Below are positions 1 to 64,000 of a DNA stretch of 64,000 bases, piece by piece (the first letter of the stretch is position 1; the number at the start of each line of letters is the position of its first letter). A program made the translations under genes and the position numbers. This stretch comes from Cardiobacteriaceae bacterium TAE3-ERU3 (lineage in GTDB: Bacteria > Pseudomonadota > Gammaproteobacteria > Cardiobacteriales > Cardiobacteriaceae). The stretch covers positions 124,001 through 188,000 of the forward strand of contig JAHUUI010000004.1 in NCBI GenBank assembly GCA_019218315.1, written 5' to 3'. The notes under the pieces are model-generated. The model was not told where the DNA came from and did not search any database. It saw only the letters and a program-made list of their open reading frames with translations.

Positions 1-920
1 TGCCCGGCACCGGCATTTTGCCCAACGATTGGCGCGACCGCACTCGAGAGAGCAAAAACCACCGCAAGGCTGACCGGCACCAAGCGCATAACCACGGCAA
101 AGGCCGCAATCGCACTGTCGCCAAACTGCGCCATCATGCGCGATACAAATGCGGTACTGACGGGTGCTGCGAGGCTAGTCAGCATCGACGGTACGGCAAT
201 TTCGAGCGTCGGGCGCACGCCATCAATCCATTCACGTACACTACTGCGCGTAACCATGCGATGGCGGAAAATGATGATCCACCACGTCAGCAACATCATC
301 GTCGCCTGCGACAGTACCGTCGCCCACGCTGCACCTTGCAATCCCCAACCAAAGACGAAGATAAACAACGGATCAAGTGCAACGTTAACCAAGCCGGCCG
401 CTATCGGAATCCACATCGCCTGCTTGGCTTCACCCATCGCGCGAATAATTTGCCCGCCACACATGCCAAGCGTCATCATCAGCGTACCAGGAATCACGAT
501 CGCAAGATAATTCGCCGCATATTCAAGTGTCGTACCCGTCGCACCGACCCAGCCAAGCAACGTGCTGCGCCAAATAAATACCACAGTCGCCACACAGGCA
601 ATAATCAATAGCGCGAGCAATGGCGTATTGGTCGCCATCCGCGCTGCACCATCGCGATCATTCATCCCGAGGTAACGCGACACCAGCACACTGGTGGCAA
701 TACCCATCGCCACCGCTAATGAACGTACAAAAAATAGCACTGTTCCGGCAAAGCCGACCCCCGCCGCGAGTTCAGCAACACCAAGTTGGGCAATAAAGAA
801 AATATCGACAAAGTCAGCTAGAAACACCATGACCATACCGGTGGCATTGGTCAGAGACATCACCGTGATATGGCGCCATAAGCTGCCTTTGGTGAAACGT
901 GCGATGTGCTGCCCTTCCAT
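1..920 (-). CDS. MATE-family multidrug/cation exporter, 3' end outside window
   Basis: This is a polytopic inner-membrane protein read from an ATG at 918-920; 306 codons are visible and the C-terminus lies beyond the left edge. It begins MEGQHIARFTKGSLWRHITV and continues as repeated hydrophobic segments typical of MATE antiporters, which expel organic cations or drugs in exchange for Na+ or H+. Small-residue-rich motifs such as GVAELAAGVGFAGT and GEAKQAMWIP occur where the family has its conserved loops. It starts 3 bases after the stop of the upstream ATPase gene, so the two are probably cotranscribed. Family assignment is firm; the substrate is unknown. A second, different MATE gene lies at 42763-44136. 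Confidence 0.9.
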   Translation of the reverse strand, partial: MEGQHIARFTKGSLWRHITVMSLTNATGMVMVFLADFVDIFFIAQLGVAELAAGVGFAGTVLFFVRSLAVAMGIATSVLVSRYLGMNDRDGAARMATNTPLLALLIIACVATVVFIWRSTLLGWVGATGTTLEYAANYLAIVIPGTLMMTLGMCGGQIIRAMGEAKQAMWIPIAAGLVNVALDPLFIFVFGWGLQGAAWATVLSQATMMLLTWWIIIFRHRMVTRSSVREWIDGVRPTLEIAVPSMLTSLAAPVSTAFVSRMMAQFGDSAIAAFAVVMRLVPVSLAVVFALSSAVAPIVGQNAGAG

Positions 921-923
921 GAA

Positions 924-1691
924 TCAGCCTCGGTACTGACGCACAAACTGCTCTGCGACGCGCGCACTGCGCGAGCCACGCGCCAATGCAAACTGCAATG
1001 CCGCACGGCGGCTGTGTTCATCAGCATCTCGATGATCTTGAGCCAGCCAATGTGCCACCGCATCGAGGTAGGCCTGCTGGGAGAGAGGATGAAATGAAAC
1101 GCGCAGGCCAAAGCGCTCTGAGAGGGAAATGTGTTCCTCAACGTCTTCCTCAGGATGCACCGCATCGTCACCGCGATGATATTCAGCGAGCAAATGGCGA
1201 CGATTTGACGTCACACAGAGCATGACGTTATCGGGAATGCCCTGCAATGAGCCATCAAGCACTGCTTTTAGCGCACGATAGCTGCCATCATCAGCAGCAA
1301 AAGATAAATCATCAATATAGACCAAATAATGCTGGCCACGGCGTTCACCGAGCACCCACAGCAAAAAAGCCAGATCTTCGAGATCATCACAGGCCAGCTG
1401 AATCATCGCCAGCCTTTCATTGGCGTGAAACAATGCACGAACCAGCGAGGATTTCCCCGTGCCGCGAGCCCCCCACAGCAGCATATGGTTATAGCTTTTT
1501 CCATTGAGGAAGCGCGCAATATTATCGCTCACAGCCTGCTTGTGTTGCTCAATGCCGAGCAAGTCATCAAGCTGTACGTCATCACGCACCGTCACTGGCA
1601 GCAAATATGCACTGTTCTGCCAACGCAGGCGAGCAAAAGCACGCCCGGTTTCAAGAACCTGATTCAGCTGAGTCACTTCCTCATTCATCAT
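924..1691 (-). CDS. DUF815-family AAA ATPase
   Basis: A 255-residue cytosolic P-loop ATPase. The Walker A motif GARGTGKS is at residues 74-81 and the Walker B segment YIDDLS at about 125-130. The opening half (DVQLDDLLGIEQHKQAV) is typical of the DUF815 family of AAA proteins, whose cellular role is not established. The start is the first of two adjacent ATGs, with an AGGAG five bases upstream. It is followed almost directly by the MATE exporter; prfC lies upstream on the same strand across an 82-base gap. Family assignment is confident, function is not inferable. Confidence 0.85.
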   Translation of the reverse strand: MMNEEVTQLNQVLETGRAFARLRWQNSAYLLPVTVRDDVQLDDLLGIEQHKQAVSDNIARFLNGKSYNHMLLWGARGTGKSSLVRALFHANERLAMIQLACDDLEDLAFLLWVLGERRGQHYLVYIDDLSFAADDGSYRALKAVLDGSLQGIPDNVMLCVTSNRRHLLAEYHRGDDAVHPEEDVEEHISLSERFGLRVSFHPLSQQAYLDAVAHWLAQDHRDADEHSRRAALQFALARGSRSARVAEQFVRQYRG

Positions 1692-1773
1692 ATTTGCTCC
1701 TGTCTATAACCAAACACCATATCTTTGCAAAAAGCCCACCCGCAAGATCAGACAATATTGCCGTGACGGATGT

Positions 1774-3366
1774 TTATTGTGCCAAATGGTCGCGCGTCGC
1801 CGAGAACGTAATATCCGGGAAACGCTCTTGGGTCAGCTGTAAATTGACCCGCGACGGCGCAACGTATACCAGCTGCCCGTAGTGATCTTCGGCGAGATTC
1901 TGCTGATTTTTATCAACGAACTGCTTGAGTGCCTTGTCGTTTGGCGCTTCAATCCAGCGTGCTGTCGCGACGTTGACGCCCTCAAAAATACAATCAACCT
2001 TGTACTCGGTCTGTAAGCGCGCTTGCACCACGTCAAATTGCAGGACACCAACCGCACCAAGGATCAAATCATTGCCGATCATTGGCTTGAAAAACTGCGT
2101 CGCGCCTTCTTCACAAAGCTGCTCCAAGCCTTTGAGCAGTGCCTTCATTTTAAGTGGGTCTTTTAAGCGCACACGGCGGAACAGTTCTGGCGCGAAGTCG
2201 GGAATGCCGACAAACTGCAAATCTTCACCTTCAGTAAAAGTATCCCCAATACGGATCGTGCCGTGGTTGTGGATACCGATAATATCGCCTGCTACTGCAC
2301 TGGTTGCGTGGTCACGCTCAGCTGCGAGGAAAGTCAACGCATCAGGAATTTTCACGTCCCGTGCGAGGCGCACTTGGCGCAGCTTCATGCCTGGAGAGAA
2401 CTGCCCACTATTGATGCGCATAAAGGCAATGCGATCGCGGTGTTTTGGATCCATATTCGCTTGGATTTTAAACACGAATCCGCTGAATTTATCTTCGCTC
2501 GGTGCGACATCGCGCTCAGTCGTCTTGCGTGCCAAAGGCGATGGCGCATATTCAGCAAAGTCATTGAGCATCTCGCGGATACCGAAGTTACCAATCGCCG
2601 AACCGAAAAATACCGGCGTTAGTTCACCGCGCAAATAAGCATCACGATCGAAGCTGTTACTCGCCTCACGAATCAGCTCAACTTCATCACGAAACTCATC
2701 AATCATATCGGGTAATAATTCATCGAGGCGTGGATTATCGAGCCCATCGACTTCCTCACCGACATTAACCAAGCTGCCCTTACCCGGCTCGTAAAAGAAT
2801 ACTTTGTCTTCAAGCAGGTGATAAACGCCCTTCAAATTACGCCCCATGCCGATTGGCCACGTCACCGGTGCGCAATCAATCTTAAGCACTTCTTCAACTT
2901 CGTCGATCAACGACATCGGATCACGACCTTCGCGGTCGAGCTTATTGATAAAGGTAAAAATGGGCGTATCACGCAGGCGACACACTTCCATCAGCTTGAT
3001 GGTACGTTCCTCGACACCCTTGGCACAGTCAATCACCATCAGCGCGGAATCCACCGCAGTCAAAGTACGGTAGGTATCTTCAGAGAAATCCTCATGTCCT
3101 GGTGTATCGAGTAGGTTTATCACCTTGCCGTTATAGGGGAACTGCATCACTGACGAAGTAACAGAAATACCACGCTCCTGCTCCATCGCCATCCAGTCGG
3201 ACGTCGCATGGCGCGCAGCTTTACGGCCCTTGACCGTACCCGCCAACTGAATCGCGCCACCGAATAACAGCAGCTTTTCAGTCAATGTGGTTTTACCTGC
3301 GTCCGGGTGACTAATGATCGCGAAGGTGCGTCGATCTCTGTAATCGTTAGATAAAATGTCAGTCAT
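1774..3366 (-). CDS. prfC: Peptide chain release factor 3 (RF3)
   Basis: RF3 is the translational GTPase that removes RF1/RF2 from the ribosome after peptide release. The 530-residue product has the usual length. G1 HPDAGKTT is at residues 20-27, G3 DTPGH at 87-91 and G4 NKLD at 141-144, followed by the RF3-type domain 2/3 sequence up to the C-terminus. The start ATG at 3366 has only a weak ribosome-binding sequence. An intrinsic terminator-like hairpin ends about 20 bases before this ATG, so either the promoter is very close to the gene or the leader is attenuated. Assignment is secure. Confidence 0.97.
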
Positions 3367-3386
3367 TTGTATTTCTATTTTAGCTC

Positions 3387-3414
3387 AAAAAAACGACCCG
3401 CCGATTTGGCGGGT
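3387..3414 (-). terminator. Intrinsic terminator downstream of the lipoprotein gene
   Basis: On the minus strand a perfect 7-bp stem, ACCCGCC / GGCGGGT (3396-3402 with 3408-3414, five-base loop), is followed by a run of seven T (3387-3393). It lies 74 bases after the lipoprotein stop and only about 20 bases before the prfC start codon. Confidence 0.8.
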
Positions 3415-3487
3415 ACGTTGGGAGACTCATTTTAACACGCCATTTGCGCAATTGAGCACAGCGTTTAGGTATCTGTTCAACTAAGCA

Positions 3488-3877
3488 TTAATTTGGCGTA
3501 TTTACCTGACTGCCAATTAAACCACCAATTACAGCACCGGTGACCGTCGCTTCAGTATCTTTACCCCACAATTGCCCTACAGCCGCACCAGCTGCAGCAC
3601 CCAATGCAGCATTACGCGCCTGATTAGGCTTGCCAATCAATTGGCCTTGGCCATTGTTGTATTGGGCTTGTTGGTTGTAATTTTGCTGCTGGTTGTATTG
3701 ATTATAACCCTGCTGCTGATTATAGCCTTGCTGTTGTCCGTATACTTGCTGTGGTTGTGTATAGGTTTGCTGTGGTTGCGAATAAGCTTGCTGCGAAGGG
3801 TACGGTTGGGTACATCCAGCCATAACAAGCCCCGCGGCTGATACTGCTAATAATAATGCTCTGTTACCTTTTTTCAT
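3488..3877 (-). CDS. Gln/Tyr-rich glycine-zipper lipoprotein
   Basis: A 129-residue predicted lipoprotein. A short basic start and hydrophobic segment end in a lipobox (VMAGC), predicting lipidation of the Cys and attachment to an envelope membrane. Mature residues to about 75 are almost entirely Gln, Tyr, Asn, Pro and Gly with repeated QQxY/YNQQ units. The C-terminal part is a glycine-zipper segment (NAALGAAAGAAVGQLWG and VTGAVIGGLIGSQ), as in small outer-membrane glycine-zipper lipoproteins. The ATG at 3877 is preferred because GGGG sits six bases upstream; the TTG six bases earlier abuts the Shine-Dalgarno. It has its own terminator. Function unknown; an envelope structural or stress role is only a guess. 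Confidence 0.85.
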   Translation of the reverse strand: MKKGNRALLLAVSAAGLVMAGCTQPYPSQQAYSQPQQTYTQPQQVYGQQQGYNQQQGYNQYNQQQNYNQQAQYNNGQGQLIGKPNQARNAALGAAAGAAVGQLWGKDTEATVTGAVIGGLIGSQVNTPN

Positions 3878-3937
3878 CGTCAACCCCTTTAGAAAAATAT
3901 AAGCCCTATTCTACCAATCTACATTCACACCAAAGTG

Positions 3938-4357
3938 TTATTTTTGCAATCCACCAGCACGAAGCTTGGCAATTACTTCCGTATTGGGCTCGGGAAATGT
4001 GTATTGATCCAGACTACTGACAGCTGCCCATTTCCAGGCTTGACCTTCCAAGCCCTGCGGCGCCAAAGCTTGGCGAGGGTGAGCTGTATAAAAGTCGAGC
4101 AAGATATTGTCTCGTTCTCCACGCATGAAATGGGTAAATATACAGCCTTGCAAATCTATACCAAGCTCTTCTCTCAGCTCTCGTACCAGTGCGCTACCGG
4201 GAGACTCTCCCTGTTCTACTTTGCCGCCGGGAAATTCCCAGTAGCCTGCATAGGATTTATCAGAGGGCCGCTGTGCAATCAGCACTTCGCCCTCACGATT
4301 AAACACAATACCAACCACGACATGAATGGTAGACGAACCAGCAACTCCTGACGCCAT
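3938..4357 (-). CDS. mutT: Nudix hydrolase, 8-oxo-dGTP diphosphatase (MutT)
   Basis: MutT removes oxidised guanine nucleotides from the pool, preventing A:T to C:G changes. The 139-residue protein has a canonical Nudix box at residues 44-66, with the GG...E....E...RELREELG pattern that binds the metal ion. The gene starts 4 bases after the secA stop; secA-mutT is a common gammaproteobacterial pair. The N-terminal segment before the first strand (MASGVAGSST) is slightly longer than in E. coli MutT. The thiamine-phosphate synthase-like domain found fused to MutT in some gammaproteobacteria is absent. Assignment is strong from both motif and context. Confidence 0.93.
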   Translation of the reverse strand: MASGVAGSSTIHVVVGIVFNREGEVLIAQRPSDKSYAGYWEFPGGKVEQGESPGSALVRELREELGIDLQGCIFTHFMRGERDNILLDFYTAHPRQALAPQGLEGQAWKWAAVSSLDQYTFPEPNTEVIAKLRAGGLQK

Positions 4358-4361
4358 ATTT

Positions 4362-7070
4362 TTAACTCAATTTACCGTGGCATTGCTTGAATTTTTTACC
4401 GGAACCACATGGGCACGGATCATTACGACCAGTGCGCTTCATTTGCACCTCCGTCAGCTCAGAACGCCCAGCACCTTCAGCACTGCCTGCAGCTTTCCCA
4501 TCAGCATATTGCGCGCTTGAGAGTTCCTGCTGGCGTTTTTCCTGTGCTTTCTTCTCAAGTTCATCTGCCGAGGCAGGTTGCTCTTGGAACTGCAAATGCG
4601 TCAGTACACGCACAATTTCAAACTGAATTTGATTAAGCAAGGTCGAAAACAATTCAAAAGATTCACGCTGATACTCACGCTTTGGATCTTTTTGCGCGCG
4701 CGAACGCAGCCAAATTGACTGGCGCAGCATATCCATCGTGCTTAAGTGCTGTTTCCATTGGTCATCAATGGTTTGCAAAGCAACATACTTTTCAACACGG
4801 CGCATCAATTCGCCGCCAACTCGCAACTCTTTCTCTGCATGAATATCGCTAAGCATATCGATAACACGGTGCTTGACTGCTTCTGCACTCATATCCGGCT
4901 CAGCTACAAACCACTCACCGTCAATATCCACTTTCAGAGCAAAATCTCCGAGCAATGCGGCCTCAAGCCCTCGGACGTCCCAGCTTTGGCGAACCTGATC
5001 TGCTGGCAAGTAGCGATCTACGACTTCGCTAATCACCGTCTCGCGCATACTCGAGACCAGCTCAGCAATACTTTCAGCTTCCATAATCTCATTACGCTGG
5101 CTGTAAATGACCTTGCGCTGTTCATTCGCGACATCGTCGTATTCAAGCAGGTTTTTACGCGCATCAAAGTTATGTGCTTCTACCTTACGCTGAGCACCTT
5201 CTATCTGCCGCGAAACCATTTTTGACTCGATTGCTTCTTCATCATTCATACCGAAGCGGGTCATCATGTTTGCCATGCGTTCACCAGCAAATATACGCAC
5301 CAAATTATCATCCAATGCGACATAAAAACGGCTTGAGCCGGCATCCCCCTGACGGCCCGAACGACCGCGTAGCTGGTTGTCTATCCGGCGTGATTCATGA
5401 CGTTCAGCACCAATCACATGCAAACCACCGGCCTCAAGCACCTGATCATGTCGCGCTTGCCAATCTTCGCGTACTTTAGCCTTTTCCTCAGCACTCGCCT
5501 CAGCACCAAGCGCAGCAAGTTCGGCCTTAAGGTTACCACCCAAGACGATGTCTGTACCACGACCAGCCATGTTAGTAGCAATAGTCACCGCACCCGGCTC
5601 GCCCGCATGGGCGACAATTTCTGCCTCACGCTCGTGCTGCTTGGCATTGAGTACATTGTGCGCAACACCGGCTTTGTTGAGCAAAGTAGAAAGAATTTCA
5701 GACGTTTCAATAGATGCCGTACCCAGCAGTACTGGTTGTCCTTTTTCTTGGCAGGCTTTGACTTCCTCAGCAATAGCGGTGTATTTACCCTGCTGATTGA
5801 GATAGATCAAATCAACATGGTCGATACGCTGTACCGGGCGGTTGGTTGGGATAACGACTGTTTCAAGGCCATAAATATCCTGAAACTCAAACGCCTCTGT
5901 ATCTGCAGTACCCGTCATGCCGGCAAGCTTGTCGTACATACGGAAAAAGTTCTGATATGTGATTGAAGCAAGGGTCTGTGATTCTTTCTTGACCGTTACC
6001 CCTTCCTTGATTTCAATCGCCTGATGTAAGCCATCAGACCAACGGCGGCCCTCCATAGTACGGCCAGTAAATTCATCGACAATAATCACCTGATCATTGC
6101 GTACGATATAGTCCACATTGTTATGGAACAAATGATGCGCGCGCAAGCAAGCATTCAAGTGGTGGAATAGGCCAATATTCTTCGGATTGTAAAGACTCTC
6201 ACCCTCGCCAATTAGGCCTTTCTCGATCAACAGCGCTTCAACGTGATCATGCCCTTCATCGGTCAAGCCAACTTGCTTGCTTTTTTCATCAATACTAAAG
6301 TCGCCCGGGCCATCTTCCTCTTCCTGCTTGGTCAAGGCTGGCACCAGTGCATTAAGCTGGCGGTAAAGGTCGGTATTCATATCCGCTTCACCAGAAATAA
6401 TCAGCGGTGTGCGCGCCTCATCAATCAGGATTGAGTCGACTTCATCGACAATCGCAAAGTTGAGCTCACGCTGCAAGCGATCCTGAGGTGAAAGAGCCAT
6501 ATTACTGCGCAAGTAGTCAAAGCCAAACTCATTGTTTGTGCCATAAGTAATATCAGCATTGTATGCAGCTTGTTTCTCATGAGGAGGCATACCGGAGACG
6601 ATAATACCGGTCGACAAGCCAAGAAAGCTATAGAGTTCGCCAAGTTCCTGTCCGTCACGGCGAGCAAGATAATCATTCACCGTAACAACATGCACGCCTT
6701 TACCCGTCAGTGCATTGAGATAAACCGCTAGCGTTGCGACCAATGTCTTACCTTCACCAGTACGCATCTCGGCAATTTTGCCTTCATGCAATACCATACC
6801 GCCGATTAACTGAACATCGTAATGGCGCAACCCAAGCACCCGCTTGGATGCTTCACGCACCACGGCAAAAGCCTCAGGCAACAGATTTTTCAACGACTCG
6901 CCATCAGCAATCCTTTGCTTAAACTCACTCGTCTTTGCCTGCAACGCACCGTCATCTAGCGCCGCTACTTGCTCTTCAAGTCGGTTGATAGCAGCGACTG
7001 TTTTGCCATATTGCTTGATCAGTCGGTCATTCCTAGACCCAAACATTTTTGCCGCAACATTCTTAAACAT
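4362..7070 (-). CDS. secA: Preprotein translocase ATPase SecA
   Basis: SecA is the motor that drives unfolded preproteins through SecYEG. At 902 residues it matches E. coli SecA. Visible are the Walker A segment RTGEGKT (about 103-109), the DEAR-containing [12 protein letters not shown] motif near 210, the helicase motif MAGRGTDI and the C-terminal zinc finger [13 protein letters not shown] that binds SecB. The start ATG has AGGA about seven bases upstream. The 342-base spacer to the divergent dciA-like gene contains repeated TGACCA elements. No secM-like arrest gene is seen upstream, as is usual outside enterics. Confidence 0.98.
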
Positions 7071-7101
7071 AACTTATCCTAAATTCTCTACGGTTAAACG
7101 C

Positions 7102-7296
7102 TGACCAAACCGTGTATAACACACCTCTTGACCAAACGTTGGTCAGTACAACAACTGTACATAACCATTGAAATATGGGCGCCATCATAGCCGAAACCAG
7201 CAAAGATGGCACGGATGACCAGCGATTAAAAATACAATCATGATTAAAACTGGGGGCTGGCCATCCAAATTTCAAGTAAACATACCTTATTGACCA
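7102..7296. promoter_or_regulatory. Repeated TGACCA elements between secA and the dciA-like gene
   Basis: The spacer 7071-7412 carries TGACCAAAC at 7102-7110 and 7129-7137. The second forms a palindrome TGACCAA-ACG-TTGGTCA at 7129-7145. Further TGACCA copies are at 7216-7221 and 7291-7296. Five copies (one inverted) of the same hexamer in about 200 bases is suggestive of a transcription-factor site. The regulator is unknown, and no convincing -35/-10 pair could be fixed for secA or for the plus-strand gene. Confidence 0.4.
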
Positions 7297-7412
7297 GAAA
7301 TACCCCCTCATCCCAGTCGTGTGATATACGTGGATTTTAACTTTGATCAGCTATAAACTGATTACCAGAAAATAAGCCCGCCCCAATATAGCTCTGCTAT
7401 TTTTATCAAACA

Positions 7413-7829
7413 ATGAAATACAAAAATACCTTTACCAAAGCTGATCGCTTAGCCATTCGCTGGACCAATCAACTCAACGACAGTGATGGCTCTCGTGACC
7501 GTGCTCGCCTTGACCGCTTAATGCTGCAAGCATTGCCGGATCAATGGCAAACACGCGCTATCAGTGCCGGGGTACAAAATGGCATTTGGACTTTATACGT
7601 CAACAATGGCGGCGATGCGTATCAATTGCGCTTTTTAGCAGGTGAAATTGAAGCTCGCCTGGCTTCACTACTACCACACCCACCAACAGTCAAAATACAA
7701 GTAAACCCAGGCATGAGATTACAACAAGGCATTACCGTACGCCCTCCGGCAACGCTTTATCCAAAGCGCTACACAGACAGCGAAGCTGAAAGCATTCTGC
7801 AAGCATTTAAAGAAAGTGGATTAGGCTAA
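7413..7829 (+). CDS. DUF721/DciA-like protein
   Basis: A 138-residue cytosolic protein with the fold pattern of DUF721: a basic helical N-terminus, then VNNGGDAYQLRFLAGEIEARLASLLP, which matches the domain's strand-helix core for nucleic-acid or helicase contacts. In Pseudomonas and relatives a DUF721 gene sits between lpxC and secA exactly as here, which supports the call. DciA proteins help load the replicative helicase in bacteria lacking DnaC; whether this short version does so is inference. It reads away from secA and converges on lpxC. Confidence 0.7.
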   Translation: MKYKNTFTKADRLAIRWTNQLNDSDGSRDRARLDRLMLQALPDQWQTRAISAGVQNGIWTLYVNNGGDAYQLRFLAGEIEARLASLLPHPPTVKIQVNPGMRLQQGITVRPPATLYPKRYTDSEAESILQAFKESGLG

Positions 7830-7836
7830 GCTCTAT

Positions 7837-7852
7837 TGGCAATTAATTGCCA
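7837..7852. repeat. Perfect 16-bp palindrome TGGCAATTAATTGCCA
   Basis: It lies just after the dciA-like stop codon. Part of it (TTAATTGCC) recurs about 30 bases downstream. It could be an operator-like site or part of a termination region; nothing else decides. Confidence 0.45.
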
Positions 7853-8056
7853 TCAATGATATTGCATACCTTATAGTTAATTGCCTACACTTTAGAGCCA
7901 AAATACTAAAGTTTCGCTTGATATTCAGTCGAAGCGACTCCGCTGTCAATATCACCTACAGCAGGCTAGCTCAGGTTCAGCTGATCTATTCAAAATTTCT
8001 CACCTTTTACCGACAAACTTAAATATCGGTAGCTCCGATAAGCAAGACAGCCAATA

Positions 8057-8144
8057 CCAAAAAATCATACAGCCGACCGATCAAAACAATACGTTTGTTT
8101 CTACGGATGTATGATTTTTTGGAGCGCACCATTATTTGGTGCGC
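8057..8144. repeat. Long inverted repeat plus adjacent hairpin in the spacer between dciA-like gene and lpxC
   Basis: A perfect 15-bp inverted repeat, CCAAAAAATCATACA (8057-8071) and TGTATGATTTTTTGG (8108-8122), encloses 36 bases that contain a smaller AAACAA/TTGTTT hairpin. Directly after it, GCGCACCA/TGGTGCGC (8124-8131 with 8137-8144) forms an 8-bp stem with a five-base loop. The genes on either side converge here, so a two-way terminator is the simplest reading, but neither strand has a T-run straight after the GC stem. The rest of the 7830-8156 spacer shows no gene. Confidence 0.6.
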
Positions 8145-8156
8145 AATATATTGGAA

Positions 8157-9092
8157 TTAAAAAGAGCCGCCGAGCAAGGTGTTGCCAACAGCATTACCTA
8201 CTGTAGCATCTTTGGCCTGATCCTCTTCATCAAGCTCTTTCCACGCCCACGAAGCACGTGCTTCAAGAAGCGCCAAACAGAGCTTGTTATTGAGATCATG
8301 CCCTGACTTATAGCCCATATACCAGCCAAGAATTGGCGCTCCAGCCAAATACAAATCACCCATCGCGTCGAGTAATTTATGGCGCACGAACTCATCATCG
8401 TAGCGCAGCCCTTGCTCATTCATGATTCGATAATCATCGACGACGACTGCATTGTCCAAGCTGCCACCCAAGGCAAGACCATTGCTGTGCAAATACTCAA
8501 TGTCTTTCAAAAAGCCGAACGTTCTGGCACGGCTAATATGGCGCACGTAAGATTCTGCATCAACGTCCAAACGGGCATGCTTATTGCGGTTGCGAAAGAC
8601 GGGGTGATCAAAGTCAATTCTAAAATCAAAACGCATACCGTTAAACGGAATGATACGCGCCCACTTGTCACCATCACGCACTTCAACAGTCTCATGGACT
8701 GCAATAAACTTACGAGCAGCATCCTGAGCCTGAATACCTGCTTTTTGCAGCAGGTACACAAAAGGCGCAGCTGAGCCGTCCATAATAGGCACTTCAGCAG
8801 CATTGAGCTCGATAATAACGTTATCAACCCCAAGCCCGGCAAGTGCTGACATCAAGTGTTCAATAGTCGCGACTCGAATACCTTGCGGATTAACCAATGC
8901 CGTACACAACATCGTATCCCGTACCCAATCAGCGCGTGCAGGTATATCAACTTGTGGCTTGAGGTCTATACGACGAAAGACAATACCCGTATTTACCGAT
9001 GCAGGCAGTATACGGATATCGACACGGTTGCCGCTGTGTAAACCAATCCCGGAGCCGGAAACCGGCATTTTAATTGTGCGTTGTCTGGTCAT
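8157..9092 (-). CDS. lpxC: UDP-3-O-acyl-N-acetylglucosamine deacetylase (LpxC)
   Basis: LpxC catalyses the committed zinc-dependent step of lipid A synthesis. The 311-residue product keeps the metal-site motifs: His79 in TIEHLMSALAGLGVDN, HKLLDAMGDLYLAG with the second His and the Asp, and GHDLNNK with the catalytic His. The gene starts only 2 bases after the ftsZ stop, so it is probably the last gene of the dcw transcript; in many relatives lpxC is separated from ftsZ by a promoter-bearing gap. Its C-terminus (after LEARASWAWKELDEEDQAKD) is slightly longer than in E. coli. Secure assignment. Confidence 0.98.
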   Translation of the reverse strand: MTRQRTIKMPVSGSGIGLHSGNRVDIRILPASVNTGIVFRRIDLKPQVDIPARADWVRDTMLCTALVNPQGIRVATIEHLMSALAGLGVDNVIIELNAAEVPIMDGSAAPFVYLLQKAGIQAQDAARKFIAVHETVEVRDGDKWARIIPFNGMRFDFRIDFDHPVFRNRNKHARLDVDAESYVRHISRARTFGFLKDIEYLHSNGLALGGSLDNAVVVDDYRIMNEQGLRYDDEFVRHKLLDAMGDLYLAGAPILGWYMGYKSGHDLNNKLCLALLEARASWAWKELDEEDQAKDATVGNAVGNTLLGGSF

Positions 9093-9094
9093 AA

Positions 9095-10165
9095 TTAACG
9101 GGCTTTATTGCGTAAGATAGCCGGAATATCAAGCCCGATATAACCGTCATCTTCCTCAACCTCATCAGTATCTGCCTGCTCAGCTAGCAATTCATCATCG
9201 CTATTGATGCCCGTCGCCACGACTGTGACGCGGAAGACTTCGCCCAAATCATCATCAAGCATAACGCCGATTTTGACGTTAACTTTTTCTTCATCTACAA
9301 GGCTATTAACCAACTCGCCAACGGCTGTGTATTCGTATTGTTTAATTGATGAACTCGCCGTGATATTGACCAGCAAACCACGTGCACGAGACAAGTCGAT
9401 ATTTTCCAATAGTGGTGAGGAGATTGCTTTTTCTGTAGCGGCACGTGCACGGTCTTCGCCTTCAGCTTCGCCTGTACCCATCATAGCAATACCACGCTCG
9501 GACATAATTGTCTTGACGTCTTCCAAGTCCATATTGATCAGGCCTTCGCGCTGGATCACATTGGCAATGCTCTGTACGCCATTTTTAAGGACGTCGTCAA
9601 CGGTCTTGAACGAACCAAGTAAGGTCGCTTCCGCGCCCATTACTGCAGAAATACGGTCATTAGGGATCACGATCAGGCAGTCAACTGACTTTTTCAGTAT
9701 TTCCAATCCAGCTTCTGCTTTTTTCATGCGCTGTGCGCCTTCAAAGAAGAAAGGCTTGGTAACAATAGCTACCGTGAGAATGCCCATATCGCGCGCAATT
9801 TCAGCGATGACTGGCGCTGCACCCGTACCGGTACCACCGCCCATACCAGCAGCGATAAACACCATATCTGCACCGACCAAAGTCTCTTGAATGCGCTCGC
9901 GATCCTCTTCAGCCGCGCGGCGGCCCACTTCTGGCTTAGAACCTGCGCCCAAGCCTTTTGTTGTCTCAACACCGAGCTGCAATTTATGTTGAATAGGGCT
10001 TTTTTGCAGCACTTGCATGTCGGTATTAACCGCGATTAGTTCAATACCTTCTAGATCAAAATCAGTCATTTGGCGAACAGCGTTACAACCGCCACCGCCT
10101 ACGCCAACCACTTTAATCAGCACGTGACGCATTGTTTCCTGTTCTTCCATTAACTCAAAAGCCAT
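9095..10165 (-). CDS. ftsZ: Cell division GTPase FtsZ
   Basis: FtsZ polymerises into the Z-ring that organises division. The 356-residue protein has the tubulin signature GGGTGTG at residues 109-115 and the usual N-terminal GTP-binding segment VGVGGGGCNAV. After a short acidic linker it ends in the conserved peptide DIPAILRNKAR, which binds FtsA and ZipA. The linker is shorter than in E. coli FtsZ (383 residues). The gene lies 22 bases downstream of ftsA. Secure. Confidence 0.99.
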   Translation of the reverse strand: MAFELMEEQETMRHVLIKVVGVGGGGCNAVRQMTDFDLEGIELIAVNTDMQVLQKSPIQHKLQLGVETTKGLGAGSKPEVGRRAAEEDRERIQETLVGADMVFIAAGMGGGTGTGAAPVIAEIARDMGILTVAIVTKPFFFEGAQRMKKAEAGLEILKKSVDCLIVIPNDRISAVMGAEATLLGSFKTVDDVLKNGVQSIANVIQREGLINMDLEDVKTIMSERGIAMMGTGEAEGEDRARAATEKAISSPLLENIDLSRARGLLVNITASSSIKQYEYTAVGELVNSLVDEEKVNVKIGVMLDDDLGEVFRVTVVATGINSDDELLAEQADTDEVEEDDGYIGLDIPAILRNKAR

Positions 10166-10187
10166 ACTCTACCCCTATTGCGCACAA

Positions 10188-11393
10188 TTATTGCCGCTGA
10201 AAAAAAGATTTTAATTTGTCGATTATACCTTGTTTTGGCTGCGTTTCCCAAGCACCATCTTCTTCTGGCTCAGCCAAAAGAGCCGCCATACCAACGACTG
10301 TAGCAAAGCAATACTCATCATCTCGCCCAGCAAGGCCCGGAATCGGCGCTGGCCGTGCAACGCGGACGGAAAGATTGCTCTGTTCCGTGGCAAATTGCGC
10401 CAATCCACGCATCCGAGCAGCACCACCAGTCAAAATCAAACCTGCGTGCATATGGCGTAGACAGCCGCCACGGTGTAACTCTTTGGTCAGCAAACTCAGC
10501 ATTTCGCTATAACGCTGGCGCAGTATTTCATTAACGTCCTTACGCTTATACTGTCGCTGCCCTTGCAAGCCAGTACTCGATACACTGACCTCACCCTGAT
10601 CATCCGCTGTATCCAAGCTACCTTTACTGCATTTTAGGGTTTCAGCATAAGCCCGTGGTGTTTTGAGCAATTGTGCCAGATCCGAAGAAGCGTGCTCACC
10701 GCCTATGGGTAACGATCCAGAATAGACTGGCTGACCCTGTATCCAGGCAACAAAATCAATCGTACCCGCACCTATATCTGCAACGCAGCAACCTAATTGG
10801 CGCTCGTCTTCTGTCACTACCGACTCAGCAGCTGCCAAACCAGAAAACATGAATCCATCTGTACCAATGCCCGCACCTTCACTGCATCGCTCAAGGTTAC
10901 GTACATTGGTTATCGGTGCTTGAATAACATGCATACGCACGCCAAGTCGATCCGCAATCATGCCTTTTGGCTGCTCAATACCTTCGTGTTCATCGACCAT
11001 ATAATGCTGACGCAAAGCATGCAATAAGTGATAGCGACTGTCGGAGGCATTACGTACAGCATCAGCACGCAATAGCGCCATATCCTGCTCAGTGACATTA
11101 CGCTGACGAATGGCCGTATGAGCATCTGTATTAAGCGCAAGTATCTCGCCACCGATGGCATACCATGCACTGTTAATTTTTAATTCCGCACTACGTTCTG
11201 CATCGTCGATCGCATATTCCAGGCTATTGCGAAGCTTTTCCATATCGACGATAAAACCACGACGCATACCCTGACTTCTGACACACCCAACGCCGAGCAA
11301 TTCAATCCCCGCGGGGCCTCCAATTTCAGCAATCGCCACTCGCACTGCCGCACTGCCCACATCTACCAAGACTTCTACTGATCGATTTTTCAT
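10188..11393 (-). CDS. ftsA: Cell division actin-like protein FtsA
   Basis: FtsA tethers FtsZ filaments to the membrane. The 401-residue protein has the actin-fold phosphate segments DVGSAAVRVAI near the N-terminus and ADIGAGTIDFVAW in the middle, and an amphipathic C-terminal helix IIDKLKSFFQRQ that inserts into the membrane. In phosphate-1 the usual Lys is replaced (SAAVRV rather than the common S.KV), and phosphate-2 has Ala where Gly is usual. It is placed between ftsQ and ftsZ as expected. Confidence 0.98.
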   Translation of the reverse strand: MKNRSVEVLVDVGSAAVRVAIAEIGGPAGIELLGVGCVRSQGMRRGFIVDMEKLRNSLEYAIDDAERSAELKINSAWYAIGGEILALNTDAHTAIRQRNVTEQDMALLRADAVRNASDSRYHLLHALRQHYMVDEHEGIEQPKGMIADRLGVRMHVIQAPITNVRNLERCSEGAGIGTDGFMFSGLAAAESVVTEDERQLGCCVADIGAGTIDFVAWIQGQPVYSGSLPIGGEHASSDLAQLLKTPRAYAETLKCSKGSLDTADDQGEVSVSSTGLQGQRQYKRKDVNEILRQRYSEMLSLLTKELHRGGCLRHMHAGLILTGGAARMRGLAQFATEQSNLSVRVARPAPIPGLAGRDDEYCFATVVGMAALLAEPEEDGAWETQPKQGIIDKLKSFFQRQ

Positions 11394-11408
11394 CTTTAAC
11401 TCCTGGCG

Positions 11409-12218
11409 CTACAGTGCCGCTTCTTGTCCATTTTTAGGTTTGACACCCGGTTTCCAACGTACTGAAAATCCGTCCTGATAACGCAGGTCGACTGCATCAA
11501 TATAAGCTTCGTAAGGCACAACCACACGCTTGTACACCATCGCCAATTTCTTCAGTCGGTTATTGAGGTCATCACGCCCCAAGATCACATCAATATCTCC
11601 AGGTAAATCAATATGCCAAATCAGGCGTGGATCGAGACGAATACCATTCATGGGTACCTGCTGGCCAAGCAGCCATGGTTCCATTTCGCGATAGCGCGCC
11701 AATACTTTCCCTTCATAACCGTCAGGGCCCATCACAGGAAAGAGTGCTTCCTGAGCCGGTGGATTAGGCAATGAAAAACGTACCGCATCCTTATCGAGAT
11801 ACTGCCCCCCCCACCGTACTACCGGAAAGCGCTCCTGCAAGCGGACGTATACACTATCCGGCCAGCGCTTCTCCACCACTGCATCACTCACCCATGAGAT
11901 ATCACTAATATTTTTTGCCAATTCTTGAACATCGACATGCATCAAATCTGGTTCACCTGCCCGATTCACAGCTGCTGCGACATCATCAGCCGAACCATAG
12001 CGAAGAGGCTCTGCAATGATAACCCTGCGCAAAGGGAAAAAAGCTTGTTTGGTCAGGCGCTGATACGCGAAATAAAGCGCCACCGCAATACCGACGACCA
12101 ACAATAAAATCAACATCGCCTCACTGATTGCCAGCAACCCTAGCCACAACGGATGACGATCACGCGGAACACTAACCGCAGATTTTGATGAACGTACTGA
12201 CCTTTTGCCTGATTTCAT
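11409..12218 (-). CDS. ftsQ: Cell division protein FtsQ
   Basis: FtsQ is a bitopic divisome protein that recruits FtsB/FtsL. The 269-residue product has a basic cytosolic N-terminus, one membrane helix (about residues 28-51, AISEAMLILLLVVGIAVALYF region) and a POTRA domain beginning FFPLRRVIIAEPLRYGS. Next comes the beta domain with RWPDSVYVRLQERFPVVRWG. The start codon overlaps the ddl stop by one base (TAATG), indicating translational coupling. Confidence 0.96.
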   Translation of the reverse strand: MKSGKRSVRSSKSAVSVPRDRHPLWLGLLAISEAMLILLLVVGIAVALYFAYQRLTKQAFFPLRRVIIAEPLRYGSADDVAAAVNRAGEPDLMHVDVQELAKNISDISWVSDAVVEKRWPDSVYVRLQERFPVVRWGGQYLDKDAVRFSLPNPPAQEALFPVMGPDGYEGKVLARYREMEPWLLGQQVPMNGIRLDPRLIWHIDLPGDIDVILGRDDLNNRLKKLAMVYKRVVVPYEAYIDAVDLRYQDGFSVRWKPGVKPKNGQEAAL

Positions 12219-13171
12219 TACCGCCCCTGCTTATCAGCCAAAGTCGTTTGCAAAACCCGCACAACCAACCCACTGAACTCAATCCCGACGGTGCGCGCAG
12301 CCAAAGGCACCAATGAATGAGAAGTCATACCCGGCACGGTATTGATTTCGAGCAAGTAGGCATTGTTGTCGCTATCTAGCAAGTAATCAATTCTTCCCCA
12401 ACCTGATGCACCCAGTGCTTTGAATGCCTTGAGTGCTGTTTCGCTTAAAAATTCATTGAGTTTATCGTCGATCGGAGCGGGACAGACGTAGTCTGTATCA
12501 TCAGCGAGATATTTAGCCTCATAATCATAGAAAACATGCTGTTGGCTGGCGGTGATTTCAATACCGGGCAACACGCGCTCACCGAGAATTGAGTAAGTCA
12601 GTTCGCGCCCGTCAATCCAAGGCTCAGCCATGATTTTTTCACCATCGCCGCCAGCCGCCTGATAAGCTTTTTTGAATGTCTCACTATCGATGACTTTACT
12701 CACACCAACGCTTGAGCCTTCCAGTGCTGGCTTAACCACAAATTGCGAACATCCAAGCAATGCTGAAACAGAGACATAATCATCTTCTGCACTTAAGCGA
12801 GTATCAGGCAATACTGGCAAACCATGATCGCGCCACACCGATTTGGTCAGTAGCTTATCCATTGCAACAGCACAAGCCGTCATCCCACTACCGGTATAAG
12901 GTATGCCCAAATAATCGAGCAATGCCTGAATTTGGCCGTCCTCACCACCACGGCCATGTAAGACGACAAATGCACGATCAAATCCTGCAAGAGAATGCAG
13001 GACATCATCACGCCCTGTATCGATCAAATGCGCATCAATGCCGTATGCACACAATCCTTCATGAACCGCACGGCCACTGTTTAGTGAAACATCACGCTCG
13101 GCAGAGCGCCCACCATATAATACGGCGACTTTGCCAAAGGCGGAAGCAGGCTGCAAGTCGTGCTTATGCAT
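12218..13171 (-). CDS. ddl: D-alanine--D-alanine ligase
   Basis: An ATP-grasp enzyme that makes D-Ala-D-Ala for MurF. The 317 residues include the N-terminal VAVLYGGRSAERDVSLNSG, the GRGGEDGQIQALLD segment, the ATP-binding core FVVKPALEGSSVGVSKV and the C-terminal metal-binding NAYLLEINTVPGMTSHS. It overlaps murC by 8 bases and ftsQ by one. murB is not present between murC and ddl, as in Pseudomonas. It corresponds to the DdlB type of dcw clusters. Confidence 0.97.
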   Translation of the reverse strand: MHKHDLQPASAFGKVAVLYGGRSAERDVSLNSGRAVHEGLCAYGIDAHLIDTGRDDVLHSLAGFDRAFVVLHGRGGEDGQIQALLDYLGIPYTGSGMTACAVAMDKLLTKSVWRDHGLPVLPDTRLSAEDDYVSVSALLGCSQFVVKPALEGSSVGVSKVIDSETFKKAYQAAGGDGEKIMAEPWIDGRELTYSILGERVLPGIEITASQQHVFYDYEAKYLADDTDYVCPAPIDDKLNEFLSETALKAFKALGASGWGRIDYLLDSDNNAYLLEINTVPGMTSHSLVPLAARTVGIEFSGLVVRVLQTTLADKQGR

Positions 13172-14621
13172 TGCTTAACTCCTCCCCAGCATTTTTGGTC
13201 ATTTCTTTTGCGTAACGGCCAATATCACCCGCACCAAAATAGATCACCACATCATCGTCTTCAAGTAAATCATCGTTTAGGCGGGCATTAATCTCATTTT
13301 TATCCGCTATCAGAATCGGCTCAACGCGGCCATGTGCGCGAATAGCACGCGCCAATGTACGTGCATCAGCACCATCAATGGGCGCCTCACCAGCACTATA
13401 GACATCTGTCAGCACCAGCGCATCACACTGGCTGAGTACTGCGGCAAAATCATCCAATAAATCACGGGTACGGGTAAAACGGTGCGGTTGGAAAACTGCC
13501 ACAACACGGCGATCGGCAAAACCTTCTGCCGCAGCATCAAGCACTGCGCGAATTTCGCTCGGATGGTGCCCATAATCTTCAAATACGTCCGCACTACCGC
13601 GTGCATGCATGACTTGGCCATGATGCGTAAAGCGACGGCCGACACCACGGAAATGGGCAAGACCATCAATAATCGCCTGACGATCCAAACCAAGCTCTTC
13701 AGCGACAATCATCGCCGCCAAGGCATTAAGCACATTGTGCTTACCCGGCATATTCAATGCTGCAGGGAATTGCTCACCGCTAGCGCGGTCATAGACGTCA
13801 AAACGCATCAGCAAACCATCCTGGCGTACATTAATGGCACGGATATCTGCGTCTTCACCAAATCCATAAGTGCGCGTCGGGCGTGCAATTTCTGGCAATA
13901 CTTCACGCACACCCGGGTCGTCAATACACACTACGGCAAGCCCGTAAAACGGTAGATTATGCAAAAACTGTACAAACCCGGCTTTAAGTTGCTCAAAGCT
14001 GCCACCGTAGTTTTCCAAGTGATCTGCGTCAATATTGGTCACAATTGAAATCATCGGCTGCAAATGCAAAAACGACGCATCCGACTCATCAGCTTCAGCG
14101 ACGAGATATTGACCCTCACCAAGGCGGGCATTACTACCAACACTGGTCAGAACGCCACCAATCACAAAGGTTGGATCAAGCCCTGCATCGGCAAGAATAG
14201 AAGCAGTCAGGCTGGTCGTAGTCGTCTTGCCATGCGTACCTGCAATAGCAATACCAAAGCGGAAACGCATCAATTCAGCAAGCATTTCCGCACGGCGAAT
14301 AACAGGAATACCGCGCTCACGCGCCTCAATCACTTCCGGATTACGTGGATCAATCGCTGATGATGTGACGACCACGCTGGCATCGCCAACATTCTCAGCA
14401 GCATGTCCGAAAGCAATCCGTGCACCTTTAGCACACAAACGATCAGTATTAGCGGAAGGCTTCAAATCCGACCCACTGACGCGGTAACCAAGATTAATCA
14501 GCACTTCAGCGATTGCACTCATGCCCACACCGCCGATACCGACAAAAAAGACTTCTTGCACCCGGCGCATCTGGCGTTTCTCAATGCGACCAAAATGAAT
14601 GTCTGCTGCTTTATTGATCAT
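13164..14621 (-). CDS. murC: UDP-N-acetylmuramate--L-alanine ligase (MurC)
   Basis: The first amino-acid-adding Mur ligase. The 485-residue protein has the Rossmann start FFVGIGGVGMSAIAEVL, the P-loop AGTHGKTTTTS, and the Mur ligase C-terminal segments FRGVGRRFTHHG and DYGHHPSEI. It overlaps murG by 4 bases (ATGA) and ddl by 8. The N-terminal 14 residues before the core are a little longer than usual but contain no better start. Secure. Confidence 0.98.
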   Translation of the reverse strand: MINKAADIHFGRIEKRQMRRVQEVFFVGIGGVGMSAIAEVLINLGYRVSGSDLKPSANTDRLCAKGARIAFGHAAENVGDASVVVTSSAIDPRNPEVIEARERGIPVIRRAEMLAELMRFRFGIAIAGTHGKTTTTSLTASILADAGLDPTFVIGGVLTSVGSNARLGEGQYLVAEADESDASFLHLQPMISIVTNIDADHLENYGGSFEQLKAGFVQFLHNLPFYGLAVVCIDDPGVREVLPEIARPTRTYGFGEDADIRAINVRQDGLLMRFDVYDRASGEQFPAALNMPGKHNVLNALAAMIVAEELGLDRQAIIDGLAHFRGVGRRFTHHGQVMHARGSADVFEDYGHHPSEIRAVLDAAAEGFADRRVVAVFQPHRFTRTRDLLDDFAAVLSQCDALVLTDVYSAGEAPIDGADARTLARAIRAHGRVEPILIADKNEINARLNDDLLEDDDVVIYFGAGDIGRYAKEMTKNAGEELSNA

Positions 14622-15709
14622 GATAAATAGGGCTCCACGGTGTGAATAATATCCTGTGTTGCATTTGGTTTAGCGCAGCTTAGTGCTGCTTCAGCCTGTA
14701 TACGCAACGCGGCTCGATCGCGCCGCTTGCGAATTGCTTCGGCCAAGGTTTGTGCATTTAATTGTGACTGCGGCAATATTTCAGCGGCACCTGCATCAAC
14801 CAGCGTCTGTGCATTGGCTGTCTGATGATCATCTACTGCTTGTGGTAACGGTATACACACTGCCGGTACACCCACCGTCGCTAACTCAGCAACTGTTAGC
14901 GCACCACTACGGCATACGACCCAATCGCAATCTGCCAGTGCACCTGCCATGTCATCAATAAAAGGCACAACTTCACCCACGACGCCTGCATCGTGGTAGG
15001 CACTATTGACCACGTCCACCCAGCGTGGCCCAACCTGATGACGAACCGCTGGTCGCTCTTCTGCATCGAGCAAAGCCAGTGCTTGCGGCACAGCTTCGTT
15101 AACAGCTTTGGCACCCTGACTACCGCCAAGTACCAATAAGCGGATCTGGCCATCACGCGTCTGATAGCGTGCTGGTTGTTGGCGACTATCGATAATCTGC
15201 GCACGAACTGGATTACCGACCACCTTATATTCTTTACTACCTAACGCCTTGCTCGCGCGAACATCAGCCAGCAAAACAGAATTGGCAATGCGAGCAAGCA
15301 GCTTATTGGTCAGTCCCATTACTGCATTCTGCTCATGAATGATCAGGGGAATGCCGCGCAATTTGGCTGCAACACCACCCGGCCCGGCGGCAAAACCACC
15401 CATACCGATGACCACATCAGGACGAATAGCCTTAATGACGCCAGACGCCCGCGATACGGCACGCGACACCATCCAAGGTGCTTTCAACCAACCAGCAGCA
15501 CCATTACCGCGTAATCCACGAACCTGAATATCGTGCAATTCGTAGCCGTACTGCGGTACTACACGACCTTCAAAACCATCCGCATTACCAAGCCAATGAA
15601 TTATTGCGCCCTCCGCCGCTAAGGCATCAGCAACAGTCAAGGCTGGATAAACATGCCCGCCTGTACCACCGGCCATGAATAAAACCGTCTTTCCGGCAAA
15701 GCGACTCAT
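14618..15709 (-). CDS. murG: UDP-N-acetylglucosamine--lipid I transferase (MurG)
   Basis: A peripheral inner-membrane GT-B glycosyltransferase that converts lipid I to lipid II. The 363-residue protein has the glycine-rich loop FMAGGTGGHVYPAL, the second-domain loop VLGGSQGAKAVNE and the UDP-GlcNAc site VCRSGALTVAELATVGVPAVCIPLP followed by DDHQTANAQ (listed in parts). It overlaps ftsW and murC by 4 bases each, so the four genes are translationally coupled. Secure. Confidence 0.98.
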   Translation of the reverse strand: MSRFAGKTVLFMAGGTGGHVYPALTVADALAAEGAIIHWLGNADGFEGRVVPQYGYELHDIQVRGLRGNGAAGWLKAPWMVSRAVSRASGVIKAIRPDVVIGMGGFAAGPGGVAAKLRGIPLIIHEQNAVMGLTNKLLARIANSVLLADVRASKALGSKEYKVVGNPVRAQIIDSRQQPARYQTRDGQIRLLVLGGSQGAKAVNEAVPQALALLDAEERPAVRHQVGPRWVDVVNSAYHDAGVVGEVVPFIDDMAGALADCDWVVCRSGALTVAELATVGVPAVCIPLPQAVDDHQTANAQTLVDAGAAEILPQSQLNAQTLAEAIRKRRDRAALRIQAEAALSCAKPNATQDIIHTVEPYLS

Positions 15710-16911
15710 ATAATGCCCTCACGGCGCGCAAGATAGCGACTTTCGGCATCAATACGACAAACAATGCCCATTGCCATCATCATAATCACGATAGAGCTAC
15801 CACCATAACTAATGAATGGTAAAGTCAGGCCTTTAGTCGGTAATGCACCAACAGTTACGCCAATATTGACCAACGCCTGCATCGCAATCCACATCCCAAC
15901 ACCATAAGCAACCAGTGAAGCAAAGCGCTTGCGCACACTTTCAGCAATCATCGCGGTGACGAAAATACGCCACACCAGCAGCGCAAACAGCAAAATAATA
16001 ACCATGCAACCAATCAGGCCGGTTTCCTCGGCAATGATTGCAAAAATGAAGTCGGTATGAGCTTCAGGCAGAAATTGATGTTTTTGAATACTCTGCCCTA
16101 ATCCAAGCCCTTGTAAACGGCCATTGCCAACAGCAATCAATGATTGCACCAGCTGGTAACCGCTATCGTACTTTTGCTCCCAAGGATCCATAAATGTAGC
16201 CAAGCGCTCACGGCGATATGGCGCCGCCACTAACAATGCAACCATTGCAATGATACCCAAAGAAACCACAATAAGCAGGCGCTTGAGGTTCACACCACCA
16301 AGGAACATCATGCCAAAAATAGTCGCGGTGACCACAGCAGTGGTACCGAAGTCAGGCTGGATCAAAAGTGCAGCAGCAAATACGGCCGTTAAGATCAATA
16401 ATCGTATAACTGGTGACCACGAGCGATCCAGTCCACGGCTGTTGCGATCAAGAAATGAGGCAACATAAAGCACGATTGCCAGCTTGACCAACTCACCAAC
16501 CTGGAACTTAACCACCAACAAATTCAGCCACCGCACTGAACCATTAACTTCTGCGCCCACGCCGGGTATATGAATAACCACAAGCAACAAACCCGCAATG
16601 ACAATCATGCTGCGGCTCAGCTTAATCCACTGACGAATAGAAACCGAAAAACAAATATATGCCGCCATCAACCCGACTGCGACAAACACTAATTGGCGCT
16701 GTAAATAGTAATAATATGACTGTCCATTATCTGCAGCTTCAGGCATAGAGGCTGACGTCACAGCAACCAAACCCGCTGCAATCAATGAAAACCACGCAAC
16801 CAAAAGCCACGTATCGGGAAAAGCAAGATCATGCCAGCGAGATGCACTACCACGCTGGGCACGGTGAAAACTATCGACTGGACGTTTCAGCCCTGCTGTT
16901 TTAGTCGCCAT
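15706..16911 (-). CDS. ftsW: Septal peptidoglycan glycosyltransferase FtsW
   Basis: A SEDS-family polytopic protein that polymerises lipid II with FtsI at the septum. The 401 residues have about ten membrane helices, the motif GAEVNGSVRWLNL in the first large loop and KGLTLPFISYGGSSIV near the C-terminus, which is the SEDS signature. The start ATG at 16909-16911 overlaps murD by 11 bases. FtsW rather than RodA is indicated by cluster position and the cytosolic N-terminal extension of about 30 residues. Confidence 0.97.
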   Translation of the reverse strand: MATKTAGLKRPVDSFHRAQRGSASRWHDLAFPDTWLLVAWFSLIAAGLVAVTSASMPEAADNGQSYYYYLQRQLVFVAVGLMAAYICFSVSIRQWIKLSRSMIVIAGLLLVVIHIPGVGAEVNGSVRWLNLLVVKFQVGELVKLAIVLYVASFLDRNSRGLDRSWSPVIRLLILTAVFAAALLIQPDFGTTAVVTATIFGMMFLGGVNLKRLLIVVSLGIIAMVALLVAAPYRRERLATFMDPWEQKYDSGYQLVQSLIAVGNGRLQGLGLGQSIQKHQFLPEAHTDFIFAIIAEETGLIGCMVIILLFALLVWRIFVTAMIAESVRKRFASLVAYGVGMWIAMQALVNIGVTVGALPTKGLTLPFISYGGSSIVIMMMAMGIVCRIDAESRYLARREGII

Positions 16912-18202
16912 GGCGATTCACCTCATTAATGAAGGCTTCACCACGCTGGGCATAGCCTCTAAATTGATCAAAGCTCGCACATGCAGGCGACAATACCACC
17001 CAATCTCCGGATTGGGCGAGTTCACGCGCCCTAGCTACAGCCTTATCCAACGTATGACACACCTCATAATTGAGGTTTGCGTTGGTGAGCGAGCCTTCCA
17101 GCGCAGTATTATTTTCGCCAATCAGCAGAAGTGAGCGTAGCTCCTTATCCTTGAGTAAGCTAGCTAATCCGCTGAAATCCTGATTTTTATCCTGACCACC
17201 GAGAATCAACAACAATGGCGCGTTAATGCCGCTCAATGCCGCTTCTGTCGCGCCGGTATTGGTCGCCTTGGAGTCATTGAACCAAGTGACGCCCTTATGC
17301 TCACGGACTACCTGCATACGGTGCGGTAATCCGGCAAAAGACTTGACCGCGCCCAGCGCCGCATCATTATCCAATCCCAACTCGTGCAACATAATCAAGA
17401 CGGCAACAACATTGGCATAGTTATGCCCACCTTTAAGCGTCAACTCATCAGTACGCAAACGCGGCTCACCATCAATCACCACTGAGCCATCACTAACCGT
17501 ATTTATCTGATTGGCACCAAACCATTGGAGAGCTGGACTCAGCACATCCATCTTGCGACATGCCACATCATCGTGATTGAGTACACACACCTTAGATTGA
17601 CGCACCAAGTTTGCTTTGGCAGCCGTGTAGTCTTCAAGAGTCTCATAGCGATCCAGGTGATCTGGGCTGACGTTAAGAACACAGCCAACTTGCGACACCA
17701 AACTCGGGCAAAGCTCCAGCTGATAACTGGATAATTCGAGAACATACACATCAGCCGGATCATCGTTGATCAGTGCAGACAGTACCGGGTAGCCAATATT
17801 GCCACACAGTGCTGTGGTTTTTCCTACTGCACGCAGCGCTTCAGCAAGCATTGTGACAACGGTTGATTTTCCGTTCGAACCGGTTACCGCCAGTACTGGC
17901 TTATCGATGATCCGCGCAAACAACTCAACATCATTTATCATCTCGCCAAAATAGCGAGCAAAAGCACCGCGGCGGCGGTCAATCCCGGGGCTGACAACCA
18001 GCGTTGCCGCACTACTCAAATCAGCATCATCAAAATTAACTTTTTGGATATGGCGGCCTTCACTGCGCTCGTCAATACCAATGGCGTCGTAACCAGCTTC
18101 ACGCAATACATCAAGAGCACTACGGCCAGACATACCCATGCCGGCCACATAGACCGGCTCAGCAAGATTGAGTGCCCGCAGGCGATTGATATAAGTATTC
18201 AT
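16901..18202 (-). CDS. murD: UDP-N-acetylmuramoyl-L-alanine--D-glutamate ligase (MurD)
   Basis: Adds D-Glu to the growing stem peptide. The protein has VAGMGMSGRSALDVL near the start, the P-loop VTGSNGKSTVVTM, the HRMQVV segment and the NDSKATNTGA motif of the C-terminal domain. A longer open frame runs upstream to 18259, but the ATG at 18202 ([11 protein letters not shown]) fits family alignments and overlaps the mraY stop by one base (TAATG). That gives 433 residues, close to E. coli MurD (438). Secure. Confidence 0.97.
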   Translation of the reverse strand: MNTYINRLRALNLAEPVYVAGMGMSGRSALDVLREAGYDAIGIDERSEGRHIQKVNFDDADLSSAATLVVSPGIDRRRGAFARYFGEMINDVELFARIIDKPVLAVTGSNGKSTVVTMLAEALRAVGKTTALCGNIGYPVLSALINDDPADVYVLELSSYQLELCPSLVSQVGCVLNVSPDHLDRYETLEDYTAAKANLVRQSKVCVLNHDDVACRKMDVLSPALQWFGANQINTVSDGSVVIDGEPRLRTDELTLKGGHNYANVVAVLIMLHELGLDNDAALGAVKSFAGLPHRMQVVREHKGVTWFNDSKATNTGATEAALSGINAPLLLILGGQDKNQDFSGLASLLKDKELRSLLLIGENNTALEGSLTNANLNYEVCHTLDKAVARARELAQSGDWVVLSPACASFDQFRGYAQRGEAFINEVNRHGD

Positions 18203-19284
18203 TAGCGTAACTTCAGTGTTGAAAGGCCAATCAGCACCAGAACCACAGTGATAATCCAAAAACGAATGGTAACGCGTGATTCCGGCCAGCCGGATAATTC
18301 AAAGTGGTGATGTAATGGCGCCATGCGTAACACGCGTTTGCCACGGTATTTGTAAGAGCCGACCTGAACCATGACTGATAACGCCTCAGCGACGAACAAA
18401 CCACCCATGATGGCAAATACCAGCTCCTGACGAATGATAATGGCCACAATTGCCAATGCCGCACCGAGTGACAAAGCACCAACGTCGCCCATAAATACCA
18501 GTGCTGGATGAGCGTTGTACCACAGGAAACCCAGTCCTGCACCAGCAATGGCCGCACAGAAAACCGCCATTTCCCCTGCTCCAACAATCGCAGGAATATG
18601 CAAATAATTGGCGAAATAAGTATTACCAGACAAATAAGCAAAGACGCATAAAGCACCAGCAACCAGTACCACCGGCATAATCGCCAACCCGTCAAGGCCA
18701 TCGGTCAAATTGACCGCATTACTTGCCCCAGTCATGACTAAATAAGCAAATGGTACAAATAGCCATCCCATTTGCCAGGTAACTTGCTTGAAAAATGGCA
18801 CGACCAAAGTAGTTTCAATCGGGTTATCGGCAATCAGATAAAGCCACAGTGCCGCAACGATCGCAACTAACGACATCAAGCCATATTTGTGTTTGGCACG
18901 CAGACCTTGCGGATCTTTGAGTACCAGCTTACGGTAATCATCGACCCAGCCGACCGCACCAAAGCCCAATAAGACGAACAGTGCAATCCATGTATAGACG
19001 ACACGCAAATCTGCCCAAGCAAACATCGCAACTGTGACCACGATAATAATCAACGCCCCACCCATGGTTGGGGTGCCTGCTTTTTTCAGGTGGGTCTGTG
19101 GGCCATCATCGCGCACAAACTGCCCCATTTGCAGTCGCTGCAATAAACGGATCATTGGCTTACCGAGAAAAATAGAGAGCAGCAATGCTGTCAGCGCACC
19201 GAGAATAATTCGCGATGTGAGGTAGGTTAAGGCGTTGAGTGGTGTAAAATAATCATTTAACCATTCTGCCAACAAATACAACAT
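18202..19284 (-). CDS. mraY: Phospho-MurNAc-pentapeptide transferase (MraY)
   Basis: The integral membrane enzyme that loads UDP-MurNAc-pentapeptide onto undecaprenyl phosphate to form lipid I. The 360-residue, ten-helix protein carries the diagnostic segments [25 protein letters not shown] with the catalytic Asp pair, [13 protein letters not shown], and APLHHHFE. An AGGA lies seven bases before the ATG. A 130-base gap separates it from murF, the only sizeable gap inside the cluster. Confidence 0.98.
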
Positions 19285-19414
19285 ATTACATTCCTAATTT
19301 TTACCAATTCACGGTGTTGCCACTCATATTCTGCGCCACAAATAACAAGCAATCGCAAAATAAAAACCGCGCATCATACAATAACTACATCCAAAAGCGG
19401 ACAGCTTCCCTGCA

Positions 19415-20755
19415 TCAATGTCCGCAGCTATTAATACCTGCTAATTCAATTACCCGTTCCATCCGCGCACTACGCGAACCTTTGACCAGCACAACGCCGC
19501 CTTCCGACTGCTCCAGCCACGCTTTTAATGCCGTAGCCGCTGCTACATGATCATCAAAATAACGTAAGAAATTCGTTTCCATACCGTATTGCGCAGCACC
19601 CTCGCCCACACACCAAAATCCGCCAATACCACGCATCTGTGCATAATCGGCAACTTCCTGGTGCAGCGCTTGCGCATGCTCACCAAGCTCTCCCATTGCA
19701 CCGGCAACAACCAATGTTGGTTGCTCGCCTGCCAACACATCAATGCCTGCTTTAAAGGATGCAGGATTAGCGTTATAGGTGTCGTCGTAAACGGTATTGC
19801 CATGAACCTGATAGGCAGTGAGCCTGCTTTGCGTTAAGCGCAGCCCCGACCATGCTTTTGCAGCATCTTCAACACTGACGCCATATGACTTCGCCACAGC
19901 AAAAGCGGCAAGTGCGTTGGCGATATTGTGCCGCCCGACCAACTGCCAATCGATATGCGTACTGTCTTCACCATCAACAAGTGTGAAGCTTCGCCCATCT
20001 TTGGCAATGTTAAGCGCCGTAATATCTGCGGCATAATCAAGAGCAAAAGTTGTGCCAATGCGCTCACCATAAGCTTTTTGCCACGCTTGTGCACAAGGTA
20101 AATCCAAATTAAGTGCGATATGCGCATCGGCACTCGCGGCCAGCATTTCACCTTTGGCACGAATAACGCCATCCAGCGAACCAAATCCTTCAAGGTGTGC
20201 AGCCGAGACGTTAGTCACCAATACTGTTTCTGGTTCAGCTATTGCGACCAGCCGGGCAATTTCACCTTCGTGGTTTGCACCCATTTCGACGACGGCAAAG
20301 TCTTCATCGCCTTGCAGGCGTAGCAACGTCAGTGGCACACCAATATCATTATTTAAATTACCTTGCGTTGCCAGCACTTTACCGCGCTCGCTTAACAGAC
20401 GATGCAACAACTCCTTGGTTGTCGTTTTACCATTAGAGCCCGTCAATGCAATCACACTCGCCTGGCAAGATCTGCAATGTGCACGAGCCAATGCAGCCAG
20501 TGCAGCACGGGTATCGCTAACGGTAATTTGCGGCAAATCTACCGCCTGTAAATTGTGCACGATAGCAGCCGTTGCACCTTGCTCTTTTGCTGTGGCAACA
20601 AATTTGTCGCCATCAAAATGATCACCGCGCAGTGCGATGAATAAAGCACCTTCATTTAGCGTACGTGTATCAGTGCTGATCGTGGTAATTGGCACATCGT
20701 TACCGTGCAATACACCGCCAGTAAGTTCTGCAACATCACTCAACTTCAATTGCAT
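19415..20755 (-). CDS. murF: UDP-MurNAc-tripeptide--D-Ala-D-Ala ligase (MurF)
   Basis: Adds D-Ala-D-Ala to complete the pentapeptide. The 446-residue product shows the N-terminal STDTRTLNEGALFIAL segment, the P-loop LTGSNGKTTTKELL, VEMGANHEGEI and the C-terminal DDTYNANPASF motif, all typical of MurF. It overlaps murE by 10 bases. The C-terminal tail is slightly short compared with E. coli (452). Secure. Confidence 0.98.
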   Translation of the reverse strand: MQLKLSDVAELTGGVLHGNDVPITTISTDTRTLNEGALFIALRGDHFDGDKFVATAKEQGATAAIVHNLQAVDLPQITVSDTRAALAALARAHCRSCQASVIALTGSNGKTTTKELLHRLLSERGKVLATQGNLNNDIGVPLTLLRLQGDEDFAVVEMGANHEGEIARLVAIAEPETVLVTNVSAAHLEGFGSLDGVIRAKGEMLAASADAHIALNLDLPCAQAWQKAYGERIGTTFALDYAADITALNIAKDGRSFTLVDGEDSTHIDWQLVGRHNIANALAAFAVAKSYGVSVEDAAKAWSGLRLTQSRLTAYQVHGNTVYDDTYNANPASFKAGIDVLAGEQPTLVVAGAMGELGEHAQALHQEVADYAQMRGIGGFWCVGEGAAQYGMETNFLRYFDDHVAAATALKAWLEQSEGGVVLVKGSRSARMERVIELAGINSCGH

Positions 20756-22188
20756 ACTTCCTCCACCCAGCTGCGTACCACGTCCTGATCGCTAAACGGA
20801 TGACGAATATCACCAATAATTTGATAATCCTCATGCCCTTTTCCGGCAATCAACAGACCATCGCCCGCCTGCATCTGCGCCAACACACTGCGGATAGCAA
20901 CATCTCTAGGCTGAATAACTTGTACCTTTTGTGGATACTCAAGACCAGCAAGCACGTCCTGCACAATCACATTTGGATCTTCATGGCGTGGATTATCATC
21001 CGTCACGACCACACAATCTGCATAACGCTCGGCTGCAGCAGCCATTAATGGACGCTTGCCTTTGTCGCGATTACCGCCACAGCCAAAAATAACCCACAAT
21101 TTACCTGCAACATGCGCACGCACACCTTGCAAAGCATTTTCCACTGCGCCAGGCGTGTGCGCATAATCCACCATAGCTGCACAACCTTGTGGCAATGCAA
21201 TTCGCTCGACACGCCCAGGTACACCACGCAAGCCACGCAATTTTGCAGCAAGATCACTTACTGCCAAACCGTCTGTGAGTAAGCACGCGGCAACATTGAG
21301 CAGATTATCAACATTAAATCGTGCGAGCAGTGTGCTGTCGATCGCAACAGCTTCACCATCAACTTGAAGCATCATGCGAATACCACCACTGTGCAGGGTA
21401 ATTTCTTTGGCTTGCAGTAAATGATCCGCTCGGTTATGAAGCCGACCATGGCTGCTCACGGCCCAAATAGTCGCATCAGGATAAATCAGGTTGTCATCAA
21501 TCAAGCGTCGGCCGTACTCATCATCTATATTGATTACAGCATGCTTAATTGGGCGCGAAAACAGCCGTGCCTTGGCGAGGAAATAGTCTTCCATATCATT
21601 ATGATAATCGAGATGGTCACGGCTTAAATTTGAGAACACGGCAACATCAACATCCACGCCACCAATACGCCCTTGATCCAGCGCATGGGAAGACACTTCC
21701 ATCGCTACCCGTTTAATATCTTGCGTGACAAAATCTGCCAACAGGCGCTGCATATTGAGTGCGTCCGGTGTGGTATGGCTGGCTTTTTGCAAATTTTCCA
21801 AACGACCATTACCAATCGTACCAATCATGCCCGCATCAAGTGCTTGAGCCAAAAAATGTACCAGTGACGATTTACCATCAGTACCGGTCACGGCAAATAC
21901 GGTCATTTTTTGACTGGGATGATCGTAAAAACGGGCTGCGATATCGCCAATATGCTGGCTCAGCTCAGAAAAAGCGATCCATTGAGGATCCACTGACGCA
22001 TAAGGTGGCTCATAAACGACCCCAGCACACAGCAAATCTCCACCAGCATGATCGAGTGCATGCGAGGAAACGCCTTTACTGGCCAACCACCACGTGTGTT
22101 CATTGAGCAAGCGCGAGTCGGTTTCAATATTGCGTACAGCTACATCGGGCACATCATCACGCTGTAGCAATTCAGGTAAGCGTATCAC
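20746..22188 (-). CDS. murE: UDP-MurNAc-L-Ala-D-Glu--meso-diaminopimelate ligase (MurE)
   Basis: Adds the third residue of the stem peptide. The 480-residue protein contains the P-loop VTGTDGKSSLVHF, where TDGKSS replaces the usual TNGKTT. The DDNPRHEDP motif in the C-terminal domain indicates meso-diaminopimelate rather than lysine as substrate. It overlaps ftsI by 4 bases and murF by 10. The P-loop still retains the Gly-Lys-Ser needed for ATP, so activity is expected. Confidence 0.97.
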   Translation of the reverse strand: MIRLPELLQRDDVPDVAVRNIETDSRLLNEHTWWLASKGVSSHALDHAGGDLLCAGVVYEPPYASVDPQWIAFSELSQHIGDIAARFYDHPSQKMTVFAVTGTDGKSSLVHFLAQALDAGMIGTIGNGRLENLQKASHTTPDALNMQRLLADFVTQDIKRVAMEVSSHALDQGRIGGVDVDVAVFSNLSRDHLDYHNDMEDYFLAKARLFSRPIKHAVINIDDEYGRRLIDDNLIYPDATIWAVSSHGRLHNRADHLLQAKEITLHSGGIRMMLQVDGEAVAIDSTLLARFNVDNLLNVAACLLTDGLAVSDLAAKLRGLRGVPGRVERIALPQGCAAMVDYAHTPGAVENALQGVRAHVAGKLWVIFGCGGNRDKGKRPLMAAAAERYADCVVVTDDNPRHEDPNVIVQDVLAGLEYPQKVQVIQPRDVAIRSVLAQMQAGDGLLIAGKGHEDYQIIGDIRHPFSDQDVVRSWVEEVCN

Positions 22189-24068
22189 TGCACTACCCTT
22201 GCTGATGGATCTTCAATCAAGGCCAAATCTGGCGCCATATCTGGATCGACTTCGAATTCAAGCTTAACTTGATCGGATTTCGCCACCTTATCAGGTAGTA
22301 CCCCAAGGATATTGAGTGCCCATTCGCCAATTTCAGCAAATGGTGGTGCAGCAACGAGACCACCGTAGTACGCTTTACCAACAGGATCATCAACGACGAT
22401 CACCATCGCAATACGTGGATTATTTGCTGGTGCATAACCGGCAAACAGCGAGCGATAGCGGTTTTTAGCGTAACCACCATCAATGATCTTATGCGAAGTT
22501 CCTGTCTTACCAGCCACGGTATAGCTTGGCATTTGCGCACGTGTACCCGTACCACCCTGACTCACCGCTGCAACCAACATACCGCGCAAAGCTTGCGCTG
22601 TCTCAGCTTTCAAAACTCGCTCACCTTCCGGTGGCATATTCTGCTTAAGCAATGACAATGGCAGAGCAACGCCGTCGTTAGCCAGTGTCGCATAGGCATG
22701 AGCTAATTGAAGTGCCGTGGCAGACATACCATAACCGAACATAGTGGTCGCATAGCCAAATTCATTGAGCTTTTCTGCTGGTTGAACCACACCAGCCTGC
22801 TCTCCCGGGAATGCGACACCTGTTTTACGGCCAAAGCCCATGCGGTGCAGAAAATCGTTATACGCCGTTTTTGGTAAACGCTTACTGATCAGAGCCATAC
22901 CGACGTTAGATGACTTGCGAATTACGCCAGTCGTGTCAAGCTCACCATACCAATGTGTATCGCGCACGATATTCTTGCCAATGCGCAATGTACCATTAGT
23001 ATTGAAGCGCGTTGACGGCGTAATCACTCCAGCATCAAGTGCCGCAGCGACAGCGATTGGTTTAATGGTTGAACCCGGCTCGAACACATCCGTGATGATG
23101 TGGTTTTTCATCAACTCAGGCTTGCGCTCCATAGTGTTATTAGGGTTTCCGGTTGGCAACGATACCATTGCCAATACTTCACCCGTCTTGACGTCAACCA
23201 TAACCCCTGAGGCTGATTTGGCACTAAACTGATCCAGCGTACGCTGCAACACATCATGCATGATGTATTGAATGCGCTTGTCAATACTCAGCTGCAATGG
23301 AGAGCCCGGCGAGGCTGGGCGGATTTCTTCAACCATACGCAGCGTCTTGCGGTTGCGGTCTTTAATGACCTTAACTTGCCCTTTTTGCCCGGCTAGCCAT
23401 GAGTTGTACACCAACTCCATACCTTCCTGACCTTTCTCATCAATATCGGTATAGCCAATGATTTGCCCCATCAAGGCACCGGTAGGGTAAAAGCGCTGAT
23501 AGGTATCTTCACGATCAAAGCCAGGCACATTTGCCGACAAGACATCATCGACCTGCATTGGCGACAAACTGCGCTCAACGTAATAAAACTGGCGGTTCTT
23601 ACGCTTATCCAATGTACGGTAGAGTTCATCAACGCTTTGATTAAGCATCATCGCTGCTGGCCTCAGGCGCTGATATTGATACCGCACCAGCCGGACATCT
23701 TGATCAAGGTCATTATCATTCACCCAGTCACAATCTGGAGATATATCTTTTTTAGCCAGACATTTTTCCTGCAAGCGAGTGAAATCGCCATTAATCGTTG
23801 CCCACATTTGGCGCGGATTGACCACCAAATTACTAATGACCGATGAAATAGCCAACGGCTCACCTTCCCGGTCAAGAATCATACCGCGCAGCGCATCTTC
23901 TTCCGTAATGCGCAATGAACGACTCATACTTTCCTTAACGAGAAAGTCTGCCGTCACTGTCTGTAAGAACACCAACTTGGCGACAATCAATAACGCAGCT
24001 ATGCCCAGCAAAGCCAAAGCGACATTGCGTCGGGTTTTACCACCATAACGGAAAGCAGAACGTGCCAT
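22185..24068 (-). CDS. ftsI: Septal transpeptidase FtsI (penicillin-binding protein 3)
   Basis: A bitopic class B penicillin-binding protein that cross-links septal peptidoglycan. The 627-residue product has a membrane helix at about residues 17-37, a pedestal domain with RGMILDREGEPLA, and the transpeptidase motifs STIK (333-336, active Ser), SSN (386-388) and KTGT (521-524). It overlaps murE by 4 bases and follows ftsL after 18 bases. The sequence beyond KTGT runs about 100 residues to an acidic tail. Confidence 0.98.
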   Translation of the reverse strand: MARSAFRYGGKTRRNVALALLGIAALLIVAKLVFLQTVTADFLVKESMSRSLRITEEDALRGMILDREGEPLAISSVISNLVVNPRQMWATINGDFTRLQEKCLAKKDISPDCDWVNDNDLDQDVRLVRYQYQRLRPAAMMLNQSVDELYRTLDKRKNRQFYYVERSLSPMQVDDVLSANVPGFDREDTYQRFYPTGALMGQIIGYTDIDEKGQEGMELVYNSWLAGQKGQVKVIKDRNRKTLRMVEEIRPASPGSPLQLSIDKRIQYIMHDVLQRTLDQFSAKSASGVMVDVKTGEVLAMVSLPTGNPNNTMERKPELMKNHIITDVFEPGSTIKPIAVAAALDAGVITPSTRFNTNGTLRIGKNIVRDTHWYGELDTTGVIRKSSNVGMALISKRLPKTAYNDFLHRMGFGRKTGVAFPGEQAGVVQPAEKLNEFGYATTMFGYGMSATALQLAHAYATLANDGVALPLSLLKQNMPPEGERVLKAETAQALRGMLVAAVSQGGTGTRAQMPSYTVAGKTGTSHKIIDGGYAKNRYRSLFAGYAPANNPRIAMVIVVDDPVGKAYYGGLVAAPPFAEIGEWALNILGVLPDKVAKSDQVKLEFEVDPDMAPDLALIEDPSARVVQ

Positions 24069-24086
24069 TTAATTAATCCAGGTCAA

Positions 24087-24353
24087 TCAATCCAGATAAA
24101 CAACCTGCTCGGCGCCCGGCAGGTGCATTTTCATACCAGCCTGTACTGCGTGGCTAACCACACTGTCATCAGCAAGCATTTTTTGCTCAATCAAAAGTTG
24201 CGTCCATTGCGCATTGACTTGATCACGCGCTTCTTTCAGCGCTTGAACCTCACCAACCAGTTGACCGTGTTGTTGTGCATATTGCGCATCAACCACACCA
24301 TTGTAGCCAGCTGCAGCCAGCAATACCGCTACCGCAAATAACATCAGTTTCAT
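24087..24353 (-). CDS. ftsL: Cell division protein FtsL
   Basis: A small bitopic protein of the FtsQLB complex. The 88-residue product starts almost directly with a membrane helix (residues 2-20) followed by a coiled-coil-prone periplasmic segment HGQLVGEVQALKEARDQV. It then has the short C-terminal region MKMHLPGAEQVVYLD. The cytosolic tail seen in E. coli FtsL (121 residues) is missing. Assignment rests on position between rsmH and ftsI, size and topology; sequence conservation is low in this family. Confidence 0.92.
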   Translation of the reverse strand: MKLMLFAVAVLLAAAGYNGVVDAQYAQQHGQLVGEVQALKEARDQVNAQWTQLLIEQKMLADDSVVSHAVQAGMKMHLPGAEQVVYLD

Positions 24354-25267
24354 ATTTTTACCGCCTTTCTTAAACGAGCACTTCTACATCTTGGATTCGC
24401 CGCTACCGCTTGTGCGGATGGCTTAATCAGTGGACGAATCAGCTCGAGCTCTTGACCGATCCTGCCACTTTGTGACGGAATTTCCGCCGGTAAATCTTCA
24501 CCCTCACGGCTGCGAATAAAGCGCTTGACCAGCGCATCTTCCAGTCCGTGGAAAGTAATCACAGCGAGTACCCCGCCGCTTTTTAATAAATCTGTCGCTG
24601 CTGCCAACGCGCGCTCAATTTCGCCAACTTCATCGTTAACCGATATGCGAATTGCCTGGAACGTCTGCGTCGCCGGGTGATAACCCGGGCGATGATATTT
24701 CCTTGGCATCGCAGCCGAAACGACCTCGGCAAGATCGAGCGTCGTATTGAGCTTGCCTCGCTCAGCTGTAATCGCGCGGGCAATACGCCGTGCAATACTG
24801 TGGCTCTCACCGCCCAGATCACGAATGGCTCGCGCCAAATCTGATTCACTGACCGTCTCCAACCACTCTTTTGCCGTTATACCGACTTCGTTATCCATGC
24901 GCATATCAAGCGGCCCTTCTTTGGCAAAAGAAAAACCACGCTCAGCCTGATCAAGCTGCGGTGAGGATACCCCGAGGTCAAACAGCACACCGTCAAGCGA
25001 ACCACGCTCAATATCAGCAAAAGCGCCAGCCATCTGCGAGAAAGCAGCCCGTGCAAAATGAAAGCGAGGGTCATCAATACCTGCCGCTTCAGCTGCCGCC
25101 TGCGGATCGCGATCAAGCGCATAAAGCCGCCCACCTTCTCCAAGCTGCTGCAAGATCAAGCGACTGTGGCCACCGCGACCAAACGTCGCATCGAGGTATG
25201 CACCATCTGAGCGAATGTCGAGCGCCGCAACCGATTCCTCAAGTAAAACTGAAACATGCTGACTCAT
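24350..25267 (-). CDS. rsmH: 16S rRNA m4C1402 N4-methyltransferase (RsmH/MraW)
   Basis: Methylates C1402 in the ribosomal P site using S-adenosylmethionine. The 305-residue protein has HVSVLLEESVAAL at the N-terminus, the SAM loop DATFGRGGHS, the DGVLFDLGVSSPQLD motif and the FHGLEDALVKRF segment near the C-terminus. It overlaps mraZ and ftsL by 4 bases each. Secure. Confidence 0.98.
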   Translation of the reverse strand: MSQHVSVLLEESVAALDIRSDGAYLDATFGRGGHSRLILQQLGEGGRLYALDRDPQAAAEAAGIDDPRFHFARAAFSQMAGAFADIERGSLDGVLFDLGVSSPQLDQAERGFSFAKEGPLDMRMDNEVGITAKEWLETVSESDLARAIRDLGGESHSIARRIARAITAERGKLNTTLDLAEVVSAAMPRKYHRPGYHPATQTFQAIRISVNDEVGEIERALAAATDLLKSGGVLAVITFHGLEDALVKRFIRSREGEDLPAEIPSQSGRIGQELELIRPLIKPSAQAVAANPRCRSARLRKAVKI

Positions 25268-25722
25268 AACGACAGTGACCCCAGCACATCATCAAAACCT
25301 TCAAAACCATCGTTGAGAAGCAACGCAGCATCTTGCGCATTAACCTCATCCCAACGCGCCTTATCCCACAGCTCAAATTTGTTCCCCATACCAACCAGCA
25401 TGACCTTCTTATCCAGCCCGGCGTATTCACGCAAAGCTGGTGGAATCAGTACACGACCACTGGCATCAATATTGCAGTCATTGGCGTAGCCCATATACAG
25501 GCGTTTGATACTGCGTGCACGAGCATTAAATGAAGGCAAAGCAACCAGTTGTGGCACGACCTTTTCCCACTGATCAAGCGTGTAAACCAGCAGGTTTTTT
25601 TCAACATCTGCGGTTATCACCAGCGTGTTGTCACTTTCCTCGGCAAAAAAATCGCGCAACTTCGCCGGGATCGACAAGCGACCCTTGCTATCTAGCGAAA
25701 TTGGGAAAGTACCGAGAAACAT
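25264..25722 (-). CDS. mraZ: Transcriptional regulator MraZ
   Basis: MraZ binds DNA upstream of its own gene and regulates the dcw cluster. It has two SpoVT/AbrB-like halves, each with a Dx3R motif: LDSKGRLSIP near residue 10 and DASGRVLIPP near residue 88. The ATG at 25722 gives MFLGTFPISLDSKG and 152 residues, the same length as E. coli MraZ. A TTG eight codons upstream is in frame but would lie at or before the predicted transcription start. There is no Shine-Dalgarno, so initiation may be weak. Confidence 0.95.
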   Translation of the reverse strand: MFLGTFPISLDSKGRLSIPAKLRDFFAEESDNTLVITADVEKNLLVYTLDQWEKVVPQLVALPSFNARARSIKRLYMGYANDCNIDASGRVLIPPALREYAGLDKKVMLVGMGNKFELWDKARWDEVNAQDAALLLNDGFEGFDDVLGSLSL

Positions 25723-25748
25723 GAGGGAAATACTTTTATTGCACAATT

Positions 25749-25782
25749 TCCCACATTATAACCATACCTTGCTTTTTTGCAA
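25749..25782 (-). promoter_or_regulatory. Promoter of the mraZ/dcw cluster with possible MraZ site
   Basis: Minus-strand -35 TTGCAA (25777-25782), a 16-base spacer and a perfect -10 TATAAT (25755-25760) lie about 30 bases before the mraZ ATG. A TGGGA (25749-25753) sits at the expected transcription start and matches the TGGGN unit bound by MraZ, but the tandem copies seen in E. coli are not evident. Confidence 0.75.
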
Positions 25783-25913
25783 TATATAAAGAGAGATAGC
25801 CAATTATAAGCTGATGTAGAGTCAAGTATATAGCGGTTTAAAGATGAAAAAATCTACGCTTTAAGATGAAAATTTCAAAAGAAGTGCAATAAAGTGGGAA
25901 AATAAATTTCGTG

Positions 25914-25939
25914 ACAAAAAAATGGTGCTTTTGCACCAT
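25914..25939 (-). terminator. Intrinsic terminator after rnfH
   Basis: On the minus strand a perfect stem ATGGTGC / GCACCAT (25922-25928 with 25933-25939) with a four-base loop is followed by T-runs (25915-25922). It begins 25 bases after the rnfH stop and insulates the dcw promoter region. Confidence 0.85.
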
Positions 25940-25964
25940 ACTTGCACCAATTTTTCCTGCGGAC

Positions 25965-26243
25965 TTATGTCCTGCGCGCCCGCTGTCGCCTCATTTCCTT
26001 TGGATCAGCGATCAATGGCCGATAAATTTCAACCCGATCACCATCGCGCAATACATGATCCGCCGCGCATGGCTGACTAAAAATACCGTATTCAGCGTCT
26101 TTTAAGTCAAGCCCGGGGAAAAATCGCACGATACCAGAGCGCGCTGCAGCCTGCGCTGCTGTCGTACCTTCGTTGATCACGAACTGAATAATCTTCTGCC
26201 GCGTTGGCTCGGCATAAGCCACTTCAACGTGCAGGGTCGCCAT
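25965..26243 (-). CDS. rnfH: RnfH-family ubiquitin-like protein
   Basis: A 92-residue beta-grasp protein of the RnfH family (UPF0125). The pattern HVEVAYAEPTRQKIIQFVI, GIFSQPCAADHVLRDGDRVEIYRPL and a basic C-terminal tail PKEMRRQRARR is typical. The ATG at 26243 fits family alignments, and its reading frame overlaps the end of ratA by 20 bases. The ratA-rnfH pair divergent from smpB is a standard gammaproteobacterial arrangement. The function is not well defined. Confidence 0.9.
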   Translation of the reverse strand: MATLHVEVAYAEPTRQKIIQFVINEGTTAAQAAARSGIVRFFPGLDLKDAEYGIFSQPCAADHVLRDGDRVEIYRPLIADPKEMRRQRARRT

Positions 26244-26664
26244 AAACCGCTCTCGCCCTTTGCGCAAAACTATCTACCATCGTATTGGCCATATAATCAA
26301 GCAACCCGCCAAGAATCGGTGCAAGAAAGAACGGCACTTCAAAATCCATACGGTAATTAACCACACAGCCGCCATCATTCTGTTCGACAAAATCCCAGCG
26401 CCCGTTGAGCTTCTTAAACGGCCCTTCAACCAACGTAATATCCATCCACTTAGGATATTCATAGTGATTACGCGTGGTGAATGACTTACGCAGCCCGCCT
26501 TTAACCGCGGTCAGTGACCCGACGATTTCTTTATCATCGCGCTTAACCAGCTTCGCCTCACTACACCACGGCAAAAATTCCGGATAGCGCTCGACGTCGG
26601 CAACCAGATCAAACATCTGCGCAGAACTAAATGGCAATTTTTTCGACTTGCGGATCTGTGGCAC
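26224..26664 (-). CDS. ratA: RatA-like START/coenzyme Q-binding protein
   Basis: A 146-residue polyketide cyclase/START-fold protein. In E. coli RatA is described as an inhibitor of 70S ribosome association, while homologues such as Coq10 bind ubiquinone. Visible are the N-terminal PQIRKSKKLPFSSAQMFDLV, VADVERYPEFLPWC and the C-terminal helix FAQRARAVYG. I choose the GTG at 26662-26664 because it gives the family N-terminus, has AAGG upstream, and leaves a 63-base divergent spacer; an ATG at 26808 would run into smpB. Confidence 0.9.
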   Translation of the reverse strand: MPQIRKSKKLPFSSAQMFDLVADVERYPEFLPWCSEAKLVKRDDKEIVGSLTAVKGGLRKSFTTRNHYEYPKWMDITLVEGPFKKLNGRWDFVEQNDGGCVVNYRMDFEVPFFLAPILGGLLDYMANTMVDSFAQRARAVYGDPAR

Positions 26665-26727
26665 AATAGAGCCTTTATATTTAATGACTGCGCGGTATTG
26701 TAAACCAGCGCTCAGGACAAGAAAAAC

Positions 26728-27204
26728 ATGAGCAAGAAAAAACCCGCACACGACAACAACATTATCACCAATAAAAAGGCCTTTCACGACTACTTCCTCG
26801 AAGAGCATTTCGAGGCCGGTATCTCATTAGAGGGCTGGGAAGTCAAAGCATTACGTGCCGGACGTATTCAAGTCAAGGAAAGTCATATATTGGTAAAAAA
26901 TGGCGAAGTCTTTTTATTCGGTGCCTATATCAATCCACTGCCATCAGCATCGACACACGTCTTTCCCGACCCGTCACGTACGCGCAAACTATTGTTGCAC
27001 CGCCACGAAATCAGCAAATTGATTGGCGCTGTTGAGCGCGATGGCTACACGCTCGCACCAGTTAACCTGTATTGGAAGAACGGCTACGTCAAGGTCAACA
27101 TCGCCATTGCCAAAGGCAAAAAAGAGTTTGACAAGCGTGCGGTGAAAAAAGACCGCGACTGGCAGCGCCAAAAAGCACGCGTTATGAAAACGCACAACAA
27201 TTAA
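26728..27204 (+). CDS. smpB: SsrA-binding protein SmpB
   Basis: SmpB binds tmRNA and delivers it to stalled ribosomes. The 158-residue protein has [20 protein letters not shown], the [11 protein letters not shown] segment, and a basic C-terminal tail ([15 protein letters not shown]) that enters the empty mRNA channel. It is divergent from ratA. No tmRNA gene is found in the window. Secure. Confidence 0.98.
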
Positions 27205-27232
27205 TCCTCCCTAAATAGCATCAGGAATTATC

Positions 27233-27940
27233 ATGAGCCACGAAGTCATCCAACTCAAAGTCGAAGACCGCGACAATTTCATCCACGTCATTGCTGATCG
27301 CCAAAGTAGTGAAGCAGCCGTCATTGACCCTGCGTGGGATGCAGAAGGCATCGCCGATGTACTCGATGAGGAAGATCTGACCCTAACAATGATCCTCATC
27401 ACCCACAGCCACCATGATCACGTCAACGCTATTCACGAACTCTATAAGCTCTATCCTGAAGCAACTATTTTCATCAGTGAAAAAGAGCATCCTGTTTGGC
27501 CAGATTGCCCGGAAGACGCCATTCTCGTTAATGATGGTGATGAAATCGCCTTTGCCAGTTCAAGCATCGGCGTCATCAGCACCCCAGGGCACACTATCGG
27601 CGGCTGTTGCTACCATATTGGCAATGACCTCTTCACTGGCGACACCCTGTTTATCTATGGCTGTGGCCGTGCCGACCTAAAAGGTGGCAATCCTTCCACC
27701 CTCTACCGCAGCTTGCAAAAGCTGAAAAAACTCTCAGCTGACACGCGTATTTGGGTCGGCCACGACTACAGCGTCTGTGAAGAATCCACCCTTGGCGAAC
27801 AATTTGCGCACAACCCCTTCCTGATGATCAACGACGAAGCTGACTTTATCCGTTACCGCATGGAGCTTGCAGGTGAAACCCGCAGCCAACCTTACGGACC
27901 AATCGAGCAAGAAGAACTAGACCGCGTCCTCGGTAAATAA
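27233..27940 (+). CDS. Metallo-beta-lactamase-fold hydrolase, glyoxalase II-like
   Basis: A 235-residue cytosolic MBL-fold hydrolase. The THSHHDH metal motif, GHTIGG, FTGDTLF and GHDY carry the binuclear site ligands. The GCGRADLKGGNPSTLYRSL segment resembles the loop of hydroxyacylglutathione hydrolase (GloB) and of ETHE1-like persulfide dioxygenases. The C-terminal substrate-binding domain of classical GloB is short here, so the substrate is not certain. It begins 28 bases after smpB and may be cotranscribed with it. Confidence 0.85.
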   Translation: MSHEVIQLKVEDRDNFIHVIADRQSSEAAVIDPAWDAEGIADVLDEEDLTLTMILITHSHHDHVNAIHELYKLYPEATIFISEKEHPVWPDCPEDAILVNDGDEIAFASSSIGVISTPGHTIGGCCYHIGNDLFTGDTLFIYGCGRADLKGGNPSTLYRSLQKLKKLSADTRIWVGHDYSVCEESTLGEQFAHNPFLMINDEADFIRYRMELAGETRSQPYGPIEQEELDRVLGK

Positions 27941-27954
27941 CCTGATAGGAAATT

Positions 27955-28233
27955 ATGAGCATAAACAAACAAGGCAACGCTTTTATCTACACTAAAGACG
28001 ACGGCTGCAAAGGTGGCGAGATCACCTTCAAGCCACAAGGCGACAACATCATTGTCGCCGATCACACTTACGTCGATCAGCCGCTGCGCGGACGAGGCAT
28101 CGCGGGGAAATTACTCAATGCACTCGTAGAATACGCGCGCAGTGAAAACCTCAAAATAAAGGCACAGTGCAGCTACGTCGCCACTGCCTTTGCACGCGAT
28201 GATCGCTATCAGGACGTCAACGCCGATGCCTGA
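27955..28233 (+). CDS. Small GNAT-fold acetyltransferase-like protein (YjdJ type)
   Basis: A 92-residue protein of the short GCN5-related family. It shows FIYTKDDGCKGGEITFK, HTYVDQPLRGRGIAGKLLNAL, which includes the acetyl-CoA loop RGRGIAGKLL, and QCSYVATAFARDDRYQD. The family is widespread but its substrate is unknown. It is 14 bases after the MBL gene and overlaps the glycosylase-like gene by 8 bases, so all sit in one operon. Confidence 0.85.
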   Translation: MSINKQGNAFIYTKDDGCKGGEITFKPQGDNIIVADHTYVDQPLRGRGIAGKLLNALVEYARSENLKIKAQCSYVATAFARDDRYQDVNADA

Positions 28234-28843
28234 ACCCGTGCCGACGTCGCAAACTAACGCACCGGCCGTCGAAAGCCACCCGTTTGCCGCGATCATGCCG
28301 CCACATGCTACCGTCATGATGAGTGGCAGTATGCCACCACGCCCTGAAAAATGGTGTATGCCGTTTCACTACCCCAACTTCTACAACGATATGTGGCGCA
28401 TCTACGGGCTGGTCTTTTTTAACGACGCGGCACATTTTCAAGTCGGCGAAGAACACCGCTTCGATCCGGAACGCATCCGCGACTTTCTCTACCAACGCGG
28501 CATTGCCCTCGTCCCCACGGTCAGAAAAGCGATTCGTGAACACGGCAACGCCTCGGACAAACACCTCACCATCGTCGAAACCGTCGATCTCGCCACCACC
28601 ATCGCGCAACTGCCCGACTGCCGCTGGATCATGACCACTGGCGGCAAAGCCACCGACATCATCCTCAGCCTCTGTGAGCACGAAGACAAAGCGCCGAAAA
28701 CCAACCAAAGCATTCCTATTCATATTGACGAACGATCGCTTACGCTCTACCGCCTACCATCTACCTCACGCGCTTATCCACTCGCACTAGCAAAAAAAGC
28801 CGACGCTTATCGCACCTTCTTCCAACTCGCTGGACTACTATGA
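28226..28843 (+). CDS. Uracil-DNA glycosylase superfamily protein
   Basis: A 205-residue protein resembling the uracil-DNA glycosylase family members that carry a G-[ST]-MPP-[RK]-P motif. Here SGSMPPRPEKWCMPFHYPN (about residues 34-52) is followed by FYNDMWRIYGLVFFND, GIALVPTVRKAIREHGNASD and a C-terminal TTGGKAT segment. The superfamily removes uracil or mismatched bases, but activity of this subgroup is not established by sequence alone. The ATG at 28226 overlaps the GNAT gene by 8 bases; the stop overlaps the next gene by 4, indicating tight coupling. Confidence 0.75.
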   Translation: MPEPVPTSQTNAPAVESHPFAAIMPPHATVMMSGSMPPRPEKWCMPFHYPNFYNDMWRIYGLVFFNDAAHFQVGEEHRFDPERIRDFLYQRGIALVPTVRKAIREHGNASDKHLTIVETVDLATTIAQLPDCRWIMTTGGKATDIILSLCEHEDKAPKTNQSIPIHIDERSLTLYRLPSTSRAYPLALAKKADAYRTFFQLAGLL

Positions 28844-29472
28844 ACAAAATCTTCCTTGCCGCCTCACTCGCCGCTGTCATCCACACTGCCGATGCGGCCG
28901 ACATGCTTATTCACGCTGCCGGCGACGAGCAACCCCTCGCTCTCGAACACGATGCCTTCCGCATCAGTGAACAGAAAGCCACCAACCTCCTCGCGACAAT
29001 GCTTTTCACCGAACTACTCAAGGACAGTGGTATGCGATACAGCATCGCCAGTGATGCACCTATTTTGCAAGAACTTGGCGCGGCACCCGAAGCAGACGGC
29101 TGCACCTTGCTCGCAGTAGAATTGCACTTCAACCCTGAAGACCAGCCGGACGGCGCTGGCACAGGCCTATGGATTGCCACCGACCCTGAAGACGAAACCG
29201 CCAGCGAACTCGCGCAATACGTTCTCGAAACATGGACGACAAAAACCCACAGCCCATACCGTAGCGTACCGCTACACCACGTCCAGCCCGATGCCTATAG
29301 CGACCCATATAGCGGCGAAAGTTGCCCGGCAATCTACGTCAATCTCGATACCTTCAGCACGAGTGATCCCAATCTGTGGCCTACCCAGGCACAATCCATG
29401 CAGTACTACGCGCGCGACCTAGCGCATGCGATCAATGCCGCATTGAATCTTCAGGCAATGGAAAATAAATGA
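28840..29472 (+). CDS. Secreted divergent amidase_3-like protein
   Basis: A 210-residue protein with a cleavable signal peptide (residues 1-19, ending ADAA) and a mature part that loosely resembles N-acetylmuramoyl-L-alanine amidase (Amidase_3). It has LLAVELHFNP, like the family's SIHaN strand, then ELAQYVLETW, then CPAIYVNLDTFSTSDPNLW, where the family has a Glu followed by a phenylalanine and N-x-x-D-x-x-L. The expected Glu is replaced by Asp and the first His motif is weak, so it may be inactive or bind something else. The start overlaps the upstream gene by 4 bases (ATGA). No hits could be checked. Confidence 0.5.
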   Translation: MNKIFLAASLAAVIHTADAADMLIHAAGDEQPLALEHDAFRISEQKATNLLATMLFTELLKDSGMRYSIASDAPILQELGAAPEADGCTLLAVELHFNPEDQPDGAGTGLWIATDPEDETASELAQYVLETWTTKTHSPYRSVPLHHVQPDAYSDPYSGESCPAIYVNLDTFSTSDPNLWPTQAQSMQYYARDLAHAINAALNLQAMENK

Positions 29473-29566
29473 GATTAATATGGCATCTTTAATGTCATGC
29501 AAATTTTTAAAATTCGGCTTTATATCAGGACAAGAGTGATAATAAATAGGGTCATGTGAAGTTCTA

Positions 29567-30040
29567 TCATTTTCTCATTTTTTGCCGTATAAATAGATAC
29601 AAAAGATAGATTGACGAGATGATAAAAGTTAAAAGATAAAGCAATCTATTCCTGAAATTTAGGCATATATTATTTTCTGCATAATGATCTCTGATCAGGC
29701 CTGTTTTCATAAATTGATAGATTTTATCTTCAAAAAAGACAGTCGATTTCGTCATACATTGAACAAAGCCAAACACATATATTTCAGATGGTTTTTCAAG
29801 ACACAGTTGCGGGTGTTCATCACACATAACAGAATATAAATTCCCATTATTCACAAAGCGAATTTCTTTTACCGTTCCATTTTTATTGAAAAAATAATGT
29901 AACTTATGATTGTGCTTTATATACGTAAATTGATTATCTGCTTGTATAAGCCTTGGCGAGATAAAAAGTAAGAAAGAACTCATTAAAAGCCAGCAAATTG
30001 ATATAGCTGTTAATAGTTTTCTTGCCTCTAATATTTTCAC
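29567..30040 (-). CDS. AT-rich orphan membrane-anchored protein
   Basis: A 157-residue protein I do not recognise. There is a membrane helix at about 12-32, a central soluble part with four Cys (MCDEHPQLC and FGFVQC, NNICLNF) and a C-terminal helix at about 134-152 ending in a basic tail. The DNA is clearly richer in A and T than its neighbours and the codons follow suit, which suggests recent acquisition. It is on the opposite strand to the preceding operon and just after the mutarotase gene. Confidence 0.6.
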   Translation of the reverse strand: MKILEARKLLTAISICWLLMSSFLLFISPRLIQADNQFTYIKHNHKLHYFFNKNGTVKEIRFVNNGNLYSVMCDEHPQLCLEKPSEIYVFGFVQCMTKSTVFFEDKIYQFMKTGLIRDHYAENNICLNFRNRLLYLLTFIISSIYLLYLFIRQKMRK

Positions 30041-30058
30041 TTATATTCCTGAAAATAA

Positions 30059-30904
30059 TCAGTCAGTACTAATCGCTGCATTCACCAAAATACTAACACT
30101 CAGGCTTTCGCCTTGTAATAAGGGCCGATTAATTCGCGCAGTTTCCAGACAGAGCATTTCTTTATAAGCATCGTCGCGCATGGCGCTTGGTGTGTTATAC
30201 CACGGGTTCCACAGCACCGTATCGCTGGCGTTTTTGTGGACCAAAGTAATGGTGCGCTGGTTACCATGATCATGAATGCATTGCACCGGCTGTTCAATTT
30301 GATAGATACAATCTGTCGGTGCGTCAATCTCGCGCGGGGACGGTACTTCGCTTTGCTGTTGTGCATTGGCATCAAAACAGCTGGTCGGCAAGCCGGAAAC
30401 GTGGGTTTGCGTGATGTCGCCAATCTGGAAATAGCTGTGTAGCGCAGCTTGCGCCCGGGTGTCGCGTTGATGGGTCAGGGTTAGCATGCAAGCCTCGCCA
30501 AGCTGTATGTGCAGGGTCGCTTCCAGACCATGATCGTCATAAAGCCCGAACAGCAGAATCGCGCCTTCATCGCCGATTTGCCAATCATCGAGCGACCAGT
30601 TGCGAATCCGCGCCGTACCGTGCGCCGGTTCACCATCTGCTTTGCCAAACCACGGATAACATATCGGCACGCCACCGCGAATGGCATGACCGGCTTTAAA
30701 TGGTTCCACCTCGCTTAGCCAGATCACATTTTGCTTCACTGTCGCGGGTCGCCAATGCAACAATTGCGCGCCCTGTAGTGACACTGCTGCCTCACAATGC
30801 GCATGACTGAGCACCAACACATCTATCTCGCCACATTGGCGCAGAGTCAAATCTGCATGAAGCGCTTCGCTGACTTCCAGCTTACTGAATATATGATCAT
30901 TCAT
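30059..30904 (-). CDS. D-hexose-6-phosphate mutarotase (YeaD/aldose-1-epimerase-like)
   Basis: Interconverts the anomers of hexose 6-phosphates in the cytosol. The 281-residue product has FSLQG-type strand AVSLQGAQLLHW, then AIRGGVPICYPWFG, the catalytic His in AHGTAR, ALHSYFQIGD, and the C-terminal CLETARIN. The ATG at 30904 has AAAGGTG upstream at good spacing; a longer frame to 31003 lacks this and adds a non-family N-terminus. Its upstream spacer of about 300 bases is shared with divergent sodC. Confidence 0.88.
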   Translation of the reverse strand: MNDHIFSKLEVSEALHADLTLRQCGEIDVLVLSHAHCEAAVSLQGAQLLHWRPATVKQNVIWLSEVEPFKAGHAIRGGVPICYPWFGKADGEPAHGTARIRNWSLDDWQIGDEGAILLFGLYDDHGLEATLHIQLGEACMLTLTHQRDTRAQAALHSYFQIGDITQTHVSGLPTSCFDANAQQQSEVPSPREIDAPTDCIYQIEQPVQCIHDHGNQRTITLVHKNASDTVLWNPWYNTPSAMRDDAYKEMLCLETARINRPLLQGESLSVSILVNAAISTD

Positions 30905-31010
30905 CACCAACACCTTTGATTTATTTTCAACCATATCCTTGAGGATAAATTTTAAAGGCTTGACCATCACAAGCAAACAACGGCTTATGTCACACCTAAA
31001 CACTGCATAA

Positions 31011-31037
31011 ATGTGTACGCGCCAATGTGTACGTGCC
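31011..31037. repeat. Tandem 13-bp direct repeat between mutarotase gene and sodC
   Basis: ATGTGTACGCGCC (31011-31023) and ATGTGTACGTGCC (31025-31037) differ at one base and are spaced 14 bases start to start. They lie in the divergent promoter region 30905-31212, which otherwise shows only AT-rich sequence. A regulator site is possible. Confidence 0.4.
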
Positions 31038-31212
31038 TTTGCTATATTTTAATTATACATTTGCTTTCTTGCCCCATAATCTAAAGGCTTAACTATTTCA
31101 ATGACTATTGCGGCATGCCCAAAGCCCGTATGCCTCTGTCAGGGTTCACGAATTGCCACAATAACCAGTCTACAAATCCTATCTGTTTTACAACATCAAC
31201 CAGGAATATTTT

Positions 31213-31755
31213 ATGAATATACGTTCTCTTGCTACTACCTGCCTGATATCGACCGCCCTATTCAGTAGTATCGCCGTATCTGCTGCAGAGCAAAAAAGTG
31301 CTGATCTATATAATGAATCCGGTGAAACCATTGGCACTGTGAAGCTGACCGATGCACCAAAAGGGGTTATTTTACGCATTGAAGCAAATGGCCTGCCCGC
31401 TGGTTGGCACGGCATACATTTCCATGAAACAGGCGATTGCCAACATCCGGAATTCAAAAGTGCTGGCGGCCATGTGCATCACAGCAGTGATGAACTGGTT
31501 CATGGCCTGCTGAATCCCGAAGCAAATGATGCCGGCGACTTACCTAACGTCTATGTCAATGAAGATGGTAGCCTGACTGTAGAATTGTATTCAACTTACG
31601 TCGGCTTTGATGCCAGCGAGGACAGAGCTGCTTTAATGGATGAAGACGGCGCCGCACTCATTATTCACGTTAACCCTGATGACTATAGCAGCCAGCCAAT
31701 CGGCGGTGCCGGTGCGCGTATTGCCTGTGCCATTATCAAGGAAGCATCAAAGTAA
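31213..31755 (+). CDS. sodC: Periplasmic Cu,Zn superoxide dismutase
   Basis: Dismutates superoxide in the periplasm. The 180-residue protein has a signal peptide (about 1-24), the copper ligands in GIHFHETGDC, the bridging His in SAGGHVHH, a further Zn-site His in ELVHGLLNP and the late copper His in ALIIHVNPDD. GGAGARIACAI carries the conserved Arg and the second disulfide Cys. At the position where most enzymes have His-x-Gly-Asp for zinc, this one has DAGDLP, so one zinc His is replaced by Asp. Such a variant occurs in a known bacterial clade. An SD-like AGGA precedes the start. Confidence 0.93.
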   Translation: MNIRSLATTCLISTALFSSIAVSAAEQKSADLYNESGETIGTVKLTDAPKGVILRIEANGLPAGWHGIHFHETGDCQHPEFKSAGGHVHHSSDELVHGLLNPEANDAGDLPNVYVNEDGSLTVELYSTYVGFDASEDRAALMDEDGAALIIHVNPDDYSSQPIGGAGARIACAIIKEASK

Positions 31756-31817
31756 CGTACTATAGCCTGAACCCATAGATGAGAGCCTTTAAAATCAATC
31801 ATCTATTAACACTTCAT

Positions 31818-31862
31818 ACAGGTGTACCACTACGGCACACCTGTTGATATCTACATTTTTTT
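31818..31862 (+). terminator. Probable terminator after sodC
   Basis: An 8-bp stem ACAGGTGT / ACACCTGT (31818-31825 with 31837-31844) has an 11-base loop, with a run of seven T at 31856-31862, about 12 bases further. The delay between stem and T-run makes it less certain. The acyltransferase gene converges here. Confidence 0.45.
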
Positions 31863-31872
31863 GGCAAGACAA

Positions 31873-33624
31873 TCAAACCACCATGCCACTCGCCACATCA
31901 CCGCTATACTCTCGCACAAACGGCGCAATATAGCGCTCGTATTTCTTCGCTTTCATGCGGCTCATGTCCACCACCACAAACCCGTCTACACAAAAACCAA
32001 ACGCGGGATCAATCGAAAAATCACCAAACACCACCCCGCCTTCGTCACACAGTGCCGCGTAGTGCTTCATCAACGGAGGAATGACCAAATTCATGTGCTT
32101 GAGGCGCTTTTTGAGCACTTTTTCAGCCTCGGCACGCGACAATCCGGCGAAATTTTCAGCAATCTTGCGCTGCTGCGCTGGCTTGATCACATACGGATTG
32201 CGCGCGCGCACGATCGGCTCGTCCGGCACAAAATAGAGGCGATGGTATCCGACCAGCCAATCCACCGCCTCTTTGGGATATTGTGGCGAAATACTCACCC
32301 CGCCGAATAAATAGCGCAGATGTGGACGCGTCGCATAATAAGCGCCAATACCTTGCCACATCATATCGAGTGCGCGGGTATTCCAGTAATCAGGACAAAT
32401 AAAACCGCGTCCGAGCTCCATCGCCTGATCAAGCCACGACTGATCACCGACAAAATCAAAAAAGCCTTGCGTATAAAGCTGGGCAAGACGCTTTTCACGA
32501 TGTCCTTTCGCAACCGGCAATACGCGATATGCCCCCATAATCGCTTGGTCTTCTTTATCCCAAACCAGTAAATGCTGATAGTGGCTGTCATAGTGATCCA
32601 AATCTCGCGGTTGACCACTGCCCTCACCAACCTGGCGGAAGGAAATTTCACGCAAGCGACCAATTTCCTGCAATAAAATCGGGTTTTTATGCGGCTGATG
32701 CAGCAATACGCGGTATTGATCGTTAATTTCACCCAACACTGTTGTCGAGCGGATAGCATGCTGAAGCACTTTGTCATCAACCGGCTGTGCAACCGCCTGT
32801 GGTGCGTGGAAAATACCGCCACCATCATCGGCCAGCCCATAGACATGCGCACGAATCAGCATCACAACCTCTGCATCATCAACTGGCAACGATTGCAGCA
32901 AGCTAATCGGCAACATCTTGCCCATGTGCAACGTGATGCGCTCATACTGCTCACGCCACATCTCACGCACCAACATCAATGTCGACATGAATGGCAAATA
33001 GCGGCTGATGCGGTAAAACCACGGACCATTCAACCCTTCAACATAGATCGGCACAATCGGTGCGTCGCAGCGCTTGGCAATTTGGTAAAACACCTTCGAC
33101 CACTTGCGATCAGCAATACCATCCGCACCCGCTCGTGACACTTCACCAGCCGGAAAAACAATCACTGCCCCGCCATCTTCCAGCGTTGCCTGAACGCTCT
33201 TGATCTGATTGCGAGCGAAGTCGTTCTTCCATACGTTGACTGGAATAATATACGGCGCCAGCGGTGTTAACGCGCACAGCTGCTCATTGGCAATAATTTT
33301 GACGTCATCACGCACGGAGAGCATCGCGTGCAGCAGCATCAGCCCATCAAGACCACCCAATGGATGATTAGCCACCACAACGCAACGACCCTGCGCAGAA
33401 ATAGCCGCATCAGTATCCATTTTCAGCGTATAGTCCACGCCTAACTCAGCAAAGACCTCCTCGATAAATTCCTTGAGCGGCAAATGTTCATATTGACGGA
33501 GAAAATGATTAATTTCTTTCTCTTTGAGCATCCAGCGCAAGAAAGCCACGGCACCCTGCCGTATCACAGGCCAGCGCCAAGCACCTCGTGCTTTACGCTG
33601 ATACACCTTTTCGATATCAATCAT
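31873..33624 (-). CDS. Two-domain acyltransferase, OlsF-like (candidate ornithine lipid synthase)
   Basis: A 583-residue fusion. The N-terminal half is a lysophospholipid acyltransferase domain with ANHPLGGLDGL (an NHxxxxD motif), VFPAGEVSR and APIVPIYVEG. The C-terminal half is a GNAT-like acyl-ACP transferase of the OlsB/hemolysin type, with ELGRGFICPDYWNTRALDMMW and YLFGGVSISPQYP. OlsF is the known bifunctional version that N-acylates ornithine and then O-acylates the product, but there the domain order and substrate must be checked before transferring the name. The ATG at 33624 is preceded by a strong GAGGGG; an in-frame ATG ten codons upstream is less favourable. Confidence 0.75.
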   Translation of the reverse strand: MIDIEKVYQRKARGAWRWPVIRQGAVAFLRWMLKEKEINHFLRQYEHLPLKEFIEEVFAELGVDYTLKMDTDAAISAQGRCVVVANHPLGGLDGLMLLHAMLSVRDDVKIIANEQLCALTPLAPYIIPVNVWKNDFARNQIKSVQATLEDGGAVIVFPAGEVSRAGADGIADRKWSKVFYQIAKRCDAPIVPIYVEGLNGPWFYRISRYLPFMSTLMLVREMWREQYERITLHMGKMLPISLLQSLPVDDAEVVMLIRAHVYGLADDGGGIFHAPQAVAQPVDDKVLQHAIRSTTVLGEINDQYRVLLHQPHKNPILLQEIGRLREISFRQVGEGSGQPRDLDHYDSHYQHLLVWDKEDQAIMGAYRVLPVAKGHREKRLAQLYTQGFFDFVGDQSWLDQAMELGRGFICPDYWNTRALDMMWQGIGAYYATRPHLRYLFGGVSISPQYPKEAVDWLVGYHRLYFVPDEPIVRARNPYVIKPAQQRKIAENFAGLSRAEAEKVLKKRLKHMNLVIPPLMKHYAALCDEGGVVFGDFSIDPAFGFCVDGFVVVDMSRMKAKKYERYIAPFVREYSGDVASGMVV

Positions 33625-33968
33625 CTTTTCCCCCTCAAACTTCTCAATTCTCATGAAGTCTAGAGTAGAAATGTTACCGCAGCTTTACACACAAAAAAAC
33701 AAGCTCGTATCATGATTTAAAAGGCAAATCCCGCCACGGCGAACCACACGCTGAAAACCGTAAAAATCATTCAGCGCCAGACCAACACACCGCTGCATCA
33801 CGCACGGAGTCTGCTGCAATATTTTCTCAATGAGCAGCCTCACCGATAGATGCCATCTGCGCCGCATCAGGCTCGTACTTTTCCTGACACAGAGCACATG
33901 CCAACGTCATCACGCCCCAACCGATAAAGCGGCTGACGCACCAATAGCAATTACGCTAGAATACACGC
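33625..33968. other. Non-coding spacer before psd
   Basis: 344 bases between the acyltransferase gene and psd. The minus strand contains a 70-codon open frame (33685-33897) and a 27-codon Cys-containing frame, neither with a Shine-Dalgarno or a recognisable product. No clear promoter, terminator or repeat is seen. Confidence 0.5.
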
Positions 33969-34802
33969 ATGAATACGACCCTATACAAACTGATACCGCG
34001 GCGCATGATGAGCGCTGCCATGTACCGCCTTGCGCGCGTAACCCATCCTACCCTTAAAAACCGCATTATATCGACATACATGCGGATTACCGGTGCAGAT
34101 ACCAGCTTTGCCGCTGAAAAAGATCCGCACGCTTACACAAGCCTGAACGACTTTTTCACCCGTGCGTTAGCCGATGGAGCACGCCCGATAGACGCTGATC
34201 CAGCACACCTCGTCAGCCCCGTAGATGGGCGCTGCGCTATCCATGAAAATCTGCAAGCAGACACCATGCTGCAAGCCAAAGGCATGCCGTATTCAGCGGC
34301 ACAACTGCTCGGCAGCGAATCGTGGGCCGCGCCTTTTATCAATGGCACCACCGCCACTCTCTATCTCGCCCCAGATGACTACCACCGCATCCACATCCCC
34401 TGCGATGCTACCCTCACAGAGATGCGCTTTTGCCCCGGTGACAAGCACAGCGTCGCCCTCTCACTGCTCGACAAAATCCCCAATATCTTTGCTGGCAACG
34501 AGCGCGTCGTTTGCATGTTTGATACCGAATTTGGGCGCATGGCGCTGGTCATGGTCGGCGCTCTGAACGTCAGCAGTATTGCCACCGTCTGGCATGGTGA
34601 CGTACTCAACGCCGCCAACAATACCTATGACTACCGCAACCAGCCGCGCAGCTTCAAAAAAGGTGATGAAATTGGCCGCTTTAACCTCGGCTCGACCGTC
34701 ATCCTGCTGTTTGAACCAAACAGGATTAACTGGTCTGATGCCGCGCTGAACAAAGCCGACAAAATCCACATGGGCGAAATGATTGCGAGCCGCCATGAGT
34801 AG
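33969..34802 (+). CDS. psd: Phosphatidylserine decarboxylase proenzyme
   Basis: Makes phosphatidylethanolamine at the inner membrane. The 277-residue proenzyme has SPVDGRC, the YHRIHIP segment and the self-cleavage motif LGST near residue 240; its Ser becomes the pyruvoyl group, giving the alpha and beta subunits. Length is close to E. coli Psd (322, which has a longer C-terminus). Its stop overlaps the rnhA start by 8 bases. Confidence 0.97.
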
Positions 34803-35259
34803 CTCCAGTAAAGATCAGGCACTCAACATCTACACAGATGGCGCATGCAAAGGCAACCCCGGCATTGGCGGCTGGGGTGTGCTGATGCAATTTGGCAAAC
34901 ACGAGAAAACCCTCTGTGGCGCAGAAGCACACACCACCAACAACCGCATGGAACTACAAGCAGCGATCGAAGCACTCAAAGCGATAAAAAGGCCGTGCAA
35001 AATCATCCTCACCACCGACTCGGTGTACGTCAAAAACGGCATCACCCAATGGCTGCACTCGTGGAAAAAGAACGGCTGGAAAACCGCACAGAAAAAGCCG
35101 GTGCAAAATGTCGAACTGTGGCAAGAACTCGATAGCCTCGCTGCACAGTACGACATCGACTGGCAATGGGTCAAAGGCCACAGCGGTCATCCCGGCAATG
35201 AGGTCGCCGACCAGCTCGCCAATCAGGCGATCAAGGAACTGCGTGAGCAACAAGGCTAA
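34795..35259 (+). CDS. rnhA: Ribonuclease HI
   Basis: Degrades RNA in RNA-DNA hybrids. The catalytic Asp in [11 protein letters not shown], the Glu in NNRMELQA, the Asp in TTDSVYV and the late Asp in [12 protein letters not shown] are all present, as is the basic protrusion [17 protein letters not shown]. The ATG at 34795 gives 154 residues (E. coli 155) and overlaps psd by 8 bases; an ATG four codons earlier is possible. Secure. Confidence 0.98.
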
Positions 35260-35320
35260 TGCACTGCTCACTGATATTAGGTCATATTTAGCCTAAAAAG
35301 CATATTCCCAATAATACAAA

Positions 35321-35358
35321 CACCCCTTTGAAAAGTTTATATAACGTTCAAAGGGGTG
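35321..35358. terminator. Convergent hairpin between rnhA and aroK
   Basis: A perfect 12-bp inverted repeat CACCCCTTTGAA / TTCAAAGGGGTG (35321-35332, 35347-35358) with a 14-base loop containing GTT/AAC. On the minus strand the stem is followed by TTTGTATTATT, so it may end aroK transcripts and block rnhA read-through. Confidence 0.55.
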
Positions 35359-35399
35359 GTGAGATGCAGGCATGCTGCATGAATACCAAAGACGATTAA

Positions 35400-35939
35400 C
35401 TACAGCCCTTCACGCTGCAATTCTTCATTCACTCTGGTCAGTAGTTTTTTAAACGACAGCGAGAAGAAATTCGCGTCGGTATCAAGGCGGTAATCTGCCA
35501 GCCCTTCATACAAGCCGAGCCGTTCATCACGCAGCTGTTGCAAGCGCTCTGCGACATTCGGTACCTGCGTCAGTGGGCGTCGCTTGTCTGACCCGATACG
35601 CTGCATCTGCCTCTCGACCGAAACATCGAGAAACACCACATAGCGCTGCTGGGCAATCAAGCGGCGATTCAGTGCACTGAGCACGATCCCACCACCACAG
35701 GCGACAATGCAGTCGTGCGGTTCACTCAGCACTTCAGCGAGGATACCTTCTTCACGGCGACGAAAGCCATCTTCCCCTTCCGTTTCAAAAATCGTCGGAA
35801 TATCGACACCAGTACGCTCACACAGTGCATGATCGGTATCGACAAAGCGCCAGCGCAATTTACTCGCCAAGCGTTTTCCGAGCGACGTCTTCCCGGCCCC
35901 CATAGGGCCAATTAACACTATTTTTCTATTCGGCGTCAT
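35400..35939 (-). CDS. aroK: Shikimate kinase
   Basis: Phosphorylates shikimate in aromatic amino-acid synthesis. The protein has the Walker A motif GPMGAGKTS at residues 11-19, the shikimate-binding FVDTDHALCERTG, EDGFRRREE, ACGGGIV and the lid RRPL. The ATG at 35939 has GGGG six bases upstream and gives 179 residues; ATGs 6 and 10 codons upstream are less well supported. aroB, which usually follows aroK, is not next to it here. Confidence 0.95.
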   Translation of the reverse strand: MTPNRKIVLIGPMGAGKTSLGKRLASKLRWRFVDTDHALCERTGVDIPTIFETEGEDGFRRREEGILAEVLSEPHDCIVACGGGIVLSALNRRLIAQQRYVVFLDVSVERQMQRIGSDKRRPLTQVPNVAERLQQLRDERLGLYEGLADYRLDTDANFFSLSFKKLLTRVNEELQREGL

Positions 35940-36140
35940 CACGCGCCCCAAATTCATAATATGGCGCAATTATAACCATCTAACCCTGTAATGTCCGACT
36001 TGTATGAAAAATAATAAACAGTCACCTACTGTTATTAACCTCCACAACGCCATATTCTGGCTCGTATATGACAGATAATTTGATAAGCTATCTTTACGCC
36101 CCCAAATAAATGATTCTTTCCCTCACTTCAGGAGAACTTC

Positions 36141-36548
36141 ATGTCTAACACAGCTACTATTCAATACACTGGCAACCTCCACACAGATGCCACCCACAAT
36201 CAAAGTGGCACCGTCATCTCAACCGACGCACCGACAGACAATGGCGGTAAGGGCGAAGCCTTTTCCCCAACAGACCTCGTTGCCAGCGCCTTGGCAAGCT
36301 GCGCATTGACCATCATGGGCCTGAAAGCTGCTTCACTCGGCATCGAGTTCAACGACGTCCGCGCCGAAGTGCAAAAAACCATGGCGGCCAATCCACGCCG
36401 AATTAGTGCAATCAGCATTGCATTCCACATCAATCACGACTATCCGCAGGACGTTCGCACCAAACTTGAAGCTGCTGCTCATGCCTGCCCGGTCGCACAC
36501 AGCCTGAGTGCAGACCTCGAGCAAACTTTCACATTCCACTACGCCTAA
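36141..36548 (+). CDS. OsmC-family protein
   Basis: A 135-residue OsmC/Ohr-fold protein. The family reduces organic hydroperoxides with two Cys; here they are in SALASCALTIMG and AAHACPVAHSL. This spacing is of the general OsmC/YhfA type rather than clear-cut Ohr. An AGGAG precedes the start. It stands alone, 200 bases from aroK, and converges on the unknown membrane protein downstream. Confidence 0.85.
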   Translation: MSNTATIQYTGNLHTDATHNQSGTVISTDAPTDNGGKGEAFSPTDLVASALASCALTIMGLKAASLGIEFNDVRAEVQKTMAANPRRISAISIAFHINHDYPQDVRTKLEAAAHACPVAHSLSADLEQTFTFHYA

Positions 36549-36567
36549 GCTCATCAAAGTAGGCGCA

Positions 36568-36599
36568 TAAAAAATCGGGGTAATACACATTACCCCGAT
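36568..36599 (-). terminator. Intrinsic terminator between OsmC gene and the 36630-37130 gene
   Basis: A perfect 11-bp stem ATCGGGGTAAT / ATTACCCCGAT (36574-36584, 36589-36599) with four-base loop. On the minus strand it is followed by a T-run (36568-36574 are A on plus). It ends the minus-strand gene and may also stop the OsmC transcript. Confidence 0.8.
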
Positions 36600-36629
36600 A
36601 AATAGATCACAATGGCACGCTACCTACAG

Positions 36630-37130
36630 TTAGCTTGCTACATCTCGTGCCTTCTCCCAAGCATTCTGCATCTCGTTAAATACCTGCTCACTATCTGCAT
36701 CCAACCAATGAAGCAATAGCAAAATACTAACCACTTCACCATGATGTTTTTCTGGCAATGATGCACCCACACTCGGGAAGTTCCGCTGCAACGCCCCACG
36801 ATGAAATTCGATAAAAACACTACCGCCACCTTCACTGCGCGGCAACCAAGTCAGCTCTTCAATGTCTTGCCAATAAATAAAACCAACTCTAGGCAACGTC
36901 TTTTCTTCACACAAAGCATACGTCCATTTCACGCCTTGTTCGTTAAAAACGAGCGGCGGTTTGCGCTGTATCCAAATAACCACCAATGGCATCAAGACAA
37001 ACAGCAGCCACACGGGCTGAAATGTAGCATTTTTATAAAATGCCCAGCCCATCAGCGCCGCAACAAACAAGCTAAACCCAGCCAATACCGCTGTCCGGCG
37101 GCTATCATAGCGTCGATGGTAAATCTGCAT
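36630..37130 (-). CDS. Membrane protein with bacterial PH-like region, unknown function
   Basis: A 166-residue protein I cannot name. Two adjacent membrane helices (about residues 15-53) are followed by a cytosolic part reading LVFNEQGVKWTY, then FIYWQDIEELTWL, similar in layout to small membrane proteins with a PH-like fold (STM3941 type). The ATG at 37130 has an AAGGAG seven bases upstream; an ATG seven codons earlier is possible. It is followed by a strong terminator and is head-to-head with the next gene. Confidence 0.65.
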   Translation of the reverse strand: MQIYHRRYDSRRTAVLAGFSLFVAALMGWAFYKNATFQPVWLLFVLMPLVVIWIQRKPPLVFNEQGVKWTYALCEEKTLPRVGFIYWQDIEELTWLPRSEGGGSVFIEFHRGALQRNFPSVGASLPEKHHGEVVSILLLLHWLDADSEQVFNEMQNAWEKARDVAS

Positions 37131-37237
37131 TGCACACTCCTTGGATTCCACAAAAAATCATTCAATCAATTTCTTTGCTATTATCGTCGAAAATATTCTT
37201 CCAATCTCACGCTTTGTTAGCAAACTGAAGGCATACA

Positions 37238-37693
37238 ATGCAATTACGCTGGTCATTCTGGATACTATGGGTCATCGTCAATGCCATTACCAGCTTTTTT
37301 TGGGCGGTCTTTTTAGGCAACTCATTACCTTATTTAGCCGGTATATTGAGTGGCGTTGTCTGTTTTATCGTCTTTTATACATTGCTTGATGGTTATCTAG
37401 CCAAACATCAGCATTTTTCAGGTCAACGCGCATTAGTCCGTGGCGTCTATATCAAAGCAGGTCTGCAGGTACTCAATCTATTCGCCATCAATAATCTGCC
37501 ACCATTTATCCCCGAAATATGGGCTGGCTCAGCAGCCATTATGCTGGTGGATAAGCTGGTCCATGAGTCCGATTCATTTTTATTTGCCCTGCTAACAACC
37601 TTGCTGACAGGTGCATTTTTATCTGTAATAGTCGGCGCAATCAGCTTGGTGATATGGGTATGCACAACAGACAAGGCCAAGCCAAAAAACTAA
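37238..37693 (+). CDS. Four-helix inner-membrane protein, unknown function
   Basis: A 151-residue hydrophobic protein with about four membrane segments: WSFWILWVIVNAITSFFWAV, LPYLAGILSGVVCFIVFYTL, a middle segment, and FLFALLTTLLTGAFLSVIVG. A GAAGG lies upstream of the ATG. I do not recognise the family. It is followed 7 bases later by a 42-codon open frame that could be translated from the same message. Confidence 0.65.
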   Translation: MQLRWSFWILWVIVNAITSFFWAVFLGNSLPYLAGILSGVVCFIVFYTLLDGYLAKHQHFSGQRALVRGVYIKAGLQVLNLFAINNLPPFIPEIWAGSAAIMLVDKLVHESDSFLFALLTTLLTGAFLSVIVGAISLVIWVCTTDKAKPKN

Positions 37694-37700
37694 CAGACTC

Positions 37701-37829
37701 ATGATAAAAAACTTTTCAGGCGAAGATTCCATGCGCTACTTAGCCAAGTATGGCATCACAATCCATGGCATTGACAACGCATGGTTCACACATGAATACT
37801 TCGATTTACATCATGATACTGATCAATAA
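37701..37829 (+). CDS. Possible 42-residue small protein
   Basis: An open frame starting ATG 7 bases after the preceding stop and ending at a TAA inside the last codons of convergent purE. The peptide begins MIKNFSGEDSMRYLAKYGI and has a balanced soluble composition with His and aromatic residues at the end. There is no Shine-Dalgarno, so expression would depend on coupling. It could also be a relic of a larger gene. Confidence 0.35.
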   Translation: MIKNFSGEDSMRYLAKYGITIHGIDNAWFTHEYFDLHHDTDQ

Positions 37830-38332
37830 TCGCAGGGATATTTATCTTTCAGCCCTTCGGCTTTTTCCAGCACCATCGCATTCATTTCGTCCTGATACGC
37901 CGCCATACGACCACGTAGAGTTTCATCACTTATGCCGAGCATACGCACTGCGAGCAATCCGGCATTTTTTGCCCCGTCCAATGCGACAGTCGCAACTGGC
38001 ACACCACCCGGCATTTGCAAAATAGAAAGCACAGAATCCCAGCCGTCAATTGAGTTGCTCGAAAGCACCGGCACGCCAATCACCGGCAACGGCGTCAATG
38101 AAGCAAGCATACCCGGCAAATGCGCTGCACCACCGGCGCCGGCAATAATCACTTGTAATCCACGATCTGCCGCAGTACGACCATAATCAATCAAGCGCTC
38201 TGGGGTGCGGTGCGCCGAAACGATGGTGACTTCATACTCCACGTCAAACTGGCGACATACAGCAATAGCATCATCCATGACGCGCAGATCGCTGTCGCTC
38301 CCCATCACAATCCCTACTTTAGCCACGAGCAC
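37823..38332 (-). CDS. purE: N5-carboxyaminoimidazole ribonucleotide mutase (PurE)
   Basis: Converts N5-CAIR to CAIR in purine synthesis. The 169-residue protein has the class I signature GIVMGSDSDL, VSAHRTPER, AGAGGAAHLPGM and NAGLLAVRML. It overlaps purK by 14 bases, a usual purE-purK pairing (here purK first in transcription). Secure. Confidence 0.98.
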   Translation of the reverse strand: MLVAKVGIVMGSDSDLRVMDDAIAVCRQFDVEYEVTIVSAHRTPERLIDYGRTAADRGLQVIIAGAGGAAHLPGMLASLTPLPVIGVPVLSSNSIDGWDSVLSILQMPGGVPVATVALDGAKNAGLLAVRMLGISDETLRGRMAAYQDEMNAMVLEKAEGLKDKYPCDY

Positions 38333-39443
38333 TTACCTCCGCATACGATTTAATTTTTTCGACTTTTTGCATCAATACTTCATCGCTTGCCGCGAGCACC
38401 GTCACATGGCCCATCTTTCGCCCCGGGCGCGTTTCAGATTTACCGTACCAATGAACCGATACTTCATCCATACCTAGCAGCATATCAAGGTGCGGCATCA
38501 CCGCCTCTCCTTGATGTCCATCTGCACCAATCAGGTTAACCATTGCTGCTGGGCGATAGAGCTGTACCGTACCGAGTGGCTGATTAGCGAGAATACGCCA
38601 CATCTGGTCAAACTGTGAACTTGGGCAAGCCTCAATAGTCAAATGCGCACTATTGTGGACACGCGGTGCGGTTTCATTGACCCAAACTTCACCTTCCGTA
38701 TCAATAAACATTTCTACTGCAAAGACACCAGGGCTAGCCAGCGCCAAGACGGTATCTTCGGCCAATGCCATGATCCGTTCGCGTTGGTGATCCTTAATGA
38801 TGGCCGGTGCCTTGACGACATCGACCAAATTAAGCGCATCATTGAACAGCATTTCCACCACTGGATAACAGATCACATCGCCAGCACCATCTGTCGCGAC
38901 GAACACTGCTACTTCCTTGGCAATCGGGCACATCGCTTCAATCACCGAAGGGATATCCCACAGTTTTTCCAAGTCCTCTTCACTGCGCAGCACTTGCACG
39001 CCTTTACCGTCATAGCCGCCAGTGCGTGCTTTCTGCACAAAAGGCAATGGAATGCGCTCCAGATCTAGCTCATCACAGCCGGCAATCAGATAAAAGTCCT
39101 GAGTGGCAATGCCTCGATCTGCATAAAACTGCTTTTGTGTACCCTTGTCCTGAATCATTTCCAGCACACGTGGCTCGGGAATAACGCGCTTACCCTGATC
39201 TTTCAGCTTGCGCAGCGCAGCAACGCTGACATGCTCAATTTCAATACCAACCACATCAAGATCACGAGCAAAATCAAGCACCGTCTGCTCGTCGTTAAAG
39301 TCACCCTGAACAAAGTGATCAGCCATCGTTGCTGAGGGCGCATCAGCTGCAGGATCAAGCACGCTGATCGAGCAAGGATAATTGGCAGCTGCTTGCAAGA
39401 ACATCCGCCCCAGTTGACCGCCGCCAAGAATACCAATTTTCAT
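38319..39443 (-). CDS. purK: N5-carboxyaminoimidazole ribonucleotide synthase (PurK)
   Basis: An ATP-grasp enzyme making N5-CAIR from AIR, bicarbonate and ATP. The 374-residue product starts with GILGGGQLGRMFL and contains PFVQKARTGGYDGKG, EMFIDTEGEVWVNETAPRVHNS (seen in parts) and HWYGKSETRPGRKMGH at the C-terminus, all diagnostic. It is the first gene of the purK-purE operon, behind a promoter at 39482-39510. Secure. Confidence 0.98.
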   Translation of the reverse strand: MKIGILGGGQLGRMFLQAAANYPCSISVLDPAADAPSATMADHFVQGDFNDEQTVLDFARDLDVVGIEIEHVSVAALRKLKDQGKRVIPEPRVLEMIQDKGTQKQFYADRGIATQDFYLIAGCDELDLERIPLPFVQKARTGGYDGKGVQVLRSEEDLEKLWDIPSVIEAMCPIAKEVAVFVATDGAGDVICYPVVEMLFNDALNLVDVVKAPAIIKDHQRERIMALAEDTVLALASPGVFAVEMFIDTEGEVWVNETAPRVHNSAHLTIEACPSSQFDQMWRILANQPLGTVQLYRPAAMVNLIGADGHQGEAVMPHLDMLLGMDEVSVHWYGKSETRPGRKMGHVTVLAASDEVLMQKVEKIKSYAEVSARG

Positions 39444-39481
39444 AAACGCTCCCCGCCATTATGCGGAAATACAAAAAGCGA

Positions 39482-39510
39482 ATCTTATCGCAGCTTGGCA
39501 TGGCTGCCAA
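39482..39510 (-). promoter_or_regulatory. Promoter of purK-purE with overlapping palindrome
   Basis: Minus-strand -35 TTGGCA (39505-39510), a 17-base spacer and -10 TAAGAT (39482-39487) lie about 40 bases before the purK ATG. The -35 overlaps a palindrome TTGGCA-TGGC-TGCCAA (39495-39510), an attractive repressor site. It does not match the E. coli PurR box. Confidence 0.55.
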
Positions 39511-39537
39511 ACTACCTAAGCCATTTAATCAAGTCAT

Positions 39538-40104
39538 TTAGTCGCGCAGAACCTGTCCACTACGCCAATCGACAATCCGACTCGGGCGCATAGCATCACC
39601 AAGCGGAGCATCAATCACCATCATATCCGGGAAAATGGCTTGCACTTCTGCGACACTACGCGCTGGTAATTCACCGGGCAAATTGGCCGAAGTCGAAATG
39701 ATTGGCCGCCCCAAGCAAGCGCATAAAGCACGCACAACCGGATGCGAACTGCGGCGAATGGCAATACCACCGTCACGATGGCGCACACCTTGTGGCACTT
39801 GATCACTGGCCGGCAGAATAAACGTCGTTGCGCGGGTCGCCGATGCCGCGTCCAATCCAGTAAAATCAGCTGCGCTTAGGCCGTCCACCCAGCCAGCGCA
39901 CTGCGACCAATCACTCACCACCACAACCATCCCTTTACCCACATCACGCCCTTTTTTCAAGCGCAATACCTCAGTGGCCACAGCCGGATTAGCAGCATCA
40001 CCACCGATACCAAATACACCTTCAGTCGGATAAGCGATGACTGCCCCATCACGCAGTGCCGCCGATACCTCAGCGTGATCTTGAGGCCAATACATTACAG
40101 GCAT
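39538..40104 (-). CDS. tsaC: L-threonylcarbamoyladenylate synthase (TsaC/YrdC)
   Basis: Makes threonylcarbamoyl-AMP for the t6A37 tRNA modification. The 188-residue single-domain protein has VIAYPTEGVFGIGGDA, the lysine-rich LKKGRD segment, and PIISTSANLPGE near the C-terminus, as in E. coli TsaC (190 residues). It begins 3 bases after the lipoprotein stop, so the two are in one operon. No clear Shine-Dalgarno. Confidence 0.96.
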   Translation of the reverse strand: MPVMYWPQDHAEVSAALRDGAVIAYPTEGVFGIGGDAANPAVATEVLRLKKGRDVGKGMVVVVSDWSQCAGWVDGLSAADFTGLDAASATRATTFILPASDQVPQGVRHRDGGIAIRRSSHPVVRALCACLGRPIISTSANLPGELPARSVAEVQAIFPDMMVIDAPLGDAMRPSRIVDWRSGQVLRD

Positions 40105-40107
40105 AAT

Positions 40108-40731
40108 TTATAAAGGGCAGGTAAAGAGCTGCGCCTGATACATCATCGCACGATCAACCACTTTATCCGTCACCGTCAGTAACCACGGTTTGCCGATAAA
40201 GCTCGCCTGCTCATAGCCACCCAATCCTTCGTGGTAAGCGAGATATTGATTGCGCACGTCATTGAGCTCAATACCGTTGCGGATGCGGTTCTGGTGCGCA
40301 TACCAGCCCATAAAATCGGTCGCGTCGTCAAAGCGCTCACGCGAGGTATTAACCCGTCCGCGTTTCAGCTCATACCATTCCCACGTCGGTTCTTTCACCT
40401 GCGCCAGCCCATACGCTTGCGATTTACTCATTGCAGTCGGGTTAAAGCGCGACTCCTGATACATAAACGCCAGTACATACCACGGCTCAATTTGCCAATT
40501 GTGGCGCAGCTCCTGCAAAGCCTCACGCCAATGCGGACGAGCCGCAAGCAAGGCACAAGCATCATCCTGCTGCGCTACTGACGGCTGCTGTTCACGCGCA
40601 AAACGCGCATCACGGTACGGATAAAATGCGCCTTTTGCCGCATCGTTCAATGCAACCTTTTCTGGCTGTGAATCAGGCTGACTGCCACAGCCAATCAACA
40701 GTAATGCCAGCATCATTCCCAGTAACCGCAT
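40108..40731 (-). CDS. Lytic transglycosylase-like lipoprotein (SLT domain)
   Basis: A 207-residue predicted lipoprotein with the lipobox LLIGC at its N-terminus. Its domain resembles the SLT lysozyme-like fold: the catalytic Glu is in YQESRFNPTAMSKSQAYGL, followed by AQVKEPTW and later NQYLAYHEGLGGYEQASF. These enzymes cleave glycan strands to leave 1,6-anhydro-MurNAc. The ATG at 40731 is chosen because AGGGGG lies about seven bases upstream; ATGs further out would cross the glnS promoter. It precedes tsaC by 3 bases. Confidence 0.82.
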   Translation of the reverse strand: MRLLGMMLALLLIGCGSQPDSQPEKVALNDAAKGAFYPYRDARFAREQQPSVAQQDDACALLAARPHWREALQELRHNWQIEPWYVLAFMYQESRFNPTAMSKSQAYGLAQVKEPTWEWYELKRGRVNTSRERFDDATDFMGWYAHQNRIRNGIELNDVRNQYLAYHEGLGGYEQASFIGKPWLLTVTDKVVDRAMMYQAQLFTCPL

Positions 40732-40742
40732 CAAGCGCCCCC

Positions 40743-40769
40743 TTGTCATGGTGTCAAATCTGCTAAAAT
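40743..40769 (+). promoter_or_regulatory. Possible glnS promoter with extended -10
   Basis: TTGTCA (40743-40748) and TGCTAAAAT (extended -10, hexamer 40764-40769), 15 bases apart, lie 32 bases before the glnS ATG. Spacing is short, but the extended -10 could compensate. Confidence 0.4.
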
Positions 40770-40801
40770 AGCGCATTTTAGCATCGGTACAGGCAAACAC
40801 C

Positions 40802-42448
40802 ATGAGCGATACCCCCGCAGCAGCCAATTTCATTAAAAACATCATCACAGAAGACGTCAGTAACGGTAAGAATGGCGGCAAAGTCGCCACTCGCTTTCCA
40901 CCGGAGCCTAACGGCTACCTGCACCTAGGCCACGTTAAATCCATATGCCTTAACTTTGGTATGGCAGAAGACTTCAAAGGCCACTGCAACCTGCGCTTTG
41001 ACGACACCAACCCCGCCAAGGAAGACGTCGAGTATATGGACGCGATCAAAAAAGACGTCCAATGGCTCGGCTTTGAATGGGCGAACCTGCACCACGCATC
41101 TGACTATTTCGCACAACTGCTCGACTACGCCTATCAGCTGATTGACAAAGGCCTTGCTTATGTCGATTCACAGGACGGCGAAACCATCCGCAGCCAACGT
41201 GGCACCCTCACTGAGCCCGGCACTAACAGCCCCTACCGCGAACGCAGTGTCGAAGAAAACCGCAAGCTGTTTGACGACATGGTCGCTGGAAAATACGCCG
41301 ATGGCGAGCACGTCCTGCGCGCCAAAATCGACATGGCTGCACCAAATATCAACCTGCGTGACCCCGTCATTTACCGCATCCGCCACCTTGCGCACTTCCA
41401 TGCTGGCGACCAGTGGAAAGTCTACCCAATGTATGACTACACCCACTGCCTATCGGATATGATCGAAGGCATCACCCACTCATTGTGCACCCTCGAATTT
41501 GAAGACCACCGCCCACTCTACGACTGGTATCTCGACGCACTCGATACCCCGTGCCATCCACAGCAGATCGAGTTCTCGCGCCTCAACCTCGAATATACCG
41601 TTCTTTCCAAGCGCCGCTTGATCCAACTGGTCACCGAAGGCCATGTCAACGGCTGGGACGACCCGCGTATGCCAACTGTTGCCGGTCTGCGCCGCCGCGG
41701 CATTAGCCCCAAAGCGTTGCGTGATTTCTGTCGCTCAATCGGCATCAGCAAAGCCGATGGCACCGTTGCCATGAGCCACTTTGAATCAGTGATCCGTGAC
41801 GACCTCAACCAAAATGCTGCACGCCGCATGGTCGTCCTTGACCCAATCAAAGTCACCATCACCACACTCAATGAAGGCCACGAGCAAATGCTCACCCTGC
41901 CCAACCATCCGCAAAACCCGGAGATGGGCGAACGTGAAGTCCCATTCTCAAACGTCCTTTACATCGAGCGTGAAGACTACAGCGATAATCCACCAAAAAA
42001 ATGGAAGCGCCTCGCCGAAGGGCAAGCCGTACGCCTACGCGGCAGCTACGTCATCACCTGTAATGAAGTCATCCGCGACGAAAAAGGCAACGTCACTGAA
42101 CTCAAGTGTAGCCACGATCCGGCCACTCTTGGCAAAAACCCCGAAGGCTATAAGCCTAACGGCGTTATTCACTGGGTCAGCGCCGCACACGCCAAAGATG
42201 CTGAAGTACGCCAATACGGATTACTGTTCAATCAGCCCAACCCAATGGCAGCCGACCACTTCCTTGATACGCTCAACCCGGACTCGCTGACCATCCTCGA
42301 CAACGCCAAAGCCGAACCGGCTGCTGCGGAAGATGCCGGCACTGTCTATCAATTCGAGCGTCAGGGCTACTACACCATCGACCCGGACAGTACAGACAGC
42401 AAACTGGTCTTCAACCTCACAGTTGCCCTACGCGACAGCTGGAAGTAA
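40802..42448 (+). CDS. glnS: Glutaminyl-tRNA synthetase
   Basis: Charges tRNA-Gln with glutamine. The 548-residue class I synthetase has PPEPNGYLHLGHVKS with the HIGH-type motif, DDTNPAKED, the KMSKS-like VLSKRRL, and the C-terminal anticodon-binding barrels with EREDYSDNPPKKW. GlnS is typical of gamma- and beta-proteobacteria and eukaryotes, and its presence supports the taxonomic guess. A good hairpin terminator follows the stop. Confidence 0.98.
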   Translation: MSDTPAAANFIKNIITEDVSNGKNGGKVATRFPPEPNGYLHLGHVKSICLNFGMAEDFKGHCNLRFDDTNPAKEDVEYMDAIKKDVQWLGFEWANLHHASDYFAQLLDYAYQLIDKGLAYVDSQDGETIRSQRGTLTEPGTNSPYRERSVEENRKLFDDMVAGKYADGEHVLRAKIDMAAPNINLRDPVIYRIRHLAHFHAGDQWKVYPMYDYTHCLSDMIEGITHSLCTLEFEDHRPLYDWYLDALDTPCHPQQIEFSRLNLEYTVLSKRRLIQLVTEGHVNGWDDPRMPTVAGLRRRGISPKALRDFCRSIGISKADGTVAMSHFESVIRDDLNQNAARRMVVLDPIKVTITTLNEGHEQMLTLPNHPQNPEMGEREVPFSNVLYIEREDYSDNPPKKWKRLAEGQAVRLRGSYVITCNEVIRDEKGNVTELKCSHDPATLGKNPEGYKPNGVIHWVSAAHAKDAEVRQYGLLFNQPNPMAADHFLDTLNPDSLTILDNAKAEPAAAEDAGTVYQFERQGYYTIDPDSTDSKLVFNLTVALRDSWK

Positions 42449-42449
42449 C

Positions 42450-42665
42450 TCAATCATGGCGCCTACCAACTACGGTAGGCGCTCTTTCCCAATGACCCAT
42501 TTGCTTCCTGCAATACGTCAACAGCACGACCATTTCATAAAAAAGAAGAGTTGCGACCATCTTCATCGCCATTTCTTCTACTGGCATGAACTCGCAGACC
42601 AGCTTCATAAAGCTGCCATACTCTGACACCTTTTGAACCACTGTTCCCTTAGTGGTATTGAACAC
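42450..42665 (-). CDS. Possible small membrane protein antisense to the glnS 3' region
   Basis: An open frame of 71 codons from a GTG at 42665, extendable upstream without a stop but without a start codon. The peptide has one strongly hydrophobic stretch (VATLLFYEMVVLLTYC) and an unusual number of Met. It runs through the glnS terminator hairpin and has no Shine-Dalgarno. I consider it unproven. Confidence 0.2.
   Translation of the reverse strand: MFNTTKGTVVQKVSEYGSFMKLVCEFMPVEEMAMKMVATLLFYEMVVLLTYCRKQMGHWERAPTVVGRRHD
42459..42486 (+). terminator. Terminator after glnS
   Basis: A perfect 9-bp stem GCGCCTACC / GGTAGGCGC (42459-42467 with 42474-42482), six-base loop, followed by TCTTT. It starts 10 bases after the glnS stop. 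Confidence 0.7.
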
Positions 42666-42762
42666 ACCGTATCTGGCATAATCTGCATTCCAACCACCAA
42701 AATACCATTGCCATATTTAAGTATTTAAACGACCACAAAAATACAACTTGGCAAAGACAACC

Positions 42763-44136
42763 ATGCCTTCAATCCTATCTAACATCCGCCCGATGCTGAC
42801 ACTGGCATTGCCATTGATCGCAACCAACATCGCCTATGTAGCCCTGACTACAATTGACCTTGTTGTACTTGGCGCACTGGGTGCAATGGAATTGGCAGCC
42901 GGTGGCTTGGCAATTGCCTTATTTAACCAATTCCGTACCGCAGGAGCAGGTGTGGTCACTGGCTTAAGTAACCTCACTGCAGAGGAGTCTCTGAGTCAGG
43001 GTGGCCCAAAGCGCATCTATGCACTGCTCGGTGCCGGAATCTTTTGGGCTATAGTCTGCTCCCTATTATTTATAGTACTGCTCTACAATATTTCTATATT
43101 GCTGCGCTGGGCTGGTCAGTCACCTGAAGTCATCGTGCAATGCAGCGCTTTTCTTGCCATTATTGCACCAGCCATGCTGCCAGCATTACTTGTTCAGGCT
43201 CTGCGCCATTTCAGCACCGGATTAAAACGCCCCGGACCATTATTTTGGATGATGGCTTCATCTATCGTACTGAGTATATTGTCTAATTACGTACTGGTAT
43301 TTGGTCATTTCGGCTTTCCAGCACTGGGCTTCCGTGGTGCTGCGATAAGCACCCTGTTTACGCTAAGCGCATCTCTGCTAATTATGTACGTCATGCTACA
43401 GCAAGACAAAAAGCTGAAACCCTGGCTACATCTGTCACAGATCACATTTGAACGGTGGGCAATTGGTGCTGTATTTCGCCTCGGATTGCCAGTTGCATTG
43501 ACCAACGTTGCCGAAGCAAGCTTCTTTACAGTACTCGCACTAATGATAGGTACACTTGGCGTTGATGCGCTCGCCGCACAAACTATCGTTAATCAGGTCA
43601 TCTTCATGGTATTCATGATTTCAGCTGGCTTCTCCCATGCTGCATCAATACACATCAGCGAAGCCTTTGCACACAAAGCTTGGCAACAAGCACATATTGA
43701 AGCACGCACAGCAATCACCTTGGCGCTTCTACCTTGCATACTGATTGCAGCGCTGTATCTGTGGATACCCGAACACATTATCCGCGCGCTAATGTCTGGC
43801 GAAGCACAAAGCGCAACCGCATTCCAACTTGCCGTACATGGGTTATGGTTTGCTGCGCTACTGCAAATATTCGATGCCGGGCAAATCATCGGTTCCGGTA
43901 TTTTACGAGGACTAAACGACACCGTCACACCACTCAAATGGTCGCTTATTGGCTATTGGCTAATTGGCATACCTACTGCCTGGCTACTTGGCTTGGTGCT
44001 AGATTTTGGTATTTATGGCGTATGGACGGGCCTTGGCATCGGGCTTGCTGCAACCGCTACAGCACTACTCTATCTCTTCCACCACCACACCAACTTTCAC
44101 AGCATTGACAATCAAGCCTCCAGCACATTGCCCTAA
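42763..44136 (+). CDS. MATE-family multidrug exporter (NorM-like)
   Basis: A 457-residue twelve-helix antiporter. Two six-helix halves are evident, with MLTLALPLIATNIAYVALTT, DLVVLGALGAMELAAGGLA, LVQALRHFSTGLKRPGPLFW and GSGILRGLNDTVTP, the last being the conserved loop of NorM-type transporters. A TTG five codons upstream is in frame, but the ATG at 42763 is preferred by family start; neither has a strong Shine-Dalgarno. It stands alone between glnS and glyA. Substrate unknown. Confidence 0.88.
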   Translation: MPSILSNIRPMLTLALPLIATNIAYVALTTIDLVVLGALGAMELAAGGLAIALFNQFRTAGAGVVTGLSNLTAEESLSQGGPKRIYALLGAGIFWAIVCSLLFIVLLYNISILLRWAGQSPEVIVQCSAFLAIIAPAMLPALLVQALRHFSTGLKRPGPLFWMMASSIVLSILSNYVLVFGHFGFPALGFRGAAISTLFTLSASLLIMYVMLQQDKKLKPWLHLSQITFERWAIGAVFRLGLPVALTNVAEASFFTVLALMIGTLGVDALAAQTIVNQVIFMVFMISAGFSHAASIHISEAFAHKAWQQAHIEARTAITLALLPCILIAALYLWIPEHIIRALMSGEAQSATAFQLAVHGLWFAALLQIFDAGQIIGSGILRGLNDTVTPLKWSLIGYWLIGIPTAWLLGLVLDFGIYGVWTGLGIGLAATATALLYLFHHHTNFHSIDNQASSTLP

Positions 44137-44198
44137 AGTAGCGAAAGCGCTAAGATATGCCGCCTACTGCTTAATAACCAACCATACGGAACACTGCT

Positions 44199-45452
<1,254 letters not shown>

Positions 45453-45468
45453 GCCGGGATAACGCACT

Positions 45469-45939
45469 TTGTTTTGCCCGGTTTGCGGACATCAAGAAAC
45501 CAAAGTCATCGATAGTCGCCTGACCCCTGAAGGGGATAAAGTCAGGCGACGTCGTGAATGCTTGAGTGCAGAGTGCGCCAGCCGCTTCACGACTTATGAA
45601 GTCGCAGAAATTGCTTTGCCACTCGTCATCAAGCAAAGCGGTAACCGCGAGCAGTTTTCTCACGATAAACTGCGCGCGGGATTACTGCGTGCGGTGGAAA
45701 AACGTCCGGTCAGTATCGATACAGTGAATACACTTGTTGACCAAATAGAGCAAAAGCTACGCCATTACGGTGAGCGTGAAGTTCCTTCAAAATTGATCGG
45801 GCAATGGGTAATGGATGGCCTAAAAGACATCGACCACGTTGCCTATATTCGCTTCGCTTCGGTCTACCTCAGCTTTGCAGACGTCGAAGCTTTCCAAAAG
45901 CTGATCAGCGAGATTCGCCAAGCAGACGATATCTCATAA
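45469..45939 (+). CDS. nrdR: Transcriptional repressor NrdR
   Basis: A zinc-ATP-cone repressor of ribonucleotide reductase genes. The 156-residue protein has the zinc ribbon with Cys3, Cys6, Cys31 and Cys36 (CPVCGHQ and ECLSAEC), then the ATP cone beginning LPLVIKQSGNREQFSHDKLR. The start is TTG; no ATG or GTG gives the conserved N-terminus, and the glyA stop is only 16 bases upstream. The glyA-nrdR pair is common in this class; ribD, which often follows nrdR, lies elsewhere here (51745). Confidence 0.96.
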   Translation: MFCPVCGHQETKVIDSRLTPEGDKVRRRRECLSAECASRFTTYEVAEIALPLVIKQSGNREQFSHDKLRAGLLRAVEKRPVSIDTVNTLVDQIEQKLRHYGEREVPSKLIGQWVMDGLKDIDHVAYIRFASVYLSFADVEAFQKLISEIRQADDIS

Positions 45940-45999
45940 CCCGTAAAGCCTGTCTATTGACCTGACACACTCGTGCAGGCAATAAGTTAGACTATCCTT

Positions 46000-46989
46000 C
46001 TATTCTTTCGTAGTTTTGTGATCTTGATCATCACACACGGCAAGATAGTCCATCCAACGCCGTGAGCGTATTTCGCAGATTCCATCGTCTGTGCGCAGTA
46101 GAAATAATGCAGCAATATCATGCTTATCGGCAAATGCCGAACCAGCTTGCCCACCCTGCACAAATAACGCTGTCGCCAGTGCATCAGCACGCATACAGCT
46201 TTTATCCATGACGCTCACTGCCAATAGATCACTTTCCAGTGGCGTAGCCGTTTGCGGATTAAAGGTATGGATCGCTGTCTTACCGTCAATACGGTGATGC
46301 TTTCGGTAGCCGCCCGAGGTTGCAACTGCCATGTTATCAAGGGCTATATGCCCGTATATGAGCGTCTTGCCCGGCACTGGCAACTCAAGGCCAACTTGCC
46401 AAGCCATACCACCTGGACGCTGCCCCTGCGCATAGATTTCACCAGCCGCCTCAACGAGAAAATCACGCACACCCAGCGCTCGCACAGCTTGCGCAGCTCG
46501 ATCAACAGCAAAGCCTTTGGCTAGTGCAGATAAATTATAACTGCGATCATGATGCTTTTTAATTGCCGGTGGTTCTGTTTGCCAGCTGTAATCTCGGCCT
46601 TGCCCAGTAGATAGCCGCACCTGATCCGGCCTGCTTTGTGGTGCTGGCTCGGGGCCAAACCCCCATGCATTTATTGCCTGACCAAGCCCGACATCAAGTG
46701 CACCATGAGTATATTCGCGCATCTCCGCAGCTGCACGCATGACCTCAACCATATCCGCAGCCACTTCCACCCAAATATCTTTGGGTGCCCGATTTAGGCG
46801 CATCAAATTAGACTCCATTTTGTAGTGGGACATCTGCCGATCCACGCTACTCAATGCATCAAGTGCAGCACTAGCGACTTGTTCACTATCGATACCGGGC
46901 ACAGGCACATGGCGTAATTGCCACGGGCCACCCATGACGATACCGGCGGCGTGGTGGATTGCATGATCAGTATGTTGATGATCGGTCAT
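46000..46989 (-). CDS. apbE: FAD:protein FMN transferase (ApbE)
   Basis: ApbE attaches FMN from FAD covalently to Ser/Thr of target proteins. The 329-residue protein has GALDVGLGQAINAWGFGP, YNLSALAKGFAVDRAAQAV, FLVEAAGEIYAQG, MAVATSGGYRKHHRIDGK, HTFNPQTATP and CMRADALATALFV, all family segments. The N-terminus is His-rich (MTDHQHTDHAIHH) and shows no signal peptide or lipobox, whereas most ApbE proteins are exported. It is the fourth minus-strand gene after DUF2271, the PepSY reductase and the ankyrin protein, from which a hairpin separates it. Confidence 0.93.
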   Translation of the reverse strand: MTDHQHTDHAIHHAAGIVMGGPWQLRHVPVPGIDSEQVASAALDALSSVDRQMSHYKMESNLMRLNRAPKDIWVEVAADMVEVMRAAAEMREYTHGALDVGLGQAINAWGFGPEPAPQSRPDQVRLSTGQGRDYSWQTEPPAIKKHHDRSYNLSALAKGFAVDRAAQAVRALGVRDFLVEAAGEIYAQGQRPGGMAWQVGLELPVPGKTLIYGHIALDNMAVATSGGYRKHHRIDGKTAIHTFNPQTATPLESDLLAVSVMDKSCMRADALATALFVQGGQAGSAFADKHDIAALFLLRTDDGICEIRSRRWMDYLAVCDDQDHKTTKE

Positions 46990-47009
46990 ATATTTATTCC
47001 AAATTAAGC

Positions 47010-47036
47010 AAAATCGCCAGCCCCGAAAGGCTGGCG
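47010..47036 (-). terminator. Terminator-like hairpin between the ankyrin gene and apbE
   Basis: On the minus strand an 8-bp stem CGCCAGCC / GGCTGGCG (47015-47022 with 47029-47036) is followed by ATTTTGC. It lies 81 bases after the ankyrin stop and 21 bases before the apbE start, so apbE may be expressed by read-through or its own promoter. A second inverted repeat (CTCTGCAAAA / TTTTGCAGAG) is at 47050-47059 and 47094-47103. Confidence 0.6.
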
Positions 47037-47116
47037 AATGGCAAGAATACTCTGCAAAACAGCTCTACCGTCAAACAAAATCATGGCGCAATATTTTGCA
47101 GAGCATCACTATGGAT

Positions 47117-48478
47117 CTACTGTGCCAGTTTTTTGGCCACATCGCTGTCAGCCAACGCTTTGTTTTCCTTGATCATGTCTGCAGCTGTATCATCAAAGTC
47201 ATCAGCGAAGTCTGTATTTGCACCAGATTCGAGCAGGAACTCAACAGCTGCTGCATCGTCCCCTTTCAGAGCGAGATACATCAGGGCACTCATTTTATCA
47301 CGGTCAACCGCGTTGACATCTGCACCAGCTTCAACCAGCTTTTGCAACGAAGCAAGGCTATGGCCGTTACGTGCAGCAGCAACCAACGCATTTGTGCCTT
47401 TTTCATTGACAGCTGTAGCATCAGCGCCAGCGGCAATCAGCATATCAACAATTTCATCACTGCCTTTACGGCTACGGTTACCTGCTTCAATCAGCACTGT
47501 ATTGCCATCTTCATCAACAACACTAACGTCTGCACCATTGTCGAGCAGCAGCTTAACGACTTCCGGATCATTACGATGGATCGCATACATCAGTGGTGTT
47601 TTGCCTTTGTTGTCTGCACGGTTAACGTCCAGTCCCAGTTCGATAAATTTACCGACAACATCAGCAGAGTTGCGATAGGCTGCCTGTGACAGCGCATCAC
47701 GACCTTCATCTGTGGTGTCTTTTGGATCAAAGCCTTGATCAATCAAGTATTCAACCACAGCAAGCTTGTTGCGGATTGCTGCACGGGAAAGCGCATCTTC
47801 ACCTTTTTCGGTTTTACTGTCTTTACCGCCAACACGCTCAAGTACCCAATCTACCGCTTCCGGATTTTTGTTGCGGTAAGCAGCGAGCAAGAATGCATTT
47901 TCGCCATCATCATTCAATGCTTCAATATCAGATACTTCAGCGAGGTACTTGATGACGTCGAGATTCGGGTTCAAATAGGCGGCGCACAATGCAGCGTTAC
48001 GGCCACTGTCATCAACGTCATTCGGGTCAAAGCCCTGATCGATGAGATACTTCAGCACTTCTGGATCTTTTTGGCTAAAGGCTGCGTAGCCAAGTACACT
48101 TCGGTCTGAAGCATCACGCACGCTAGTATCAGCACCAAGTTCAATGAGGTGCTGTACTACAGGTAAATCCGATCCCGAAGCCGCCCAGAAAATGGCGGGG
48201 CGACCATCGTGGCCAATACGGTTAATATCCGCACCCTGCTCGATCAGATAGTCTACAACTTCAACGCTTGCGCCATTGCGCAATGCGTTCATCAGTGGTG
48301 TGTAGAGTTTCTTGTCCATGTCGGTAACGTTATTACCTTCTGCGACAGTTTGTTGGACTTTTGCCAAATCGGCATCTTTCCAGTAGTCCCCATCTAGCAT
48401 AGGGTTATCAGCCAGTGCAGTGTTAAATACGCTCAGTCCGATAGACAGAGCCAGTAAAGAAAGTTTGAATGTACGCAT
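47117..48478 (-). CDS. Secreted ankyrin-repeat protein
   Basis: A 453-residue protein. A Sec signal peptide (residues 1-23, ending TALA) is followed by about a dozen ankyrin repeats built on the pattern DxxGxxALxxAAxxxxxxVVxxLIxxGAD, and then a short C-terminal helix. Ankyrin repeats make protein-protein contacts. Periplasmic ankyrin proteins such as AnkB of Pseudomonas are linked to oxidative-stress enzymes, but the partner here is unknown. An AGGAG six bases upstream fixes the ATG at 48478. Its place between the PepSY reductase (44 bases upstream) and apbE suggests a scaffold role in that system. Confidence 0.9.
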   Translation of the reverse strand: MRTFKLSLLALSIGLSVFNTALADNPMLDGDYWKDADLAKVQQTVAEGNNVTDMDKKLYTPLMNALRNGASVEVVDYLIEQGADINRIGHDGRPAIFWAASGSDLPVVQHLIELGADTSVRDASDRSVLGYAAFSQKDPEVLKYLIDQGFDPNDVDDSGRNAALCAAYLNPNLDVIKYLAEVSDIEALNDDGENAFLLAAYRNKNPEAVDWVLERVGGKDSKTEKGEDALSRAAIRNKLAVVEYLIDQGFDPKDTTDEGRDALSQAAYRNSADVVGKFIELGLDVNRADNKGKTPLMYAIHRNDPEVVKLLLDNGADVSVVDEDGNTVLIEAGNRSRKGSDEIVDMLIAAGADATAVNEKGTNALVAAARNGHSLASLQKLVEAGADVNAVDRDKMSALMYLALKGDDAAAVEFLLESGANTDFADDFDDTAADMIKENKALADSDVAKKLAQ

Positions 48479-48522
48479 AATATTCTCCTGTTGAGTTTGG
48501 CGTAGTGTTTTCGATAAATACA

Positions 48523-50703
48523 TTAATAAACGTCTTCCAGATAGCGATTGCGGCGCTTGAGTTCACTCACGGATGTACCGAGTTCGCTCGCAAGCTGTTC
48601 GATTTCGCTGCGCACGGCGGATGCCATTGCCTGCCCTCCACAAACCATGACAGTCGCACCGCTACGCAAGCGCTCAAGCAGATGATCGTGGTCCGCACGG
48701 ATTTTGTCCTGAACATAATGGCGTTCGCCGATCCTCGACCACGCCACAACGCAGTGATGCAAGCGCTTGCTTTCCAGCCATTGACCAATTTCCTTGCCGT
48801 ATAGCGCATCCGCATCGGGGTGTCGCCCTCCCCAATACAAATCAAATGGGCGAGCTGCGTTATTCAGGCGAATCATGCCGGTAAATGGTGCAATGCCCGT
48901 ACCTGCACCGATCATCACTACCGGCCTGCGCGATGGCATGCGGAAACGATCGTTACGCTCTACCGTTACCTCAATCGTCGCCCCATCAGATAACTGACAT
49001 AGCCACGGTGAACACAACCCACCTTCTTGCAAGCGCACACAAATTTCCAGATAGCCATCATGCTTCGCATCCGAGCCGATAGAGTACAGGCGCGGCACGC
49101 TACATTCTGGCGGATAAATAGCGACCAGATCTCCAGGGCGGAATTTAGGCAGCTTGTCCGCACTAAAGCGCAAGACGGCAATCTTCGTACCGATGCTTTC
49201 ACCATACACTTCCCGTGATGTGAGGGTCAGGGTACGCGTTTTTGGCCGCTTCGGCTCGTAATGCACATCTAGTGGTAAATCAAGCGCTTTGCCCAGATCA
49301 TCACACCAATGCTCAAAAGTCTGCGCCGACTGTTTATCTACTTTGGTCAATGGCAACAACGGTGCGGCAAATTTCTTTGCCATTGCTGCTTCAACCACTT
49401 GCCCAAATGCGCAATACTCAGGAAAAGCCTTGTCACCAAAAGCCAGTACAGCATAGTGCAAACCTTCACTGTGCATTTTTTCCAAGCGAGACAGAAAGCG
49501 CCCTGCTGACTTTGGTGCATCACCATTGCCATAAGTTGCCGTCAGTGCCAAAACCCGCTTGAGCTCAGGATAGGCCACACCAAGTGCGTTCATCTCGATA
49601 ATACGCACCCGTTCACCGGCTGCGTGCAGACCACGGTGCAATGCCTTGGCAAAGCCCCATGTACTGCCACCTTCTGAACCAACCACGATCAGCGTTGTTG
49701 CCGTCGTAGCCGAGGCGTTATTCTTGATCCGGCCTTTGCCCTTGCGTTTATTGCGCCACCAAACGATCGCTCCGGTCACGGCAAAAAACGGTACGCTCAG
49801 CGATGAGAAGAACAGCACCACCGCCCAGCCGACCGAGCCTTCTGCAGTATGGAAAAACATCACCCAATCCATGACTTTCGCTAAAACGGGTAATGATTCG
49901 CGTGAGAGTACATCTCCGGTGAATTGATCTATGAAGACATATTCACTTGCTGTACGCACCGTCCATACATCAAACCAGTCATCAGGGATCGGATAAACGA
50001 CTTCCCTGACATCAGTGATCGGTATTTCCTGTAAACCGTGCAACGTCCATGGATCAACGTAGTCAAGCTCTTCAAGACTTTCCGGATACGCTGGCGGCTT
50101 ATCCTCCCCGGAGGAGACCAGATTAAACGTCACAGCTGATAGCCAAAGTGCCGTCAATGCAGTCAAGACTAGTGGCAACAGCGCCCAGCGGCCAAAGGAT
50201 GCATGCTGGTTAGCCGCACCACGCAAGGAAATGCTGTCAAAAAACTGCCTCCAGCCACCCAGACGACGCAGCAACAAAAATATGCCGGACAAGCACAGCA
50301 CCGTCATCACGATCCCGCCAGCTGCAGGTAGCAAACGGCCATTTTCACCGAGCAAAAACGAACGATGCAGATCACGCACAAACACGTATAGCTCAGGCTC
50401 TTTTTGTCCGCGTACGAACTTGCCGCTATCGAGCGCCAGTGTATCTTCACGCAAGCGACTGTTGCGCGAATAGCTCAGCTTTGCTTCACCAGATGGCAAT
50501 ATTTTCAGGCGTTGCGGTTCAATGCGTTTGTTGGCAGTCGCGATGCGTTCGATCACATCCGCTACCGAAACATCACTGCCCGCACTATCTGTCGTATATG
50601 CCTGATAAAGCGGCTGGGTAGAGAGTATTGTGCCGGTCAAAGCCAGTGTCATCACCAACAATGCCCCGAGCAATCCAATCCATGAGTGGATACTGCGCCA
50701 CAT
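48523..50703 (-). CDS. PepSY membrane flavodoxin/ferredoxin-reductase fusion
   Basis: A 726-residue fusion. Residues 1-320 form a PepSY-type membrane part with helices near 5-27, 128-147, 173-193 and 295-315 and several His in or next to them (HSW, RDLHRSF, FFHTAEGS) that could bind haem. Residues about 337-480 are a flavodoxin-like FMN domain (VVGSEGGSTWGFA, ATYGNGDAP, AFGDKAFPEYC). Residues about 500-720 are an FAD/NADP reductase part (RLYSIGSD, MIGAGTGIAPFTGMI, VMVCGGQAMA). It resembles sulfite reductase flavoprotein-like PepSY proteins and would move electrons from cytosolic NAD(P)H across the membrane. It starts 36 bases after DUF2271. Confidence 0.9.
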   Translation of the reverse strand: MWRSIHSWIGLLGALLVMTLALTGTILSTQPLYQAYTTDSAGSDVSVADVIERIATANKRIEPQRLKILPSGEAKLSYSRNSRLREDTLALDSGKFVRGQKEPELYVFVRDLHRSFLLGENGRLLPAAGGIVMTVLCLSGIFLLLRRLGGWRQFFDSISLRGAANQHASFGRWALLPLVLTALTALWLSAVTFNLVSSGEDKPPAYPESLEELDYVDPWTLHGLQEIPITDVREVVYPIPDDWFDVWTVRTASEYVFIDQFTGDVLSRESLPVLAKVMDWVMFFHTAEGSVGWAVVLFFSSLSVPFFAVTGAIVWWRNKRKGKGRIKNNASATTATTLIVVGSEGGSTWGFAKALHRGLHAAGERVRIIEMNALGVAYPELKRVLALTATYGNGDAPKSAGRFLSRLEKMHSEGLHYAVLAFGDKAFPEYCAFGQVVEAAMAKKFAAPLLPLTKVDKQSAQTFEHWCDDLGKALDLPLDVHYEPKRPKTRTLTLTSREVYGESIGTKIAVLRFSADKLPKFRPGDLVAIYPPECSVPRLYSIGSDAKHDGYLEICVRLQEGGLCSPWLCQLSDGATIEVTVERNDRFRMPSRRPVVMIGAGTGIAPFTGMIRLNNAARPFDLYWGGRHPDADALYGKEIGQWLESKRLHHCVVAWSRIGERHYVQDKIRADHDHLLERLRSGATVMVCGGQAMASAVRSEIEQLASELGTSVSELKRRNRYLEDVY

Positions 50704-50739
50704 AAGCTACAATCCGTCAGTTACGCTTGCATCATGGAA

Positions 50740-51258
50740 TCAGTCTTCCCACTTGTAGCGGAAATAGCGAATGTAGCCGGTACCGGGAATTTTGTCCTTC
50801 ATGTGTTCAGAATCCAGCTCGACTTCCACATCCTCTGGGTAGTTGTTTTGATTCTCGACCGAAGTTTCGACTCGGATTTTATAGCCTGCATCGAGAATAT
50901 CATCATCGAGATCAATACGGATCACATCACGGTCACCAGGAGCGACGGAAGCGCCAGTAATCGCATCAAGGTCCTGCGGTGCACGACCAAGGTACTTCCA
51001 CCAACGTGGCATATCTTTAAAGAATTGTGGCTTAGATCCAGCAACCCACAAAGTGCGCACATAGCGACCTTCCGGATCGACCAAATACATCGCATAAAAT
51101 GCTTCGTAGCCTTCATAATCATTGAGCTGAACCAGCAATGTACCTTCAGCAGCCTGACTGACGCCTGGCATTGCCGCAGCAGCAAACATACTCGCAGCAA
51201 TCGCTTTTTTCAGCGCACTGCGCAACGGGTTTGACAAAAATTGTCGTGATGTTGACAT
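50740..51258 (-). CDS. Secreted DUF2271 protein with flavinylation-like motif
   Basis: A 172-residue predicted periplasmic protein. The signal sequence is unusual: a long basic region with TSRQFL (resembling a twin-arginine motif with only one Arg), then a hydrophobic stretch ending VSQA. The mature part has MPRWWKYLGRAPQDLDAITGAS (shown in parts here as PRWWKYLGR and DAITGAS, residues 98-104) and VETSVENQNNYPED, matching DUF2271. DAITGAS has the form of the ApbE acceptor motif D-x-x-[ST]-G-A-[ST]. The ATG at 51258 is fixed by GGAGG. It is the first gene of the operon with the PepSY reductase. Confidence 0.85.
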   Translation of the reverse strand: MSTSRQFLSNPLRSALKKAIAASMFAAAAMPGVSQAAEGTLLVQLNDYEGYEAFYAMYLVDPEGRYVRTLWVAGSKPQFFKDMPRWWKYLGRAPQDLDAITGASVAPGDRDVIRIDLDDDILDAGYKIRVETSVENQNNYPEDVEVELDSEHMKDKIPGTGYIRYFRYKWED

Positions 51259-51280
51259 GTATCCTCCATCCTGTAGAAAC

Positions 51281-51353
51281 AAAAAAGCGCTGATCACGAA
51301 GTCGTTCCTTTGTAATCAGCATGGCAAAAGCATGAGTCCAGTCGCATGCTTTT
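51281..51353 (-). promoter_or_regulatory. Leader hairpins with terminator just before DUF2271
   Basis: On the minus strand GCTGATTAC pairs with GTGATCAGC (51312-51320 and 51289-51297, one mismatch), followed by GC and six T (51281-51286). The T-run ends 14 bases before the GGAGG of DUF2271. Just upstream a perfect 9-bp repeat AAAAGCATG / CATGCTTTT (51326-51334, 51345-51353) could compete or stack with it. An attenuator-type control is likely; no known riboswitch consensus was recognised. Confidence 0.6.
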
Positions 51354-51744
51354 CTGTGCGCCAAGCATCCAACCCTATACAGAAAATATCACCAACACTA
51401 CACATTGCATCTTGGCCGACTAATACCGACGACAAGATCATCACCCAACGATCCAGATGGTGTATGAATACGCATGAGATTTAGATGCATTTAGCGAAAA
51501 TGCTCAAAAAGACTACGGAACTGATGCTGGCATGTCAATAAACAAGAACCATTCACAACAACAAAAATCTGATAAACTGAACTTATGCTGTTGTTTTGGA
51601 ATTAAAATCAAAATTTGAACATTTATAATTTTTTATGCATTTTTTGATAAAAAATATTACCCTTATTTATCGATGAACAAATCCTGCATTGAATCGTGCA
51701 AAATTTGCCATACTTAACCATCATAATCTGACATCACATTCTTT
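51354..51744. other. Spacer between DUF2271 operon and rib operon
   Basis: About 390 bases with no credible gene. 51590-51700 is very AT-rich. No RFN (FMN riboswitch) element could be recognised on the plus strand before ribD, and no convincing -35/-10 pair was fixed for either operon. Confidence 0.5.
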
Positions 51745-52836
51745 ATGCATCTAACCTACATGCAGCGCACACTCGAACTCGCCAAGCGCGGCCAATTTTC
51801 CGCAGCCCCCAATCCGGCCGTTGGCTGCGTCATCGTGCGCAACGGGCAAATTGTCGGCGAAGGATTTCATGAGCGCACTGGTGAGCCACATGCTGAAGTC
51901 CACGCCCTGCGCCAAGCCGGCGTACAAGCACGCGGCGCAACCGCTTATGTCACTCTAGAGCCCTGCGCCCATTACGGCCGCACCCCGCCATGTGCGCAAG
52001 CACTGATTGACGCTGGCATCGCCCATGTCGTCATCGCCACCCAAGACCCAAATCCATTGGTTGCGGGCAAAGGCATCGCCTTACTCGAAGCAGCAGGGAT
52101 TACCACCCAATGCGGTATCCTCGAAAAAGAAGCTCACGATCTTAATCGTGCTTTTTTCTACCGCATCACCCACCAGCGCCCCTACGTCCGCTTGAAAATG
52201 GCTGCAACTATGGATGGAAAAACCGCCTTACCAAGTGGTGAAAGCCAGTGGATTACCGGAGAAGCCGCCCGCCACGATGCACATTACTGGCGCTTGCGTA
52301 GTGACGCGATTATTGCCGGCTGTGGTAGCATCATCGACGACAACGCACGCCTCAGCGCACGCTATCCGACCAAGCTCACTGCCAATCCACCACTCAAAGT
52401 CATCATCGACAGCCAACTACGCACGCCCTCTACTGCTGCGGCACTTAGCGATGGACTGCCTACCCTCATTGCCACTACAACTACCGCGCCGGAGCGACAT
52501 TATCCTGCGCACGTTGAACTGCTGCGCCTGCCAGCCAGCGATGCTGGAAAAGTCCCACTTACGACCCTACTCGACGAACTCGGCGCACGACAAATAAACA
52601 GCGTATGGGTTGAGGCTGGCGCTGGGCTTGCCGGTGCGTTCTACACGGCTGCGCTGTATCAGGAAATCATCCTTTATCTTGCACCTTTTTTTCTCGGCGA
52701 TGGTGCCCGCGGATTGCTCAACGCTGCCCCACCGGCCGTCTTATCTGATAAAATAGCCCACCGAATATCAGACAGCCGTGCTTTGGGTGACGACTGGCGC
52801 TTCATCCTAACTCGCGCCGACCAATCCGACTGCTGA
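51745..52836 (+). CDS. ribD: Bifunctional pyrimidine deaminase/reductase RibD
   Basis: Performs two steps of riboflavin synthesis. The N-terminal deaminase domain has NPAVGCVIV, the zinc motif HAEVHAL and the TLEPCAHYGRTPPC site. The reductase domain begins RPYVRLKMAATMDGKTALP and contains SQWITGEAARHDAHYWR and VWVEAGAGLAGAF. The 363-residue length matches E. coli (367). The ATG at 51745 fits the family N-terminus, but no Shine-Dalgarno is visible. First gene of the rib operon. Confidence 0.97.
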   Translation: MHLTYMQRTLELAKRGQFSAAPNPAVGCVIVRNGQIVGEGFHERTGEPHAEVHALRQAGVQARGATAYVTLEPCAHYGRTPPCAQALIDAGIAHVVIATQDPNPLVAGKGIALLEAAGITTQCGILEKEAHDLNRAFFYRITHQRPYVRLKMAATMDGKTALPSGESQWITGEAARHDAHYWRLRSDAIIAGCGSIIDDNARLSARYPTKLTANPPLKVIIDSQLRTPSTAAALSDGLPTLIATTTTAPERHYPAHVELLRLPASDAGKVPLTTLLDELGARQINSVWVEAGAGLAGAFYTAALYQEIILYLAPFFLGDGARGLLNAAPPAVLSDKIAHRISDSRALGDDWRFILTRADQSDC

Positions 52837-52866
52837 ACACGCTTTAAAAACAGAGACGACAAGATT

Positions 52867-53508
52867 ATGTTTACCGGCATCATTGCCTGCACTGGCACGC
52901 TCAGCGAACGCACGCAACATGGCGACGATCAAACCCTGACCATCCATGCCCCCAACTTCGACTTCAGCCAAACTCAGCTTGGCGACAGTATCGCAGTCAA
53001 CGGCGTCTGCCTCACTGCCGTCGATCTCGCTGCACAGCAATTCCGTGCCGACGTCTCGGTTGAAACCCTGACCCACACTACCCTCGGCGCCCTCGCCATC
53101 GGCAGCCGCGTCAACCTCGAATCTGCGCTGACACTTGCTACCCCACTCGGCGGTCACCTTGTCAGCGGCCACGTTGACGGCATCGGCGAACTCGTCGAGC
53201 GCCATAGCGACGCACGCAGTGAGCGCCTTACCTTTCGTGCCCCACGTAACATCGTCCGTTACATTGCCACGAAAGGCTCAATCACCATCGACGGCATCAG
53301 CCTCACCGTCAACCACGTTGACGGCGAACAGTTTAGCGTCAATATCGTGCCACACACCCTGAGCCGCACCACACTAGGCAACTATCACAGCGGCCAACAG
53401 GTCAATCTCGAAGTGGACCTCATTGCACGTTATGTCGAGCGCTTGCTCATCAGCCCGAGCGACAGCGGCGAACTTACGCTTGATCGCCTGCGCGACCTCG
53501 GCTACTGA
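52867..53508 (+). CDS. ribE: Riboflavin synthase alpha chain (RibE)
   Basis: Converts two lumazines to riboflavin plus a pyrimidine that is recycled. The 213-residue protein starts MFTGIIACTG, the family signature, and shows the two-fold lumazine-binding repeat: GDSIAVNGVCLT with GGHLVSGHVDG, then GSITIDGISLTVN with a second half ending in NLEVD. Placed 30 bases after ribD. Secure. Confidence 0.97.
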   Translation: MFTGIIACTGTLSERTQHGDDQTLTIHAPNFDFSQTQLGDSIAVNGVCLTAVDLAAQQFRADVSVETLTHTTLGALAIGSRVNLESALTLATPLGGHLVSGHVDGIGELVERHSDARSERLTFRAPRNIVRYIATKGSITIDGISLTVNHVDGEQFSVNIVPHTLSRTTLGNYHSGQQVNLEVDLIARYVERLLISPSDSGELTLDRLRDLGY

Positions 53509-53530
53509 CCCAACCACAGCGGACACCAGC

Positions 53531-54634
53531 ATGAATCTCAACACTACCGAAGAAATCATCGCCGACCTCAAAGCGGGAAAAATGGTCATCATCATGGACG
53601 ATGAAGACCGTGAAAACGAAGGCGATCTGATGATGATTGCCGAACACATCACCCCCGAAGCGATCAACTTCATGGCCAAATACGGGCGCGGCCTCGTCTG
53701 CCTGACCATCTCGCAAGCGCGTTGCGACCGCCTCAAGTTGTGGCCGCAAGCGACCAACAACGCCTCGGCTTTCTCGACCAACTTTACCGTATCGATCGAA
53801 GCTGCTGAAGGCGTCACTACCGGCATTTCAGCGCATGACCGCGCACGCACCATACAAGCTGCTGTAGCCGAAAATGCTCAACCCACCGACCTTGTCCAGC
53901 CCGGCCACATTTTCCCCATCGTTGCACGCGAAGGCGGTGTCTTAATCCGCGCAGGGCACACCGAAGCGGGCTGCGATTTTGCCCGCCTTGCCGGATGCGA
54001 ACCAGCCGCCGTCATTGTCGAAATCCTTAAAGATGATGGCACCATGGCACGCCGCCCTGACCTTGAAATCTTCGCCGCCGAGCATGGCCTCAAAATAGGC
54101 ACTATTGCTGACCTCATCGCCTACCGTCTCGAACGCGAACAAACCGTCACCCAAGTTGCACAATGCGAACTGCCCACTGCATACGGCACGTTCAAACTCG
54201 CCGCCTACCAAAGCATTCTCGATGAAACCCTGCACTACGCGTTGGTCAAAGGGACTATCCCAGCTGATCAGCCGACCTTTGTGCGTGTCCATGTACAAAA
54301 TGCCCTCGGTGACCTATTCCACGCCAAGCTCAGTGAACGCACATATAGTATTGATGATGCCCTTACCTGCCTCGCACAAGAACCACACGGTATCATCGTC
54401 GTCATCGACGAAGCACACACTAATAATGACATTCTTGCGCGAATGCACGCTTTCACCCACAACGACCCACCGCCGAAACGCGCCCAAGAGCAAGACCTAC
54501 GCACCTATGGCATCGGCGCACAAATTCTTATCGACCAAGGCGTAAGCAAAATGCGCCTACTCTCAACGCCATATAAATTCACCGGGCTCTCTGGCTACCA
54601 GCTAGAAGTCAGCGAATTCATCCAACCCGAATAA
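53531..54634 (+). CDS. ribB: 3,4-dihydroxy-2-butanone-4-phosphate synthase with degenerate GTP cyclohydrolase II domain
   Basis: Makes the four-carbon precursor of riboflavin from ribulose 5-phosphate. The N-terminal domain (about 1-200) has the active segments [27 protein letters not shown] and [14 protein letters not shown]. The C-terminal domain aligns with RibA (GTP cyclohydrolase II) but the zinc cysteines are missing: where RibA has ECLTGD..RCDCG, this has [14 protein letters not shown], and the YRQEGRG-type loop is [12 protein letters not shown] cyclohydrolase must therefore be encoded elsewhere. The ATG at 53531 gives 367 residues. The 20-base gap to ribH suggests one operon. Confidence 0.93.
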
Positions 54635-54653
54635 TAAAGAACAAGGAATAACC

Positions 54654-55130
54654 ATGAATCAGCAAGTCAACCGCATCGAAGGCGACTTCGTCCTTGAAGA
54701 CGCACGCTACGCCATCATCTGCTCACGCTTCAACGAGCTCATCGTCAGCAAACTCGAAGCCGGCGCCATCGACACCCTCAAGCGCCACGGCACTGAGCTC
54801 AGTAATATTGATGTCATCTACATACCCGGTGCACACGAACTCCCTATCGCTGCACAACGCCTCGCAGCCACCGGACGCTACGAAGCCATCATCGCCCTTG
54901 GTGCCGTCATCCGCGGCTCAACAGCGCACTTTGACGTCGTCGTCAATGAATCGAGCAAAGGCCTTGGGCAAGTCGCACTTAAGCACGACCTACCAGTCCT
55001 TAACGGCGTACTTACCACCAACAGCATCGAACAAGCAATCGAGCGCGCAGGTACCAAAGCCGGTAACAAAGGTGCCGAAGTTGCCCTTGCCGCCATTGAA
55101 ATGGTTAGTCTGCTGCGTCAAATCAACTAA
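54654..55130 (+). CDS. ribH: 6,7-dimethyl-8-ribityllumazine synthase (RibH)
   Basis: Joins the RibD and RibB products to form lumazine. The 158-residue protein has [62 protein letters not shown] and [14 protein letters not shown]. An AAGGA precedes the start. Secure. Confidence 0.98.
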
Positions 55131-55194
55131 GGCTTATCAGCCATTTAGTGCCACAACAATTGAATTTTTAATGAAATAAGCCCCGAAGGACACC

Positions 55195-55713
55195 ATGAGT
55201 AAAGCGCCCAACCTTAAAAGACAAGCCATCGAACAGCGCAGCCGCGCCCGCCGCCAGCTGCTGCAAATCCTCTATCAATGGCAAATCAGTGGCGACGAAC
55301 CGCGCCAAGCCTATCTAAACCGCCTCACTGACCCACAAACCGGCGACGTTGACCAGCACTATTTTGACGATGCTTACGGCTATATCTGCGAGCACAACGA
55401 CGTCCTCGAAGCCGCCTACAGCGACTATATGAGCCGCCAGCCAAAATTCCTCGACCCCATCGAGCGCGCGATACTGTGGATCGGTGCGTATGAAATCAAG
55501 CAGCGCTTCGACATTCACCCCAGCGTCAGCATCAATGAAGCTGTCGAACTCGCCAAGCAATTCGGCGGTGAGGATAGCTACAAATTCATCAATGCCACGC
55601 TAGACAAACTGGCCAAAAGCAGCAACGCCACACCTGCTGCCAAAGCAGCAGAGGCTGCGCAAGACGACGTAGCCATTGAGCAAGATGAAGACGCAAACAA
55701 CGGGCTTTCCTGA
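55195..55713 (+). CDS. nusB: Transcription antitermination factor NusB
   Basis: Binds boxA RNA with NusE for rRNA antitermination. The 172-residue helical protein has RRQLLQILYQWQISG, FLDPIERAILWIGAYEI, PSVSINEAVELAKQFGG and YKFINATLDKLAK. The acidic C-terminal tail after about residue 145 (rich in Ala, Asp, Glu) is longer than in E. coli (139 residues). ribH-nusB is a standard pair. Confidence 0.96.
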   Translation: MSKAPNLKRQAIEQRSRARRQLLQILYQWQISGDEPRQAYLNRLTDPQTGDVDQHYFDDAYGYICEHNDVLEAAYSDYMSRQPKFLDPIERAILWIGAYEIKQRFDIHPSVSINEAVELAKQFGGEDSYKFINATLDKLAKSSNATPAAKAAEAAQDDVAIEQDEDANNGLS

Positions 55714-55942
55714 GCAAGAGAAAACCATATTGCGTGCCGTTAAAGGCGTTGGTGATACCGTCATCCAGCGCCTGGAAATGATGGGCTTTACCCGTCTTGA
55801 GGAATTGGCAAATGCTGATGTTGACGATATTCTTTACCGCGGCAGCGAACTGACCGGTAGTAGCTGCTGGCGCAACAGCCCACAAGCAAGAAAAGCCATT
55901 ACCAGCGCGATTGCCGCCGCTAAACAACAGGAGCAAAAATGA
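55685..55942 (+). CDS. Helix-hairpin-helix protein (Cdd1-like), 85 residues
   Basis: A small protein with one helix-hairpin-helix unit: AVKGVGDTVIQRLEMMGF followed by TRLEELANADVDDIL and a C-terminal helix ARKAITSAIAAAKQQ. The layout resembles the Cdd1 family and other HhH proteins that bind DNA. The ATG at 55685 overlaps nusB by 29 bases; its stop overlaps the FMN reductase gene by 4. Function unknown. Confidence 0.65.
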   Translation: MKTQTTGFPEQEKTILRAVKGVGDTVIQRLEMMGFTRLEELANADVDDILYRGSELTGSSCWRNSPQARKAITSAIAAAKQQEQK

Positions 55943-56451
55943 CCGTTCTCGCCTTCGCTGCCAGTAACAGCAGCACATCAATCAACCACCAGCTAGTGAG
56001 CTACGCCGCATCACTGTGTGGCGATACCAAAGTGATCAAGCTGACCGACTACGATATTCCGCTGTACGATCCTGACCACGAGAATGAGCACGGTATTCCC
56101 GGCGAAGTACAGCGTCTGCATGATGAAATTGCCGCCGCCGACGCTCTGATCATCAGCCTTGCTGAACATAACGGCAGCCCAAGTGCTTTTTTCAAAAGCC
56201 AAATCGACTGGCTATCGCGCCATAACCGCCCTTTCCTGCAAGGGAAGAAAATCATCCTGCTCGCGACCTCACCCGGCGCTGGCGGCGCACAATCAGCGCT
56301 TTCCATTACCGAGAAAATGCTGCCGTTCTTTGATGGCGAAGTCGTCGCGACCGTCTCCGTACCCAAGTTTTATGAGGTATTCCAAGACGACAAACTCATC
56401 GACAACGACCTCGACCAGCAGCTCAAAGCAGCACTGGCAAAGCTAAGCTAA
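55939..56451 (+). CDS. NADPH-dependent FMN reductase
   Basis: A 170-residue flavodoxin-like oxidoreductase of the FMN_red family. The phosphate-binding loop AASNSSTSINHQL is at the N-terminus, with LAEHNGSPSAFFKSQIDWLS and the ATSPGAGGAQSAL segment near the flavin site. These enzymes reduce FMN, quinones or chromate with NAD(P)H. Its 4-base overlap with the upstream gene places it in the rib-nusB operon, next to flavin synthesis. Confidence 0.85.
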   Translation: MTVLAFAASNSSTSINHQLVSYAASLCGDTKVIKLTDYDIPLYDPDHENEHGIPGEVQRLHDEIAAADALIISLAEHNGSPSAFFKSQIDWLSRHNRPFLQGKKIILLATSPGAGGAQSALSITEKMLPFFDGEVVATVSVPKFYEVFQDDKLIDNDLDQQLKAALAKLS

Positions 56452-56465
56452 ACCTCTATTCAGTG

Positions 56466-56503
56466 TTGTGCCACCGTACTGTTTCAGCCATACAGTGGCA
56501 CAA
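56466..56503. repeat. Hairpin after the FMN reductase gene
   Basis: A perfect 9-bp inverted repeat TTGTGCCAC / GTGGCACAA (56466-56474 with 56495-56503). It lies 15 bases after the stop of the rib operon. There is no T-run, so it is only a possible terminator or processing site. Confidence 0.45.
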
Positions 56504-56638
56504 ACTGACGCAAAAATGACTCAGTAAAAACTTGGGGGCTGCCCTTGAATATCAATCGCCCCCAGACTGCCCCCGACAAAAAGCAATCTCAGACAACAAA
56601 GCGAAAGATGCCAACGTCACCAATTGCGTAAATCACGA

Positions 56639-57388
56639 TCACTTTTCGCCCTCTACCTGCCATAATTTCGCTCTAATTTTTCTCACATTTTTGTTCATTT
56701 GATGTCTGACGATATGGCTATAAATCCACTGTTTTAGTGGGCTTAATTTCTGCTGATGCTTGGCATAAAACGCATCAGGCGTATTAAACAATCCAAAATC
56801 CTGATTAATGCCTTTGTCTTGGATATAGGTGTCATTCAAGTCCCAATCGACATTAGGATTGGCGAAGTTATCCGTATAAGCGCCAAAGCCACAAAATGTT
56901 GTTTTGCAGTCAGTAAACATCGCTTGTAGTGCCTTCAAATATTTTCTATCCAGAATAATGCCTTCCAAGTTGTACCACGTATCATTTACATTCACTTCGA
57001 CCCAACTGTGCAGAATATTTTTGGGTGAAAAGTAATACCAAATCCCGCTAATTGCACCTTTTTGTAATGCCTTATCGATCGTAAATCCGTGCAATCTATT
57101 TCTAATGCCAACGCCGCGAAGCAGTGCCATCAATAAAGTTGCTTTAGTGTTGCATTGCCCGTAGCCATCTGCCAAAACTTTTGAAGCGGAAATATCATCA
57201 CTGGCGTTATAGCCAAACTCAATATCATCTCGCACAAAGTTGTAAATAGACTTAACCCGCTCAATTTCGCTCAATCGCCGCCAGTTTTTTTGCGCAATCA
57301 ACGCCTGAATCTCAGGGTGGGCATAGTCTAAAATCTTCGTTTCTTGCATTAATTCATCCATTTTGACTGCTCCGAATTGGCTCGTCAT
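56639..57388 (-). CDS. Transglutaminase-like cysteine protein
   Basis: A 249-residue protein without a signal peptide, so probably cytosolic. The transglutaminase/protease core is recognisable: RVKSIYNFVRDDIEFGY, GYGQCNTKATLLMALLRG with the active Cys, HSWVEV with the His, and WYNLEG for the third residue position. The C-terminal 90 residues (CGFGAYTDNFANPNVDWDLN onward) are not recognised. The start may be the ATG at 57388 or one ten codons later. The gene stands alone. Confidence 0.75.
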   Translation of the reverse strand: MTSQFGAVKMDELMQETKILDYAHPEIQALIAQKNWRRLSEIERVKSIYNFVRDDIEFGYNASDDISASKVLADGYGQCNTKATLLMALLRGVGIRNRLHGFTIDKALQKGAISGIWYYFSPKNILHSWVEVNVNDTWYNLEGIILDRKYLKALQAMFTDCKTTFCGFGAYTDNFANPNVDWDLNDTYIQDKGINQDFGLFNTPDAFYAKHQQKLSPLKQWIYSHIVRHQMNKNVRKIRAKLWQVEGEK

Positions 57389-57553
57389 TCACATGAGTAT
57401 TCTATTCGCACCTCAGCATGCATCTTAATTGAAAATAACTTCGCTGATGCTTTATCGCCCTACTCAAGCCATCTTCAGAGCCGTGTAGCGGCTATGCCAT
57501 CGACGCTGTAATACGGTATGATTCAGAAAGATAAGTTATACAGGCAAACAACC

Positions 57554-58054
57554 ATGCACGTTATCCTTTCACACGGCCGCGGCAGCTCGGCCAACGCCAA
57601 AAAGATCGTCTATCTAGCCCGCACAGCAGAAGCATTAGGGCACACCACCCACCGCGTCAATGACATCGACACTCAAGACCCTGACGAACGCCTCAAACGC
57701 CTGATTGCCACAGTTAAAGATATTGGTGAGCCTTTGGTTTTGGTTGGCTCAAGCATGGGTGGCTATACATCGGTGCTTGCTGCCGAACACTGTCAGGACT
57801 TGCGCGGCCTATTTTTGATTGCACCTGCACTCTACGTACCGCAATACCAGCAGCGCACCTACCCAACAGATTTGCCGCACACCGAAATTGTGCATGGCTG
57901 GGATGATGATGTGATTCTCTACGAACATTCGGTGCGCTACGCACGCGAAGCTGATGCAACGCTACACCTGATTGCAGGTGATCACGTCCTCCACCAAGCA
58001 ACGGCTCAAATTACCGGCTTGTTTGATGCATTCCTGCGCAAGCTTGGGGATTAA
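57554..58054 (+). CDS. Small alpha/beta-fold hydrolase
   Basis: A 166-residue hydrolase. The nucleophile elbow is VGSSMGGY (Ser in GSSMGG), HGRGSSANAKK is the oxyanion-side loop, GWDDDV supplies the acid and AGDHVLH the catalytic His. It belongs to the YqiA/UPF0227 or similar short serine-esterase group. The ATG at 57554 begins at the first strand (MHVILSHG); an ATG 12 codons upstream is possible. Substrate unknown. Confidence 0.8.
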   Translation: MHVILSHGRGSSANAKKIVYLARTAEALGHTTHRVNDIDTQDPDERLKRLIATVKDIGEPLVLVGSSMGGYTSVLAAEHCQDLRGLFLIAPALYVPQYQQRTYPTDLPHTEIVHGWDDDVILYEHSVRYAREADATLHLIAGDHVLHQATAQITGLFDAFLRKLGD

Positions 58055-58063
58055 AAGCTTCGC

Positions 58064-58663
58064 TTAGACACTATGAACGTAGTCAGTAAAGGCATTGAGC
58101 AGCATCTGAACTGAGACTGCGAGTAGGATCATCCCCATCAAGCGCTCAATTGCCTTTAGCCCACGATGCCCCAGCACGCGATAGAGATACACGCCAAAAT
58201 ACAAAATGATGGCAGACACAAACCATGCCAAAAGTACGGCATATAGCCAGCTCGAAAAGTGCTGTGGATCATTTTCAACCAATAGAATCAGGGTCGCAAG
58301 CAAAGACGGGCCGGCGAGTAACGGCATCGCCAGCGGCACAATTAACGGCTCAGAATCAGTATCATCATCCCCCATCACGCCACCACCGCCACGCATTGGA
58401 AAAATCATGCGCATGGCAATGGTCAATAGAACCAGCCCCCCAGCAATAGCAACTGCTTCACGCGAAAGGTTAAGCACTTTCAGTACCGCCGAGCCTGAAT
58501 AGAGGAACAGCAGCATAATGACCAATGCGATCAGTGTTTCGCGCACGATAATACGCTGCCTGCGGCGCTGCGGCACATTCGCCAGCACACTCATCCATAT
58601 AGGCAAGTTACCGAGCGGATCCATAATTAAAAATAGCGTCACAGCCGTTGCAATAATTTCCAT
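58064..58663 (-). CDS. MarC/YchE-family membrane protein
   Basis: A 199-residue, six-helix inner-membrane protein. The signature DPLGNLPIWMSV is in the first helix pair, and PLAMPLLAGPSLLATL lies in the centre, both typical of the MarC family. The family was once tied to multiple antibiotic resistance, but the function remains unclear. It converges on the hydrolase gene with a 9-base gap. Confidence 0.9.
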   Translation of the reverse strand: MEIIATAVTLFLIMDPLGNLPIWMSVLANVPQRRRQRIIVRETLIALVIMLLFLYSGSAVLKVLNLSREAVAIAGGLVLLTIAMRMIFPMRGGGGVMGDDDTDSEPLIVPLAMPLLAGPSLLATLILLVENDPQHFSSWLYAVLLAWFVSAIILYFGVYLYRVLGHRGLKAIERLMGMILLAVSVQMLLNAFTDYVHSV

Positions 58664-59114
58664 ACCAGTTCCGAGTGAAATAAATGCGTATTGTATCGTC
58701 TAAAGAGCCCTAATCCCATTCACTGCGGGAAGTATCACACCATACATGAGGCTTAAGATAATTTTTAATTGACTACCCAATGCAATAATCTGCTTTACAC
58801 AGATATCGGGAATAAAACTTAGTACTGTACGAAGTGATGCACTTGGATATATAAGTTCTGAAGGTAGAGGCAAAAACTAGCACGAAATCTGATTAAAAGC
58901 TTAGGCCAGCACGCACATACTATCCAAAGATGGTATAGATAAAGTCGGTGAAAATTTTGATAGAAATAAGGGTATTTGTAGAAAAATCATAATTTTATAA
59001 ATATCATTTTTCTTAATTACCCACTGAAAGCACCCTCGTTTAATGACATCGTATGACAGCACTCTATGCTAAAATCGATGCTCTAGTTTCCATCATGACA
59101 AAGCCGTTGATCTT
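58664..59114. other. AT-rich spacer between MarC gene and MFS gene
   Basis: 451 bases with no credible gene. A TGCTAAAAT extended -10-like element lies shortly before the MFS start at about 59067-59075. No repeat or RNA gene was recognised. Confidence 0.5.
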
Positions 59115-60287
59115 ATGAACCAGCGCCCTTATTTGCTCTTCAGCCTTGCTGTTATTTTGCTCGCAGCCAATTTGCGTGCGCCAATTATTGCCGTTGGGCC
59201 TTTGGTTGAAACCATTCGCAGCGCCATCGACTCAACACCAACAATCATGGGCTTGATTGGCACCCTGCCAGTCCTCACATTTGCAGCCTGCTCTCCTTTT
59301 GCTGCTAAATTGGCACGGCGCTTTGGCCTTGAAAACACCATTCTCGCAGGCTTGATTCTAATTGCCGCTGGTGGCTTGTTACGCTCGCTGTTTGCCAGTG
59401 AATGGACCATCATGCTCGGCACGGTGATTCTTTGCGCCGGTATTACCATGGGTAATGTGCTACTTGCTGCTGCGATCAAGCGCGATCAGCCATCGCGCAT
59501 CCAGCGCATGACGGCACTACAAATGTTCTCGTTCAGCATTCTTTCAGCACTTTCAGCAGCACTTGCCGTACCTATCGCCAAGGTAGCCGGATGGCAGTGG
59601 GCGTTGGCTGTATGGTCTCTGCTCTCCATCCCAGCTTTTTTTGTCTGGCTGAAAATCCGCAGCCAGCAACACCAGCGTAACTTACCAGCACAATCTCCAG
59701 CAAACCCTGCTTTTAATGTATGGCGCAGTGCGCTGGCGTGGAAAATCAGCCTCTACACCGGGCTGCAATCCATGATGTTCTACACTCTCGTTGCATGGCT
59801 TGCGACCATCATTGCAGCACGTGGATTTTCCGAAACGGAAGCCGGTTATTACAATACCTTGTTCCAGCTCATTGCCCTTCCGACCGCCCTGCTGATCTCA
59901 CCACTCAGCGAACGATACAGCCGAATGGATCACCTGCTGGCTGGTGCTTCAGCGCTGATTTTTACCGGTATAGCTGGCGTCTGGTTTGCACCTACATCAT
60001 TAATGTGGCTGTTCACCACCATTCTCGGTATTGGCGGCTGCGCCAGCTTTACCTTCTGCTTGATGCTGTTCGCCATGCGCGGCGAGACAGCTGCCCAATC
60101 CGCTGCTTTATCCGGCATGGGGCAAACTGTGGGCTATGCGATTGCGGCAATTGGCCCAGTCGCGGCTGGCTGGCTATATGAGACTAGCGGAGGCTGGCAA
60201 ATACCAATATATGCGCTGCTGATCGTCAATGCACTGCAACTCACAATCGGCTGGTTTGCAGGTAAGCCAGAGAAGCTGGCCGCATAA
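59115..60287 (+). CDS. MFS transporter, CynX/NimT type
   Basis: A 390-residue twelve-helix major facilitator. The first helix ends AANLRAPIIAVGPL with the LRxPI motif characteristic of CynX/NimT (cyanate or nitroimidazole transport-like) permeases. CSPFAAKLARRFG, which follows helix 2, is the MFS motif A region. The second half contains AMRGETAAQSAALSGMGQTVGYA. Substrate unknown. No regulator gene sits beside it. Confidence 0.88.
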   Translation: MNQRPYLLFSLAVILLAANLRAPIIAVGPLVETIRSAIDSTPTIMGLIGTLPVLTFAACSPFAAKLARRFGLENTILAGLILIAAGGLLRSLFASEWTIMLGTVILCAGITMGNVLLAAAIKRDQPSRIQRMTALQMFSFSILSALSAALAVPIAKVAGWQWALAVWSLLSIPAFFVWLKIRSQQHQRNLPAQSPANPAFNVWRSALAWKISLYTGLQSMMFYTLVAWLATIIAARGFSETEAGYYNTLFQLIALPTALLISPLSERYSRMDHLLAGASALIFTGIAGVWFAPTSLMWLFTTILGIGGCASFTFCLMLFAMRGETAAQSAALSGMGQTVGYAIAAIGPVAAGWLYETSGGWQIPIYALLIVNALQLTIGWFAGKPEKLAA

Positions 60288-60392
60288 AACTTCAGTAATG
60301 CCATCTAACTGTAAACATGCAGATTTGACCGTATTGAATTGATCGGTGCTATTATTGTAAAAATTCTCTACCGCATTATAAGGATATTGCCA

Positions 60393-60980
60393 ATGAAACC
60401 ACTACGCTATCTTCTCCCTCTCGTTGCAGCATCTTGCCTGCTCTCAGCATGTGTGCCTGTTCTGCTTGGCGGCGCAACGACTACAGCAAGTGTCGTTCAC
60501 GACCGCCGCACTGCCGGCTCGATCGTCGATGACAATGCACTCGAGGTTAAGATAAATGCCATTATTGCCAAAAACTCCCCTCTTGCTGATCAAAGCCATG
60601 TAAACGTCACAGGCTACAACGGTAATATTCTACTGACCGGAGAAGCGGCAAGTGAGCAGGTTCGTCAGGCAATTGGCAACATCGCTTCAGCCGAGCCTAA
60701 TGTTAAAAACGTCTATAACCGCATCATCATCGGTCGTGCCAGCACGCTTCTGGAGCGCGCCTACGATGCCAAGCAGACGGCAAAAGTTAAAGCCGCAATG
60801 TTCGACGTTAATATTCCAGGTTTTGACCCAACTCGGGTGAAGGTCGTCACTGAGCACGGCACAACGTACCTACTCGGCTTGGTTACAGCACAAGAAGGAC
60901 AAGAAGCTGCAAGAATTGCAAGCCGCGTGTCTGGAGTTAGAGAAGTCGTTACCTTATTTGAAGCACCTGCTGCCCTATAA
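60393..60980 (+). CDS. DolP-like lipoprotein with two BON domains
   Basis: A 195-residue outer-membrane lipoprotein candidate. The lipobox LLSAC follows a hydrophobic signal, then two BON domains: VKINAIIAKNSPLADQSHVNV with YNGNILLTGEA, and VKAAMFDVNIPG with EHGTTYLLGLVT. The layout matches E. coli DolP (YraP), which supports outer-membrane integrity and amidase activation. The ATG at 60393 has AAGGA upstream; an earlier ATG (60339) would spoil the signal peptide. Unlike in E. coli it is not next to diaA. Confidence 0.9.
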   Translation: MKPLRYLLPLVAASCLLSACVPVLLGGATTTASVVHDRRTAGSIVDDNALEVKINAIIAKNSPLADQSHVNVTGYNGNILLTGEAASEQVRQAIGNIASAEPNVKNVYNRIIIGRASTLLERAYDAKQTAKVKAAMFDVNIPGFDPTRVKVVTEHGTTYLLGLVTAQEGQEAARIASRVSGVREVVTLFEAPAAL

Positions 60981-60996
60981 ATTAACGACACAACAC

Positions 60997-61036
60997 AAAG
61001 CCCCATAAGCTTGTTTACTTATGGGGCTTTATTTTT
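60997..61036. terminator. Strong terminator after the DolP-like gene
   Basis: A perfect 13-bp stem AAAGCCCCATAAG / CTTATGGGGCTTT (60997-61009 with 61018-61030), eight-base loop, followed by ATTTTT on the plus strand. It lies 17 bases after the lipoprotein stop. In the other direction it is followed by TTTGTGTTG and may also serve the converging aminotransferase gene. Confidence 0.9.
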
Positions 61037-61101
61037 GGCATCCAAATACTTGATACAACGCCGAACACAATTAAGTGCGGCACTCAGTTGTGCGGCCAAG
61101 G

Positions 61102-62373
61102 TTATCCATATACGTCGCGAACAGCCGCAGCGATATCAGCAATTCCAGCCTCCAGCGCCTCATGCGATTGCGCAATACTGATACGGATGCACTCATGCGC
61201 ATGCGGATAATCAGCAATATCAATCCCGGGGAAGAAATACTCACCAGGTATAACGATCGTGCCTTTTGCCTTAATGCGGGCATAGAGCTCGGAAGTTGTG
61301 ATTGGTAAATCAGGGAACCACAACCACAAAAAAATGGCACCTTCTGGTTGGTGAATCATCAGAGGCAAGTCAGCAAATGCCTTGTGCAATAATTCGAGCA
61401 CAAAATCCGTCTGTGCTGCGTAATAAGGCCTGATCACTTCATCAGACAGCACTTTGATTCGGTCATCTTGCAGCAATGGCGTTGCCAGCATCGCGCCCAA
61501 GCGCGTCGGGGCGAGATTAATGATCGCATTAAGTGCAGTCACCGCTTCAATCACACTTTCATCTGCCACAATCATGCCGCAACGCAGCCCCGGCATACCC
61601 AGCTTCGACAAACTCAAGCACAATATCGTATTCTCATCCCAATGCATTGTCGCGTCAGTCTGCACGATATTAGGGAAAGGCATGCCATAGGCATGGTCGA
61701 TAATCAGCGGTACATGGTGCTCACGTGCCATCGCTGCGAGACGTGCCATTTCCTCATCAGTCAGTACATTTCCGGTCGGATTGGTTGGCCGTGAGCAGCA
61801 AATCGCGCCAATATTGCCTGCAATCAGGTCTGGATGTTGTGCCAAAGCATCAAAATCCACTTTATACTTGAAGAATCCATCCATACCCCGGTAGGTAGTA
61901 CGGCTGATATGAGGCTGACTTGCCGCAAAGTGAACACCCTGAACGTGCACATCACAATAGCCAATATATTCAGGAGCTAAAGGCAACAATATTTTTTTCT
62001 GCGTCCCATCAGCGAACTGACCGCCAAACAAGTTAAAGAGATAGAAAAAAGCATTTTGCGAACCGTTGGTCAACGCCACATTCTTTTCGCTGATACCCCA
62101 GCCATAATGGCGATTGAGAAAGCTGACTAACGCTGCAATCAGCTCACTGTCTCCCTGTGGCGGCGCATAGCTGGCAATATTATCAAGAATCTTTTCCCCT
62201 GCTTGCTGATAAACCTCAGCAAACACCGCATTCACTGCGGCAATAGAAGCCGGATTCCCGACACCGAGCATATTAAACGTCTTACCACTAGCCTGAGCCT
62301 CGCCGATATCCGCCATTAAGCGCAAGATACCTGACTGAGCGGTAAATTTTTCACCGAAGCTTGAAAACTGCAT
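61102..62373 (-). CDS. avtA: Valine--pyruvate aminotransferase (AvtA)
   Basis: A class I PLP aminotransferase interconverting valine and pyruvate with 2-oxoisovalerate and alanine. The N-terminus FSSFGEKFTAQSGILRLM matches AvtA. It has NMLGVGNPA, LTNGSQNAFFYLFN, CSRPTNPTGNVL, and SLSKLGMPGLRCG with the PLP Lys. The C-terminus has YPHAHECIRISIA with the substrate-binding Arg. The second of two adjacent ATGs (62373) gives 423 residues, near E. coli AvtA (417). Confidence 0.92.
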   Translation of the reverse strand: MQFSSFGEKFTAQSGILRLMADIGEAQASGKTFNMLGVGNPASIAAVNAVFAEVYQQAGEKILDNIASYAPPQGDSELIAALVSFLNRHYGWGISEKNVALTNGSQNAFFYLFNLFGGQFADGTQKKILLPLAPEYIGYCDVHVQGVHFAASQPHISRTTYRGMDGFFKYKVDFDALAQHPDLIAGNIGAICCSRPTNPTGNVLTDEEMARLAAMAREHHVPLIIDHAYGMPFPNIVQTDATMHWDENTILCLSLSKLGMPGLRCGMIVADESVIEAVTALNAIINLAPTRLGAMLATPLLQDDRIKVLSDEVIRPYYAAQTDFVLELLHKAFADLPLMIHQPEGAIFLWLWFPDLPITTSELYARIKAKGTIVIPGEYFFPGIDIADYPHAHECIRISIAQSHEALEAGIADIAAAVRDVYG

Positions 62374-62493
62374 CATTTCATCCCAATGAATAAAACATGA
62401 GCATAGCATGAGAAAAGCACACTAAAAATGCTTTTTCCTTGCTCGATTACCCCTAAAAAACGATAATAATCCAAAGTTAAGAAGGAGCATATC

Positions 62494-64000
62494 ATGCAAC
62501 AGGAAAAGCTGATCCAGACCGCAAACGCATGGCTGGCGCAAGACCCAGACCAAGAAACGCACGATGAATTGGCATCGTTGATCGAGCAGGCAAAAAAAGG
62601 GGATAACGACGCCCTGTCAACGCTTGAAAAGCGCTTTGCCACTCGCTTACAGTTTGGCACTGCTGGATTGCGCGGCCCATTGATGGCCGGCCCTTCCGGG
62701 ATGAACCGCGTGTTGGTCAGCCAAACGGCTGCCGGCCTCGCCAACTATTTAAATGCCAACTACGATCAGCCATCCATCGTCATTGGCTGTGATGCACGTA
62801 AAAACTCTGACGTTTTTGCACGTGATACTGCCGAAATCATGCAAGCAGCCGGCATCCGTACCCTGCTCTTACCTGCGCAATTACCAACCCCCGTACTCGC
62901 CTACGCAATTCGCGACTTGGACACATCCGCAGGCGTCATGGTCACAGCCAGCCACAACCCACCACTTGATAACGGCTACAAAGTCTATCTTGGCGGAAAA
63001 GATGCCGGTGCACAAATCGTACCTCCTGCGGATAAAGACATCGCCGCTGCCATTGATGAAGTTGCAGCCAATCAATCCGTGAACGACATCCCACGCAGTG
63101 AAGTGTATGAGCAACTTGATGACAGCATCGTCGAGCGCTATATCGCTGAGACCATCAAACAGATCAAACATCCTGTACAGCCACTTAACTACGTTTATAC
63201 CGCGATGCATGGCGTCGGCTGCGAAACCCTTCTGCGCACTATCCGAGCCGCAGGGCTTGATGAACCAACTTTGGTCGAAGCTCAATGTACACCGGACCCA
63301 ACCTTCCCAACTGTCGACTTTCCCAACCCTGAAGAACCGGGCGCGCTTGATCTCGCCATCGAAGCAGCCGAAAAAGTCGGTGCTGAATTTATCATTGCCA
63401 ACGACCCGGATGCCGACCGCCTCGCTGTTGCCGTACCTGATGAAGATGGCCAATGGCACAGCTTGCACGGCAATGAAATCGGCTGTCTGCTTGGCTGGCA
63501 AGCTGCTCGCCGCGCTGAAACAGCCGGCAAAAAAGGCACTCTTGCTTGCTCGATGGTTTCCAGCCCGGCACTGGCAAAAGTCGCGGCACACTATGGCCTC
63601 AACTCAGCAGAAACCTTAACCGGCTTTAAATGGATTGGCCGCGCACCCGAGCTACTTTATGGCTATGAAGAAGCACTAGGCTATTTGGTTGATCCGGAAA
63701 AAGTCCGTGATAAAGATGGTATTTCCGCGACACTTGCATTCCTCGATCTGATCATCAAGCTCAAAGGCTGCGGACAGACGCTCGCTGACCACCGCCGCGA
63801 GTTTGCTGAGACTTTTGGCGCTTATGCCAGTGGCCAAGTATCCATTCGCGTCACCGATCTCAAGCAAATTGGCACACTAATGCAATCCTTCCGTGCCGAG
63901 CCACCAAAAGCCATTGCTGGCAAGGATGTGGTTGAATTTATCGACCACGAGCAAACAGAGCGAAAGAGCAATATTCTCGTTTTCCAGCTCGAAGGTGGCT
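62494..64000 (+). CDS. Phosphohexomutase (phosphoglucomutase/phosphomannomutase), 3' end outside window
   Basis: Interconverts hexose 1- and 6-phosphates. 502 codons are visible; the C-terminal part lies beyond the right edge. An AAGGAG seven bases upstream fixes the ATG at 62494. Motifs present: FGTAGLRGPL near residue 52, the active-site Ser loop TASHNPPLDNGYKVY, the metal-binding NDPDADRLAVAV, and GYEEALGYLVDPEKVRDKDGI. The length and the E-E-A-x-G-Y motif fit the larger PgcA/PGM2-like subgroup that handles glucose phosphates. Exact substrate not determinable. Confidence 0.93.
   Translation, partial: MQQEKLIQTANAWLAQDPDQETHDELASLIEQAKKGDNDALSTLEKRFATRLQFGTAGLRGPLMAGPSGMNRVLVSQTAAGLANYLNANYDQPSIVIGCDARKNSDVFARDTAEIMQAAGIRTLLLPAQLPTPVLAYAIRDLDTSAGVMVTASHNPPLDNGYKVYLGGKDAGAQIVPPADKDIAAAIDEVAANQSVNDIPRSEVYEQLDDSIVERYIAETIKQIKHPVQPLNYVYTAMHGVGCETLLRTIRAAGLDEPTLVEAQCTPDPTFPTVDFPNPEEPGALDLAIEAAEKVGAEFIIANDPDADRLAVAVPDEDGQWHSLHGNEIGCLLGWQAARRAETAGKKGTLACSMVSSPALAKVAAHYGLNSAETLTGFKWIGRAPELLYGYEEALGYLVDPEKVRDKDGISATLAFLDLIIKLKGCGQTLADHRREFAETFGAYASGQVSIRVTDLKQIGTLMQSFRAEPPKAIAGKDVVEFIDHEQTERKSNILVFQLEGG

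Follow-up and report, generated by a model that had tools for sequence, protein, structure and literature searches.

The four minus-strand genes at positions 46000-51258 of the window, i.e., the whole 64,000-nucleotide stretch from Cardiobacteriaceae bacterium TAE3-ERU3 analysed here, encode a DUF2271 protein, a fusion of a PepSY membrane domain with flavodoxin and FAD/NADPH reductase domains, a secreted ankyrin-repeat protein, and ApbE (Table 1). The core of this cassette is a PepSY/DUF2271 flavinylation system of the known type. We lean towards the interpretation that the cassette as a whole is a transmembrane electron exporter, from NADPH via FMN-bearing DUF2271 to a periplasmic acceptor, in which the ankyrin protein acts as a dedicated component in the periplasm. 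The sequence-only reading had located the same four-gene set at these positions, in agreement with the ORF positions and the Pfam matches.

Table 1. The cassette and its neighbours in the window
Feature	Position	Strand	Remark
nrdR	45469..45939	+	left neighbour; directly 5' of ribD in four other family genomes
ApbE family FAD:protein FMN transferase, 329 aa	46000..46989	-	without export signal
ankyrin gene/apbE spacer	46990..47116	-	long inverted repeat and terminator-like hairpin 47037-47014, T-rich tail
secreted ankyrin-repeat protein, 453 aa	47117..48478	-	mature pI 4.4
PepSY_TM - flavodoxin - FAD/NADPH reductase fusion, 726 aa	48523..50703	-	
DUF2271 protein, 172 aa, secreted	50740..51258	-	predicted flavinylated Thr101
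ribD	51745..52836	+	right neighbour

The cassette is inserted between nrdR and ribD. Given that these two genes are adjacent in four of the six family genomes with a ribD match, the proximity to the riboflavin operon reflects the insertion site, perhaps by chance, and was rejected as a functional sign. At the Rfam gathering thresholds, there is no match in the window and hence no FMN riboswitch at that level. Because a terminator-like hairpin separates the ankyrin gene from apbE, the four genes may not form one uninterrupted transcript. The fold of this spacer is unusually stable (z -4.5; 0 of 200 shuffles as stable); across the region, terminator-like sites are not in excess (5 found vs 6.8 in shuffles).

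The DUF2271 protein (Pfam E-value 9e-34; GGAGGA ahead of the ATG at 51258) contains the motif DAITGAS, with the predicted flavin residue encoded at 50956-50958. The [S/T]GA[S/T] flavinylation motif of DUF2271 is described in the available text of PMC8238504, and at this site the 30 aligned DUF2271 proteins have TGAS (22), SGAS (7) or TGGS (1). A Foldseek search started with this protein yields no match at E 0.001 or below, and a VIA search identifies a C2-like beta sandwich (Z 8.2, 95 aligned, 2.6 Å), a likeness that may be only a common arrangement. In the reductase, Pfam detects PepSY_TM (9e-33), Flavodoxin_1 (2e-16), NAD_binding_1 (6e-13) and FAD_binding_6 (3e-4) within one protein. The reductase half matches the profiles of the P450-reductase/sulfite-reductase diflavin families, and residues 329-726 align in VIA with P450 reductase and NOS reductase at Z 29-30.5; judged from these matches, this half is a diflavin module, with the FMN domain and the FAD/NADPH domain of the P450-reductase fold that define such reductases. 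The connecting domain between the FMN and FAD parts looks absent, since there is no Pfam FAD_binding_1 match and about 390 of 600 residues align (VIA with the whole protein). The membrane half has FoxB (7abw) as its sole PDB sequence match up to E 0.1, at 3e-9; FoxB is absent from the VIA list for the whole reductase, which is occupied by matches to the reductase half. Four histidines, H6, H113, H167 and H285, are invariant in all 41 aligned sequences and are candidate haem ligands; H6, H113 and H285 align with FoxB histidines, and H167 lies outside the aligned pieces. An SGAT in the reductase (LRSGATVMV) was considered as a second flavin site and rejected, as it is not kept in the aligned or listed relatives.

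The diflavin module, the FoxB match, the four histidines and DAITGAS all support the route that the earlier reading had put forward, from NAD(P)H through FAD, FMN and haem to a flavinylated acceptor, here FMN on DUF2271. Cytosolic NADPH would reduce the reductase tail, first at its FAD and from there at its FMN, and the electrons would traverse the membrane via two b haems, one bound by H6/H167 on the inner side and the other by H113/H285 on the outer side. Beyond the membrane they would reduce an FMN carried on Thr101 of secreted DUF2271, and this protein would hand them on to an acceptor in the periplasm, for which ferric iron or a ferric siderophore is the most likely candidate.

The association of ApbE, PepSY and DUF2271 was indeed already known from a survey of PepSY-like flavinylation systems with DUF2271 (PMC8238504, eLife 2021). 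With these systems, as presented in the available text of the survey, the cassette shares the PepSY_TM carrier, the DUF2271 acceptor with its motif and an ApbE in the cluster; a NAD-binding domain is reported there for about a third of the surveyed PepSY clusters. The differences are the added secreted ankyrin protein, the lack of DUF4198 between nrdR and ribD, and an ApbE without an export signal, whereas an exported ApbE is usual in such systems, albeit not strictly defining (the survey's criterion, in the text available, being that one or more key genes of a cluster carry a signal). The FoxB/FpvG/PiuB-type periplasmic ferric-siderophore reductases, as described in part in PMC10866019, also have PepSY_TM with conserved histidines, whereas the cassette reductase carries an NADPH diflavin module of its own within the same polypeptide and is paired with DUF2271; unlike the FoxB/PiuB type, the window cassette has no linked siderophore receptor, although a TonB receptor lies alongside the related set in Spirosoma (see below). 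Diflavin reductases (P450 reductase, NOS reductase, CysJ) have the same fold and the same succession of an FMN and a FAD/NADPH domain, but the cassette protein has a membrane cytochrome in front and apparently lacks the long insert by which these domains are connected in P450 reductase.

For a survey of gene neighbourhoods, genome contigs were queried with an alignment of the reductase and the best 80 of 194 confirmed loci were taken; a query with the single protein gave 22 stretches, none confirmed. The check that had been suggested, for DUF2271, PepSY reductase and ApbE with or without ankyrin, supports the association: in the best 80 of 194 loci, DUF2271 adjoins the reductase in all 80, ApbE lies downstream of it in 50, and an ankyrin gene is present in 2, with the window locus and one Spirosoma plasmid counted on top of the 80. 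The other 30 loci of this sample have no neighbouring ApbE, three of them being at contig ends.

The cassette ApbE (Pfam ApbE, 4e-62) keeps the HTxxP and ADALAT stretches, which we take to be catalytic. Export signals were judged from the peak 12-residue mean hydropathy of the N-terminal stretch, which is 1.1 in this protein vs 2.8-3.0 in three NQR-linked lipoprotein ApbE controls. The association with a flavinylated periplasmic acceptor that the earlier reading suggested is not borne out for this protein, which lacks an export signal and need not be the ApbE acting in the periplasm. It is 49-50% identical to the ApbEs of two other cassettes and 29-32% identical to the genome's own two paralogues. 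Neighbouring ApbEs are likewise leaderless in all 46 that were measured among the 50, i.e., those that match the core pattern; the four that failed the pattern were left out, and three of their starts look leaderless too. For one of the 46, the ApbE of locus L108, a longer upstream stretch raises the value from 1.05 to 1.66, still below the controls. An export signal is present in the ApbE of Spirosoma, whose identity to the window ApbE is only 25%.

There is about an even chance that the leaderless ApbE loads the DUF2271 precursor with FMN while this is still in the cytosol, ahead of its export; if not, the flavin would be added by an exported ApbE whose gene lies elsewhere. Export of a carrier with FMN already attached is not described in the available parts of the literature searched. 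The alternative, in which the exported enzyme modifies DUF2271 and the leaderless one serves another cytosolic target or only handles FAD, has somewhat less than an even chance. The window genome encodes an NQR-linked lipoprotein ApbE elsewhere, and 13 of the 14 related genomes examined possess an exported (lipoprotein or signal-bearing) ApbE, so that periplasmic flavinylation is possible almost everywhere. Each of the 8 examined genomes whose locus has no ApbE neighbour contains a lipoprotein ApbE, and two of them, Halomonas sp. 25-S5 and Colwellia ponticola, also have a leaderless ApbE away from the locus. Six individual ApbE copies were read in related genomes: five have an export-type leader (in Halomonas sp. 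25-S5, Halomonas sp. Y3, Marinicella, Pollutimonas and an Alcaligenaceae strain), and one, from Colwellia, has none. In the available text of PMC12052999, a cytosolic ApbE serves a cytosolic fumarate reductase, and an ApbE expressed in the cytosol failed to sustain an apbE knockout. Against this alternative stand the frequent position of a leaderless ApbE directly behind the reductase and Bosea psychrotolerans, where the leaderless ApbE behind the reductase is the only one found (one match in the genome). Moreover, FMN_bind has only two matches in the window genome: the first adjoins the NQR-linked ApbE, the second is in a 196-aa frame, and their sizes do not fit a fumarate reductase.

A different final acceptor, such as copper, an oxidant or another substrate in a stress-defence system, is possible but improbable. 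In the window, the best match to a Fur-like box (12/19) is equalled by 66% of 200 shuffles and is thus not above chance, and the same holds for the other two ankyrin loci, with 11/19 (L065) and 12/19 (L067) equalled by 34% and 68% of shuffles, respectively. No iron genes were recognised beside the window cassette (neighbours other than nrdR and ribD being named by eye). A two-component system is encoded in 59 of the best 80 of 194 loci, one Paracoccus plasmid locus contains a heavy-metal P-type ATPase, the Rappaport cassette is flanked by a copper-type P-type ATPase (by eye), and a glutathione peroxidase gene is annotated near the Spirosoma set. An iron acceptor, which we prefer, is favoured by neighbouring genes of VIT1 (20) and of a ferric-reductase-like protein (16) among the best 80 of 194 loci, all ankyrin-less and each Pfam-checked in one representative, and by the TonB receptor gene that adjoins the Spirosoma set. 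PepSY/DUF2271 clusters are also tied to iron in the available texts of PMC8238504, PMC7190382 and PMC12004947.

The ankyrin protein (Ank_2, 1e-75; start at 48478 with AGGAG as ribosome-binding site, while translation from 48523 would also be possible and give a longer protein) has a hydrophobic N-terminal stretch that peaks at 2.2, compared with 1.9 in the DUF2271 protein, as expected from the initial prediction that both are secreted. Rappaport israeli and an alphaproteobacterial contig both have these four genes, arranged as in the window; mis-binning of the latter was rejected, given that its flanking antiporter gene is 81% identical to a Pseudosulfitobacter plasmid gene and the locus has a GC content of 63%. 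A Spirosoma (Bacteroidota) plasmid encodes a full-length ankyrin homologue adjoining DUF2271 and the reductase, in the order ankyrin-DUF2271-reductase; this homologue has N- and C-terminal stretches outside the repeats in common with the cassette ankyrin proteins. In the reductase tree, the window, Rappaport, alphaproteobacterial and Spirosoma proteins group together (SH-aLRT 93, not starred), as they do in the DUF2271 tree (90/63, not starred), with Spirosoma on long branches in both. Searches with the ankyrin protein matched the window alone in 369 genomes at E 1e-60 and in 350 genomes at E 1e-45; in 398 genomes at E 1e-30, 15 others were added, with matches that span no more than 352 of the 451 positions and in no case reach the first 50 (the three draws overlap partly, and Bacteroidota are covered by plasmids only). 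A query of plasmids at E 1e-20 retrieved two records, from Spirosoma and Thermus, the second of which was set aside as generic repeats with no flavin gene nearby. The ankyrin partner had been called unusual, and this impression is strengthened by its rarity in the survey and by the literature: a search on ankyrin, PepSY and siderophore found no paper, the word "ankyrin" is absent from the main texts of PMC8238504 and PMC11334425, and the partner is not named in the available parts of the literature searched. The ankyrin protein appears to be part of an uncommon branch of the system that occurs in two bacterial phyla.

Most likely, the ankyrin protein would be a scaffold that keeps FMN-DUF2271 in contact with the PepSY domains or with the acceptor; failing that, it would help to assemble the haem or flavin centres. 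Simple charge docking is not favoured, given an acidic pI (4.2-4.8) in the ankyrin proteins and in DUF2271 alike. We consider it unlikely that it is instead a haem-handling or oxidative-stress partner that loads or protects the b haems of the reductase and does not dock DUF2271. Such a role is suggested by the four invariant histidines, which suit two haems, by the Spirosoma glutathione peroxidase and by ankyrin proteins that support haem enzymes in the available texts of PMC11442138 and PMC10294975, namely AnkB with KatB in Pseudomonas aeruginosa and Cj1386 with KatA in Campylobacter, AnkB being called periplasmic in the title of its paper as cited there. In those pairs, an ankyrin protein is likewise coupled to a redox haem enzyme, but the partner in the cassette would be an electron exporter and not a catalase; no catalase was recognised among the neighbours (by eye; in Spirosoma by annotation), and the mature ankyrin proteins contain four or five histidines each and no more than one cysteine. 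That the ankyrin gene is a passenger in an ordinary PepSY/DUF2271 ferric reductase cassette, as its absence from 78 of the best 80 of 194 loci might suggest, is quite improbable: the gene keeps the same place in three unlinked contexts (the window, Rappaport israeli and the alphaproteobacterial contig), with a divergence similar to that of the other three genes, and on the Spirosoma plasmid, in another phylum, it occurs in a different order yet with the same end stretches.

More speculatively, the ankyrin protein could be obligate in one branch of exporters, in Pseudomonadota and Bacteroidota, where it would dock FMN-DUF2271 to the membrane cytochrome, the carrier in Pseudomonadota being flavinylated in the cytosol by the leaderless ApbE and exported with its FMN; we regard this extended version as rather doubtful. 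With the ankyrin protein, a new candidate joins the components of an electron export system that is widespread but poorly characterised. The pairing, in most operons examined, of an exported flavin acceptor with an ApbE devoid of an export signal leads one to ask in which compartment the acceptor is flavinylated and which enzyme does it.

The four minus-strand genes that the sequence-only reading had proposed exist and are correctly placed, as gene calls and Pfam matches confirm.

Genes of the cassette in transcription order, with window positions and protein identity to the window at two other ankyrin loci
Product	Position	Strand	Order	Identity, Rappaport israeli (%)	Identity, Rhodobacterales contig (%)
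Secreted DUF2271 protein	50740-51258	minus	1	66	59
PepSY_TM, flavodoxin and FAD/NADPH reductase fusion, 726 residues	48523-50703	minus	2	64 and 53 (two pieces)	56
Secreted ankyrin-repeat protein	47117-48478	minus	3	57	50
ApbE-family flavin transferase	46000-46989	minus	4	50	49

Run against the PDB, a profile of 41 relatives of the reductase hits NO synthase reductase, sulfite reductase flavoprotein and P450 reductase, and residues 329-726 of the predicted model (mean pLDDT 89) align with reductases of these types at VIA Z of 29-30.5. Within the 41-sequence alignment, Ser656 is invariant and Arg657 almost invariant; we take these residues to be the NADPH 2'-phosphate site, which suggests that the cofactor is NADPH. 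The profile of the membrane half identifies FoxB (7abw, E 3e-9) as the only PDB protein up to E 0.1. Four histidines are invariant in all 41 reductases. The model places two of them, H6 and H167, close to where membrane helices start, and the other two, H113 and H285, in short helices immediately ahead of two further membrane helices. Given that both termini are probably cytosolic, the modelled histidines would form an inner and an outer pair, fitting the requirement of two putative haem sites.

ApbE flavinylates DUF2271 at [S/T]GA[S/T], according to the accessible part of PMC8238504. The window protein contains DAITGAS, with Thr101 as the predicted site, and the 30 aligned DUF2271 sequences, including this one, show TGAS (22), SGAS (7) or TGGS (1). 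In the DUF2271 model the fold is a beta sandwich, with middling scores for a C2-like arrangement.

A scan of genome contigs with the reductase yields 245 pattern matches, 194 of them confirmed. The best 80 of these 194 make up a set biased toward lookalikes of the window protein, with many Pseudomonas; here DUF2271 adjoins the reductase in 80/80 loci, ApbE lies behind it in 50/80 and an ankyrin gene is present in 2/80. Open-frame clustering of the same best 80 of 194 also reveals a small PepSY_2 gene near the reductase (64 loci), a sensor kinase and a response regulator (59 each), VIT1 (20) and a ferric-reductase-like protein (16), with one representative each of the kinase, PepSY_2, VIT1 and ferric-reductase clusters checked against Pfam; none of these genes is found in the two ankyrin loci. 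Among plasmids, 96 records encode the reductase at E 1e-60, and 70 of these are predicted to be conjugative. A predicted conjugative Klebsiella oxytoca plasmid (L201, NZ_CP115680.1) carries an ankyrin-less version together with a two-component system, a ferric-reductase-like protein, a PepSY gene and a VIT1/CCC1 transporter.

The two ankyrin loci come from Rappaport israeli and from a Rhodobacterales assembly contig whose isolate name, DOLJORAL78, suggests a dolphin-mouth origin. Both contain the four genes of the window in identical order, at unrelated sites. The Rhodobacterales contig looks truly alphaproteobacterial because its antiporter gene shares 81% identity with a Pseudosulfitobacter plasmid gene and the GC content of the locus is 63%; a phage-type integrase (L065 2275-3486) lies about 3 kb from the cassette. 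Thus, the cassette was most likely transferred between classes as one unit. The Rappaport israeli reductase gene is split by a frameshift; the overlapping frames (L008/L067), seen by eye likewise in sucA and lpd, are probably assembly errors.

A plasmid search started with the ankyrin protein identifies Spirosoma oryzicola (Bacteroidota), where ankyrin, DUF2271 and reductase genes stand in a row, with a TonB receptor upstream on the opposite strand and, further along on the other strand, ApbE followed by glutathione peroxidase. The Spirosoma ankyrin protein aligns with the others over almost its whole length, and all four share two stretches outside the repeats, N-terminal N-x-[LM]-L-[DK]-x-x-[FY]-W and C-terminal F-x-[DE]-x-A-x-D-x-x-x-[DE]-N-x-x-L. 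In trees, the reductases of the four ankyrin-bearing sets form one group (SH-aLRT 93, quick method), as do their DUF2271 proteins (90/63), neither grouping being starred and the Spirosoma branches being long in both trees. Judging by the shared ends and these groupings, the ankyrin protein appears to be the marker of a separate branch of this system. This branch is rare in the phylum of the window, given that only the window matches the ankyrin profile at full length among 398 genomes; Bacteroidota were covered through plasmids rather than chromosomes. A Thermus ankyrin protein was rejected as a relative, its alignment being confined to generic repeats. Carbonic anhydrase is encoded within a few kb of the cassette in Rappaport (L008 16762-17394, by eye) and Spirosoma (L203 13951-14598, annotated), perhaps by chance.

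In the window, the cassette sits between nrdR and ribD. The genome belongs to the Cardiobacteriaceae, the family that includes Rappaport israeli; G006, a further genome of this family, has its genes in common with locus L067 of Rappaport israeli. Matches to ribD at 1e-30 are present in six of the seven family genomes queried, and nrdR is directly upstream in four of these six (G001, G003, G004 and G005); therefore, the proximity of the cassette to riboflavin genes reflects its insertion site and may be fortuitous. G006 has no RibD match at E 1e-30, compatible with riboflavin dependence or a draft gap. In G001, a genome of the same genus, neither DUF2271 (at E 0.001) nor the reductase (at 1e-25) finds a match. 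In three family genomes (G009, G004 and G011; loci L009, L010 and L011, respectively), a more distant DUF2271 adjoins a secreted protein that by eye is DUF4198-like, a pair that would be the common form of the system.

About 17 residues separate the start codon of the cassette ApbE from its conserved core, and they include no hydrophobic stretch; the peak hydropathy of this ApbE is 1.1, against 2.8-3.0 in three lipoprotein ApbEs linked to NQR in the family, including that of the same genome. Among the 50 ApbEs behind reductases (best 80 of 194 loci), 46 are measurable and all have peaks of 1.5 or less, one reading 1.66 when a longer upstream stretch is included. The ApbE of Spirosoma carries an export signal. 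As the accessible part of PMC12052999 reports, cytosolic ApbEs with cytosolic targets are known, and an apbE knockout is not supported by a cytosolically expressed form. It is therefore puzzling that most of these operons retain a leaderless ApbE next to an exported substrate. The DUF2271 precursor may be flavinylated before export, or an exported ApbE may attach the flavin; the two appear about equally probable. From the 80 named genomes, 14 were surveyed for ApbE, with a weak match in Halomonas sp. Y3 set aside. A lipoprotein-type ApbE is encoded elsewhere in all eight that have no neighbouring ApbE (two, Halomonas sp. 25-S5 and Colwellia ponticola, additionally have a leaderless one). The six with a neighbouring ApbE include three Pseudomonas that possess a lipoprotein ApbE as well, and Pollutimonas and an Alcaligenaceae strain with a second ApbE whose signal by eye looks twin-arginine (peak hydropathy only 1.8 in the latter). 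The sixth, Bosea psychrotolerans, is the only one of the 14 with no ApbE match other than the neighbouring one, and there flavinylation before export is the only visible answer; an exported ApbE could act in the other 13 and in the genome of the window. A third ApbE of this genome, also leaderless, is encoded directly behind a 1544-residue protein (G000:C6:101388-107054; L176, 1389-7055) with a signal-like start, long TGGS and TGD repeats and, by eye, an autotransporter-like end, possibly an unusual flavinylation target or a chance neighbour.

The 127-base spacer 5' of apbE folds far above shuffled sequences (z -4.5, matched by 0/200) and ends in a terminator-like hairpin; such sites are not enriched regionally (5 versus 6.8 in shuffles). 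Hence apbE may be transcribed partly apart from the other genes. Besides the hairpin, this spacer (46990-47116) contains a long imperfect inverted repeat (GATGCTCTGCAAAA ... TTTTGCAGAGTATTC).

Judging from sequence, we consider the cassette to be a putative NADPH-driven electron exporter, with FMN-bound DUF2271 as the last known carrier. Its likeliest use is iron reduction, given the VIT1, ferric-reductase-like and Spirosoma TonB neighbours elsewhere and the link of PepSY/DUF2271 clusters to iron in the accessible parts of PMC8238504, PMC7190382, PMC12004947 and PMC10866019; against it count the absence from the window of a Fur-like box above chance and of a recognised iron gene adjoining the cassette. 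For the ankyrin protein, we favour a docking scaffold. The main rival is a role in assembly, since the ankyrin proteins AnkB and Cj1386 help haem enzymes (as cited in the accessible parts of PMC10294975 and PMC11442138). With pI values of 4.2-4.8, every one of the ankyrin and DUF2271 proteins is acidic, which argues mildly against plain charge docking between them. The core of the system is of an already described kind. In the titles, abstracts and text passages covered, which comprised few subscription journals, we found no account of either the ankyrin partner or a leaderless ApbE with an exported DUF2271.
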